From the NCBI RefSeq assembly GCF_036850765.1, contig NC_089494.1, forward strand, positions 55,755,809-55,819,808: a stretch of DNA of 64,000 nucleotides, given 5' to 3'. Below the pieces are notes generated by a model, which worked only from the letters and a program-made list of their open reading frames with translations, had not been told where the DNA came from and ran no database searches. Positions 1 through 64,000 of the stretch are shown piece by piece. This DNA comes from Saccopteryx bilineata. Lineage: Eukaryota; Chordata; Mammalia; Chiroptera; Emballonuridae. The first letter of the stretch is position 1. The number at the start of each line of letters is the position of its first letter. The position numbers and the translations under genes are program-made.

Positions 1-615
1 GAAGTGTCTGTTCATTCCTTTAACTTATTTCTTTATATTTTCTAACTTCTCCACTTAGTGCATTCCTTTACCCCACTGCGGCTCCAAATAGAATACATCC
101 CTTTCTTCTCCATTGATGTAGTCACTCTCATTTGACTTTCATGAATACATTCATATATATATATGAAAAAACGGGTTCATGTCCTACTGGGTATTACAGC
201 TTCAAAAATCAGTTCTGAGGACACAAGCTGCATTGAGAATGATTGAGCAAAATTCTGAGAATGACAGTATGTAAAACCTCAATACCAGAAGTATTCTCAG
301 ACCCCAAAATGCCACAGAACAATACAAAGGAGAAAGACGCTCTCTGCTATATCATGTAACCTTTTAGTCTTGAAAGAACACAGGTTATCAAAACAATAGA
401 CAATTGCTCTCAAAATGCAGTTTCTCCACTGACTTTTGAGTGTGAGATCTAAGTAGTGAAAGCATAGCAACAGTGTTACTTGGGTTTTTCTTTTCTTTCT
501 TTTTTTCCCCCAATCCATGGGAAAAAAGAAGGCAATTGCTTGTTTACCTGAATAACTAGATCAGCCTGTTAAGTGACTTCTGCTCTTGCTTCCCCTGCCC
601 TCTCCAGTTTCTGCC
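1..615. other. AT-rich non-coding sequence, nothing recognised
   Basis: No repeat head, LTR signature or exon-like reading frame was recognised. It ends where L2-like sequence begins. Confidence 0.4.
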
Positions 616-619
616 TTGA

Positions 620-1202
620 GAGCAGACAGAGCAAGCCTTTAAAACACATTAGATGCTAAACCCCTTCCACCCCAAACATGCAATGGCTCTCTGCCTGTCG
701 GTTGGGATTAAAGCCCAATTTTTACACCATTTCCTCATACATTCATCTCCCTTACTCTGCTGACCTCATCTAGCATCTCCTCACACCATTCCCTGTGTTC
801 CAACCACAAAAGCCTCTTTGCTGTCCTTTGAATACACTTGGAGGGCACTAGTCCCAGGGCACAGGCAGCTGATTCGTCTTGCGGGACCACTTTCCCATCG
901 ACATCACTGCCTTCAGGGCTTCATGCAGATATCAACATCTCAAAAACACCTGCCTCCACCACCCTATAAAAAATCAAAATCCTTTTTCCCCCTCCTATTT
1001 CTACTATACCTCCAACTCTTTTAATCTTGATTTATTTACTTTTCATTTGTCCATATGATTTATTATCTCTTTTGTGTACTGTTTGCTTATAATGGAGATC
1101 TATAAAGGCAAGGATCTTTGTTTAATTTACCTATTTAACTCAACTACCTAGAACAGTGCCTGGCACATGTGTGATAGGCACTTAGTCACATTTGTTGAAT
1201 TG
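620..1202 (+). repeat. Ancient LINE-2 (L2) 3' fragment
   Basis: The segment near 1145-1200 reads like the conserved L2 3' end: 'ctagaacagtgcctggcaca' followed by a 'ttgttgaat' end. The C/T-rich block at 680-900 resembles the preceding L2 region. It is strongly diverged, as expected for an element shared by all placental mammals. Boundaries are approximate and there is no target-site duplication. Confidence 0.6.
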
Positions 1203-1412
1203 GTTTGTATTTTTTTCTTTGACAATAATAAAGGTATTATCCTGGCAAGAAAAATTATATTGCTAACAAAGTAATTGTCATTGACAATCACTCAATAATA
1301 AAAAGCTGTTTTCTGAATTCAAAATCATGAACTTCTTTTTTCCCCAAAGATTCATGAAAGATTCCCCCAAATCCACAGCATAAAGGAAAGCACTAAAGCC
1401 CCATTTGATTTT

Positions 1413-1756
1413 TTTTTTCATTTTTCTAAAGCTGGAAACAGGGAGAGACAGTCAGACAGACTCCCGCATGTGCCCGACCGGGATCCACCCAGCACGCCCA
1501 CCATGGGGCGACGCTCTGCCCAGCAGGGGGCGATGCTCTGCCCATCCTGGGCGTCACCATGTTGCGACCAGAGCCACTCTAGCGCCTGAGGCAGAGGCCA
1601 CAGAGCCATCCCCAGCGCCGGGGCCATCTTTGCTCCAATGGAGCCTTGGCTGCGGGAGGGAAGAGAGAGACAGAGAGGAAAGCGCGGCGGAGGGGTGGAG
1701 AAGCAAATGGGTGCTTCTCCTATGTGCCCTGCCCGGGAATCGAACCCGGGTCCTCC
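1413..1756 (-). mobile_element. tRNA-derived SINE, head-truncated subfamily, minus strand
   Basis: Read on the minus strand it starts at GGAGGACCCGGG, keeps the tRNA B box (GGTTCGATTCCC), continues through the C/T-rich block and the GATGGC...GCTGGGGATGGCTC body, and ends in an A-rich tail. It is flanked by a perfect 15-bp target-site duplication, gccccatttgatttt, at 1398-1412 and 1757-1771. The first ~45 bases of the tRNA head, including the A box, are absent. The 'gcagagcatcgccccctggtgg'-type segment is doubled. The same start is seen in the SINE at 25196, so this looks like a subfamily and not a random truncation. Confidence 0.92.
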
Positions 1757-1771
1757 GCCCCATTTGATTTT

Positions 1772-4206
1772 GAGTTAGCAAGCAAATTGGAAATTTGGAG
1801 CGCATTTTCTAATTGCCTTCATCTAGGAAATCAGGCCTGCCTTTGCTCTTACACCAGTTGGCTACCAGCAGCTGCAAAGATATGGGAACTAGAATTCTGG
1901 TGCAGCATCAAAATTCTCTTCTGTTGCTTGGTGCACATGTCAGTTAGTTAAACTCCTTCCTGGATCTACAGCTTTTCCTGGCAAGATGCTCTGGTCTGGG
2001 GACTGGGTCTGTGGCTCTGATACTTTCAGGTCTCCCAGTAATATTTTATAGCCCTTCTTTCTAATCTCCTTGCACTCTGGGCTTCCTGACTGTGCACACA
2101 CCAGCCCTCAGCTTTGTTCCTTGAGCCTTGTCTGATTCTCCAAATACTGACCTATGTGGTAGATACAGAGATGCATCACTGAGATCCCCTTTTCAGAAAT
2201 ACTTGTTGACCAGCTGTGGCAAGAATGACCAGCAGATAGTCTCCAATTGCCTGTCCCACCGGGGATTGCCTCAGCTTCAAAGGTCTGTCCGCCCCATGAT
2301 CATACCTTTCCTAAGGCAGAGTTCACCTAATGAGAGATGCTCTAAGGAGCAGTTCTTGCTCCAGAACTCCCTTTAGATTAGCCAAGGTGTTGCCAGGCAT
2401 GATCATTATCTAGCTTCTACTTCCGCCCAATCCTGCTTTCACCTCTTTCCTCTGCAAGTATCGATCTCTAATAGACATCTTCTATCCCCAAATGCCACTC
2501 ACTATCTGCTTCTGGAGGACCCAACTGGCAACAACCCCCAACACTGCCAATAGAAAATGTCAAAATTGAGAAATTTGAAAAGGTAGAAAGTGAAGCAGCC
2601 TATGTGTGAGCACTGGTCATGGAGTAACATATGATACATAAGAGACTTATCTACAACTAAAGCAATACTACAACAGTAATGAGCCCTCATTGCATGATGT
2701 GTGCTTAACATCAGCTAATAACATAAGAAAGCTACTTTACTTTCTTAGGCTTTGCTTTAAAGCGGCTTTCTTAAGGCTTGAGTCAAAACTCTCTATTAAA
2801 CCACCCTCTGGATAATTCTCACTTTAAATTGATAATTCTCTTACAAAAACTAAAACCATAAATTCTGGAGATAATCAGAACATAATTTAGATTCTAAATG
2901 AGGACCTAGGAAAACTGAACTTAAAATATTATATAATTCATAAGAATATCATCATAAAATCTGTATAATGATAACATCTATTTGTAACCATCTACTTTCA
3001 ACTTTGTTTTAAAACATTTCTCAGATAGCGTGGGTCTAACATACAGTGAATTTTGTTAATAGTGTTAATATTTCTGTTGCTGATTGATATCACCTTATGT
3101 TGGCTGAAATCATTCACCCTTACTTCACTGGGATATTTCCCTATATTATCTGCTTATGCTCCAATGCATCTAGTATCTGGGAGACATCTTAGCTAGATCC
3201 AAAAGCATGCCTAGGCACTGCCTTTCCTTTTTCCAAGGGTGAATATAGTTAGCATTTTCCCAACTCTTCTCCACTCACCATGCAATCCTTTTGAGTGGCT
3301 GATTTCTGTGCCAAGCTCATTGGGCTTGGCCCCTTCTGAGTGGTCCTAAATTCCAAAGGCTGCTTGTTTGAAAATTCATGAGATTCTCAATGATGTGGTT
3401 CCTTTTCTGGCTGCCCCACTGCTCAGCTAGTGCAGACAACAAGCTGCTTAGGGATGGATAATTTTTCCTTTTAGCTGCCAAAACCTACAGGGAGGCTGGT
3501 ATTTGACTGCTATTGTGGAATTTTTAGAAGTTTGGAAAACAGAGGATTTTATTTTTTGTTTTGTTTTGATAGAGGACATTTTGACAATGACTTTGGCAGT
3601 GATACAAAAATCTCCATGCTTGTAAACCAGAATAACATTTGCAGCCATCTGGCTTGCATGTAGCTCTCTCTGAGTGGGATAGATATAAAAACAGTTAGCA
3701 ATTATGAGGTTTAAAATGGCTTTCCCATTAATTTCTGAACTGAACTATCCCATGATAAACATGTAAAAGGCCGTGAAGGGGTTGCTGATTCTTTGTCAGC
3801 ACACTTCCCATCAGGACAAAAATTCTCTGACACCTGCATTAACTCTTAATTTCATAATCCCTCTCCACTATCACCACCAACATTCACCCAGATTCTCAAC
3901 TCAAATTGTTTTTGTCCTAAATATCACACCCACAATCATGATAAACTAAAACAATCCATGAAAAGATCCACTGTATGGCCAGTTGTATTTATTATTCTCC
4001 CTTTTGAATATGACTAAAAATGATTCCAAAGAACAGATGAAATTTCTTTAAACAACTTAAGGTGAATCACTGCCTTTTAATTTTAAATTTTAGGGTTTAA
4101 TCATTATATGATAAACATTAAAACTTTTATTAGAATAGTTTTAAACAATAAAACACAGAACGAAGTTTTAATTCTTGAAACTGAAGGACATAGTTCCTTT
4201 AGATTC
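1772..4206. other. Non-coding interval, no recognised element
   Basis: About 2.4 kb of AT-rich sequence with no clear LINE, LTR or SINE signature and no frame with exon character. Short open frames are scattered and uncorrelated. Ancient unrecognisable repeats are likely. Confidence 0.4.
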
Positions 4207-4218
4207 AGAATTACAACT

Positions 4219-4596
4219 GGTTTTTTTTTTTTTTGTATTTTTCTGAAGCTGGAAACAGGGAGGCAGTCAGACAGACTCCCGCATGCACCCGACCAGGATC
4301 CACCCGGCACACCCACCAGGGGGCGATGCTCTGCCCATCCGGGGCGTCACTCTGTCGCGACCAGAGCCATTCCAGCACCTGAGGCAGAGGCCAAGGAGCC
4401 ATCCCCAGCGCCCGGGCCATCTTTGCTCCAATGGAGCCTCAGCTGCGGGAAGGGAAGAGAGAGACAGAGAGGAAGGAGAGGGGGAGGGGTGGAGAAGCAG
4501 ATGGGCGCTTCTCCTGTGTGCCCTGGCTGGGAATCGAACCCGGGACTTCTGAACGCCAGGCTGACGCTCTACCACTGAGCCAACCAGCCAGGGCCA
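4219..4596 (-). mobile_element. tRNA-derived SINE (GCCCTGGCC head), full length, minus strand
   Basis: On the minus strand it begins GGCCCTGGCTGGTTGGCTC, with A box and B box (GGGTTCGATTCCC) of a tRNA-like pol III promoter. The ~330-bp body follows, then the T-run (A tail on the minus strand). A perfect 12-bp duplication, agaattacaact, lies at 4207-4218 and 4597-4608. This is a complete copy. Confidence 0.93.
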
Positions 4597-4608
4597 AGAA
4601 TTACAACT

Positions 4609-5458
4609 TTTGACCTCTTTAAAATTATTGAAAAGTTTCCATAATAATAATCGGCATTATATATCAAGATATAAAAATCACACTAAAAATTGTTTTGTCA
4701 ATTCCCAGTATAAGATACCAAAGTTACCCAATGATGTAGAAGCAGATTTTAAGAGGTTGTATGTAAGTGAAGAGCAAAGTGAGATAGAGCATAGGAAGAG
4801 AGACTATCCCCCCCCATCCAGCTTGGTCCTCAGAGTTCCATCCTGCCTGTCCAGGACACACGATCTGCTAGTAAAACCTGCAGAAGAAGCTTTGTGCTGT
4901 CACTGTTCTTGCAATTTTTTACATACAGTAACATATTTTTATTCAAGGCTTTCAGAGATTTGTCACTAAATTGTCAAGTTAGAAAACCCAGAACTGGAAG
5001 AGATCAGACAGGACATTTTCCAGACAAATTAGCGGTGGAAGGAAGATGATGTAAATGGCAGCATGAGTGTACCCTGTGCTGAAGCCGATTTTGCAGCAAA
5101 GCTTAAGACATAAAAGAAGTGATGGTTTCATGTGCTTGGGCTAGTGATTTACGAAGTTGCTTCCTGATTTAATAGAGTGCTGGAAAGGGTTGTTGTTATA
5201 TCAACTAAAGAAATCATAACGTGGTAATGAATGTTATGAATCTTCATGAATATTTCGTCTAAAGACAGGTTGTTAGATTTATCTTGAGGTTAAAGAGCAC
5301 ATAGGCCATAAATCAGGCCCAAGAAGGAGTTACTTGAGGTTCATAGCTGGTGAGAACTGTGAGCATACTAGCCAAAGCTACCTGTGGGTGTTTATTTCTT
5401 TAATCACATGTTAGAATCCACTGACCTGATAAAGATAAAGAAAAAAATTCAGTTTAAA
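4609..5458. other. Non-coding interval between two SINEs
   Basis: No recognised element. The longest open stretch, downstream of 4610, begins inside SINE-flanking sequence and has no splice or codon features of a gene. Confidence 0.4.
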
Positions 5459-5468
5459 ACATACAACA

Positions 5469-5855
5469 TAGCCCTGGCCAGTTGGCTCAGTGGTAGAGAG
5501 TCGGCCTGGCATGAGGAAGTCCCGGGTTCGATTCCTGGCCAGGGCACACAGGAGAAGTGCCCATCTGCTTCTCCACCCCTCCCTCTCTCCTTCTTCTCTG
5601 TCTCTCTCTTCCCCTCCCGCAGCTAGGCTCCATTGGAGCAAAGATGGCCCGGGCACTGGGAATGGCTCCATGGCCTCTGCCTCAGGCGCTAGAGTGGCTC
5701 TGGTCAAAACAGAGCGACGCCCCAAATGGGCAGAGCATCGCCCCCTGGTGGGTGTGCCGGTTGGATCCTGGTCGGGCGCATGCAGGAGTCTGTCTGACTG
5801 CCTCCCCGTTTCCAGCTTTGGAAAAAATACAAAAAAAAAAAAAAAACCCAAAAAA
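5469..5855 (+). mobile_element. tRNA-derived SINE (GCCCTGGCC head), full length, plus strand
   Basis: Starts at 5471 with GCCCTGGCCAGTTGGCTCAG. The B box GGGTTCGATTCC is at about 5523. The body is complete and an A-rich tail runs from 5822 to 5855. A 10-bp duplication, acatacaaca, lies at 5459-5468 and 5856-5865. Confidence 0.93.
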
Positions 5856-5865
5856 ACATACAACA

Positions 5866-6479
5866 CTAAATAAATAAATTATATAAAATTATAAAGGATC
5901 ACCAAAAGTTTCTAGGAAGCATTAGTATTATAATTTTGAAACAAAATTGGTTTTATTGTAATTTTCTCATTGAATTTATTAGGTATTTAGAACTGTAATC
6001 AATATTCAATAAAAAGGTATCACAGGCTATTGAATTGGTGTGATAAAACAAAATGATATAAGCCTGTTCTTTAGCTATGAACTGCACATAAGACTATCAT
6101 TTACATTAAATCTTTAGTATATCATCAATTTCAAGGTAATTTCTCATTTGGAATATTTATAGTTAGTTTAAAATTCACTAGTTATTTTGTTAGATAAGTA
6201 TATTTTATTTCTTCCAATAAAGAAAAAAGAATTATGCTTCCCCAGGCTGTACTAATGGCATGTACTTACTTCCGTGATTATGAGATTTCCTTTCTAACTC
6301 TGTAGCTAGCTGAGAGCAGCCTCTTATCTCCTTTAAATTAAGTCTTTCTCATGTCTTATGTTTTTCAAAGTATGAGGAATGTTATTTAAATAAAGATATA
6401 ACCTTTCTGAAAAGTTTTTATTTATTTGACAGTGGAATTGAAAACTTAAGAGCTCTTTTATTCAATCTGTCACTCAGAA
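5866..6479. other. AT-rich non-coding interval
   Basis: No element or gene recognised. The sequence is AT-rich with short homopolymers only. Confidence 0.4.
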
Positions 6480-6770
6480 TAATTTTAAATGCTTAGCATA
6501 TGACATGCACTGCTAGGTGATGGAGATGAAATGGAAAATGAGTAAAATGTGGTCTCTACCTGTAGAATGTTTTGCTTCAAGAGGGGTACAAATGAGTAAA
6601 TAAGAAAGTATAAAAAGTGTGATAGCTGACATTATAGAAGCTGTTATGAGAGCACATGGGAGAATACAGCCCCAGAATTTAGGGGTCAAATATAGCACTT
6701 TAGAGAAAAGAATGTCTAGCGGGTCAGACCTACCTGAACTAAGAGTCAAGTCATAATGAAGTAGGATGTC
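6480..6770 (-). repeat. Probable diverged L2 fragment, minus strand
   Basis: The order of motifs (a 'gcactgctaggtgatggagatga' zone, then 'aaatgagtaaaatgtggtctctacct') resembles the reverse complement of an L2 3' region. It is heavily diverged and the call is tentative. Confidence 0.35.
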
Positions 6771-7062
6771 AACTAGGAAAAAATATACGAACTAACAGAG
6801 GAGCTGAGGAAAGTTGCTGATGGCTCAAGTTTACTGAATGTGTGCCACTGTGGAAGAGAATGAGAAGATAGGGAGGAAAGTAAGGAGGCAGACCACACTT
6901 CTAAACCCTGCAAGGAGCCTGAACTCTTCTTCCTTAGGAAAAAAGTTTCACTGAACGGGTTTCAGCAGTTTTCTGATATCATTAGATTTCCATTTCATCT
7001 TGTTTAAGGTTATACTTCTTGTATAGTTGAGAAAACATTTTACGCTTACTTCTACTCTTCAT

Positions 7063-7595
7063 AACTAAAATAAGGGAGTAAAGAGGGACAAATACATGGT
7101 GACGGGAAATGGTTTGACTTTGGGTGATGAGTACACAACATAATCAACGGTTTAAATGCTACAGAAATGTTTACTTGAAATCTATGTACTCTTTTTATTT
7201 GTCTTCTTTTTCCAAGTCAAAAGAGGAAAGATAGAGAGATGGACTCCCACATGCACCCTGACTGGGATCCACCTGGCAGCCCCCATCTGGGGCCATGCTA
7301 GCAACCAAGCTATTTTTAACATCTGAGGCAGAAGTTCCACAGAGCCATCCTCGCAACCAGGCCCATGCACTCGAACCAACTGAGCCATGGCTGCAGGAGA
7401 GGAAGAGAGCGAGAGAGAAGGGGGAGGGGTGGAGAAACGATGGTGGCTTCTCCTGTGTGCCCTGACCAGGAGTCAAACTCAAGGCATCCACACTCTGGGG
7501 CCGACACACTACCACTGAGCCAACCGACCAGGGCCCAATGGATTCTTATAGATCAATGTCACCCCTTTAAAAGTAATTTTTTAAATAATCATTTT
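7063..7595 (+). repeat. L1 3' end fragment, interrupted by a SINE
   Basis: The left part (7063-7190) matches the tail of the L1 at 35360-35465: 'gtaaagagggacaaatac', 'gatttgactttg'-like text, and 'aatcaac.gtt.aaatgctacagaaatg'. The right part from 7536 continues as 'ttatagatcaatgtcacc', the same tail. The SINE at 7192-7535 splits it. It is a short 5'-truncated copy. Confidence 0.75.
7192..7535 (-). mobile_element. Old tRNA-derived SINE inside an L1 tail, minus strand
   Basis: On the minus strand it reads 'gggccctggtcggttggctc' with a degraded B box and a diverged body ending near a T-rich region at 7192-7210. Many substitutions relative to the copies at 4219 and 5469 indicate an older copy. 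It sits within the L1 tail that continues on both sides. A clean duplication was not identified. Confidence 0.8.
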
Positions 7596-7654
7596 TAATT
7601 AAAAAAAAGAATTTGATGAATGTTTAAATCAGTGATTGATGGTTTTCAAAGTAG

Positions 7655-7660
7655 TTTTTT

Positions 7661-7692
<32 letters not shown>

Positions 7693-7891
7693 TTTTTAAT
7701 TTTTATTTATTCATTTTAGAGAGGAGAGAGAGAGAGAGACAGAGAGAGACAGAGAGGAGAGAGACAGGGGGGAGGAGCTGGAAGCATCAACTCCCATATG
7801 TGCCTTGACCAGGCAAGCCCAGGGTTTCGAACCAGCGACCTCAGCATTTCCAGGTCGACGCTTTATCCACTGCGCCACCACAGGTCAGGCC
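7655..7891 (-). mobile_element. tRNA-derived SINE (GGCCTGACCTGTGG head), minus strand
   Basis: On the minus strand it begins at the GGCCTGACCTGTGGTGGCGC head, with a B-box region near 'ggttcgaaaccctgg'. A short body follows ('catatgggagttgatgcttc'), then a GA-rich block and a long A tail (T run at 7655-7697). The duplication tcaaagtag flanks it at 7646-7654 and 7892-7900. This is a second SINE family, distinct from the GCCCTGGCC family. Confidence 0.92.
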
Positions 7892-8284
7892 TCAAAGTAG
7901 TTTTTAAAGAGAGTTGGGAGGTGGGAAATCAGATTATTTACATTGGAAATGTTGAACATAAGCAATGTTATAGAATGGTGAAAAAGAAAATGATCAAATA
8001 GCTACATGTCTCTAAAATAAAGTCAGATAAGTAAGTAAATAATGTCCTGATAAGATTGGAGTAGATGCAACGTGAGATCATAAGACCTTTTTTATGAGGG
8101 CCTTAAAAATAAAAATCATCTTTTATTTTAAAAAAGAAAAAGTAGCCTACATTTTATAGAAATCATTCCCCCAAGGAGGTGTACTTCTAAATTTCTGTAT
8201 CCCTGTCCTGCTCAATACCAAAAATATGTAGTATTAAAATAATAACTAATATTGATTAAGGGAATATAAGGTCAGTCCCTAGTG

Positions 8285-8470
8285 TTTTACATATATTAAT
8301 CTATTTAACCCTCATTTTAAAATCAATATAGTAAATATTATAATTATCCTTACTTTAAAGATGAGAAAATTAGGCACAAAGAATCAAATAATGTGCCTAC
8401 ATCATGCTGTCAGTGAGCTGCAGAGCTGGGATCTGAACCCAGACAGTCAACTCTTAACCACACTGTTCTC
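8285..8470 (-). repeat. MIR fragment, minus strand
   Basis: Contains the MIR core in reverse: 'aagatgagaaaattaggcac' then 'gagctgggatctgaacccag' then 'ctcttaaccac'. It is an ancient pan-mammalian SINE and strongly diverged. Confidence 0.7.
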
Positions 8471-8721
8471 AGTTATGACATACTACATAGTAACATGGTT
8501 TACACAGTTTTTATAGTAATAACCAGTAGAAATAACAATAAAAATTACCATAAAAAAGAAAAAACTGTTTCCATTTACCCTTGAATATTGTTTTATGATT
8601 GTTTTTGAAGGAGTTCATATCCAGAGGAAGAAGAATATCCCAATTTGATTTTATCCAAATGGTAAACATACTTTTAAAGATTTGACACTTGAAGCAGTGC
8701 ATTTGTACACTGATGACACTC

Positions 8722-9450
8722 ATGTGCTGCTTACAGAGGGGATGTGTTGTGGGAAATGCATCATCAGGCGATTCTGTCATTGTGAGAAGGTCATAGCATG
8801 CACTTAATACGATCTAGAAGGTATAACCTACCACACAGTTAAGCTATATGGTAGAGCCTATCGCTCCTGGGCTACACACCCGCACAGCAAGTGACTGTAC
8901 TGAATAGTATAGGCTACTGTAAGCCCATGGTGGGTATTTGTGTATCTAAACATATCTCAGTATAGAAATTTACAATAAAAATACAATCTAAAAAATAAAA
9001 AAATTGTAACCTGTCGAGGGCACTTACCATGAATGGAGCCTACAGGACTGGAAGTAGCTCTGGGAGAGTCAGTGAATGAGTGGTGAGTAGATGTAAGGAT
9101 CTAGGACATTACTGTATACTACTGTGGACTTTATAAATACTGTACACTTAGGCTACACTAAATTTATAAAACACAAGATTAAATCAAGCAGAAGAGAAAA
9201 TGAGGCCAATTCATATGAGACTATGGTTGGCACAACGCAAATAATTGTTTTACAGCCAAATGTTTTTAAAAAATAGAAAGAGTATATTCCAAAGGAATGA
9301 TAAAAAGGTGTAGCAAACACATCAGTAACAATCATTTATCATCATTGTCAAGTATTATGTAGTGTACATAATTGTATGAGCTATCCTCTTATACAATTGG
9401 CAGCGCAGTGCCTTTGTTTTCACCAGCATCACCACAAACAGATGAGTTAT
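8722..9450 (+). mobile_element. Tigger-like DNA transposon, left part
   Basis: The string of motifs (aggcgattctgtcattgtg, tagcctatcgctcctgg, gggtatttgtgtatctaaac, cacttaggctacactaaat, caccagcatcaccacaaac) matches an old placental DNA transposon that I recall as Tigger7-like. The remainder lies at 11948-12020, after an endogenous retrovirus. No transposase ORF remains. The superfamily name is from memory and should be checked. Confidence 0.6.
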
Positions 9451-9582
9451 GTACTTCTCTGGCCTCTGTCCCTGGGACCAGAGAACATCATCCAGGAAGT
9501 GCTGTACTAAATAAAGCTTTTGCTATTCCACACTTTGTAGCTATGCCCTTCTTTCTTCCTCATTGGGCAAAAATACCTTACA
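9451..9582 (+). repeat. 5' LTR remnant of an endogenous retrovirus
   Basis: Matches the last ~130 bases of the 3' LTR at 11606-11947: 'ctctggcctctgtcc', 'gggaccagagaacatc', 'ctgtactaaataaagctttt', 'ataccttaca'. It includes the AATAAA signal and ends CTTACA. The first ~210 bases of the LTR are missing, so recombination or deletion removed the left edge together with part of the host Tigger-like element. Confidence 0.8.
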
Positions 9583-9584
9583 TT

Positions 9585-9602
9585 TGGTGTCAAAACCCGG
9601 GA
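9585..9602 (+). other. Retroviral primer-binding site, tRNA-Phe-like
   Basis: Two bases after the LTR end lies TGGTGTCAAAACCCGGGA. By recollection the 3' end of tRNA-Phe would give TGGTGCCGAAACCCGGGA, so 16 of 18 positions agree. The position directly after the CA of the LTR supports a real PBS. Confidence 0.75.
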
Positions 9603-11600
9603 GGAGTTGAAGCTCACTGGGGTCACTGCTCTCCCCTTCCCTTCCAAGGAAGAACCAGGATCTCCAACTTTCCACCCACTTCGGCACATGGTGCGGCAAA
9701 TCCCCTGCCTCCAGCCTCCCCTTAGTTCTTTCCACCGAGACTCCCTGTCCGCAATCGCAATTGCGTCAGGGATCTCTTTTCCATTCCGAGTACGTATGTG
9801 CCCGTGGAGACATCCCGGGCACATCCACTTTACCTAACCGTCCAGTGGCCAGAGCTTGAGTTGCGGGACGCCAATTCTCCTCTCTAACCACTCCGAGGAC
9901 TGAGGGTGGCCAAGGGAGGCACAGGAATCTAAACCTGACTTAAAAACACTCCTGGAATGCCTTATCCAAAATCTCTCCCTCCCTAAAGAAGAAGAAACTG
10001 TTCTTCTTCTCTGCTGTGGCCAGGCCACAGAACCCACTGGATAATCGGACCAGGTGGCCTCCTGAAGAGACTTTCGATTTTGACATCCTTACCAATTTAA
10101 CTATCACCAAAGAACTGGGAACTGGTTGGAGATCCCTTACATTCAGAGCTTCTAGTATTTGTGCCCCATCCTAATCTCTGTGCTGCCTGTTCTACGGTGC
10201 AGGCCCTTTTTGGCCAGAGAAACCTCACCTAAACCCTCCACTTCTGATCTTTCCTCCTTTACTGACCCCAACTCTCTCTCCCTCCTGCCTGACCCCCAGG
10301 GGTGCCCCTCTCTAGGGACCCCTCTCTAGTCCCTCTGCGGACCTCTGCCACTTGGGTCTCTTCCCTCCAAGAAGCCACCTCCCCTCCCTTTGCAGGATCT
10401 TGTTTTTTATTCACCTGTAAATACCAGTCTCTCTTTCTTTTTTCCCCTGCTGGCCAGGAGTCCCTCCCTTCTACACTATGTTCTTAAGCCCCTCCTCTGC
10501 CAGGTCACCCTCCACCAGCCATTGGCCCTTATGCTGGTTTGCAGGACTCCTGACCCCACAGCCCAACCTTGATCTTCTTGCAAGAAGGCCAGGCCTTGTC
10601 CTGCCTCTGGGTCCAGCATTTCCAGCTGGATCTGGGTGCTGGGCTCCCCAGGAGCCCCTCCTCTTATTCTCACCCCTAAACCCTTATCTGAGACCTGATG
10701 AACATGGCATTTAAAGTTTTTAATGGTCATGACTAGCAGAAACAGGCTGAGGCTGTTTGCCAGGCATGCATGCAGCAGAAGGTAACTCTCCAAACCCAGG
10801 ATCTTGTGGCAGCCCTGAGGCCAGCAGAGCAACAGGGGCAAGGCATAGGAGGTGCCTGACCCAAGTCCAGGACGCAGAGAGGAACCTCACCAGGAGCTTG
10901 CTTTAAATGTAGAAAGCAAGGTCACTGGTTCCGGCAGTGCCCCTGCCTGCGGCTGCCCACTGAGCCCTGCCCTGACTGCAAGCAGCCCAGTCACTGGCAG
11001 AGTAATTGTCCCTTTTGGGCAACAGACTTGTCCTCAGTACCTCTATGTGGAGGACAAGCCACCCAAATGGGAGGCCAAGCCAGCCAGGCAGGCCTATCGT
11101 TTAAACTCCTAGACCTCATGGATGACTGACACGCCCAGATTTGAACACTCCCATCACTCACTACAGGAGCAGGTAAGTCTATCTCATTTCTTGTAGACAC
11201 GGGGGCTACCTTCTCTGTTTTGCCATCACACTCTGGACCTCTAGATCCCTCACAGGTCTTGGTTATGCGAGTGTATGGAACCCCTTCCTTTCCCCTTCAT
11301 ATGCCACTCTTGATATGCAGTTTTTCCTCAAGTTTGCCCCCATGCAGGACCACTGGCAGTCGGAACCACTGGGCTCTACCTATCTCCAGTAAGGCTGGAC
11401 CCTGAAGATCTTTCTATTGCTCTTTTTTTTTTTTTTAATCCTTACAGGACCACATCTGCAAAATTTCTCAAGTCACGGTCAAACAGATGTTCCTCCCGAC
11501 TCCCCTCAAAACCACCACCTTCTGATCTCCCCACCACAACGCCCCTAACCAGCAGGAAGTAGCCAGACGAATAGCTGCACCCCTTTCTAACATGAAAGGT
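9603..11600 (+). pseudogene. Decayed gag-pro region of a class I endogenous retrovirus
   Basis: A matrix-like phrase (WPPEETFDFDILTNL) is encoded near 10050. A capsid-end-like stretch follows near 10700-10860. The nucleocapsid has two zinc knuckles of the form CX2CX4HX4C at 10899-10940 and 10968-11009. A protease active-site triad LVDTGAT has its Asp codon at 11196. Nucleocapsid and protease lie in the same frame with a stop between, as in gammaretrovirus-like gag/pro-pol organisation. Two knuckles instead of one is unusual for that group. Multiple stops and frameshifts are present, and pol and env are missing, with the text running from the protease almost directly to the 3' LTR. It is not functional. 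Confidence 0.8.
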
Positions 11601-11605
11601 CGGAA

Positions 11606-11947
11606 TGTAAGGTCAGTGGGCAATGGGGAAAGTCATGTAAGGAACCAGACCCGGGGACTCTGGCTGGAACTGCCCACACCAATACATGCCTAAAGAAACT
11701 TCCCAGGAGTCCTTTGGAAAAGAGAGACTGTCCGTCAGCCAGTGAGATTTTGCCACATCATATCAACTTGCCTCCACCCTAGACGACCCTTTAAATATCC
11801 CCCACATGATTTCATCCATGCGATTTCTCTGGCCTCTGTCCCGGGACCAGAGAACATCGTCCTGGAAGCACTGTACTAAATAAAGCTTTTGCTATTCCAC
11901 AATGGTTACAACTTTCCTTCTTCCTCAGTGGGGAAAGATACCTTACA
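11606..11947 (+). repeat. 3' LTR of the endogenous retrovirus
   Basis: A 342-bp LTR with perfect 7-bp terminal inverted repeats, TGTAAGG...CCTTACA, and AATAAA at about 11879. It has close similarity to the 5' LTR remnant at 9451-9582. On its right the Tigger-like transposon resumes at once, which gives an exact right boundary. Confidence 0.88.
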
Positions 11948-12020
11948 ATCTTATGAGACTACCATCATATATGCAGTTTGACATTGACTGAAATGTCATT
12001 ATAGGGCACAAGACTATGTT
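11948..12020 (+). mobile_element. Tigger-like DNA transposon, right part
   Basis: 'aatcttatgagactaccatc' and 'gacattgactgaaatgtcat' match the terminal part of the same ancient transposon whose left part lies at 8722-9450. This shows that the retrovirus landed in it. Confidence 0.6.
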
Positions 12021-12024
12021 GATG

Positions 12025-13616
12025 AATATACACTTTGTGTCCTTACTTTGGTGCTAGTAGTGTACAGTATATGCGTTAAGCACATGACATCATTTGTAAG
12101 GGAATAAAAAATTTTAAAAACTTTCCTTCAGATAATATGTCATACTGAACTGTCACTCTTATCACCTTAGTAGATGTCACACACTTCATTCAAAATTAAC
12201 TTGATTTTTTAATTTATAGAGGAAAACACTTTCCATGTTTAAGCCAGTATATAGGGCATAATACCAAAGTCTCCCTGATACAAAGAGTCATTTGTTCAAT
12301 TTTCTGACTTGCTTCAGCAGAAAGAGTAAGTAGAGCACAGGTTGATAAAATGTTTCCAGCAGCAACAAATTAATGGAATCAGATTCCCAAGGTTTCATTC
12401 ATTTTGAATGAATACAAAGTATAATCTTGATGCTAATACAAATGCAGCAAACAGCCATTAAATGGACAGTGTGATCTATCCCACTTCACACTGCTTTATA
12501 AGCAAAATATATCATCATACTCCAGAGCCTTCTCCTGGTTAAATAATTGTAAGGAATATATCACTTGCCATTACTTTTATTGATAAAACATAGCATGTCA
12601 TCTTAATTCATCCTTCCACTGCTTTATTTTTTCTTCTACCAAGTGACTGGGATTCTGATCACCGCGTGTTCTGCTCTCAGATTGAAAGCCTCAACCTCTA
12701 CTCATCGGTTATTTTTCACAAAACAAAACTCAGGTGTAACATCTGTTTTCTTACTGAATCTTTACCAGAGACTCAGATGCTGAGAAGCACTAACCTTGGG
12801 TTTCCCTCAGAAATCCTCAAGTGCACCTGCTTTGTCAGGGTTTGCAACTAAGCGACTTAATGGACAAAGCGCCATTATTTGATTTTCATTTCTGAATTTG
12901 ATTTGGGGTACATGAGCTTGGTGGAATAATGATGACGTTTTACTGCTCTCGAAGCTAGTCATCACTTGAAAAGGTTTAGAAAGCTGGAAACTTTAGTTCC
13001 ATACCTTTTCCTCTGATGTTCAACTAAGCTCACATCTTATTTTAATCTTGGAACAGAGAGAACATTTTATTTGTCTCAATCAGGTATTTTTATGAAATTT
13101 CCCACTTCAAATACCAAATGGTAATTTAATTTATAATTTCTAGTCTGAAAGTGGCATGACTCACTCAGTTTCACTTAGCTGAGAATTCAGTTGACTAAAA
13201 GGTCCAAGAGAGCTTCACTCTTCCACCTGGCACTGGTGCTCTTCCCTAGGGCCGCTCCACAAGGCTAGCTTGGACGTCCTCACCGAATAACAGTCTCGGG
13301 GTCGTCAAACTTTTGCACAGCAGTTGGATTCAAGAGAAGTAAAGTAGAGGCTGCCAGTTCCCCAAGGGCTAGGCTAGAAATTGGCATAGCATCATTTGAG
13401 CCTCATTCAATAGAGCAAAGCAAGTCACAAGGCCAGCTAAAATTCAACAGGATGGGATGGATTCTGCCTCTTTCATAGGTAGAGCAGCATAAATGTTAGA
13501 GGAAAGGAAGAAATGAGTGACCATGTTTGGGGACTATCTAACACACCCACCTAAATTTGAATCCCAAAGCCCCTGTTTTTAAATCAGAAAAGAAGTACTC
13601 TCAGTCTTATTCATTA
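12025..13616. other. Non-coding interval, no recognised element
   Basis: About 1.6 kb without a recognised repeat. A short acceptor/donor-like pair flanks 12681-12729 but the frame is too short to support an exon. Elsewhere nothing stands out. Confidence 0.35.
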
Positions 13617-13624
13617 TACTAGAC

Positions 13625-14146
13625 CAGGGCCCCCAAACTTTTTACACAGGGGTCCAGTTCACTGTCCCTCGGGCCATTGAAGGGCCAGACTATAAAAAAA
13701 ACTATGAACAAATCCCTATGCACACTGCACATATCTTATTTTAAAGTAAAAAAACAAAACGGGGACAAATACAATATTTAAAATAAAGAACAAGTAAATT
13801 TAAATCAACAAACTGACCTGTATTTCAATGGGAACTATGGGCCTGCTTTTGGCTAATAAGATTGTCAATGTCCGGTTCCATATTTGTCACTGCTAGCCGT
13901 AACAAATGATATGACACGCTTGCAGAGCCATGACGCATGTGTCCCGTGTCACCGGAAGTAGTACTGTACGTGAGCGACGCTGCGCTTTGTGGTGCCACCA
14001 CATACAGTGCTGGAGGCATCCACATCCTGTGCTTCTCTCACTGACCACCAATGAAAGAGGTGCCCCTTCTGGAAGTGCAGCGGGGGCCGGATAAATGGCC
14101 TCAGGGAGCCGCATGCAGCCCGCGGGCCATAGTTTGGGGATCCCTG
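13625..14146 (+). mobile_element. Non-autonomous hAT transposon (nhAT), family A
   Basis: The 522-bp element has inverted ends CAGGGCCCCCAAACT and AGTTTGGGGATCCCTG. It is flanked by a perfect 8-bp target-site duplication, tactagac, at 13617-13624 and 14147-14154, the hAT hallmark. The right half is CpG-rich ('gtgagcgacgctgcgc'). A second copy in inverse orientation is at 50330-50824. It contains no transposase ORF. Confidence 0.93.
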
Positions 14147-14245
14147 TACTAGACAATAATTGGTTTTCCCAAAATATTAGTCCCATATACCTGTTGGGCA
14201 AATAAGTTTGTAAAATCTGTATTTTTTTAGTTTTCTCACTTAGAT

Positions 14246-14776
14246 TGTTAAAAAAAATGGCGCTGGGCAGCGCCAGGTATGTGATCTGTGAAATTGCAAA
14301 TTACCTTCCTGCTAGAGAAGGGCCATTGTCTCGCTAATGTTTGCTGGAGGAGAGGTTTTCACACCAGAAAGTTTTGAAAAGAGAGAAAAGGAGGAGGAGA
14401 AGAAGAGGAAGCCATGTTTGCAGAGAGAGAGAGTAGAGAGAATGCAGAGTGCTGAGGAAGAAGCCAGTTTGTGCAGAGAGAAGGGAGGAGGTGTGCAGAT
14501 GAGGAATCAGAGGTGAGGGGCTTTTGTGAGCCCCTCTGAGACTGGTGGGGCCTTTGATTCTAGGAGAAACTAAAGAAGATTCTCCTGGTTGTGGAACCAG
14601 ATAATGTGTCAGTGGCTTTGGGAGCTCTGTGTGTTTGCTCATTGGCCAATGTGAGACTTTAATAAAGGAATGGCCAACAATTTTTTGGCTCCACTGTTGC
14701 TTTACCATCTGCCCAAATTCAGTGAGAACCTGCCTGTGAATGGCTGTGAAGGCGACAGCCGTGACTGCTGGTCATA
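14246..14776 (+). repeat. Solo LTR (AATAAA at 14660)
   Basis: Begins TGTTAAAA at 14246, has a purine-rich middle, carries AATAAA in 'gactttaataaaggaatgg', and ends near 'gactgctggtca'. The terminal 90 bases ('ttggctccactgttgctttaccatctg') resemble the end of the minus-strand LTR at 45554. The flanks tagat and tacat match at 4 of 5 bases. There is no internal region, so it is a solo LTR. Confidence 0.72.
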
Positions 14777-14779
14777 CAT

Positions 14780-15320
14780 AATCCCATGTGTTTAAAAACC
14801 CATGGACTAATTTGCTTGTAATGCTACCCTAGAAATTCAATAATTTTAACACTGAAATCAAACCTTATACATGTATTTCAAATTTACTTAAATTTGAAGT
14901 ATTGTTCAAATTTGAAGTATTGTTCAAGATTGTTCACTGTTGTTCCAATCTTCACTACTCTTTTCATCAGTTAATATTCTCCCCTACAATACAAATTGAA
15001 ACCACAAAGAAAATGAAAATTAAAGACAAACTTAAAATATGCTTACATTCAATGTAGTCAAACCCAGTCATTCATCCAGAAGATCAATAGGCACTAGGAG
15101 CAAGTGAAGTTGACAGTGTTTCTCCCCATCCATCTCATCAAATGCAACTGCTCCAGTTTTCAATTATCTACACCAAAGTGTTCTCCCATTGACAAAAGTA
15201 ACTGAGAGATGACCTCACACCTAACAAGCACTTAATATATGTTAGTCACAAAATATTCTTCATACATAAATCAAAGAGTCATCCTGATTCTTTTGTGTGA
15301 AAACACTGATCAAGACCTCA
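14780..15320. other. AT-rich non-coding interval
   Basis: Nothing recognised, apart from a short imperfect duplication 'aaatttgaagtattgttcaa' around 14890-14930. Confidence 0.4.
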
Positions 15321-15327
15321 ATATACG

Positions 15328-15503
15328 GGGGGGAGGCATAAAGAAAACTAGATAAAAGGTGACAGAGGACAATCTGACTTTGGGTGATGGGTATGCAACA
15401 TAATTGATCAACAAGATAACCTGGACATGTTTTTTTTGAATATATGTACCCTGATTTATTGATGTCACCTCATTAAAATTAATAAAAATTTATTTATATA
15501 AAA
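15328..15503 (+). mobile_element. Short 5'-truncated L1 insertion
   Basis: Matches only the last ~180 bases of the L1 3' UTR ('ggtgacagaggacaatctga', 'caagataacctgga', 'tattgatgtcacc') as in the L1 ending at 63476. A duplication 'aagacctcaatata' flanks it (left end ~15327, right ~15506-15519). It is a typical heavily truncated L1 insertion. Confidence 0.88.
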
Positions 15504-15894
15504 AAAGACCTCAATATATGCTAGACTTTGGGACTATAAAAGCAAATTAACTCTTTTTCAAAGTTTCAGAAAGCTAAGAAAACATAAAATACTTCTTGAG
15601 GTTTTTAGTTTTGTTTTTTAATTTTTAAGAAAATAACCTCTTATCAAAGTTTCCATTCATAGTGTGTTCAGTATCCTCAAGTGAGAGTAAATCAAATAAA
15701 ACTCCTGTGTTAACATAAAGATATTTAACAATAAAAGGTTTCTAAGATAAAGATGAAAAATGATTTTAGTGACAGATTTCTCATCTGCAGATCAGGGATT
15801 TAAGGGACATAAACCTCAAACAGAAAAGCACTCTAGATTATCGCAGAGTGGGAGAGTAAGCTCCCAATGGATATGAGTGATACAAGGAGGATTT

Positions 15895-16345
15895 GGTTCA
15901 TTGGTGAATTCAATACATACCTATTGAGCACCTACTATGCGCCAGCTTGGTTCTGGGTGTGCAACAGAAAGCAAAAAGATGCAATCTCTACTTTCACAGA
16001 AACTCTTATCCAGTGGTAAGCACAGGCACACAGGCAGCTACAAACAGGGTGGTATATTTTAAGAGTCCTGTTTTATGAAGTCCTGTGGTAGCACACAAGA
16101 GAATTCTCTAATCCAGGGCAGGAGGTCAGGGACAGCCTCAATAGAAAAGGATGAGCAGAAATGGGTTAAATGCAAGTTCGAAGGCATGGAGGAGAACAGT
16201 GTTCCAGGCAGAGGAAATAGAATGTACGTAGGCCCAGAGTTAAGAAAGGATGCTTTCTGGGAACCAAACATCCTTTAGTTTGACAACAGCACTATGGTGA
16301 GAGGAAACTGTGGAATGAGAGTGCAGCTTCAGCAGAAATATTACT
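15895..16345 (-). repeat. L2 fragment, minus strand
   Basis: Reads as reverse-complement L2: 'attgagcacctactatgcgc' then 'ccaggcagaggaaatagaatg'. It is diverged and ancient. Antiparallel open frames here are coincidental. Confidence 0.65.
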
Positions 16346-16860
16346 GTTCCTGGGAGTAGAAAAGAAAGGTGTTAGTTATTGAAGTCCACCAACATCCCTA
16401 TTCGAAAAATTCTCCTTTATACACTACATCGAGTAAATTTTTAGCTTTGAATAGAATTATGTGTGTTTGAGCATTACACACACTCAGAAACATGAAGAAT
16501 GAGGAATACATTAATATATATGTTAACCAGGCTAGATGGTGAAATTATAAATGATATTTTTTTTAATTTGTTACTTTATACATTTTTTGTATTTTAAAAA
16601 TTTTATACAATACTACCACAAATATATTTCACAGGAAAACATCCTTGTTTAAATGTAATGTAACTTCTAAATATAACTAAAAATGATGCTTCTGAGCTTT
16701 ATAAATAAATGTTCTATTTCTAATGGATACTTTCTATATAGGTGTTTTTTCTGTTTTTTAATAATAGTGTTTTGTATTTGGAGGATAAACCAGCTGAAAG
16801 TGAGTAACAAACTTTAGAAGTGGATTCTTTATAAGAACAAGAGCAATTATTTTATTTTTA

Positions 16861-17219
16861 TTAAGTGAGAGGCAGGAGGCAGGGAGGCAGAGATAGACTT
16901 CTGCATGTGCCCAGACCAGAATTCACCTCATAAGCCCCCTACAGGTGGCTCTACCCATCTGGGGCTGCTGCTCTGTTGTCTGGCAACTGAGCTATTTCAG
17001 CGCCTGAGGCAGGCCATGAAGCCATCCTCAGTGCCCAAGGCCAAACTGCTTGAACCATTTGTGCCATGGCTGAAGGAGGAGAAGGGAGAGAGAGTAAAGC
17101 AGGAGGGGGAGGGATGAAGAAGCAGATGGTTGCTTCTCCTTTGTGTCCCGAACAGAAATCAAACCTGGAACTTACACATGCTGGGCTGACCCTCTACTGC
17201 TGAGCCAAGTGGTCAGGGT
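16861..17219 (-). mobile_element. Old GCCCTGGCC-type SINE, minus strand
   Basis: On the minus strand: diverged head 'ctgaccacttggctcagcag', degraded B box, CTTCTC body, and an A/T-rich end. Imperfect flanks agagcaatt and agaagcaatt. The many substitutions mark an older copy. Confidence 0.8.
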
Positions 17220-17224
17220 CAGAA

Positions 17225-18320
17225 GCAATTTCAAGAAACACAAAAATATATACATTTTAACAATGTTCCCTATTCACAGAGCATAATCCTTAAATTTGAT
17301 AAATATGTTTTATAAATATGTAAGTGTCATATATATACACACACATGTATAATGCATATACATATGATTTGAATCCAACATAGCACAAATTACTTTTAAC
17401 ATGCTACAAATATTCTGAATATTGCTAAAATCCACCTCTTACACAAATCACTTCTACATTTCAGTAAGCCATAAATGAAAGATAACATTTTTCTTACCCT
17501 AGCAAGCTCTTCCCAGTTTTCTGTTAATTAGTTCACCTCACACAATGTATTCTCCACTATCTATAAATTCTCCTTATTAAACCCAGATCCTCAAGACCAT
17601 CACATGGCTCCTCCAAGTAGTCAGGAGGACAAACTCATGTTTAACCTCACGGGTGAGTTCACATGAGATGCACACAAAATAAATGCATCTGATGACAACT
17701 GCAATAAAGATAGCAAGAGTGATGCACATCCTTGAAAAGCAATAAAAATAAAAAGTGCTTTGTCCTCCCAGTGCCATTTCTCAGAGCTGAGTTTATGCCG
17801 TCTTCCATAATTCCAGGAATGACTGTCAACATGAAGAGTGAATAATCTAGCCTTAGCTCACACACAGACCTTCAAAGGCCCCTGGCATATTTAGTTCATC
17901 AAAATTCATAACTTAATTTGTTTACTTTAAGGAAATTCTCACTTGGTTAACATATGTGAAGTGTCTTAGAGCTAAGATTAAACAACAAAAAATCTTAACA
18001 TGCCTGAATTATTAACTATCAGTTTACAGTTTAAGTGTTTACTTGGCAAAACAATTCACTTTTCAAAGATTGTCATAACAAGTCTTGGGCACAGCTACAG
18101 CAAACATTTGTGTTTGTATTTAATCTGGCTACTTCCACATATGCTCACTGTGACTTAGGAACAGAGCAGTGGGGAGAAAGGAAGGCCGTAGTCATTCCTG
18201 TTGTGCTGATCACAGCGATTTAGGTTGGTAGGTTAGCAGTTTCAAAAGGAATACTGATATTATTATTTATAACTTGCATTTCTCCTTCCTTAAGTCTACT
18301 ATAGAATTTTCATATCTATC
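17225..18320. other. Non-coding interval upstream of a possible exon
   Basis: No repeat recognised. It includes an AT-rich 'tatatatacacacacatg' microsatellite-like patch near 17330. Confidence 0.4.
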
Positions 18321-18325
18321 TTTAG

Positions 18326-18409
18326 GTTATTCGAGTGAGGAACACTGGTATCAATTTAAAAATAGAAGTAAAAGATTTCTCTGATCCTGTTTGTGGTGTC
18401 CAGTTTCAA
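18326..18409 (+). CDS. Candidate internal exon of an unidentified host gene (very tentative)
   Basis: An acceptor-like pyrimidine-rich stretch ends in 'ctatctttag'. An 84-bp segment with one fully open frame follows (28 codons, starting VIRVRNTGINLKIEVKDF and containing two acidic/basic alternations). It ends at a consensus-like donor, 'caa|gtaagaa'. Both phases are zero. The segment lies in sequence free of recognised repeats. I do not recognise the protein and no flanking exon was found, so a chance open frame is possible: for 28 random codons this is not rare. Confidence 0.25.
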
Positions 18410-18419
18410 GTAAGAAAAA

Positions 18420-19440
18420 ATGTCATAGGTACTGAAAATTCCCCAAATTGATATTCCCTGACTGGATAAGAAAAGGCATTCCAGTTTTATATCATCTGTA
18501 TAGTTGCCTAGCAAATCAAAGCGTGATTTACAGATTGAAGGTAGGAAGAACGCTGACCAACTCTAAATGAGATTGACTGGCTTTGCATCAATGCTCTGCT
18601 TTGCATTGTCTCCCACAATAGGATACCTTGTTCCAGTTCTTTAGAGTCTAGGGTGAGAAACAGAGCCCTGACTCAAGGACTATATGGTAAGCAAAGATGC
18701 TAAAGAGATTTGGGAATTAATTTCACCCTCCTTTAAAGGAGACCGTCACTCAAACGATGCTGGGAACAGTACAAGTCACAAGTGAAGGGACATGCCAACT
18801 TTGAGTCATGGATTCTATTGAATCTAAACCCTTGGGTTCAACAAATATATCTTAATGCTTACAGTTCCATTTTTGGAACAACAATTTTATACCTCATTCT
18901 TAGAAATTTTAAAAGAGAATGAATCTAAGATTTCTTTCCTCTCCTCTCTTGCTTCCACCTTTCATTATTTTTTAATTTTCTGAACTAAATAAACATGGTT
19001 CTTTGTAAAATCTTTGGTATAATTCCCAGAGGATCATATCTTATGTACAACAGTATGGCTTGCCCAATAAAACTACAAGTAGCAGAAAAGGCACAAGGTC
19101 CACAGGAGATGAACTCAGCTGTTTTTAGATTGAGTGATGCAAGCTTCATGTGACCATGAGAGCCATCTGCAATTATAGAGATGCAGCCTAGAAATTGTAC
19201 TAATGATTCCAGCAATGGATCAAAGAGAAATGTATAATGTAGGCAAGAGGTATGAATTACAGACATCACTCTCAAAATTTTGTGTGCCTCAGAACAACTT
19301 AATGCACTTGTTAAAATGCCCATTTCCAGAACACCCTCACACACCATTCCCAGAGATGAAGCCAAGAATCTAAATTTTTAAGTATCATCAAGGTAGTTCA
19401 GAAGTAATTGGTCTTTGAACCACACTTCAAAAAACACAGG
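18420..19440. other. Non-coding interval
   Basis: No recognised element. The short minus-strand open frame around 18985-19365 has no supporting features. Confidence 0.4.
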
Positions 19441-19444
19441 GTAA

Positions 19445-19446
<2 letters not shown>

Positions 19447-19492
<46 letters not shown>
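19447..19492. repeat. (TA)n microsatellite
   Basis: About 23 uninterrupted TA units between 'gtaagaa' and 'ttactct'. Likely length-polymorphic. Confidence 0.97.
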
Positions 19493-19494
<2 letters not shown>

Positions 19495-19559
19495 CTCTTA
19501 AAAGTCAATAATAGTAACTTATAATAGTCATTTAATAACATCATATATGCAGAACTTAG

Positions 19560-21738
19560 CAGAAGACAGGGCAAAAAACAAGAGTAGACACGATTCTGCC
19601 ACCATGGAGGAAGAGCTAAGAGGACTGGAGTTGCGTGAGGAAAGCATAAAGTTGGAGGGCCAGGGAGAGACACTATGGGGGATGGCCACCAGAACACCTG
19701 TGCAAAGTTATTCTCCAATACTGCAGTCACCAGCTTTTTTGGGTGGAACATCCCCTATGTGTGTCATTAGCCTGGGGAAAAGCAACTGCTCCACACCTGG
19801 GTGTCTCTCCTACCCCAGTCATGGCAACAGATCATTCTGAATGGCCAGAAAGCTGAGGGCACATCAGTGGCTCAGTTTCCTGGTGTTGAGACCAGAGCAT
19901 TCCCCACACATTCCATACTCTAGGACTGGTGCTTCCAGCTCACTGGACACTCAGTAGAAACTGTCCAAAGTGTGGGCAGACCACACCTCTAGGTTCGGGC
20001 CACACACCCCAGACTCCTGGGTCTACACCCTACTGAGGTCTGTGAAAAAAGTCTGAATAGACTAACACCTGGGGCTGAGTGGCGGAGCCACACCCACGAC
20101 CCTTCCTAATCCCTGAATTACTGCAGGCTCTAGACTCTAACAGAGGTTTTTTCAGTGGCTGAGCCCATAAAGCAGTCAACAGAGGCTGCAGGAGGCAGAA
20201 CTCAGTGAAACTTGGGCCTTTTAAGCAGAACTTTCCTCAAGCCCAGAGTGGGTAAAAGCCAGCATAGGAGTGCAGCTTGGTATTTCCATGTACACCTGGG
20301 CCCAGCAGAGGCAGCCACAAACTCTGGATTGCTTGTATCTCCAAGAAGGTTGCTGAGGGCCAGTTATGGACAGTGTCTCCCACTTGTCTGCACCAGGTTT
20401 CTGCCAGGGAGGCCCAGGGCTGACACATCCAAAGATCAGCTGTGGAAAGCATTGGTTCAGGACTTAATAACCCTTGCTAGAGTGGTATCCTAAGGAAAGG
20501 CTCCTCACACTTGGCCCAGCTGAGGCAAGTTCCACTCTCTGTGTTCACTACCTGCAAAACAGCTCACATGCATTGGATAAGGTGGAGCCTCACAATCAGC
20601 CAGCCTGGGCACTGGATCTCCTACCCTGCAAAGCTAGATTCCACAGGGGGAAGGGAGAGAGGCTTCGAGCATGGACATTTAACGTGTGGGTCCCTGTGAG
20701 TCTATTGTGAGATCTGATTAAGAAGCTTAGCCACATTTAGGAAGGGCACAGTCAGCCCCAGAAGAGGATTCTCTCAGTCTTCCTCCCCGAGATCAAGGTC
20801 TCACCAGCTGAAAGAACTTCTGCAGAGGGGACTGTCGGCCATACTCAGTCTGAACCTACTACTCACCTTATTGGAAAGAAATAAAAATTGAGTATCCAGC
20901 AGTGGCTGAGGGATTAAGCTCTGGAGTAGGGGCCACATTTCCCTAAGCTCCTGACCAAGAAACCCATGACATATGGGGTTCCACTAGCGTATTCACAACC
21001 ACAGTTCCCCTACACCACCAAGCACGCAACATGTAGAGGAGTTGGTTGGGTGAGGCCACTATGAACCCACACTACAGTTTTACTACATAAGGCTCTGTGG
21101 GAAGACCAGGCAGCAACAAAACGTTGAGGAGCAGCTGAATAGTGGAGACAAATCTTACAGAGCTTGGGGGTTTTATGGAGCTGCTGTCATCTCTAAGCAG
21201 ATGGAAGCTGATCCTTATACAAAGGTTGATCCCTCCCACAGTATCCAGACACAGAAAATGCAGACACAAACAGTAAAAAGTGGAGTAGCTGCAGACAGGT
21301 AGCCCATAGCAGGCTACAAACAACAGCTGATGCCACCCAAGAAGATCTAGAGCCAACAAAACTAATAGTGGGCGGCAGACAACACCAACCCTATACTCAG
21401 CTACCAACACAAGCAGCACACACAAAGGTGGAGTCTAGTAGGCACCAGACACTGTGGAGAATAAATACACCCAACAGAACAGACATTGCACAGTGTGTAA
21501 TATTCATGATCAAGGCTGACTGTTAGAGCCAGCCAGCCTTAAAAGATAACTGTAAACATGAAAGAACCAACTGCATTTAATACTCACATACAATAAGAGG
21601 GAAAATAGTACCCTCAAGAAGCATTCCGAGAACAAGAAAAACAGGTGGCCTGGAGGTCAGTACACCAAGCCCATCTTCTTCATAAATAAACCACAAAGAC
21701 TTCAAAGTCAGACAGTACTACCTAAAGCACAGAAAAAA
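19560..21738 (+). mobile_element. 5' UTR of an old near-full-length L1
   Basis: GC-moderate sequence with long runs lacking AT-rich text precedes ORF1 directly. Its length (about 2.2 kb) suits a mammalian L1 leader, and phrases such as 'agatctagagccaac' and 'ggcctggaggtcag' precede the ORF1 start zone. It does not match the 5' UTR of the younger L1 at 55683, so a different L1 lineage is implied. The left boundary is approximate; no duplication was found. Confidence 0.6.
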
Positions 21739-22665
21739 TGGGCAGACTGAGAAATATGACCCAAATGAATCAACAAGAGTAATCCCTTCAAAAAAACTGA
21801 ATGAGATGGAAGTAACCAAACAACCAGATGCAGAGTTTAAAATAATGATTTTTAGTATGCTCAAGGATCTTAGAGCAACAAAGCATGGACATAGTGAGCA
21901 CCTAAATAAAGAGATAGCAAGCATCAAAAGGACATTGAAATCACAAAATAAGAACCAGTCAGAAATGACAAATATAATTTCAGAAATGAAGACTGCACTA
22001 TAAGGAACCAATAGCAGGCTGGATGAAGCAGAGAATCAAATCAGCAATTTAAAGAACAAGATAAATGAAAGCACGGAAGCAGAGCAGCAAAAAGAAAAGA
22101 GGCTCAAAAAGGGTGAGAAAACTCTAAGAGAGCTCTATAACGACATGAAGAGAAACAATATCCACATCATAGGGGTTCCTGAAGGGGAAGAGAACGAACA
22201 AGGAATAGAGAACCTGTTTAAAGAAATCATAGCTAAAAATTTCCCTAAATTGATGCAAAAAAGTACACAAGTTCAAGAAGCACAGAGACTCTCATTAAAG
22301 AAGAACCCAAGGAGGTCTACAACAAGACACATCATAATTAAAGAGCCAAAGTTAACAGAAAAGAAAGAATACTAAAAGCTGCAAGAGAAAAGCAGTTAAT
22401 TACTTACAGAGGAGCCCCCAAAAGAATGACATATGACTTCTCAACAGAAACACTTGAGACCAGGAGAGATTGGCAAGAAATATTCAAAGTGATGCAAAAC
22501 AAGAACCTACAACCAAGATTCTTTATCCAGAAGGCTACTGTTTAGAATTGAAGGAGAAATAAAAGCTTCTCAGACAAAAATAAAAATAAAAATTCAAGGA
22601 ATTCATTACAACCAAACCAGTGCTGCAGGAAATGTTAAGGGGCCTGCTGTAAAAAGAGCAAAGTG
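21739..22665 (+). pseudogene. L1 ORF1 remnant (RNA-binding chaperone)
   Basis: Encodes pieces of the L1 ORF1 protein: a coiled-coil-like stretch from 21806 ('EFKIMIFSMLKDLRATK'), the RRM start IIGVPEGEENEQGIENLF at about 22170, and later 'ASQTKIKIKIQG'-like text. The intact protein is ~330 aa and trimerises to bind L1 RNA. Stops and frameshifts at about 22003, 22375 and beyond inactivate it. Confidence 0.85.
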
Positions 22666-22710
22666 AAAAAAATAAATCTAGAAAAGGAGGATTGTAGATT
22701 TAAAGAACAA

Positions 22711-25700
22711 AATGGCAATAAATAAGTGCATGCCAATAATAACCTTAAATGTAAATGAATTAAGTGCTCCAATCAAAAGACATAGAGTAGCTGCATGGAT
22801 AAGAAAACAGGACCCATACATATGTTGTCTACAAGAGACCTACCTCAGAACAAAACATACACATAGACTGAAAGTGAAGAGATGGAAAAAAAGTATTTCC
22901 TGCAAATGGAAATGAAACAAAGTAGGGATAACAATACTTATATCTGACAAAATAGACTTTAAAACAAAGGCTATAGCAAGGGATAAAGAAGGTCACTACA
23001 TAACGATAAATGAAACAATCCAACAGGAGGATATAACCATTGTAAATATTTATGCACCTAATATAGGAGCACCTGAATATATAAAGCAGATTTAGATAAA
23101 CATAAAGGGAGAGATCAACAGCAATACTATAATAGTAAGGGATTTTAATATTGCACAAACATCAATGGATAGATCCTCCAGACAGAAAATTAACAAAAGA
23201 ACAGTGGCATTAAATACACAGTAGATCAACATGACTCTATAGATATCTTCAGAAACTTTCTCCACAAAGCAGCAGAATATACATTCTTTCATGTTCTTAT
23301 GGTATATTCTCTAGGATAGACCATATGTTAGGACACAAAACAAGTCTCAATAAATTTAAGAAGATTGAAATCATATCAAGCATCTTCTCTGATCACAATG
23401 GCATGAAACTAGAAATCAACTACAATAGAAAAACTGAAAAACATTCAAACTCTTGAAGGCTAAAGAGCATGTTATTAAATAACAAATGGGTTAACAACGA
23501 GATCAAGGAAGAAATCAAAAACTTTTTTGAAACAAATGAAAATGAACATACAACTCAAAATTTATGGGACACAGCAAAGCAGTCCTGACAGGGAAGTTCA
23601 TAGCATTACAGGCATACCTTAAAAAGCAAGAAAAAGCTCAAATAAACAACTTAACTCTGCATCTAAAAGAACTAGAAAAAGATAAACAAATAAATCCCAG
23701 AGTAAGTAAAAGAAAGGAAATAATAAAGGCCAGAGGAAAAATACTGTAAATGACATAGAGGCTAAAATGAAGTATAAAAGATGAATGAAACCAAGAGCTG
23801 ATTCTTTGAAAGGGTTAACAAGATTGATGAACCTTTAACCAGACTCATCAAGAGAAAAAGAGGACTCAAATAAATAAAATTAGAAATGAAAAAGGAGAAG
23901 TAATAACTGACAATGCAGAAATACAAAGGGTTGTAAGAAAATACTATGATCTATATGCAAAAAAGTTAGTCAACCTAAGTGAAATAGATAAATTCCTAGA
24001 AATATACAATCTTCCAAAACTCAATTTATGAGAACCAGAACCCTACATTGACTAGTTACAACAAATAAAATTGAAAAAGTTATCAAAACACTCCCAGCAA
24101 ACAAAAGTCCTGGACCAGATGGCTTTACAGCTTAATTTCACCAAACATTCAAAGAAGAACTAACACATCTCCTTCTCAAGCTATTTCAAAAAATTCAAGA
24201 GGATGGAAGACATCCAAGCTCCTTTTGAGGCAAGCATTATCCTCATTTCAAAAGCAGGTACAGACACTACAAAGAAAGAAAATTATAGGCCAATATCCCT
24301 GATTAACTTAGATGTTAAAATTCTCAACAAAATATTAACAAACCATATGCTGCAATACAGTAAAAAACTCAAATATCATGAGAAAGTGGGATTTATTCTG
24401 GGGAGGTAAAGCTGGTACAATATTCACCAATCAATGTGATTTGCCACATAAACAAAAGGAAGGATAAAGATCACATGATTATATCAATGGATGCAGAAAA
24501 AGCATTTGATAAAATCCAGCACCCATTTATGATCAAAACTCTCTGCAATGTGGGAATACAGGGAACATATCTCAACATAATAAAGCCATTTATGACAAAC
24601 CATAAGCCAACATCATATTCAATGGACAAAAATGACAAGCAATCCCTTTAAGATCAGGAACAAGACAGGGGTTTCCCCTTTCACCATTCTTATTCAACAT
24701 AGTCCTGGCAGTCCTAGCCACAGCAGTCAGATGTGAGAAGAAATAAAAAGCATTCAAATTGGAAAAGAAATAAAATTACTGTTATTTGCTGATGACATGA
24801 TACTGTACACAGAAAACCCTTGTCTCAGTCAAAAAACTACTAGACCTGATAAACAAATTCTCAAGGAGGCAGAATATAAAATATTCAGAAATCAGTGGCA
24901 TTTTTATACAGCAACAATAAACTGTCTGAAAGAGAAATTAGGGAAACAATTCCCTTCACTACTGCAACAACAACAAAAATAAATAAATAAAGTACCTAGA
25001 AGTAAATTTAACCAAGGAGGCAAAAGACTTGAACTCAGAAAATTATAAGACATTAAAAAAAGAAATTAAGAAAGATATAAACAAGTGGAAGCATATACTG
25101 TGTTCATGGATAGGAAGAATAAACATCATTAAAATGTCTAGATTACCTAAAGCAATCTATAGATTCATTGCAACTCCTATTAAAATACCAATGGCGAGGA
25201 CCCGGGTTCGATTCCCGGCAAGGGCACACAGGAGAAGCGCCCATTTGCTTCTCCACCCCTCCGCCGCGCTTTCCTCTCTGTCTCTCTCTTCCCCTCCTGC
25301 AGCCAAGGCTCCATTGGAGCAAAGATGGCCCGGGCGCTGGGGATGGCTCTGTGGCCTCTGCCTCAGGCGCTAGAGTGGCTCTGGTCGCAACATGGCAACG
25401 CCCCAGAGGGGCAGAGCATCGCCCCCTGGTGGGCAGAGCATCGCCCCCTGGTGGGCTTGCCGGGTGGATCCCGGTCGGGCGCATGCGGGAGTCTGTCTGA
25501 CTGTCTCTCCCTGTTTCCAGCTTCAGAAAAATGAAAAAAAAATACCAATGGCATACTTCAAAGATATAGAACAAATGTTCCAAAAAAAGGACACGAATAG
25601 CCTCAGCAATCTTGGAAATGAAGAATAAAATGGGATGTATCACACTTCCTGATATCAAGTTATACTACAAGGCCATAGTAATCAAAACAGCTTGGTACTG

Positions 25701-26870
25701 GCATAAGAACAGGCATACAGATCCATGGGACAGAACAGAGAACACAGAAAGAAACCTACACCTTTATGAACAATTGATATTTGACAAAGGAGGTAAGAGC
25801 ATACAGTAGATTAAAGACAGTCTCTTTAATAAACGGTGTTTGGAAAACTGGATAGGTACATGTAAAAACATGAAACTAGGCTATCAACTTACATCATTCA
25901 CAAAAATAAACTCAAAATGGATAAAAGACAAATTAAGTTGTGAAACCATAAACATATAATTAGAAGAAAAAATAGGCAGTAAACTTTCTGATATCTCTAG
26001 TAGCAATATTTTTGCCTATTTATCTCCACGGGCATGTGAAATAAAGGACAAAATAAACAAATTGGACTATATTAAACTAAAAAGCTTTTGCACAGCAAAA
26101 GACACCATTAACAAAATAAAAAGACAACCCACACAATGGGAGAACATATTTGTCCATCTGTCTGATAAGGGGTTAATAACCAAAATGTATAAAGAACTTC
26201 TAAAACTCAAAACCAGGAAGGTAAACAATTCAATTAAGAAATGGGCAAAAGAACTGAATAGACACTTCTCCAAAGAGAACATACAGATGGCCAATGCATA
26301 TGAAAAAATATTCAACGACACTATTCATGAGAGAAATGCAAATTAAAACCATAATGAGATACCACCTCACACCTGTCAGAATGGCACTCATTAACAAGTC
26401 AACACACAATAAATGCTGGTAAGGCTGTGGAGAAAAGAGAACCCTCTTATACTGCTGGTGGGAATGCAGACTTGTGCAGCCACTATGGAATACAGTATGG
26501 AGTTTCCTCAAAAAATTAAAAATGGAACTCCCTTTTGACTGAGCTATCTCACTTTTAAGAATATTTATCCTAAGAATGCCAAATCACTGATTCAAAAGAA
26601 GATATGCACCCCCATTTTTATTGCAGCATTTTTTACAATAGCCAAGATCTGGAAACAGCCCAAGTGTCCATCAGTGGACGAGCAGATTAAAAAGCCATGG
26701 TACATATACACAATGGAATACTATGTGGCTGTGAAAAAGAAGAAAATCTTACCTTTTGTGATGGCATTGATGGACTTGGAGATTATTATGGTAAGTAAAA
26801 TAAACCAGGCAAAGAAAGACAAATATTATATGATCTCACTTATATATGGAATCTAATGAACAAAGTGAAC
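22711..26870 (+). pseudogene. L1 ORF2 remnant (endonuclease/reverse transcriptase), SINE-interrupted
   Basis: Starts MAINKCMPIITLNVN at 22711, the L1 endonuclease N-terminus, with 'CCLQETYLRTKHTH' following. The RT motif A ([15 protein letters not shown]) is at about 24490 and motif C (LFADDM) at about 24786-24800. The C-terminal region 'IYTMEYYVAV' lies near 26710. Many stops and frameshifts break it, and a SINE at 25196-25538 splits it. The normal protein is ~1,275 aa. Confidence 0.9.
25196..25538 (+). mobile_element. Head-truncated tRNA-derived SINE inserted in L1 ORF2
   Basis: Begins GAGGACCCGGGTTCGATTCC, lacking the tRNA A-box half, and carries a doubled 'gggcagagcatcgccccctg' module. 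It ends 'cttcagaaaaatg' plus an A tail. A perfect 14-bp duplication, aaaataccaatggc, lies at 25182-25195 and 25539-25552. It shares its start point with the SINE at 1413. Confidence 0.95.
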
Positions 26871-27175
26871 TGAGGAACAGAATAGAGGGAGGGGCAGGGT
26901 CACAGGGAGCAGCACAACAGATGTCAGAGGGAAAGGAGATGAGGGGAAGGGATCAGAGAAGATGAAGGAATTAGTGAAATTATATATACATAACACATAG
27001 ATACAGATAACAAGACAGCAAATCCCTAAGGGAAGGGGGGAGGGAGTTAGGAGCATGGAGGCTGAGGGGGTGTAATGGGGAACAAGGGGGTGAGGGTGAG
27101 AGTGTTATATTGATTGGGAAACTTGAATTCATGTTAACACAATACATTAAAATTAATAAAAATTAAAAAATAAAA
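26871..27175 (+). repeat. L1 3' UTR and tail
   Basis: G-rich 3' UTR ('agagggaggggcagggtcac', 'ggaagggatcagagaaga') followed by 'aattaataaaaattaaaaaa', the A-rich end of the L1 that starts at 19560. Confidence 0.75.
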
Positions 27176-27235
27176 CAGGTGAGTTGATACTGACACTCAT
27201 CCAAGCATCTCAAAAAGAAAAAAAAAAAAGAGGTA

Positions 27236-27476
27236 CAATGGTACCTTAAGATACGAACTTAATTTGTTCTGTAACCTAGCTCGTAAGTCAGTCAACTTGT
27301 ATATCAAACTGCCGATACTGGACCTGTGTGCCAACACGCCAACTAGCGGCAGCTTCCCGAATCACGACTCATTTTTGGAATTTCACTCGGATCTCAAACA
27401 AAAATACAGACCAAGTCGCAGCTTGTATATTAAAAAAATTCATATGTTGGTCTGTTCGTATCTCAAGGTACCACTG
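27236..27476. mobile_element. Mariner/pogo-type MITE with TA target duplication
   Basis: The 241-bp element has terminal inverted repeats of about 23 bp: left CAATGGTACCTTAAGATACG, right end (complement) CAGTGGTACCTTGAGATACG, 21 of 23 positions identical overall. TA dinucleotides flank both ends (27234-27235, 27477-27478). No ORF. The ends resemble Tc1/mariner-pogo superfamily MITEs; the exact family is not known to me. Confidence 0.8.
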
Positions 27477-27765
27477 TACTAACATATACATAGGATGTAA
27501 TAGATAGAAGGATATTCATTATGAATATAGTATAAGTACCAGGAGAGTAAACAGAGTAATCTGAATAGAACTAATCATTTTGAAATGTGAGGAAACACTA
27601 GATAGAAGAAATCAGCCATGAAAGAGAAGGTGTTGAAATCCAAATCAATTTCAGCAATTACAAATTTATTTTAGGTTAAAATAGGATATAAACAGATGTT
27701 ACCAGGTTGTTTTCAAACAATCTATAGCTATTTTTACATTTTAATTAATAATGTGTAAGAATATC

Positions 27766-28622
27766 TGTATAGCCAGTATCTGTGGCTGCCATCAAAGCTT
27801 CCTGGCCAATGCAGGTCCAGGTTTGCTTCGGACCGATGGTAATGAAACAGTTGAGTCAAAAGCTGGTGTTCCATTGGCCTTTATTCTAGACTCGCATCTG
27901 GCACGCTAGAAATACACACAGCGTGAAATACTTCCCTTTCCATTCAGGGCTCCCAAAGCCACTGACTCATCCGAGTTTCCTAGAATCAGAAGGTTCTACC
28001 TCACCAGTCTTATTCACCTCTTTCCCCTATTTCTTCTCCTAATCCAACTGGATTCTCCTTCCACAAATACATCATTCTGGCTGCCTCCTCCACATGGCTT
28101 CCCTGCCCTGCCTCCATGGGCTCTTCCTTTCTACAAGCATGTAATCACTCTCCTCCGGAACAACATGATCTCTTCCCAAATGGCTTCCTAGCTCCTCCTT
28201 TTAAAACCTTTCGGCGTGACGCCCGACCTGTGGTGGCGCAGTGGATAAAGCGTCGACCTGGAAATGCTGAGGTCGCCGGTTCGAAACCCTGGGCTTGCCT
28301 GGTCAAGGCACATATGGGAGTTGATGCTTCCAGCTCCTCCCCCCTTCTCTCTCTCTGTCTCTCTCTCCTCTCTCTCCTCTCTCTCCCTCTCTCTCCCTCT
28401 CTCTCTCTAGGTACACAAAACTAGATTATGAATAAATAAAATAAAATAAAATAAATAAAAATAAAAAAAACCTTTTGGCGCGAAAGCCCTCTCCAACACA
28501 CATTAGCACAACCACGCCCATCCCAAGCAAGAAGGGCATTAATATTATCAACTAGGCAATGGCCACCCACATGGGCAGCACCATACTTAACAAAGTGAGC
28601 AAAATATATCTTTTCTGCCTGA
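27766..28622 (-). repeat. Solo LTR (family L), minus strand, carrying a SINE
   Basis: The same family as the LTR at 44588-45128: shared phrases 'ccagtatctg.ggctgccatc', 'gaaatacacacag.g.gaaata', 'ttttggcgcgaaagccctc', 'cacgcccatcccaagcaa'. On the minus strand AATAAA is present ('agaataaaggccaatgg'). A SINE sits inside it at 28220-28466. Flanks at the ends are near-matching (atatc/gtatc). Confidence 0.8.
28220..28466 (+). mobile_element. GGCCTGACC-type SINE inside LTR L, plus strand
   Basis: Head 'ctgtggtggcgcagtggata', B-box region 'ggttcgaaaccctgg', CT-rich block, A-rich tail. Near-perfect 17-bp duplication at 28203-28219 (aaaacctttcggcgtga) and 28467-28483 (aaaaccttttggcgcga). The intact LTR at 44588 shows the pre-insertion sequence 'aaaaccttttggcgcgaa', confirming the site. 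Confidence 0.93.
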
Positions 28623-28817
28623 AGTATCCATGCCCCTACAGATTCCTCTTTCATAATCTACCAATGCAATGAATGTAAATTGGGATCAGTATTTTCCCCA
28701 TCAGTCTGAGGGGTATATAATGATATTTCAATTTACAAAAATTTACATGATATTAAGTTTGAGAAGCATCTTTTTGTCTTGTTTTTTCTTTAGCCATTTG
28801 AATTTGGTCTCTCAAGA

Positions 28818-29325
28818 GCAGTGGTGGAATTCAAATAATTTAACAACTGGTTCTCTGCCCAAATGACCATTTTAAGTATAAAAAAATGATATACCAAAAG
28901 GTAATTATTTCATGCATTTAATATTTAAATAAGAACAATAAAAGAGGTACATAAAACTAGATTATATTATAAGAAAGAGTCTTAAAATATTAATGAAAAT
29001 TATTAAATAATACCTGATGAAACACAATAAACTGTTATTTAAGACATTTCCATATTGCTTCTTGACTGGCATGCTCACTTGCAATTTTTTTCACCTATCC
29101 ACAGAATGAACATTACTATGGGTGGTTAGAATATGTTACTGCTCAGATGAATGTTAAAAAAGAGAAAGAAATGTAAATTTGTGATTTCCACATTAGGCGG
29201 CTGCCCAGTCACCCACCTGAGAGAGAACCCTGATTACAAGTGCCATTCTAACAACTGGTTCACCGAACTCAACAAAAAATTAGGACCGAACCAGTGCAAA
29301 CTGACTGAATCTCACCACTACTTTT
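28818..29325. mobile_element. hAT-like MITE, family B
   Basis: Left end CAGTGGTGGAATTCAAATAA and right end 'GAATCTCACCACTAC' are inverted repeats. The interior is AT-rich and has the phrases 'aacaactggttc' at both sides. A clear 8-bp duplication was not seen, so the exact right boundary is uncertain. Confidence 0.6.
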
Positions 29326-29329
29326 TATA

Positions 29330-30610
29330 TCCTTCACACATTTTTTATTGGCTTGTTTGTCCACTTGTCAATTTTTAAGTAGGCTCTCTGCCTGCCCTTT
29401 GCCTTACAAGTAGTTCTTCCAGATTTACCAGTTACCAGTTGACTTTATTACTGATATTTTTAACCACACATTTATCTAGCCAAATAATTCTGTTTCCTTT
29501 TACAATGACTTTGTTGCCATTTTGATCGAGAAAACCTCTCCTGCGTATTCAATCTAGCAATCTCACAGCTGAAAGTCTTTTTCAAAAAAATAATAACAAC
29601 AGTACATAAGATTTATGTACAGAATATTTAATACATCATTATGGCAAAAAGTCTGCAAACCAAAAGTTTGTCTGCTGATAGGAAAGCAGCAGGACAGATT
29701 ATAATTCTTCAGATAAAATGAAGAAGTTGTGGGTTTCCCAAGATCATGGCCAATAAAGAGGTAAGAGTCAAATTCAGGACTTAGGATTCTAAAGCTCTTG
29801 CTTTTTTCAATTTTAATAGCTATTTTCAGATTGATTTTTCAAATACAAAAAGGATGGCAAAGATCTAGTGCCTTTTTTTCAAGGCAATCCTTCAAGTTGT
29901 GATTATGACATATTTTATGTAATTCTAGCACTGGATTTGTAATTCTCATCATTTTTCTGACACGACATAAATCCTGAGAATATAAGCTTGGGATCATGAA
30001 GAAAAACTATTTTGATGATAGGCAAACTTATGGCAAGTGTCCTATATATCTATTTGGCTAATACAACATTCATTCTCTTATATATGACACAGAGTTGAAA
30101 AGAAATTTTTTCTGTTCAAGGTAAGCTAATAAAGTTTTCTATATTACAGAGTACATTTGTCCCTACAAGTACATCTGCTTATACATGAGGGAATTTGAAA
30201 AGCCAGTGAGCACATCCAACCATTTCTGACAGAAAAATTATATAACTATAACATCTTGCATGCAAATTCAAATGTTTAATGCCAAGGCATTCGCATCTGA
30301 ATTTCAAGTGTTTGAAGAGATGAAAACCGTGTGTTCACAGATTCTTTTTATGTTTTTGGAGAATAAAATGGCTCACAAATCTATCCACATTCCTTAATTC
30401 TTACAAATGGGATTCCTGGTAAAGATAAAAGCCTTTACTTTGTTTCAGATGTTACCCAGCAAAGACTTTCATTTGCTTGTAAACTATTACCAAATGTTTC
30501 AGAGCACTTGATAAAAATATGGCTCTAAGAGATAAGGAATAAGAGTAGATGGGAGAAACGGGAATAGTCATATGTGGACCTATTCTATAAGTGTGGATAG
30601 TCTTACCAGT
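29330..30610. other. Non-coding interval
   Basis: No element or gene recognised in ~1.3 kb of AT-rich sequence. Confidence 0.4.
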
Positions 30611-30618
30611 GAAATAAG

Positions 30619-30620
<2 letters not shown>

Positions 30621-30660
<40 letters not shown>
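30621..30660. repeat. (CA)n microsatellite
   Basis: About 20 CA units. The minus-strand open frame through it is a shadow of the repeat. Confidence 0.97.
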
Positions 30661-30663
<3 letters not shown>

Positions 30664-30714
30664 ACAAGGTAAAAGTGCTAAAGATAAAAACAATGAAGTA
30701 GGACATTGTCCAAA

Positions 30715-30930
30715 AGAGCATGGGCTTTAAAATCAACCAAAACTGGATCTAATTTTCAGCTCAGCCCATATGACTTTAGAAAAGCTATTTAAAATTTTTT
30801 TCAGTTTCTTTTTTTTTGCTAGAGAATGAATGTGCATAATTATATGATTGTTTTTGTGACTAAATAAAGTAATATGTGTAAATCATGTAACTCAGTACCT
30901 AACCCAAAGGACCTGCTCTGTAATAGTGAC
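30715..30930 (+). repeat. MIR fragment, plus strand
   Basis: Order 'agcatgggctttaaaatcaa', 'ttttcagctcagcccatatg', 'gtaactcagtacctaaccc' follows the MIR layout. Diverged. Confidence 0.55.
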
Positions 30931-30934
30931 TATA

Positions 30935-31775
30935 ATCATTATATATATAAAAAAACTAATGAAGTACGATCAAGTTTGATAAGAGTAAAAATTAATTTTA
31001 AGAAACATTAGGGAAATGTAATTTATAAGCTTTACTAGAAGTTAAAACTTATTAGAGGTAAGGAGAAGGCAGGCATGGTTGAAGATAGTTTTGAAGACAG
31101 GTGACTTAAAGGATGATGGTACCATCAATAAACATAAAGACACAAGAGGATGGGAGATTAACAAATGAGAGAAACTGCTGTTTAACAAAAAGGACATCAT
31201 TTTTTAACCATCTTGCATTTAACCAGGTATTTTCCTGATTTTAGAAAGAGAAAGAGCACAAAAGTCTTTTTCCCATTGGTCTATTTTAAGCAATTTAAAT
31301 TACATGTTCAGGAAAAGTGTTCAATACTATAAGAAATATACTGTTATAAAACTTTACCTGCACAGGCCTCCACCAACCACATGGCTGTTTCAGAATCACC
31401 TGATTCTGCAAAAAATTACTGACAAATCTGAAAACTCTGGCTCTTGAGAAAAGAATGTTATTGTACCCACCTTAGAGATGGACAAAATCTAAATAAAAAA
31501 AAATTTTTTTTAAATGAATCCAAAGTTTCAAAATCCTCTGTTTAAAGAAAAAAAGAAAGACAATGAATAATACAAGATGATATAAGCTTAGGTGGGAAGT
31601 TGCTTTAAATGACGAAATTCTCTTTTACATGGAAAGACCTACAATAAATTTTAAAACCCTCTGGTGGTTTCACAAACCAAAGTGACTTTCAACTTGGTAA
31701 CCTACAGAAATGCTGATCAAAGCAAATTAGCCAGCTGAAAGGATTTTCTATTTGCTGCAAGTAGACTCTTGGTAT
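30935..31775. other. Non-coding interval before an L1
   Basis: No recognised element. Confidence 0.4.
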
Positions 31776-31779
31776 ACAA

Positions 31780-32262
31780 ATTTTCTTCAGTATAATAGAC
31801 ACACAGACAAATGGAATAGAATTGAGAACCAGAAATATGCATAACCACATATATATGGACAAATCATCTTCAACAATGGAGCCAAAAACACACAATGGAG
31901 AAAAGAAAGCCTCTCAACAAATGGTGCGGGAAAATTAGAAAGCCACATGCAAAAGAATGAAACTTGGCTACAGTTTGTCACTCTGCACAAAAAATTAATT
32001 CAAAATGGAGCAAAGACTTAAATATATGATCAGAAATATTGAATTACATTAAAAAAAAAGCATAGGTACTAAACTTGTGGACCTTGGCCGTAGAGAACAA
32101 TTTATGAATTTAACCCCAAAGGCAAGGGAAGTAAAGGAAAAAATAAATGAATGGGACTACATCAAACTAAAAAAACTTCTGCACAACAAAAGAAACTGAC
32201 AACAAAACAAATAGGCAACCAACTAAATGGGAGATGATATTTGCAAACAACTGCTCAGATAA
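31780..32262 (+). mobile_element. L1 ORF2 3' part, left piece (host of the CACTA-type element)
   Basis: Matches the younger L1 at about 62080-62540: 'caatggagaaaagaaagcct', 'aatgaatgggactacatcaa', 'aactgctcagataa'. It ends at TAA, exactly where the CACTA-type transposon begins. The rest of this L1 is at 34256-35530. Confidence 0.92.
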
Positions 32263-34255
32263 CACTAGGGAACAAAATTTTTGTTGCATCCACAAAAACA
32301 CTTGTTCTTACCCAATTCAAGTGTGCTGATCTCAAATCTGACAGTAGTTTTTCTCTGTAAACTATAGTTTTTTTTTTCCAATTCAAGACTTTAGGTTTTC
32401 ATCGTATTGTAAAATTTTCAACATTTAGTTTAACATAATGAAGTAGAATGTCTTCTTGGGCATCATATCTGTGAAAATATAATAATTTATATAATGCAGT
32501 AAATACACTAATACACTAATAGATATGATTGCTTCAGAATTTGTCTACAATTTCAAAATAGAACGTATTAAAACACATTTTAATCATAAAATTTGCGCAA
32601 AACTTATTTAAATTCTATTCAGGCAAAAATTTGCGTATGTAGCTGTTGCATTTGTGTACTTGTTGAGGACAATCTTGTTTGATGCACCAGCAGTAATCTG
32701 CTCATCACTAACAGCTCCAAGATCTTCGGGAAACTTATCAAGGTGACTGGTCAAGAAGTGAATCTTAACGCTCATGTTCCATCCAATGTCACAGAAAGCC
32801 AACAGCATCCTTTGAACCAGAAGTTCATAATTTTCTGCTTTTTTGTTGCCAAGGAAGCTCTTTGTAACTGCCAAAAAAGACTACCATGCTGCTTTCTCCT
32901 CTTTATTCATCTTCCTGGCAAATTCTTTGTCATGTATAAGGGTTTGAATTTTAGGTCCATCGAATTCACCTGCTTTTATCTTCTCGAAAGACAAGGCAGG
33001 AAAAGCAGAAATAATATGTTGAAAGCATTCACTTTTTATTCAAAGCCTGAATAAACTGCTTCATTAAGCAAAGTTTGATGTAAAGTGGGGGAAAAATGAT
33101 CCTGTCTCAATTAACTACAGGTTCATTCACAATATTTTGCATCTCTACTTCCAGAGCTTCATGTTTTAGCCACTCCTTCTGTGTCCAGTGTTTCTCCCGA
33201 GCTCAGCTGTCCCACAAACACAGAAAGCAAGGATACTTCGTGAAACCTCTCTGTTGTCCTAGCAGAAAATTTACTATTTGAAGATCCACACAAAAAATCC
33301 AGTTATGCTTCTCATACTTCAGAAAGTCAAGGACAATTTTTATGTCATTCTTACTAAGTCATTCAATTCAGGTTGGCTAAACTGCTGAGGGGTTAATGCC
33401 TGCTTGGCATCAGAAGAAGACCCTTCAGATTCTACAACCATTTCCTCATGCATCTTATCAAAATACACTTGAACACCATGTTCACTTTTTTTGTCCTTAG
33501 AAGAAATAAAACCATTGAAAATTGGAACTGGGAGTGTCTCAGAGTGTGGAATAGGTCATATTGTTGAAGGAAATTTAGGATATGCGATCATATGCTGTTT
33601 TTTCTTGCCGATGCCCTTTGTATGGATCAGACAGAAATAACAGTCACTGCTGTGGTCCTTATGTTCACACCAAACCATGGAAATACCAAAAGGCATTCCT
33701 TTGCATTTTCATTTTGTCTGGTCACAAAGCATTTCCTCACAATTATGACACACAATATAAGGAGCTCAATTCTTGTCTTGATTGTCAAGGGGAACTTGAA
33801 AATAGGCAATATATGCATGTGTCACAAATGATGAAATATTGCACCTTTGACATTGAAGTGTGTAACAGCCACATATATAACAGAAGGTGTCAGGACTATT
33901 CTTACAGTTATGCCTACTTGAAGAAGCCATGATTCAACCTTAAAACAAAATAAGAGGGTGTTTTTATCAGATAATAATTCTTTACATTTAAAAACAACTA
34001 AAATTATGTAAAAATGATATTTGCAAAACATTAATTGCCTTGTGGTTATATTCAATCCAAGAGTCGTTGCCCTTTAACTCCAATTTTAAAACCAATGCAT
34101 GCCATTAACTGTAACAAAAAGAAACTGAAATTCCATAAAAACTAGAGCATGCACCAAAAAATGGATTTCAGATTTGGAATCAGTGATGCAGAAATATATA
34201 GAAACAGTTCTAAAATCTCAGGCAACAGGAAAATGAAAAAAAATTTTCCCCAGTG
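32263..34255 (-). mobile_element. CACTA (EnSpm-like) DNA transposon inserted in an L1
   Basis: The 1,993-bp element has inverted termini: left CACTAGGGAACAAAATTTTT, right (complement) CACTGGGGAAAATTTTTTTT. It is flanked by a 3-bp duplication, TAA (32260-32262 and 34256-34258), interrupting L1 text that reads 'gataagggg' in intact copies. CACT/AGTG ends with a 3-bp duplication are the hallmark of CACTA/EnSpm elements. Inside, on the minus strand, lies a decayed ORF of an uncharacterised multi-copy protein family. The element is internally deleted. I am confident that it is a DNA transposon and moderately confident of the superfamily. Confidence 0.85.
32608..33930 (-). pseudogene. Decayed ORF of an uncharacterised transposon-linked family
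   Basis: The frame starts ATG at 33930 and reads MASSSRHNCKNSPDTFCYIC, followed by a second cysteine pair 'CHNCEEMLCD', a 'VWCEHKDHSSDCYFC' motif, and a 'PIPHSETLPVPIFNGF' linker. It then gives 'FTKYPCFLCLWDS', 'IIFPPLYIKLCLMKQF', and, in the open stretch 32608-32874, 'KSFLGNKKAENYELL' and 'EDLGAVSDEQ'. This order matches a family known to me from many arthropod, cnidarian and fish genomes, annotated only as uncharacterised. Premature stops include TGA at CpG-derived Arg positions, there are frameshifts, ~120 residues are missing in the middle, and the C-terminus after SDEQ is gone. The cysteine motifs suggest zinc binding. Role as transposase is inferred from location between the element's inverted repeats. 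Confidence 0.75.
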
Positions 34256-34536
34256 TAAGGGGTGTTAATATCCAAAATATATAAAGAATTCACAAAGCTC
34301 AGTAATACACAAGCAAACAATCCAATTACAAAATGGGGAGTGGACATGAACAGACACTTCTCCCAAGAAGACATACAAATGACCAACAGATATATGAAAA
34401 GATGCTCATCTTCACTAGCTATTAGAGAAATGCAAACCAAAACTACAATGGAGAGATTGTGGAGAAAAAGATTTGTATTCACTCCTGGTGGAAATACAAA
34501 TTAGTACAACCATTATGGAAGAAAGTATGGTGGTTC
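34256..34536 (+). mobile_element. L1 ORF2 3' part, middle piece
   Basis: Continues the L1 after the CACTA-type element ('gttaatatccaaaatatata', 'tatatgaaaagatgctcatc'). About 100 bases are deleted near 34450, where 'aactacaatgg' joins 'agagattgtggagaaaaa'; intact copies have the 'gagataccacctcacacctg' region in between. Confidence 0.9.
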
Positions 34537-34918
34537 TGTCACAATGACAAAAACTACTCAGAGACCAGATGAAATGCACAGAGGGGCTAGGGGAGGCAAC
34601 AGTCTTTGTCAGCAGATCAAAGGACTGCAACCCCATCCCCAACCTTACTCAGATATTTATTGGCCAGTACAAATAACTCACGGAAGCAGAAAGAGGTTCT
34701 CAGGGGGTGAAGCAAAGTACAAGGAACATGCTGACTCCTAATCTCTGTTCTGAGAGCCTAAACAATTTTTTTATTAAATCTTTTCCTATTTTGTTGTTTC
34801 TAGTACATGGTCAGAGAGGCCCCTGGACTCTAGTCTGCTCAGGGCTTTTGCCCTAGGGCACCTCCCTGTCTCTAATTATTATACTAACTCTGCATGTTTT
34901 CATAGCATGTTCTCACAG
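34537..34918 (+). repeat. Solo LTR inserted in the L1
   Basis: Begins TGTCACAATG at 34537 and ends near 'catgttctcaca'. It interrupts L1 text that in intact copies reads 'atggtggttcctcaaaaaac'. Near-matching flanks (gtggttc and gtgattc) look like a target-site duplication. An ATTAAA signal lies in 'ttttttattaaatcttttcc'. No internal retroviral sequence. Confidence 0.75.
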
Positions 34919-35530
34919 TGATTCCTCAAAAAATTAAGAGTAGATCTCCCTTTTGACCCAGCAATCCCTCTACTGGGTATCTACCCACAAAACTCAAAAA
35001 CATTGGTACGTAAAGACACATGCACCCCTATGTTCAACGCAGCATCATTCACAGTGGCCAAGACACAGAAACAACCAAAAGTATCTCTCAACAGAGGATT
35101 GGATAAAGAAGATGTGGTACATATATACAATGGAATACTGCTCAGCCATAAGAAATGATGACAGTGTCATTTACGACAACATGAATGAACCTTGAGAACA
35201 TTATACTGGGCAAAATAAGTAAATCAGAAAAAGTTAAAAACTGTATTATTTCACACATAGGTGGGATGTAAAACTGAGACTCACGGACATAGATAAAAGT
35301 GAAGTGGTTACAAAGGGGATGGGGTTGTGGGAGAGGGGAATGTGTGGGTGGGGAAAAGAAGAAGGGTATAAAGAGGGACAAATATAAGGTAAAGAAAAGT
35401 GATTTGACTTTGTGTGATGGGTATACAACATAATCAACAGTTCAAATGCTATAGAAATGTTTACCTAAAACCTATCTACTCTTATGGATTAATGTCACCT
35501 TGTTATATTTAATTTTCTACATTAAACTTA
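34919..35530 (+). mobile_element. L1 3' end, right piece
   Basis: 'gacccagcaatccctctact', 'tacaatggaatactgctcag', then the 3' UTR 'gtggttacaaaggggatgg' and the tail ending in 'attaaacttaaaaatc'. It completes the L1 that starts at 31780. Confidence 0.9.
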
Positions 35531-35536
35531 AAAATC

Positions 35537-35537
<1 letters not shown>

Positions 35538-35596
<59 letters not shown>

Positions 35597-35615
35597 AGAA
35601 AAAGAAAGAAAACTT
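35538..35615. repeat. (GAAA)n microsatellite at an L1 tail
   Basis: About 16-18 GAAA units directly after the L1 poly-A end, as often arises from A-tail expansion. Confidence 0.96.
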
Positions 35616-35619
35616 TTGA

Positions 35620-36590
35620 TTGAAAAATAATTTTCTTCACAGGTGATTAATGATTAACACAGTGTCTTAAATTATTCAAAATATAAAGTTACTTTAAAAC
35701 AATTCCTCATTATGTTAAAAGAGAAAACAAAAACTCATTGTATATGACCTATTATTACTAACACATCCAGGGAACAGATGAAGGAACCGTGACAGCATGT
35801 ATGAACAGTTTTTCCCACAAAAAGTTGGCTATTTGGGTTGACTGCCTGGTCATAGCAAATAAAGGCAGATTGTGTAGAAGACTATTTAGCCTCCAGAAAA
35901 AGAGAGCACCTTTTAATAATTTTTAAAAAATACCAAAAACTGTGCAGGTTTAGTCTTTGGATTTTGTCTTAAAATAAATACTATGGTTTTCTTGTTTCCA
36001 ACTTTCATAAAAGTAATATGCATAGCACTTTCTAACTGTAGTATTTCCCATTAGAGTTCTAGAGCTGTGTAGAACTCTATGTCAGCTCAATACTCTTCAA
36101 TACTTATATATGAAGTAATATTATAGTAATAAAACATACATACAGAACGCTATAGGACATAACCCTCCAGCAAGTGTTAAACGTACTTTGGGAATACGGC
36201 TCACTGGGAAAGTTCTAACCAACAAAAATCTCTTATTTCATGCAATATGTGAGGAGAGTCCTTTCATATTCTTATTAATATTCATTAGTTCATTTTTAAT
36301 AGACAGAAAAACACAAAATAAAACACTCCATAAACCCACAATACATGTAAACTCGGTGATACAAAAAACAATATGAATAATACATACAAATGGGAAGACA
36401 TTTGAAATACTACTGAAATATATAAAAATAAACATGTCTTCCTCCATCTCCAGATCTAAACCTTTTCCACAAAGATGGACAGTGTTAGCAATTTCTTGCA
36501 CATCCTTCAAGGAGATAAATGGCATATCCCACACACTAATCTTTTAAAGTTTCAGCCAAAGAATCATTCAAAAACAATTATTCTGAGCTT
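35620..36590. other. AT-rich non-coding interval
   Basis: No recognised element. Confidence 0.4.
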
Positions 36591-36594
36591 TGTA

Positions 36595-36985
36595 TTTTTA
36601 TTTAATATGTCTTAGAGATCTTTTCTAATGAGTAAACATAGATCTGTTCTACTTCCTAAAAGAGTCTGGTAGTGTTCTAGTGTGAATGAGCCATAATTAT
36701 TTAACAGTGTCTTCAATTTGTGAACATTTAGGCTACATCTAATTTTACTTATTTTTTTATTTGTCAATTACAAATTATGCTGCAGTAGACACACTGAACA
36801 TAACTTGGAGACTGTCCATGAGCGTACCTACAGAAAAAATTTCCAAAGAGTGAATTGCGTGAACAAATGCATGTGCATTTGAAGTTTTCATAGATATTAC
36901 TAAATTGCCTTCCAAAAGATACAACCAATTTACATTCCTAACAGCCATGTGAGAATGCCTGTTGCCTCCAGCCTCGCCAAACTTC
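36595..36985. repeat. Old mammalian L1-type fragment
   Basis: Phrases 'aattatgctgcagtagacac', 'aaattgccttccaaaagat' and 'caatttacattcctaacag' correspond to a widespread ancient L1 3'-region sequence. Subfamily and orientation not resolved. Confidence 0.5.
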
Positions 36986-36994
36986 ACCAAAAGG

Positions 36995-37370
36995 TGCTGA
37001 AATCTTAACTTCCACTACCTATGAAAGTGCCTTATTTGGAAGGAGGGTCTTGGCAGATGACCAAATTAAGAAGAAGTTATTAGGGTGAGCCCTCATCCAT
37101 TGTGACTGTGTCCGTAAAAGGGGGAACATTTGACACAGAGACAGACAGGCTCACAGGGAGAATGTCATGTGAGGATGAAGGCAGAGTTCAGGATGATGCT
37201 TCTACAAGGCAAGGAATGTCCAAGACTGCCTGCAAACATCAGACACCAGGAGAGAGGCATGAAAGAGACTCTCCCTCCCAGTGCTCAGAAGGAATCTCCA
37301 GACTGTGAGATGGTAAGTTTGTTATTTTAAGCCACCTGGTTTATGAAAGTCGAAACTATCTCGTTGTTGC
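36995..37370 (+). repeat. MLT1-like (ERVL-MaLR) LTR
   Basis: The ordered motifs 'ccttatttggaaggagggtc', 'attagggtgagccctcatcc', 'gtgactgtgtccgtaaaag', 'cagactgtgaga', 'ttattttaagccacctgg' follow MLT1 LTRs of mammals. Diverged; boundaries approximate. Confidence 0.7.
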
Positions 37371-37374
37371 TCTC

Positions 37375-38460
37375 AATTCATCCTTTCTCTTATCGTCATG
37401 TACCCTTTAATGTTTTCATTTTTATGCTGTTCAGCACCCTAGTGCAGTGTCTTGCATGTAACAAAAATTAATGCACATATCCTGAGTGCAGAATGCTATA
37501 ATAAGTAGGCTAGTAAAATGACAAAAAGAAATTCATAGGTGAAAATGGTAGGTTATTATTGTTTTGAAGTTGAACATTTGATTTATATTATTGACCCTTT
37601 CTATTTTGGTCCTAAAAACACTTCTGCATAGTCTATGCCTATTTTTCTATTGGATTATGCATTATTTATTATTGATTTGTACAGTCTTTTGTAAGCCAAA
37701 GAAATTACCAGTTTTTTACGTGTTGCAAATATACTCCAGCTTCCAATTTGTTTTTTTAATTTAATAAAAGCACATTATACTAATTCTTTTATATTTTTAT
37801 AATACTTTCATGTGGTAATATGGCCAAATAGTCAAAAGTTCTGTAAGGTTTTTGAAGTTTCTGTCTTATTTGGAGACATTTTTATACTTTTAAATTATAA
37901 ATAATTACAACATATTTTATGGTTCTATTTTTTTTATTTAAATTTTGACTCATATTAGATGAAATCACACATTAGGACAAAAATGCCAAATATTAGCAGT
38001 TTTCATATGATTCAACTTAATGAATTATTTCTCAGTATGAGTAAGGTACTTGATCTAGTTTACATTTTTCTTAATGCTATCCAGGTGCTAATTTTATTAG
38101 AATATGAACTATTTTTTTCTCTAATAACTTTTAAACAGAACCAAGTATGATAAATATTTAGGTCAATTTCTGTTTTTTTCTGACTTGTATATTCTTATTT
38201 CTAATATAGTCTATTTTTATAACAATGAATATTCATCACTCCTTATTATAAGTAAAATAGAGAATATTCCTACATATTCATATATATGTATTTTTGCAAA
38301 TATACTTAAGAACTGCTAAATTTCTCCTCCCTTTGCCCTTAAGGAAGGAGCACAAATCCATTTGGAATTTGGTTGAATTTGCACTAAATTTGTATAGATT
38401 ATTGTGGAGAAACTAATATCCTTACAAAACTGAGCCTTATTATTCAAGAAAAATTACTGC
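37375..38460. other. AT-rich non-coding interval
   Basis: No recognised element or gene. Confidence 0.4.
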
Positions 38461-38465
38461 TTTCT

Positions 38466-38935
38466 ACTCGGCCAGAAAAAAGAAGGAAATTTTAGCTTTT
38501 GCAACAGCATGGATGTACTTGGAGAGTATTATACTAAGTGAAATAAGCCAGTCAGAGAAAGATAAGTATTGTATGATTTAATTTATATGTGGAATCTAAT
38601 GAATAAAATAAACTAACAAACAAAACAGAAACAGCCTCATAGATAGAAAACAGTCTGCTGTCAGAGGGGAGGATGACTGGGGGGTTGTGGAAAAATGGTA
38701 AAGGGATTAAGAAAAAAGAAAAAATGCATAGACACATGCGACAGTATGGTGATCACCAGAGGAAAAGCAGGTGGGGGAGGCAGGAGAGGGTAAAGGGAAG
38801 ATAAATGGAAGGAAAACTGACTGGGGGCGGTGAACACGCAATACAATATACAGATGATATATCATGAAATTGTATACCTGAAACCTATATAATTTTATTA
38901 AACGATGTCACTCCAGTCAATTCAATTTAAAAAAA
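38466..38935 (+). repeat. L1 3' end fragment (older lineage)
   Basis: Encodes the C-terminal tail of ORF2 in broken form ('gtgaaataagccagtcagag') and a G-rich 3' UTR 'gaggatgactggggggttg', ending 'ataattttattaaacgatgt'. It resembles the tail of the old L1 at 26750-27170 more than the young L1. Confidence 0.8.
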
Positions 38936-39799
38936 CCTTCCCAAAAAAATTCTTTAAAAATTTTTTCTCCAAATTATGTTTTATTAATGTAGTACTTAAT
39001 TCTCCTTAGATTTGGCGTTATAAATGAGATCTTTCCCATGTCAATGTGTTCAACACGTTCCTCTTAACGTTAGTTGATTGAAAATGTATTGATTTAGATA
39101 AGTAATGTGCTGATTTGTAAGTTACCACTTTGCAGAAGTTATAGATTTAATGTTATGATAAATCCATTAGTGCTACAGGTAATAATAATATCATCTACAA
39201 ACAATGTTTGTCTCCTTCTTTTCATTATTTTACTTTTCCTATTTGTATTACTTTGTACTTCAACAAAACACTAAATAAGTCTTAACATGTGTTCTCCTCC
39301 TTAATTCTGATACTAAAGTGATTCTTTTATCATTTTGCCATTAAGCCCTAACTCCAGGAAGGACAAAGGAAAGGGATAAATTCTAACATTTGAATTTTAT
39401 AGTCTACAAGCTTAAAATTAATTTTAAAACACCTGCATCATATGGTTGTTATGAGAGTAAACTTATGATAGCAGGCCTGAGCCTTTAATAAATGTTATGC
39501 AACTCTTTCTCCTAAAACATTTTACATACTTTTAATCATTCCATATATCTATTAGAGAAGAATACTACTTTTATTTAAGTAAAAATTGTTTGGAACAAAA
39601 ATATTCTGCCATAATTAAATCATCACACCTTTATTATGTTAATTTTATAAAGACGTCACTGTGAGAGCTCAGGCACTGCCATTTCCAAAAGACTTTCTTA
39701 CTCATTTTCATGACTAGGCTACAGCTGCCCTAGATCAGGTTCTTACCACCCAGACTGCCGAGTGGCCTCCTATTACAATAATAATATCATAACAATAAT

Positions 39800-40040
39800 A
39801 GTACATAACATAATAGCAACTACACTTATAGAGCTTAACACTCACTGTGCCAGGCATTGTTCCACATGTTTTAACAATATTAACATTTAATTTTCATATT
39901 TTAATTCTCATTTTACATATGAGGAAACTGAAACAGAGTTGAAGAAATTTCCCAATATTTCAGCCTTGAAATAGTCAAGGTGCAAAACCAAGCAGCCCAT
40001 AGTCATAACCAGCACTGAATACCCATCTAAGTGTAGACTC
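39800..40040 (-). repeat. MIR fragment, minus strand
   Basis: 'tcattttacatatgaggaaactgaaac' zone and 'cactgtgccaggcattgttc' read as reverse MIR. Diverged. Confidence 0.6.
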
Positions 40041-40079
40041 TACACTCCTATTCATCCATTTGTGGATAGAAAAGGGAGC

Positions 40080-40325
40080 ACATACTCACAGACACAGACA
40101 ATAGTACGGGGATTATAAAAGGGGAGGGGGTGTTAGGGGAGGGGGAAGAGGGTAAAGGGGGATAAATGATGAAGGAAGGAGACTTGACTTGGGGTGGTGA
40201 ACACACAGTACAGTGTACAGATGTATTGCAGAGTTGTGTATCTGAAACCTATATAATTCTGTCGGCTAATGTCACCATAATAAACTCAATAAAAATTTTA
40301 AAAAATTAAAATAAAATAATAAATA
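40080..40325 (+). repeat. L1 3' tail inside LTR M copy 1
   Basis: G-rich 3' UTR ('aggggagggggtgttagggg'), 'cttgacttggggtggtgaac', and A-rich end 'aaataataaataaa'. LTR text resumes with 'cctgacaagatcaggg'. Insertion removed or replaced a few LTR bases. Confidence 0.8.
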
Positions 40326-40463
40326 AACCTGACAAGATCAGGGTGGACTACATGGCAGGCCTTACAGACTCAGAGACCTAAAGTAACCACATAGGATAGT
40401 CTGAAATTAAAACTTTCTAACTAAAAGGAAATCATGGCAGGTAATCATGTCCAAGGTTGGTAT

Positions 40464-40957
40464 TGAGAGAAGAGACACCAGAAGAATGCAGAAGAGGGGG
40501 GCCTACAAGGTCTGTGATCTTACTCTCAAGTCAGTGGCCTCAGTGTTTAGGACTGAGGGAGCAAGGGCAAACTAAGGTAAGTTTGAAAAATAACAAACCA
40601 CAGCTGGTCCTTGCTTGTTATCAGTTCCTTGAAATCAATTCTGCAGCACAAGCAAGAAGAATGAGTAATATGATTATCAAGGACAGACCCTCCGGCCTCC
40701 TCTCTTACCTCCTTCCCTCTCAGAGACACAAAAGCCACATAGGTCTGCAAACAAAGAAGCCATTCAAATCAGGCATTTGTCATGTGAAAGCGAAAGCTGT
40801 AAAGGTATATAAAATGTAAGAAATCTAACTTTGGGAAACTCGTGTCTTTGGTGCTACCAGCCCCACATGCTCTATCGGTAGGCTACAAATAAATCCTTCT
40901 TCCTTCATCAAGTTCTCTGGGTGTTTTATCCTCCATTTGTGGCTAATTCCTGCTACA
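40464..40957 (+). repeat. Solo LTR, family N, nested in LTR M copy 1
   Basis: 494 bp, TGAGAGAAG...CTGCTACA, with a perfect 4-bp duplication gtat at 40460-40463 and 40958-40961. TATA-like 'ggtatataaaatg' at ~40803 and AATAAA at ~40890 in the correct order for an LTR promoter and R-U5. The open frame across it (40457-40819) is not a gene. Confidence 0.88.
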
Positions 40958-42057
40958 GTATTTTTGACAAAAAGTCAGTCTTTACCTTAATTTAGCCTCT
41001 CTATTGTCTTTTTGCATCTACTATAACATACATTGGAATATAAGGGTAATTTTCATTTTTTCCAGACCCCCAGTACATAACCTCCCATTTGAGCAGGAGA
41101 TTACAGAGCCTCTCATTGTTGTTATGTTAATTAACTGTTAGCTATCCTATAACACAAACATACTATCCTATATGCACAAATGTAAAAGAAGTATGTGTCT
41201 GTTTGTTTTACTTTTTATCCAAACCCAAAGATTTACTGGTTTTTCTTTCTCTCACCTCCATAATCTATCCCCCATAGATGTCATATAACCCTTTAGGCCC
41301 CTCCTTTGATTGTAATGCATATAATAAGATGCAAAACTGCCATTCTCTGGAGCATTTTCTCAATCCCTTGAGATTTTGCTTCCTAACAGTTGTCAGTTTG
41401 GCTCAAATAAACTCATAAAAATTCTGACAGGTTTGGACGGTTTTTACATCGACACATTCATTCAATATATGATATTGATTCTTTCTCTTTAACATCTGTT
41501 CCCTTACTTTCCTTTATATTTCTTTAGAAAGCACCCTAAAATAAGGCCTGATGAAGTTCTCCTAATTGACTGCCATTGTCTCCTAATTAATCTTCCCAAT
41601 TCCTCTCTGCTCTGCACCCCGCCCCTCCTTTTATCCAACACTCTTCTGCCAGGTTAATGTTTTTGAAATAGAATTCAAGTGTACATATATTAATTTGGCC
41701 TGTAAATAAGAATTCAATCTACCAAGTTCCCCCAAATATTTCTATGTGTAGTTTATATTTTATCTAAGCTAGATTTTTCATCATTTCTTAAAAAGAATCA
41801 ACATTTTCCAAACTTTCATTTCATTCTATATATTTGTGGACAAAAAAGGGGCCACAGGCTGAACCTGACAAGGTCAGGGTAAACTTGCATGGTGTCCCTG
41901 AAACTCAGGGACCTAAAGCAATCACGCAGGATGGTCTGAAGTTGACTTAAACTAAAAGCAGTTTATGGTGGATAGTCATGTCCTAGGGAGTTATTCTTTA
42001 TCTGGACAAAGGTCACTGCTTACTTTCAAACTTGTCTGTTGCCTTTTGCATCTACAG

Positions 42058-43579
42058 CAGTGGTTCTCAAAGTGTGTACCAGGGCACACTGGTGTACCCA
42101 AGACTTCCAGATGCGCCTTATGGTATTCCAGAGAAATATGTGCCTGTTGGGGACCAAAAAACCAACAGGGTTTTGGAGTTTAGATTTTGGGGGGACAGAG
42201 GTATGGGAATGAGCTGTAAGCTGACAGTCTGCCCAACCCCCCACCTCACTTGCCTGATTAGGTTGCAAAAGGCTGTTAAACTGTGGTGCTGGATTGTTAC
42301 ACTACCCCCCATGTTCCCTGGAAAGACTGGAAGCAAGTTTCTTCTATCCTTTGTTTGGTGTAAAGTTAAGATGGTATGTTGATTTGCTAATGGTCTCACT
42401 TTGCCCTACAAATAAAGCAAGATGCAGTTTTGGGGCACGCTTTGTTCTTGCCAGCAGCAATTACAGGGCCCTCCTGACCCCGTATTTTCTTAGTTCTACG
42501 TATTTTCTTAATCCTGCACCATTCCCACTTGGGACCTGTGCTGGTTCTCAGCATGCACCCAGATATAAAAATAAATACAGTTACTCTATTATACCATTTC
42601 ATTATGGAAATACCATTCTTTTTGTTAACACATCATTATTTTATTTATTATTAACACGTCATTATATTATTTTGAGATAAATACACCAAAATAAAACGGA
42701 TAGATTTCTCATAAAGAAGAGTGATATTGAAGAATCCGATTCTGTAAGTGAGCAAAAGTTAAGTGTAAATAAAATAGGACTTGAAGGCTGATGGGCAGAA
42801 TTTAATTTATAGCATTTTCCATCACTTAACACTGAACAATAGGATTGGTTTAGAAACCCATTCATGAAAACTTCAAGTGATTTTGGTTTAACATTAACAG
42901 AAGAAGAAGAACTGGCAGCTATATCCACTAATCGTGTATTGATGATTAAACATAAGGAATTGTCTCTTGAAGCCTTTTGGATTTTTATAAAAGAAGAATA
43001 TGTAGCAATATATAAAAAGCTTTGAACATTTTACTACAATTTTCAACATCCTATTTATGTGAATTAGGATTTTCTACCCTCAACACAATTAAGAGTAAAA
43101 AGAGAGGAATTCTTCAATGTATTGATGAGGAAATGAGAGTTTGCCTTTCAAATATATGCCCAAACATTGAAGAAATCACTAGGACACATCAGGCTCATGT
43201 TTCTCATAAACACAAGAATGAAAAAACTTAACAAATTCACGCCAGGACCTGCCGAATTTACTAAATCTTACTAAGAATGTATCTCTATATATAAAAAGAT
43301 AACTTGAGGTTTTTTCTTTTTTAACTCCTCTTTTTTACAAATTCTAAAAAGCATAACTCAAAAAATGTAACATAAAAATGTTTTTTAATGTCAGAATAAA
43401 TTTAATTTTGTCATATTTATTTCATTTAATTACCATAAAAGCACACTTAGACTTTATATTTTTTCTTTAATATTTGACTTAATTATTATAACATTTCTCA
43501 GAAATTTGTATATAGTGCGCCTACAATTATTTGCAAGATTTTAAATGCACCCCGACTTCGAAAAGTTTGAGAACCACTG
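42058..43579 (+). mobile_element. hAT DNA transposon (ZBED5/FAM200-related) inside an LTR
   Basis: 1,522 bp with inverted ends CAGTGGTTCTCAAAGTGTG and (complement of the right end) CAGTGGTTCTCAAACTTTTC. 8-bp duplication atctacag (42050-42057) and atctgcag (43580-43587), 7 of 8. A C-terminal transposase remnant lies within. The N-terminal two thirds of a full-length hAT transposase are missing, so it is an internally deleted copy. Confidence 0.9.
42780..43231 (+). pseudogene. hAT transposase C-terminal remnant
   Basis: Broken frames encode 'LEAFWIFIKEEY' and, in the open stretch from 43022, 'QFSTSYLCELGFSTLNTIKS' followed by 'MRVCLSNICPNIEEI'. This is the hAT C-terminal dimerisation region as seen in ZBED5/FAM200-like proteins (typical form FSTTYLCE.GFS...K.K.R). 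A stop (TGA at 43022-43024) and a frameshift inactivate it. Confidence 0.85.
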
Positions 43580-43985
43580 ATCTGCAGTAATGTACGTGAT
43601 AACATGACTTTGAAATGTAGGGGTAATTTTTTTTCTGCCCCCCTCAGGGCAGGAATCCCACCAGAGCAGGAACCAACAAACCCCTTATCATTACTATTAT
43701 CATGTTAATTAGCTTACCTATCTTATGCCTCCCTAAGTAAAAGAAGTTTCAGTATATACATTACTACTTTTTATCTAATCCCAGAGATTTCTCCCACTTT
43801 ACTTTCTCCTGCCTCTCTAATCTATCTCCATTCCATTTCATGTAACCCCCATACGTCTCTCCCTTTGATTCTGATGCATAAAATAGGGGTAAAACCATCA
43901 TTTCCCGGAGCACTTTCTCAATCTGCTACCCTACAATTGTCAACAGTTGGGCTCAAATAAATTCATAAAAATTCTTACAGGTTTA

Positions 43986-44185
43986 GGCCTGACCTGTGGT
44001 GGCGCAGTGGATAAAGCGTCGACCTGGAAATGCCGAGGTCGCCGGTTTGAAACCCTGGGCTTGCCTGGTCAAGGCACATATGGGAGTTGATGCCTCCAGC
44101 TCCTCCCCGCTCTCTCTGTCTTTCTCTCTTCCTTTCTCTCTCCTCTCTAAAATGAATAAATAAAATAAAATAAAAAAATTAAAAA
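43986..44185 (+). mobile_element. GGCCTGACC-type SINE inside LTR M copy 2
   Basis: Full head GGCCTGACCTGTGGTGGCGC, body 'catatgggagttgatgcctc', CT-rich block and A-rich tail. Perfect 18-bp duplication aaaattcttacaggttta on both sides (left copy ends at 43985, right copy at 44186-44203). One of the best-preserved SINEs here. Confidence 0.95.
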
Positions 44186-44587
44186 AAAATTCTTACAGGT
44201 TTAGAAGTCCTTTCTACATTGACATACTATTTTCTCTACCAAGACCGGCCTCTTCTTATCTCTTTATAAATTCTAAGCCATTTTTCAAGGACCTTTTCAA
44301 ATGTTAACTACGCCAAGGAATACTTTCTCAAGCCTCAGGCTGAAAGTGGTTTCTCCCTCTTTTTTCCCTAACCTGGCAATTTGAACTACGCTTGTGGCAT
44401 GAATCATATTTTATTTTGCAGTAAGTTATTTGTGTACATATGGCCACAGCCTGGGCTTGTGTGCTGGTAAAATATTTATATAGGAAACTGTACTGAAGTA
44501 TATTTAGAGAGGGTTTTATGATTAGGTTGAGTTTGGATAGACAAAGAAGATGAGGATAGCATTACAGAATGAGCTTTAAAAAGGGAG

Positions 44588-45128
44588 TGTATGGCCAGTA
44601 TCTGCGGCTGCCATCAAAACCGCCTGACAATGCAGGTTCAGGTTTGATTCGGACCAATGGTAATGAAACAGTTGAGCCAAAAGCTGGTGTTCCGTTGTCC
44701 TTTGTTCTAGACTTGCACCTGGCGGGTGAGAAATACACACAGTGGGAAATACTTCTCTTTCCATCCAGGGCTCTCAAAGCCACTGACTCATCCCAGTTTC
44801 CTAGAATCAAAGGTTTCTACCTCACCAGTCTTATTCTCTTCTATTCCCCATTCCTTCTCCTAACCCATCATTCCAGTTGCCTCCTCCACATGGCTTCCCT
44901 GCATTGCCACCATGGGCTCTTCCTAGAACATAATCATTCTTTTCCGGAACGTGATTTCTCCTCCTTTTAAAACCTTTTGGCGCGAAAGCCCTCCCCCAAT
45001 ACACATTAGAATAATCACGCCCATCCCAAGCAATAAGGGCAATTAATATTATCACCTGGGCGACGGGCATCCACGTGGGCAGCACCAACTATAACAAAGT
45101 GAGCATAATATATTTCATCTGCCCAACA
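44588..45128 (-). repeat. Solo LTR, family L, second copy, minus strand
   Basis: On the minus strand it runs TGTTGGGCAG...GGCCATACA and is flanked by a perfect 5-bp duplication, gggag (44583-44587, 45129-45133). ~540 bp. It represents the empty form of the LTR at 27766, which carries a SINE. Confidence 0.9.
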
Positions 45129-45553
45129 GGGAGAAAAATAGGAGGTGTGACAACAGGAAGGGGAATTGTATAAGGGAGAAACTAGCAATAATGCTGAAAA
45201 GATCAAGTAGGGCTATACTATCGAGGACATTTAATTACTTATTAAATAATTTAGATTTGATCTTGAAGGCAACAAAACACTTGTTAAGGTTTTCTGTTCG
45301 GAAATGGAATGCCTGTAAGTGGTGCACCAGGAAGGTTCATCAGGTGCAGAATACAGGACAGACTGACAGATGAGAAGACTGGTGGCAAAGGAGTAACCAA
45401 CCACAGAGTCAGGCCAAAAATTAAATTACCACTCTAATTAAACGACTCAAATCTTAGATGTGATTGGACAGAGGATATTACTGTATCCAAAAAGAAAATA
45501 GTCTCAAAGAAGCAATTTAAACACCATAAGCTTAGAGATCAAAGGACAATATA

Positions 45554-46110
45554 TGTAAGGCCAGTGGCCGCCAGCGGCCATGCAGGCTCAGGTTTGCATT
45601 GGATTCGAGCAGATGGTAAAGAAACAGTGGAGCCAGAAAACGGTGGGCCATTTCATTTTTAGAGTCTCGTAATGGCAGATGAGCAAACAGGCAGGGAAGA
45701 CTGCTTCTCTTTCTCCCATCTCAGGACCCCGTTAGTCTCAGCACCCCCAACCAAACAGGCTTGGCCAAAATCAGGGCTCCTCAACCCCAATTCCTTGGTC
45801 TCTGGTTCCACAACCCAGACTCCTTCTCTGATTCACTCTCTGGACTCACCTCTCCCTGCACTCTCCAGCAAAAGACCACCTGGGGGGGAAAACCCTTTTC
45901 CAGCAAATAGTCGCCCCTCCCCACTGTGGCAGGCAATGCACAGTTTGCAATCTGCCGCTGTGAGGGCAAGCACCAGCAGGCTTCCATAGACTATACACAC
46001 ATGGTGCTGCCCCAATACAATGCAAAATACAAGCAGCAAACCTAAACACACTTGTTTACCCAAGAATATCCCTCTTAGCAAACTAAATATTTTGTAATCA
46101 AATATTCTCT
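45554..46110 (-). repeat. Solo LTR, family K, minus strand
   Basis: Ends are inverted: plus-strand left TGTAAGGCCAGTGG at 45554 and right 'tattctcttaca' near 46113 (TGTAAG...CTTACA). On the minus strand the end 'ttctggctccactgtttctt' resembles the end of the plus-strand LTR at 14246. Minus-strand open frames here come from the LTR and are not genes. Confidence 0.72.
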
Positions 46111-46254
46111 TACAACAAGGAGAGAGTCTCTGGTCTGTACCTATTAATAAAGGCCTACATTTGTATACTTCTCCATTTTTTTAAATTCCAAAACCTGGAA
46201 ACACATCTCTGCATACCCTTACTGAAGAGATAAAACCAATTTTTGTAGAGATTA

Positions 46255-46298
46255 TTAAATTGTACATTTAATCTTCACAACAAGACTACAATTTAGAC
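46255..46298 (-). repeat. MIR, left piece
   Basis: 'tttaatcttcacaacaagac' continues at 46637 ('actattttccctattttacag'), the reverse MIR layout. Split by the hAT MITE at 46299-46636. Confidence 0.6.
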
Positions 46299-46636
46299 CA
46301 GTGGTAGTCAACCTGGCTAGTGGGCGTTCCAGCTTTCATGGTGGGCAGTAGCGGAGCATCCAGAGTATAAATAAAAAGATAGATTTAACTATATAGTAAG
46401 TTGTTTTATAAAGATTTATTCTGCCAAACTTAGTGAAAATCTGACATAAAGTCCTTGGTAAGTAATTATTATTATATGCTTTAACTTGCTGTAATTCTGC
46501 TTTATAAATTTTATAAAGTAAAGTTACTTCCCTACTTTATAAATCACCATTACTGTGGAACCGGTGGGTTGTTAGAAAATTTACTACTAACAGATACAAA
46601 AGTGGGCGGTAGGTATAAAAAGATTGACTACCCCTG
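46299..46636. mobile_element. Non-autonomous hAT, family C, inside a MIR
   Basis: 338 bp, ends CAGTGGTAGTCAACCTGG and (complement) CAGGGGTAGTCAATCTTT. Perfect 8-bp duplication atttagac at 46291-46298 and 46637-46644. GTGGGCG-rich ends, AT-rich interior, no ORF. Similar to nhAT sequences I recall from several bat genomes. Confidence 0.93.
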
Positions 46637-46765
46637 ATTTAGACACTATTTTCCCTATTTTACAGTTGTAGCACAGGAATCTCAAAAGAGATTAGACAAT
46701 TTACCAGAGATCCCATACATAGCTGGGATGTAGCAAGAACAAGAATTTGATTGCAGAACTGGCTT
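46637..46765 (-). repeat. MIR, right piece
   Basis: 'ccctattttacagttgtagc' and 'catagctgggatgtagcaag' continue the MIR begun at 46255. Confidence 0.6.
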
Positions 46766-47149
46766 TCAAGTCTGTTATGTACTCTCTCTAAACTATGTGC
46801 TCCTCTTAGACATACTAGATAGTATGTTTGATAGACTTTCATAAAAAGTGCGATAAGGTGCCAAGGAATTGCAAAAATTGTTAACATTAGTGTTTTAAAA
46901 GGAGAGTCAGGCTCCCTTCCCCCTCCTTTCTGAGGAAGAAAAAACAAGAAGAGCTAACAGGGGCACAAGTCAGATAGTCATAGTTTAAATAGTTCATATA
47001 GTTCTCTGAAGAGACTGACACCACTTGCTAGACAGAGCAAAGAAGATAAAACATATCTGAAAACCCCTTCCTCTTCTCTTTTCTTAAAAGACCTCAGGAA
47101 ACAATGCTTATGTATCTTAATTTAAATTTCCTACACTAATCCTGACTCT

Positions 47150-47838
47150 TTCTCCCATCCTGGAGTCATGAGAGTGACATATACCTCTAGAGACAAAGGG
47201 ATCATGAGCCACTACCCACCCCCACCCCCCCGGCCTTTGCATGAAAACCTGTATTCTGTAACATTTTACTGTATATGCTTTCTAATAATCATCACTTTGA
47301 AATTCTTTGTATGTGCAAAACATGTAAACTAAGCAAGCAGGGACTAGCTTAAACTTCCTAATAAGCTAACCCCAACACTTAGTAAAAGTAGCTTCATTTA
47401 GCTTCTCTCCTTATCCTAAATGAAACATTTCCCACTGCTCTGGCAACAGGGATAGGTTGTAAATCCTAGAAGGTTTAGGAATGGTTTGTCAGATGTGTAA
47501 AATATTCATTACTATAGTCTTATCTTCTGGTCCTAATGTGTAGGAATATTGTTTTTTTTTCCTTCTCATAGATCCTATAGGTAAATGTTGTAACAAGACA
47601 GTAAAAACTCAATAAGCTTGTTAGTAAATGACTTTTGTACCATGGTCTCCCTCCTTTTCCCCCAACCAGTATGTGATTATGTCTATATAACTAGCCTCAG
47701 AGCTAAATTCTGGACTGCACAATTTGGGTTTGATAATGCCCCGTGCATGTCACTGGCTTAATAATAAAGCTCCTTCTAAAGTTTCTTCTATAATCTACTT
47801 TGGTGTCTCTATGTAACTTGTGAATTAAATTACAACAA
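47150..47838 (+). repeat. Possible solo LTR
   Basis: 'gtctatataactagcctcag' (TATA-like), then 'ggcttaataataaagctcc' (AATAAA), then a U5-like end 'attaaattacaaca'. This order suits an LTR promoter/R-U5. Boundaries and class unresolved. Confidence 0.5.
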
Positions 47839-47920
47839 AAGTTCCCAATGTCACTGACTATAGGGAAATGAGCCCATTATTAAAAATTTAAAAAGAGACC
47901 TTACTCATTACTTATAGTAT

Positions 47921-47929
47921 TTTTTTTTC

Positions 47930-47961
<32 letters not shown>

Positions 47962-48267
47962 GGACAGACTATAGACAAACAAGAAGGGAGAGAGATGAGA
48001 AGCATCAATTCTTTTTTGCAGCACCTTGAATGTTCATTGATTGCTTCTCAATGTGCCTTGACCAGAGGTAGGAGGGGTGACAGCAGAGAGAGTGACTTCT
48101 TGCTCAAGCTAGTGATCTTGGACTCAAGTCAGTGACCTTGGATTTCAAGCCAGTGACCCGCACTCAAGCTGGTGAACCCACGCTCAAGCTGGCAACCTTG
48201 AGGTTTTGAACCTGGGCTCTTAGTGTCCCAGGCCAATGCTCTATCCACTGCACCACACTTAGTCAGG
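47921..48267 (-). mobile_element. Long-type SINE (GCCTGACCAGGC-like), minus strand
   Basis: On the minus strand: 'gcctgactaagtgtggtgc' head, B-box-like segment, multiple 'agcttgagtg' units, then 'catctctctcccttcttg' and a CT-rich, A-tailed end. 17-bp duplication ctcattacttatagtat / ctcattgcttatagtat (16 of 17). Same type as the SINE split at 54876. Diverged. Confidence 0.87.
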
Positions 48268-48284
48268 CTCATTGCTTATAGTAT

Positions 48285-48920
48285 TAAGGAATGAATAAAT
48301 TAATTGGTTCTGTATTGGTTTGCTTCCTCATGAATAGAAAAAAGGGGAAAAAATCAGCACATTATTAATCTTTTAAAAACTCCTTTGAGTCATTTACCTT
48401 CAAAACATGAAGAGTAGGGGCCATTCCATCCACTTTCACATCAACCTGACTGGTACTTGCTCCTCATGGGAGATTCTCTAGTCTCACTCTTCACACTCTA
48501 GGTGGCACTACCCTTCCAACTCCTGGTGGCTCCACAATGCCAAGGTCTGGACAAAATCCAGGACAGACTGAGTTGTGTGACTCTGGGCTTCAGAGCACAA
48601 GCCCCACATTCTCCAAAGCCTGAATAGCACCTCCTTTTCACAGGAGATCCACTATCCCCATCTTCTTGAAACCCAAAGGCTCCACCCTACTGAGATTTGG
48701 TTCCTTCCAGCAGAATCTGGGACAGACTATGTTGTATGGCTCTAAAACAAGGGTCATTTTTCCCTCATATACCTGGGGTACAGAGCCGTCCCTTCGCAAG
48801 GCCAAATCTTGATCTGCTTAAGCCTAATAAACTCTGTGGCCTCACCCTGACAAATCCCTGAGACCCCACCCCACCACGAAGGTGTTTGAGCACCCAGCAG
48901 GTAGCAGCTTGACTTGGGAC
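48285..48920. other. Non-coding interval
   Basis: CT-rich block near 48480-48720 ('caactcctggtggctccaca', 'gaaacccaaaggctcc') but no recognised element. Confidence 0.35.
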
Positions 48921-48934
48921 ACCAAGGGATTTTT

Positions 48935-49347
48935 TTTGTTTTGTTTTGTTTTGTTTTTGTATTTTTCTGAAGCTGGAAATGGGGAGAGACAGTCAGACAG
49001 ACTCCCGCATGCGCCCGACCGGGATCCACCCGGCACGCCCACCGGGGGGCGACGCTCTGCCCACCAGGGGGCGATGCTCTGCCCCTCCGGGGCGTCGCTC
49101 TGTTGCCACCAGAGCCACTCTAGTAGTGCCTGGGGCAGAGGCCAAGGAGCCATCCCCAGCGCCCGGGCCATCTTTGCTCCAATGGAGCCTTGGCTACGGG
49201 AGGGGAAGAGAGGGACAGAGAGGAAGGAGAGGGGGAGGGGTGGAGAAGCAGATGGGCACTTCTCTTGTGTGCCCTGGCCGGGAATCAAACCTGGGACTTC
49301 CGCACGCCAGGCCGACGCTCTACCACTGAGCCAACCGGCCAGGGCCT
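48935..49347 (-). mobile_element. GCCCTGGCC-type SINE with internal duplication, minus strand
   Basis: Full-length with head 'ggccctggccggttggctc', and the doubled 'gggcagagcatcgccccc' module. Perfect 14-bp duplication accaagggattttt at 48921-48934 and 49348-49361. T-rich tail interrupted by 'gttttgttttg'. Confidence 0.94.
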
Positions 49348-49429
49348 ACCAAGGGATTTTTGCTGGGTGGACTCAGACTCAGCACTGGCACCAAGTTTGA
49401 ACCTGTATTAATCTAGTGAATACCACCTG

Positions 49430-49990
49430 CCCTCACTTGGTGACTCACTAAGAACTTACTTACCTCAAGCAACTTGAGTATTATGAGAAGCTCTTTCATT
49501 AACTGAGCTTCATAGACAGTGGGCTCAATCTCTGAATAGGCTAAGAATCTTCTTGAATCTTCATAGATTTACCGCCTGGAAGCTCTTTGAACCCTCTCCT
49601 TTTAAGTTTTTATGGAGGCTTCATTACATAAGCAGGATTAATTAAAACATTGAGCATTGGTGACTGAACTCAATCTTCAACCACTTCTCCCTCTCAGGAG
49701 CTCAGGGGATAAGATTGAAAGTTCTAACACTCAATCACATGCCTGGATCCCCTCACAACCAACCCCCAACCATAGGTTATGTAGATGGACAACGTTGACC
49801 AACTTCTGCTGCTGGACCTGCCCAGGAAGTTCCTCGTTGCGTGCAGCAGTCTTTCCAAGGGTGCTCTAATAAATCTTGCCACTATGGCCTAAATCCTCCT
49901 ATGCGTGTGTCCCTAAAATTCTTTTCCTCTAACCCTGTGGAAGAACCTATTTCCTCTGTTAACAACACCACCTAAAATATTTACTATCTG
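49430..49990 (+). repeat. Unassigned mammalian interspersed repeat
   Basis: Contains 'atggaggcttcattacataa' and 'attggtgactgaactcaatc', phrases I recognise from an old mammalian repeat, and an 'aataaatcttgccac' poly-A-like site at 49868. Class not resolved. Confidence 0.45.
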
Positions 49991-50304
49991 GCTCCTTACA
50001 GAAAAAGTTACCGACACTGATTTAGACAAACTGAGTATTAGAGTAGAAGATAACTAGAATAATTGATAAAGTTATTATTAGCATGAAGTACAAAGGGTCA
50101 CACAGAGCCACTTAATAATAAGAGTAAGTTGGTGAACATTTTCATAAATTATTGGGAGTATAAAAATTTTTTATTCCTGATTTTATACCCATGATAATTG
50201 GCATATTTGCCCTGTATATCTAAGTCACTGCCAATGTAAACCTGCAAACACAAACACACATCTTCAACACTATAATTTTCTCTACTTACAAATCAAAGGC
50301 TCTA

Positions 50305-51182
50305 TCAGTGGTACTGCATTGGCCTGGCCCAGAGGTCCCCAAACTATGGCCCGCGGGCCGCATACGGCCCCCTGAGGCCATTTATCTGGCCTCTGCTGCA
50401 CTTCTGGAAGGGGCACCTCTTTCATTGGTGGTCAGTGAGAGGAGCACAGATGCGAATGCAAAGCACAGAGCCGCTCATGTACGGTACTACTTCTGGTGAC
50501 GCGGGATGCACACATCAGGGCTCCAGAAGTGCATCGTATCACTTGTTATGGCTAGCAGTGACAAATATGGAACCAGACATTGACCATCTCATTAGCCAAA
50601 AGCAGGCCCATAGTTCCTGTTGAAATACTGGTCAGTTTATTGATTTAAATTTACTTGTTCTTTATTTTAAATATTGTATTTGTTCCTGTTTTGTTTTTTT
50701 ACTTTAAAATAAGATATGTGTAGTGTGCATAGGGATTTGTTCATAGGTTTTTTTATAGTCTGGCCTTCCAACGGTCTGAGGGACAGTGAACTGGCCCCCT
50801 GTGTAAAAAGTTTGCGGACCCCTGGCCTGGCCTGTGTATGTCCCTGGTTTGATTCCCAGTCAGGGCACACAGAAGAAGTAACCATCTGCTTCTCCACCCC
50901 TCCCCCTTCTCTCTCTCCCTCTCTCTCCTTCTGTCTCTCTCTCCCCCCACCCCTGAAGCCATTGCTCAATTGGTTCAAGCAAAGTTGGCCTCGTGCACTA
51001 AGGATGGTTCCATGGCCTCTGCCACAGGTGCTTAAAAAATGGCTCCATTCCTGAGCAATGGAGGAAAGGCCCCAGATGGGCAGAACATCGCCCCTTAGTG
51101 AGTTTGCTGAGTAGATCCCGATTGGAACACATGAGTGAATCTGTCTGCCTCCCCTCTCTTACTAAAATAAAAAAATAAAATA
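50305..51182 (+). mobile_element. GCCCTGGCC-type SINE split by a hAT
   Basis: A 15-bp duplication, aaatcaaaggctcta (50290-50304) and aaatcagaggctcta (51183-51197), 14 of 15, brackets a head-truncated SINE. It starts 'tcagtggtactgcattggcc', is interrupted by the hAT at 50330-50824, and continues 'gcctggcctgtgtatgtccc' and then the CTTCTC body and A-rich tail. Confidence 0.93.
50330..50824 (-). mobile_element. Non-autonomous hAT, family A, second copy, inside a SINE
   Basis: 495 bp, inverse orientation to 13625-14146 with the same interior. Ends CAGAGGTCCCCAAACTATGG and GCGGACCCCTG. Perfect 8-bp duplication gcctggcc at 50322-50329 and 50825-50832. The duplicated site is part of the SINE's tRNA-like head. 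Confidence 0.96.
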
Positions 51183-51197
51183 AAATCAGAGGCTCTA

Positions 51198-52190
51198 ACA
51201 AGCAGATCTGTCATGAATGTGTGTGTCATAGATGTAAAAGTTCAGAGAAAATAAAGCTGAGACTATTTTTCCATTTTACGTTCTTATTTATTTAGTACCA
51301 GCTATATATTATTAAAAAGACAGGTGCTCCTTGTGACATAGTTTCTATTGTTCTTTTAGCTATCACTGGCAGACGATCAATGAGCTGACAGATATCTCAA
51401 CCATAAACTACAATTTCAACTAGGGACTCATGAAACTGGAACATTAGAGAGTTGGATTGTATAGATATTTTTCTTCAGTCTAGCTATAAAAATAGATGCC
51501 AACAATAAAAAAAATGCACTAATTACTTTAATGTGCATTCCCCACCTAATAGCCATACCTAATCACAAATCAAACAATGCAAGAATAGCAGCTTAGACAT
51601 AATAAACACAGAATCTTTTGCCTTTAGGCTAGACTTAATTTAATCTACCCTGAATGACATTCCAATATTATTTCTTATAGAAAGTCAGTCATTTAATGTC
51701 CTTGTCAGAGGTGATTGTTATGTCCAAGAGTGAATGGGATTACCGAAGGGTAATGACAGATTAGAGATGGAGTCTAAATGTCTTACAGGGTCATACCTGG
51801 GCTACAGCCTCAAGAGCTGGAGCATGAACAGGAATGAGCCTAAGGGACCCTGTAACTGCAGAGCCTGGAGCCCAAGGGATTTCTGAAAAACAATGCCTAG
51901 GTGGGATAATGAGACATCAAGTGTCTCCTGATATTGTTAACATAGGCAGGCAGCTAGATATTGACTGGGAAAGAGAGCAAAGGGAGTTGGACATTATATT
52001 TTATAAAACTTAGAAAGCCTGCTGCAGTAAGAAGCTTCAACATTCCATTTGGCTTAATTTTCTAGAAGGCTATAAAGTATTCATAGGCCCAATTGCACAT
52101 TTCAGGAATACACTGTGTCCTCAGAGTCCATTGTGCCTCAGCTCTCCTGATTGAATCCAGAGTCATTTAGAAGGAATTTCCCCAAGGCAC
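51198..52190. other. Non-coding interval
   Basis: No recognised element. Confidence 0.4.
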
Positions 52191-52800
52191 AGCCGGTGTG
52201 AGGGGTGAGGGAAGGTGCTGCTGTGCTTCCACTTCAAGACATGTACAATGGAAGCGGGAATGATCACCAGACAGGCTTGTCAGTCTAGCTTAGAAAAAGC
52301 ATCTGATCAGTTAGTGGGAGGAACTAACACAAGCCCTCAAAATTTTAAAGAAACTGATTGGTCCTTCCCAGCCCGAAAATATAAACACAGGCTTAATAGA
52401 AGAGATCTAGCCCTTTTTTCTTTTTTTGCTTGGAAGCAAGCTTGCCCCACTCATTCTTTTGCAGGGTCTCTAAGCATCAGCAATGCTGTCTGGGCTAGCA
52501 ACCAGATGATCTCTTAAGTATAGGCTTTGAGCACTGCATTGACTGGACTAAGCTTTAATATGGGCTAAACCAGGGCACGGAATACCTGGACTTTTGTTTA
52601 TATACCAGGCTTAATGAAGAAAAGACTGGACTTTTTCTTTGGTGAAACAGGAAAATGAGACATTGAATACCTGTGAACAATATACTATTTCAACCTCAAA
52701 ATAAATCTTACTGCAAAAGCCTAAGCTTCTCAAGTGCAGATCTAATAAAATGTTTATGCAACACCATACAAGAACCGCATCAGTACCAGTATCGGACCAA
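52190..52800 (+). repeat. Possible LTR-like sequence
   Basis: Contains a TATA-like 'cgaaaatataaacacagg' at 52374 and AATAAA at 52699 ('ctcaaaataaatcttactg'), spaced as in an LTR. No clear termini or duplication. The open frame 52215-52517 spans it and has no recognisable domain. Confidence 0.35.
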
Positions 52801-52804
52801 TGTC

Positions 52805-54289
52805 AGTATGATGCACCTATACCAGCCAAAGCTCTTAAACTAACTCTAATCAAATTTTAACATCTAACTTTCAGTTATAAAGAAATACATAAAATAGAGA
52901 ACAATGGATATTATAAAGGAAACTCTGACAATCAGAATATGAGGTTTTCTAGAACAAAATTGGCCTACTGTCTTAGAAAAGTCAATATTGGGGTAGGATG
53001 GATGGAGGAAGAGATAGAACTATTATAGGTCCCGTAAGAGTACCAGGAAGGTTAATGGTACAGTACGCTGAAAATTGCAATGTGGGAAAAGGGGGTGAGG
53101 GAACAGAGGCCACAGTATTCTAAACAGTATTCTAAACAGTATTCTAAACCTCTAACACAGGTTCAGTATTCTAAATGGCTAGATTACGTCATTCTAGTGT
53201 AAACCCATAATCAAAGCTTTGATAAAGGATTCGTATACTTTGTCCTCTTTGTCCAGAAAGGCTTTATTAATTTAAAAAAGTTTTTTTTTTGGTTATAATT
53301 TTTTCAATCATACAAAACAGTAGAATTAACACATATATAACTGCTCCTTACACATTGATATTGCTTTATCCTTATGTACAGCAGAAGCTATACTACTTTA
53401 AAGTAAATTATAGATCTCAAAGAATTTACCTAAACATTATAATATACATTTCTAAAATTTTAAAAAAGGAAAATCTCCTACATAACCATAACATTATAAT
53501 CTCATCAACAAATCCCTGATATCATTTCATACTTTGTCTACATTCAAATTTCCTCCTTTTTCTCTCAGAGTATCCAACTGTACATCTTGATTTTAAAAAT
53601 ACACTTAAATATGCTACACCTGCCTTTGGTTTTCTCAGGTATTCTTTTATAACATATTTCATTACTCCATCTTATATCCCGCCCACCTTCACTAAAGTTT
53701 CCACCCAAAATGAGGACTACAGTCAGAATTAGAAAATATGAATCTGACTTCCTGTGAAAACTGACCCTACTCTAACACACCACTTTTCCTTCTAGACAGC
53801 AAGGAAAAACAGGTGGTGAGAGAGAGACTGCCATTAGAAAGAGGCTATTAGCTCCTATTAGTGAGGAAGGCAAAAGCTAGACATAATCACACATCACCAC
53901 TAAGTGATTAGGTTTAAGAAAAGTAAATTAAACGCCAGCCTCTAGTAGAGCAATCTTAGTAGATGAAATAATCCAGTGAAGAGAAGTAGGAAAGGCAGCA
54001 AACCAAGCTAAAAAAAGAGCTAAGCCCTAATCATAGATGTGACTACCACTGGGTAGTCACAAAAACCCAATGGCTTTTATCTAAGATTGAATCTCAGGAG
54101 AATAAAACCATTGTCCAAATAGAGTCACTAATATGGCATTAAATGCCAGCCAAGTCTATTCAACAAAAGAATATCCTGACCCAAGACCAGTACTGGTCCT
54201 ACTGTTTACTTATTTATCAACAGCAGGAATCTATTTTTAAAACTTGCGTGTTAGGACTGCTTATATCAGATCAATATATATGTAGGTTA
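52805..54289. other. Non-coding interval
   Basis: No recognised element. A triple short repeat 'cagtattctaaa' occurs at 53116-53155. Confidence 0.4.
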
Positions 54290-54301
54290 AGAGGGATTTC
54301 C

Positions 54302-54608
54302 CTGGCCCAGGCAAGTTGGCTCAATGGATAGAGCATCATGGACCCAGCGTGTGGATGTCTGGGTTCAATTCCTGGTCAGGGCACACAGAAAAAGTGACCA
54401 TCTGCTTTTCTTCTCCTCCTTCTCCTCCATCCCTCCTTCACCCATTCCTGCAGTGAGTGGCTAGATTGGTTCCACCGTCAGGCCTGGGCGTTGAGGATAG
54501 CACATTTGATTTGAGTACTGGCCCCAGACGGGGGTTGAGGGGTGGATCTCAGTTGGGGAACATGTGAGAGTCTGTCTATCAACCATCCTTTCACTTAAAA
54601 AAAAAAAG
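54302..54608 (+). mobile_element. GCCCTGGCC-type SINE, diverged, plus strand
   Basis: Head 'ctggcccaggcaagttggctc', B box 'gggttcaattcctgg', diverged body, A tail at 54598-54607. Imperfect duplication agagggatttcc (left) and gagggattcc (right). Confidence 0.87.
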
Positions 54609-54875
54609 GGAGGGATTCCTCATAGATGTCTTTTTTCACCTAAGTACAATTTCACATGCTTCAACCTATAGAATAGAAGGGCGGGACAGGAATTTCAGAG
54701 AGAGTACGGAAACATCATAAGTGAGGCTCTAATAGAAGAGAGTAGGTAGCTACTCTAAACGAGTTTAAAAGAGTCAGCTTAGATGAACCCTAACTTGACT
54801 TATTAAGGGATTTAGAAACATGATCTCAGAGCCAGATTAGTGATTTGGGGAAATCCTAAAAAAGAGAATATCCAG

Positions 54876-55126
54876 CCTGACCAGGCAGTGGTGCAGTGGA
54901 TAGAGTGTCGAACTGGGATGCAGAGGACCCAGGTTCGAGACCCCAAGGTCACCAGCTTGAGCATGGGCTCATCTGGTTTGAGCAAAAGCCCACCAGCTTG
55001 AACCCAAGGTTGCTGGCTCCAGCAAGGGGCTACTCAGTCTGCTGAAGGCCCGCGGTCAAGGCACATATGAGAAAGCAATCAATGAACAACTAAGGTGTTG
55101 CAATGCGCAATGAAAAACTAATGATT
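54876..55126 (+). mobile_element. Long-type SINE, 5' piece (outer level of the triple nest)
   Basis: Head 'cctgaccaggcagtggtgca', B-box 'aggttcgagaccccaaggtc', then 'agcttgagcatgggctcatc' and 'aaggcacatatgagaaagca'. It stops at the TSD aaactaatgatt (55115-55126). Its 3' piece is at 63780-63870. Left flank agagaatatccag (54863-54875) pairs with agagaaaatccag (63875-63887), 12 of 13. Confidence 0.95.
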
Positions 55127-55668
55127 AGTTATTAGAGAAATGCAAATCAAAACTACAATGAGATACCACCTCACCCCTGTTAGATTAGCTATTATCAACA
55201 AGACGGGTAATAACAAATGTTGGAGAGGCTGTGCAGAAAAAGGAACCCTCATACTCTGTTGGTGGGAATGTAAAGTAGTACAACCACTATGGAGGAAACT
55301 ATGGTGGTTCCTCAAAAAACTGCAAATAGAACTACCTTATGACCCAGCAATCCCTCTACTGGGTATATACCCCAAAACCTCAGAATCATTGATACGTAAA
55401 GACACATGTAGCCCCATGTTCATAGCAGCACTGTTCACAGTGGCCAAGACATGGAAACAACCAAAAAGCCCTTCAATAGAAGATTGGATAAAGAAGATGT
55501 GGCACATATACACTATGGAATACTACTCAGCCATAAGAAATGATGACATTAGATCATTTACAGCAAAATGGTGGGATCTTGATAACATTATACGGAGTGA
55601 AATAAGTAAATCAGAAAAAAACAAGAACTACATGATTCCATACATTGGTGGAACATAAAAACGAGACT
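55127..55668 (+). mobile_element. 5'-truncated L1, 5' piece (middle level of the triple nest)
   Basis: Starts inside ORF2 at 'agttattagagaaatgcaaa' and encodes the ORF2 C-terminus: '[17 protein letters not shown]', '[19 protein letters not shown]'. The Trp in 'KKMW' is intact here. It stops at the TSD aagagacatggaca (55669-55682) where the inner L1 begins; its 3' UTR resumes at 63491. Confidence 0.95.
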
Positions 55669-55682
55669 AAGAGACATGGACA

Positions 55683-58085
55683 GAGAGTAATGGCGGGGTA
55701 GGAAGCGATACCGATAAATCTCCCCCAAAACTCAACAAGATCTTCAACCAGAAACAGAAAAACCTATACTTGGAGCCTCCAGATGCTTCGCAATACACCC
55801 AAAGGTATGGTCGACTGAAAAATTGGCTAAATATATAACCAAACCCCGAAGGAAATAGGGAGTAAGAAATGCTCCGCCTTCCTCACTAACCTAAACAGGG
55901 CGGCTTTCTCTGGTAACTGTGAATATAAAAACTGAGGCGGGCAAAGGGGGTGAATAGATCCAGGCCGCGGCACAAACGGCCGAACCAGGCTGTGGCATGG
56001 AGATCCAAGCCGAGGAAAAACTGATCCTGTGGCAACCCGGGCAATACAAGCTAACACTCGCGCCAAACCCAAACAAAGAAAGACAAGCGGGGCGGCCATT
56101 TTACCCGGTCTCCTGGTCAGCGTGCGCGCAGTTAGTGGGCAAGAGATTTCTTCCTAGGCCCCGGGAGTGGGTGCCCGTGTTGCCCCTCAGAGAGGCAGGG
56201 TCAGAGGCCTTTCTGTGGGCCGAGGGCAGAGTCTCTGGGCAGCCCCAGCACCCTGGGAAAGACACGCACAGGAGGGAGTGAGAACTAATTCCAACGGTGG
56301 AGATTTTCCGTGCTGGAGGGGATTTCACTCAGAGGGAAACGCGGCTGGCCTCATATCCTGGTCTGCATGCACACATAGTGAATGAGAGATTCTTCTGAGT
56401 GCCTCGGCAGTGCGCGCCCGTGTTATCGCACAGAGGGGCAGAATCAGGGGCCTTTGTGTGGGCCAAAGCGGAATCTCGGGCCGCCCCAGCGCCTTGCAAA
56501 AGCCATGCACGGGGACGGAGCGAGGCTCAATTCCAACGCTACAACTTTTCCCTGCGGTTGGGGGCTTCACTCAGAGCGTGAGACTGCTGGCCGGATATCC
56601 TGGTCTGCGCGTGCGCAGTGAGTGAGAGTTTCCTCCAAGCGCCCCGGAAGTGGGTGCCCGCCTGTGTTACCGGACAGAGTGGCAGAGCCAGAGGTCTTTG
56701 AGTGGGCGGAAAGCCCGCCTGATTATGCTAGCAGCTCTGACTGACTGAGCCTTACCCAGAGCCCTGTGCTGCGTGGAAATAGAGTGGGGAGTTGCCAGCT
56801 CTATGAGCCTCTAACTATCCAGGCAGAGGCAGCAGCAACCCCATAGCTGGATTATCAGGCTACTAATTGAGAAAGGAAAGACTAGGAGAAAGGCTCCAGG
56901 AACAAGGACTCTCTCACTGTCGGAGCCTATAAATGCTAATGAGCCTCGACTGCCAACGAGACTAAAGCACAATACATGACATTGCCATAGAGACTTATCA
57001 ACTGCAAACCTCTACCTGAGTGTGCCAAAGAGGCAGAACCCAGGGTACAGAGTCACCGACCAGGAAGAGGGAGAGAAAAGAAAAAGCAAGAAGATAACCT
57101 CTCAAAATCAAGAATAATCTGCAGACTTTATAACCTATCCCATTTTATTATATTTGTTCGTTTGTTTCTATTATCTTCATTCTTGATACTTTTTTTCCTC
57201 CTCCAATTTGGCCGATTAACTCTTTGCCGGTCTTACTCTCCTCACCTTGAACTACACTACCCATAAGTGTTACATCTCCCATTATCTTTTCTCTTCTCTT
57301 CCTTTCTCTCTATGAGGGTTGCACTCCAAAACCCTTAACTCTCTCTCTCTCTCTCTCCTTTATTTTTTCTTCTTTAAGTGGTTCCCTCCTTTTTCTCTCT
57401 CTCTCTTTCTTTTCTCGCTCTATATTAGTTTCTTCCTTTCTCCTTTACATCTCCTCTCATTCAAACCTCAATAACAAACAAATTATCTGGGACTCAAACT
57501 TATGTTTGTGGCATTTTCGGAGGTTTTTACTTCACTAGCAGTGCTCCCATCCCTGGCTCTCCATTTTATCTAGTTCTTGTTCCACTAAATACAATAGTAA
57601 TTTTTTAATTTGTCCCCCCATTTTTCCGTTTTCCTCTTATTCCTCTCATCATAACTCTTAGACAACCAACACCTAAAAGCAAATCATTTTATTCTTGACC
57701 CAAATTTTTTCCTTATTTGCTTTTTGTGGGTCCATACGCTCTTTTTTTTTCTTTTTTTTTTCTTTTATCTTTTTTTTTCTTTTTTTTTTGTCCCTTTATT
57801 ACTTTTCCCCAATTCAGGCCCTCCATCACAGGCATTGTTTGTTATAATTCACAGTTCACCACAAGATTTTCTCAAGAAAGAGGGGAGAGGAGAGGAGAGG
57901 AAAAAAGGAGGGGGGGAATAATTTCCTTTTTTTAAAATTTTTATTTTATTTTATTTTTCTTTATTTCATTATTAACTTTTTTAAAAAAAACAACTCTTTT
58001 CAATTTTTTTTATTATTTTTTAATTTTTTTTAACTTTTTATTCTTTATTAAATCTCATTAATACTATCAACAAAACCACCCTCAG
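55683..58085 (+). promoter_or_regulatory. 5' UTR/promoter of the full-length L1, with tandem monomers
   Basis: Begins 'gagagtaatggcgg', which contains a YY1-like ATGGCGG core near position +8. A GC- and CpG-rich zone runs at 55980-56720. Three tandem units start at 'tcctggtc': 56111, 56356 and 56598 (periods 245 and 242 bp), the third partial, ending near 56712. A CCATTTT motif lies at ~56095. A pyrimidine-rich and A/T-rich stretch (57120-58080) leads to ORF1. The L1 5' UTR is known to be an internal pol II promoter; the monomer function is inferred. Confidence 0.8.
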
Positions 58086-59080
58086 ATGCCATTAAGGAAG
58101 AGAAAATCAAATATCATGGATACAAAAGAAAGAGAGGTAACACAGCTAGATGAGGAACAATCTATAGAGAAAAAATTTAATATATTGGAAACCTTGGAGC
58201 TAAATGACAGAGAATTCAAGATAGAAATCCTAAAAATCCTCCGAGATACATAAGAAAACACAGAAAGGCAATTTAGGGAGCTCAGAAAACAACTCAATGA
58301 ACACAAAGGATATATGTCCAAGGAAATTGAAACTATAAAAACAAATCAAACAGAGATGAAAAACTCAATTCACGAGCTGAAAAACGAAGTAACAAGCTTA
58401 GCTAATAGAACAGGTCAGATAGAAGAGAGGATTAGTGAAATAGAAGACAAGCAACTTGAGGCACAACACAGAGAAGAAGAAAGAGACTCAAAAATTAAAA
58501 AAATGAAATAGCCCTACAAGAATTATCTGACTCCATCAAAAAGAATAACATAAGAATAATAGGTATATCAGAGGGAGAAGAGAGAGAAAATGGAATAGAG
58601 AACATACTCAAACAAATAATAGATGAGAACTTCCCAAGCCTGTGGAAAGAACTAAAGCCTCAAGTTCAAGAAGCAAACAGAACTCCGAGTTTTCTTAACC
58701 CCAACAAACCTACTCCAAGGCATATCATAATGAAATTGACACAAACCAACAGCAAAGAAAAAATTCTCAAGGCAGCCAGGGAAAAGAAGAATACAACATA
58801 TAAAGGAAGGCCCATTAGATTATCATCAGATTTCTCAGCAGAAACTCTACAAGCTAGAAGACAGTGGACCCCAATATTTAAAGTCCTGAAAGAGAGGAAC
58901 TTTCAGCCACGAATACTATACCCATCAAAGCTATCCTTCAAATACGAAGGAGAAATAAAAACATTCACAGATAGAGAAAAGATGAGGGAATTTATCATCA
59001 GAAAACCCCCACTCCAGGAATTACTAAAGGGGGTTCTCCAATCAGATACAAAGAACAAAAAAAAACAGAGCCACAAGTAA
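58086..59080 (+). pseudogene. L1 ORF1 (RNA-binding chaperone), broken
   Basis: ATG at 58086 (MPLRKRKSNIMDTKERE). A coiled-coil region 'IEERISEIEDKQLEAQ', the RRM start 'RIIGISEGEERENGIENIL', and the C-terminal domain 'FIIRKPPLQELLKGVLQSD' are present in normal order and length (~330 residues). A TAA at 58251-58253 (codon 56, likely CAA to TAA) and a frameshift at ~58505 inactivate it. The intact protein would bind L1 RNA as a trimer. Confidence 0.93.
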
Positions 59081-59406
59081 AAGCTCCAAGAAGAACACAA
59101 TAAAACCAAATTTAAACTGTGACAACAACAAAAAGAAAGAGGGGGAGAAGATGGAGATTAACAGTAGCAAAGGACGATGGAGTGCAAAAGTACTCACAAA
59201 ATAGTTCGCTACAATGAACAGGGTAGGGACCCTTTTCATTATTCAAAGGTAACCACCATTGAAAAATCCACCACAGAAGCACATGAGATAAAAGAGATAG
59301 CAACAGAGGAAACATGTATGGAATACAACCAAATAAAAACAAAAGATAGAAAAACGAAAGAGAAGGATCAAACAAGACACAAAACTAACAGAAAGCAAGA
59401 TATAAA

Positions 59407-62400
59407 ATGGCAATAGGGAACTCACAAGTATCAATAATTACACTAAATGTAAACGGATTAAACTCACCAATAAAAAGGCACAGAGTAGCAGAATAGATTA
59501 AAAAAAATCCAACTGTATGCTGCCTACAAGAAACTCATCTAAGTAACAAGGATAAAAACAAATTCAAAGTGAAAGGCTGGAAAACAATACTCCAAGCAAA
59601 TAACATCCAAAAAAAAGCAGGTGTAGCAATACTCATATTGGATAATGCTGACTACAAGACAGGAAAAGTACTCAGAGACAAAAATGGCCATTTCATAATG
59701 GCTAAGGGGACACTGAATCAAGAAGACATAACAATTCTTAATATATATGCACCAAACCAAGGAGCACCAAAATATATAAGACAGCTACTTATTGATCTTA
59801 AAACAAAAACTGACAAAAATACAATCATACTTGGAGACCTCAATACACCGCTGACAGCTCTAGATTGGTCATCCAAACAGAGAATCAACAAAGACATAGT
59901 GGCCTTAAACAAAACACTAGAGCACCTGGATATGATAGACATCTACAGGACATTTCATCCCAAAGTGACTGAGTATACATTTTTCTCCAGTGTACATGGA
60001 TCATTCTCAAGAATTGACCATATGTTGGGTCACAAAAACAACATCAGCAAATTCAGAAAAATTGAAGTTGTACCAAGCATATTTTCTGATCATAAAGTCT
60101 TGAAACTAGAATTCAACTGCAAAAAAGAAAAAAAATCCCACAAAAATGTGGAAACTAAACATACTTTTAAAAAATGAATGGGTCAAATAAGAAATAAGTG
60201 CAGAGATCAAAAGATATATACAGACAAATGAAAATGACAATACAACATATCATAATCTATGGGATGCAGCAAAAGCATTGATAAGAAGGAAGTTCATATC
60301 ACTTCAGGTATATATGAACAAACAAGAGAGAGCCCAAGTGAACCACTTAACTTCGCACCTTAAGGACCTAGAAAAATAAGAACAAAGACAACCCAAAACC
60401 AGCTGAAGAAAGGAGATAATAAAAATCAGAGCAGAAATAAATGAAATAGAGAACAGAAAAACTATAGAAAAAATTAATAGAACAAGGAGCTGGTTCTTTG
60501 AAAAGATCAACAAAATTGACAAACCCTTGGCAAGACTTACCAAGGAAAAAAGAGAAAGAACTCATATAAACAAAATCCAAAATGAAAGAGGAGAAATTAC
60601 CACGGACACCGTAGATATACAAAGAATTATTGTAGAATACTATGAAAAACTTTATGCCACTAAATTCGACAACCTAGAAGAAATGGATAAATTCCTAGAA
60701 AAATACATCCTTCCTAGACTGAGTCAAGAAGAAGCAGAAAGCCTAAACAGACCTATCAGTAGAGAAGAAATAGAAAAAACCATTAAAAACCTCCCCAAAA
60801 ATAAAAGTCCAGGCCCTGACGGCTATACCAGCGAATTTTATCAAACATTCAAAGAACACTTGGTTCCTATTCTACTCAAAGTCTTCCAAAAAATTGAAGA
60901 AGAAGCAATACTTCCAAACACATTTCATGAGGCCAACATAACCCTCATACCAAAACCAGGCAAGGATGGCACAAAAAAAGAAAACTACAGACCAATATCT
61001 CTAATGAATACAGATGCTAAAATACTAAACAAAATACTAGCAAATCGAATACAACAACATATTAAAAAAATAATACATCATGATCAAGTGGGATTCATCC
61101 CAGAATCTCAAGGATGGTTCAATATACATAAAACGGTTAACGTAATACACCATATCAACAAAACAAAGAACAAAAACCACATGATCTTATCAATAGGCGC
61201 AGAAAAGGCTTTCGATAAAATACAACACAATTTTAAGTTTAAGACTCTCAACAAAATGGGTATAGAAGGAAAATATCTCAACATGATAAAGGCCATATAT
61301 GATAAACCATCAGCTAACATCATATTAAATGGCACTAAACTGAAGGCTTTCCCCCTTAAATCAGGAACAAGACAGGGTTGTCCACTCTCTCCACTCTTAT
61401 TTAATGTAGTACTAGAGGTTCTAGCCAGAGCAATCAGACAAGACAAAGAAATAAAAGGCATCCATATCGGAAAAGAAGAAGTAAAGGTATCACTTTTTGC
61501 AGATGATATGATCCTGTACATCAAAAACCCCAAAGAATCCACAAAAAGACTTCTAGAAACAACAAGCCAATACAGTAAGGTCACAGGATACAAAATTAAC
61601 ATACAGAAGTCCATAGCCTTTCTATATGCCAACAATGAAACAACTGAGAAGGAACTCAAAAGAATAATCCCCTTCACGATTGCAACAAAAAAAATAAAAT
61701 ACTTAGGAATAAACATAACAAAGAATGTAAAGGACTTATATAATGAAAACTATAAACCATTGTTAAGGGAAATCGAAAAAGATATAATGAGATGGAAGAA
61801 TATACCTTGTTCTTGGCTAGGAAGAATAAATATAATCAAGATGGCTATATTACCCAAAGCAATATACAAATTTAATGCAATTCCCATCAAACTTCCAATG
61901 ACGTTTTTTAAAGAAATAGAGCAAAAAATCATCAGATTTATATGGAACTATAAAAAACCCCGAATAGCCAAAGCAATCCTAAAGAAAAAGAACGAAGCTG
62001 GGGGCATTACAATACCTGACTTCAAACTATATTATAGGGCCACGACAATCAAAACAGCATGGTATTGGCAGAAAAATAGACATTCAGACCAATGGAACAG
62101 AATAGAAAGTCCAGAAATAAAACCACATATATATAGTCAAATAACTTTTGATAAAGGGGCCAACAACACACAATGGAGAAAAGAAAGCCTCTTCAATAAA
62201 TGGTGCTGGGAAAACTGGAAAGCCACATGCAAAAGAATGAAACTGGACTACAGTCTCTCCCCCTGTACAAAAATTAACTCAAAATGGATCAAAGATCTAA
62301 ACATAAGACCTGAAACAATTAAGTACATAGAAGAAGACATAGGTACTCAACTCATGGACCTGGGTTTTAAAGAGCATTTTATGAATTTGACTCCACAAGC

Positions 62401-63112
62401 AAGAGAAGTGAAGGCAAAAATTAATGAATGGGACTACATCAGACTAAGAAGTTTTTGCTCAGCAAGAGAAACTGATAACAAAATAAACAGAAAGCCAACT
62501 AAATGGGAAATGATATTTTCAAACAACAGCTCAGATAAGGGCCTAATATCCAAAATATACAAAGAACTCATAAAACTCAATAACAAACAAACAAACAATC
62601 CAATAAAAAAATGGGAAGAGGATACGAATAGACACTTCTCCCAGGAAGAAATACAAATGGCCAACAGATATATGAAAAGATGTTCATCTTCTTTAGCTAT
62701 TAGAGAAATGCAAATCAAAACAGCAATGAGATACCACCTCACACCTGTTAGATTAGCTGTTATTAGCAAGACAGGTAATAGCAACTGTTGGAGAGGCTGT
62801 GGAGAAAAAGGAACCCTCATACACTGTTGGTGGGAATGTAAAGTAGTACAACCATTATGGAAGAAAGTATGGTGGTTCCTCAAAAAACTGCAAAAAGAAC
62901 TACCTTATGACCCAGCAATCCCTCTACTGGGTATATATCCCAAAAACTCAGAAACATTGATACGTAAAGACACATGCAGCCCCATGTTTATTGCAGCATT
63001 GTTCACAGTGGCCAGGATATGGAAACAACCAAAAAGCCCATCAATAGATGACTGGATAAAAAAGATGTAGCACATATACACTATGGAATACTACTCAGCC
63101 ATAAGAAATGAT
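59407..63112 (+). pseudogene. L1 ORF2 (endonuclease/reverse transcriptase), broken
   Basis: Start MAIGNSQVSIITLNVNGL at 59407. The apurinic endonuclease domain (59497-60177) has 'CCLQETHL', 'LGDLNTPL' and 'IDHMLGHK...FSDHKVL'. RT motif A is at 61196 and motif C FADDM at 61496-61510. The Cys-rich C-terminus has '[20 protein letters not shown]' near 62790. Breaks: TAG at 59494 (codon 30), TGA at 60175, a frameshift before ~60400, and TAG at 63068 (Trp in the KKMW motif). In motif A the catalytic Asp codon is replaced by GGC (Gly). The long open segment is 847 residues. Not active by itself. Confidence 0.95.
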
Positions 63113-63476
63113 GACATCGGAACATTTACAGCAAAATGGTGGGATCTTGATAACATGATACGAAGCGAAATAAGTAAATCAGAAAAAAACAGGAACTGTA
63201 TTAGTTCATACGTAGGTGGGACATAATAGTGAAACTAAGAGACATTGATAAGAGTGTGGTGGTTACGGGGGGGAGGGGAGAATGGGAGATGGAAAGGGGG
63301 TGGGGAGGGGCACAAAGAAAACAAGATAGAAGGTGACAGAGGACAATCTGACTTTGGGTGGTGGGTATGCAACATAATTGAACGACAAGATAACCTGGAT
63401 TTGTTATCTTTGAATATATGTATCCTGATTTATTGATGTCACCCCATTAAAAAAATAAAATTATAAATAAAAAAAA
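63113..63476 (+). repeat. L1 3' UTR with G-rich quadruplex-prone tract and A tail
   Basis: G runs at 63267-63310 (seven, four, three, five, four and four Gs, separated by short loops) fit the intramolecular quadruplex motif. The region ends 'attaaaaaaataaaattata' and an A tail at 63477. Similar G-rich 3' UTRs are a known feature of mammalian L1. Confidence 0.88.
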
Positions 63477-63490
63477 AAGAGACATGGACA

Positions 63491-63767
63491 AGAGTGTGGT
63501 GGTTACCAGGGGTGGAGGGAGGGAGGACGCAGGAGGGAGGGAGGGAGAGAGTTAGGGGGAGGGGGAGGGGCACAGAGAAAACTAGATAGAGGGTGACGGA
63601 GGACAATCTGACTCTGGGCGAGAGGTATGCAACATAATATAATGACAAGATAACCTAGACATGTTTTCTTTGAATATATGTACCCTGAATTATTAATGTC
63701 ATCCCATTAACATTAATAAAAATTTATAAAAATAAATAAATAAATAAATAATAAAATAAAATAAAAT
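63491..63767 (+). mobile_element. 5'-truncated L1, 3' piece (middle level of the triple nest)
   Basis: After the second TSD copy (63477-63490) the middle L1 resumes with 'agagtgtggtggttaccagg', its G-rich 3' UTR, 'gtcatcccattaac', and an A-rich tail of TAAA/ATAAAA units to 63767. Confidence 0.94.
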
Positions 63768-63779
63768 AAACTAATGATT

Positions 63780-63870
63780 GATGCTTCTCATCTCTCTCCA
63801 TTCTTGTCTGTCTGTCCCTGTCTGTCCCTCTCTCTGACTCACTCTCTGTCTCTGTAAAAAAAAAAAAAAA
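63780..63870 (+). mobile_element. Long-type SINE, 3' piece (outer level of the triple nest)
   Basis: After the second copy of aaactaatgatt (63768-63779) the SINE continues 'gatgcttctcatctctctcc', a CT-rich block and an A tail. It completes the SINE started at 54876. Confidence 0.95.
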
Positions 63871-63887
63871 AAAGAGAGAAAATCCAG

Positions 63888-64000
63888 ATGGCTAGAACTG
63901 GTAATGCTCAGAAACTAGGGAAAGGATATGGAAACTACAGAAGTGGATACTTAGCAAAATCTAAGTATTCAATAACTGATCATTATACAGTTAGTTTGTG
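63888..64000. other. Non-coding window end
   Basis: 113 bp of flanking sequence after the SINE duplication. Nothing recognised. Confidence 0.4.

Follow-up and report, generated by a model that had tools for sequence, protein, structure and literature searches.

Chapaev3 transposons, a lineage of the Chapaev-Mirage-CACTA group, are already known, as is a case in which one was transferred into a mammal. According to the available text of PMC4079192, Chapaev3 elements (Merrow, Garfield, Conan) span 2.1-2.5 kb and encode 554-562 aa in the copies listed with both exons complete. Merrow and Garfield have two exons, while most other Chapaev3 elements described there have one. All those examined in the same text carry a T after the target duplication, with an insertion bias for A before and T after. 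The transfer into a mammal, published in 2014, concerns the tenrec element Conan (1,865 bp, 461 aa; PMC4079192). As stated in the accessible part of PMC4411706, the N-terminus of the Chapaev3 transposase contains a zinc-finger 'Chapa' domain.

Other transposons share features with Chapaev3. For example, CACTA/EnSpm elements belong to the same Chapaev-Mirage-CACTA group and have likewise moved horizontally between animals. In the strict sense they have CACTA at both ends, and Transposase_21 is the plant-type CACTA transposase domain in Pfam. Transib elements duplicate a 5-bp target. Spongebob, also a member of the Chapaev-Mirage-CACTA group with horizontal transfer between animals, is found in insects and Hydra, begins with CCC and makes a 2-bp duplication, unlike the element described below (Tang et al. 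2015, PMC4298943, available text). The bat elements covered in that part of the paper are hAT and piggyBac.

Here, a stretch of 64,000 nucleotides was analysed (the window), and it very probably contains a decayed Chapaev3 copy inside an L1; the family of this copy most likely reached the bat lineage by horizontal transfer from outside mammals. Positions 32263-34255 form a single element of 1,993 bp flanked by TAA triplets, at 32260-32262 (preceding base A) and 34256-34258 (next base G). The first-pass annotation had given exactly these borders, and the CACT inverted ends and TAA duplication that it reported were found at both of them. The left end reads CACTAGGGAACAAAATTTTT from 32263, and the right end, reverse-complemented, reads CACTGGGGAAAATTTTTTTT from 34255. 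The terminal inverted repeats, CACTAGGGAACAAAATTTTTGTT on the plus strand (32263-32285) and CACTGGGGAAAATTTTTTTTCAT on the minus strand (34233-34255), are imperfect. An ungapped comparison of the two element ends over 24 nt finds 16 of 24 positions identical. With gaps, 1 of 5,000 randomly drawn pairs of sites in the window scored at least as high. The motif CACTRGGGAA occurs in the window without mismatch at the two element ends only. With one mismatch allowed there are 16 matches against 8.89 expected, and 4 of 100 shuffles reach 16, so that the motif says little by itself and its pairing with the TAA duplication is what counts.

The insertion can also be read from its host. L1 sequence lies on either side of the element on the plus strand (31787-32262 and 34256-34536; blastn of the joined flanks against 62069-62728). 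When joined by one TAA, the flanks align to the L1 at 62069-62728 at 81.9% over 670 columns, across the insertion point, providing an empty site within the same window. Together, this alignment and the TAA-flanked ends show that the element inserted cleanly and duplicated 3 bp of its target. The L1 is thus interrupted at an identifiable point, as had been claimed, although the site reads GATAAGGGcc rather than the gataagggg first given. Between the host L1 and the window's open-frame L1, the 337-column alignment at the junction gives a distance of 0.148 (JC 0.165). A search of the rest of the window turned up neither a second copy nor a short derivative; the hits were four stretches of 18-30 nt, with E from 0.11 to 0.37.

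Several other repeats were observed in the window. The same host L1 is interrupted a second time at 34537-34917 by ~380 bp of other sequence, starting near TGTCACAATG, with L1 resuming near 34918; this insert is possibly a solo LTR. An L1 of young appearance, at 58499-63070, retains an open frame of 887 aa together with portions of the frames that precede it. Among the best 120 of 1,490 matches to the 887-aa frame, the top score belongs to a rat protein (65%) and the highest identity to donkey (77%), with Rhinolophus as the sole named bat (69% over 65%), a result that fits a laurasiatherian host without singling out a species. Upstream of the young L1, a tandem array at 56142-56714 (242-bp unit, 2.4 copies) perhaps represents its 5' promoter monomers. 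Copies of a tRNA-derived SINE lie at 4524-4589 and 49270-49340 (minus), and SINE-related repeats with 22-bp GC-rich tandem units occur near 1445, 5411 and 25143. The tRNA-derived repeats resemble bat SINEs.

The element carries a broken Chapaev3-type transposase frame on the minus strand, running from 33930 down to 32618, as located by tblastn of nine relatives with limits set by two of them, P0004 and P0005. In P0004 numbering, residues 1-194 comprise an N-terminal Cys/His-rich region with internal stops (33349-33930; 85.1% over 194 aa). A junction at 33349 marks the loss of residues 195-302, among them the first candidate catalytic Asp (P0004 D270). Residues 303-408 follow (33032-33349; 81.1% over 106 aa), with the second candidate catalytic Asp and the C(2)C motif kept and the His of LH changed to Tyr. 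Beyond a small frameshift at 33032-33036, residues 408-520 (32698-33036; 86.7% over 113 aa) keep H(4)H and E519. A second junction at 32698-32701 lacks residues 521-544, including E522, and leads to the C-terminal piece ADYCW...RKFLPE at 32618-32701 (82.4% over 17 aa with P0004 and 75% over 28 aa with P0005). All of these blocks and junctions come from tblastn coordinates.

Stops occupy 6 of the 430 codons aligned to P0004, and the frame seems to be single-exon. With the missing codons counted in, the window copy would measure ~2.39 kb, a purely arithmetical figure. Since the first candidate catalytic Asp falls within the first deletion, the window copy cannot make an active enzyme. Judged from its sequence, it is a non-autonomous, decayed copy with two internal deletions, stops and a frameshift, and is predicted to encode no working transposase.

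The family to which this frame belongs is mainly of invertebrate type. In a search of ~5.8 billion proteins, the best match of the read-through query was P0004 (E 7e-234), an uncharacterized protein of Saccopteryx leptura, a sac-winged bat of the family Emballonuridae, whose gene lies on a 196-Mb contig. P0004 is 81-87% identical to the window frame in three long blocks (tblastn), and tblastn back to the window gave E 4e-106 and 3e-105. The matches listed include arthropod, cnidarian, frog, lizard and snake members; of those listed that name an organism (7 of 120 in one listing, 6 of 120 in another), S. leptura alone is a mammal. The motifs FCYICG, CHNCEE, FLCLWDS and GAVSDEQ were located on the minus strand as initially described, and the arthropod and cnidarian parts of the family range then proposed hold, with frog, lizard and snake to be added; no fish appears by name among the matches listed. 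The accompanying remark that no named mammalian gene encodes the protein holds in a narrow sense: the annotated S. leptura protein lacks a gene name, and on modelled structure the RAG1 core is a distant relative of the transposase.

Among the matches listed, relatives lie mostly on contigs of ~2-3.5 kb, near one element length, which look as if they were multicopy transposons collapsed in assembly. One such protein, P0023, carries a Pseudomonadota MAG label and comes from a 2.7-kb contig. Its reading as a bacterial gene was rejected, and it is taken as contamination because it is nested in the clade containing the bat and stick-insect proteins.

The residues expected of an active enzyme are strongly conserved in the family. 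In a 92-row profile (A2), Cys342, Cys345, Leu390, His391 and His504 are present in 92 of 92 rows and His499 in 91, while the candidate catalytic residues Asp269, Asp323, Glu518 and Glu521 are present in all 92. The window copy has C(2)C and H(4)H, reads LY for LH, and has lost the first Asp and Glu521. The N-terminal region has conserved Cys and His residues. The predicted fold of another relative, P0006, over ~residues 181-561 is a RAG1/Transib-like RNase H fold, with 8-15% sequence identity in structural alignments to Transib/RAG1. At the sequence level, a search of profile A2 against PDB sequences returned neither RAG1 nor Transib at E<=10, the single match (E 0.32) not being RAG1. Searches for DNA relatives with query A1 fitted a pattern in 1 stretch of viral contigs and 7 of genome contigs, none of them confirmed, and tblastn of P0006 against phages and plasmids gave no match.

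The route of entry was addressed with a tree of 59 rows, in which 58 of the 130 proteins among the matches listed accompany the window copy. The window copy pairs with P0004 (100/100). Of the named non-bat relatives in this tree, the closest is the stick insect Bacillus rossius, which joins the pair (100/97). The sequence from the lizard Rhineura is paired with that of Hydra (100/100); those from snake and frog fall in another, separate clade. A single clade of all five vertebrate rows was rejected with p-AU 7e-48, and a single amniote clade with p-AU 2e-6, in both cases with groups picked after the tree was seen. The element tree therefore conflicts with the host tree, and horizontal entry, as proposed in the first-pass annotation, is the simplest reading of the bat and stick-insect grouping and the rejected vertebrate clade. 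The direction of transfer, into bats, is one that we infer. Path lengths to the window copy are 0.45 for P0005, a metagenome protein, and 0.48 for the stick insect, whose sequence is 62-68% identical to the window copy in three blocks (tblastn); the stick-insect protein, P0070, is 73% identical to P0004. As the nearest relatives are only moderately similar, no donor is named.

Alternatively, the bat copies could descend vertically from an old vertebrate Chapaev3 lineage that was lost from nearly all other mammals. Lizard, snake and frog do have members of the wider protein family, and a tree as mixed as this could also arise from deep paralogy followed by many losses. However, the bat sequences join the stick insect and not the reptile or frog copies, and the rejection of both the vertebrate and the amniote clade also weighs against vertical descent. 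S. leptura is moreover alone among mammals in the listed matches that name an organism, and the copy sits inside an L1 at the distance from the open-frame L1 given above. The first-pass argument, that a copy inside a lineage-type L1 should not be an ancient vertebrate relic, is a reasonable supposition. Vertical descent is therefore improbable, and horizontal entry remains the favoured account.

Which family entered is a separate matter. The transposase is placed as Chapaev3-type, and not CACTA proper, by its structure, motifs and published descriptions. The element has CAC..GTG inverted termini (CACTAGGGAA / CACTGGGGAA) and a 3-bp TWA duplication, with TAA on both sides and the empty-site L1 in the same window. 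In the available text of PMC4079192, Chapaev3 shares with the element and its family these ends, the TWA duplication, into which the TAA fits, the C(2)C/LH/H(4)H motifs, animal hosts and horizontal transfer. The present case differs from the Chapaev3 of that text in its probable bat host, in a frame that looks single-exon against two exons in Merrow and Garfield, and in the G 3' of the duplication; the flanking bases, A before and G after instead of T, come from one insertion only. Compared with the Transib/RAG1 core, the predicted fold of P0006 and the zinc-ligand spacing C(2)C, H(4)H are alike, but the element has a duplication of 3 bp, not 5 bp.

A CACTA/EnSpm element in the strict sense would fit the left end, which is CACTA, and the 3-bp duplication. 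Against this, the right end is CACTG, so CACTA does not stand at both ends, and the size, motifs and TWA duplication agree with Chapaev3. In addition, neither the window frames nor three relatives gave a match to any Pfam-A family that passed its cut-off, and for P0001, P0003, P0006, P0023 and P0058 Transposase_21 does not feature among the hits at E<=1 in Pfam. A strict CACTA identity is consequently very improbable. The label 'CACTA-type' given at first is right in denoting a terminal-inverted-repeat DNA transposon with a 3-bp duplication, and is loosely acceptable because Repbase puts Chapaev under EnSpm/CACTA (PMC4455052, available text), but Chapaev3-type is the more accurate term. Finally, although relatives among the matches listed come mostly from short contigs, an assembly artefact or contaminant with arthropod DNA is hardly credible for an element whose ends are exact, whose target is duplicated and which lies within a mammalian L1, and with an S. 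leptura relative on a 196-Mb contig.

As a Chapaev3 element, it would have moved by cut-and-paste. A DDE transposase of RAG1/Transib fold would bind the CACT inverted ends, cut the element out and insert it at a 3-bp TWA target, which would then be duplicated. The present copy inserted into a TAA within an L1 of a mammal, most probably an emballonurid bat.

Comparison with P0004 also gives an indication of age. Over 430 codons, the window copy and P0004 show 67 amino-acid differences, corresponding to at least 72 nucleotide changes, of which up to 49 are transitions. In sixteen of the 67 differences the starting residue is Arg, replaced mostly by Cys, His, Gln or stop, the pattern that decay of CpG sites would produce. 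Branch lengths in the 59-row tree are 0.14 for the window copy and 0.029 for P0004. Taking ~2.2e-9 per site per year as the neutral rate in mammals, and allowing for silent changes, the comparison suggests an age of very roughly 20-30 million years, with wide error.

P0004 itself, annotated as isoform X4 and standing for 12 sequences, has all candidate catalytic residues present. An extra tail, residues 563-681 (~119 in all), matches nothing in Pfam or PDB. It differs at 8 of 183 columns (4.4%) that are conserved at >=95% in the other 91 rows, against 1.1% in the median row. It may thus be undergoing decay, or its gene model may be a fusion. A further reading starts from the uptake of a non-mammalian Chapaev3 by emballonurids and takes P0004, with its candidate residues intact, to be either a still active transposon or a gene of RAG1-like fold captured by its host; this is possible but unlikely. 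With the candidate catalytic residues in place, activity or host capture is directly testable in this protein.

A literature search of incomplete coverage found no report of Chapaev in bats. In the available text of PMC4298943, from 2015, no mammals other than vespertilionids had by then been reported to show recent activity of DNA transposons. The L1 and tRNA-derived repeats of the window, taken with P0004, point to an emballonurid bat as the probable host here, in a family outside the vespertilionids. The element adds a lineage of RAG1/Transib-fold transposons to the DNA transposons entering bats. If its copies are numerous and datable, they would provide a further test of whether bats acquire invertebrate DNA transposons more than other mammals do.
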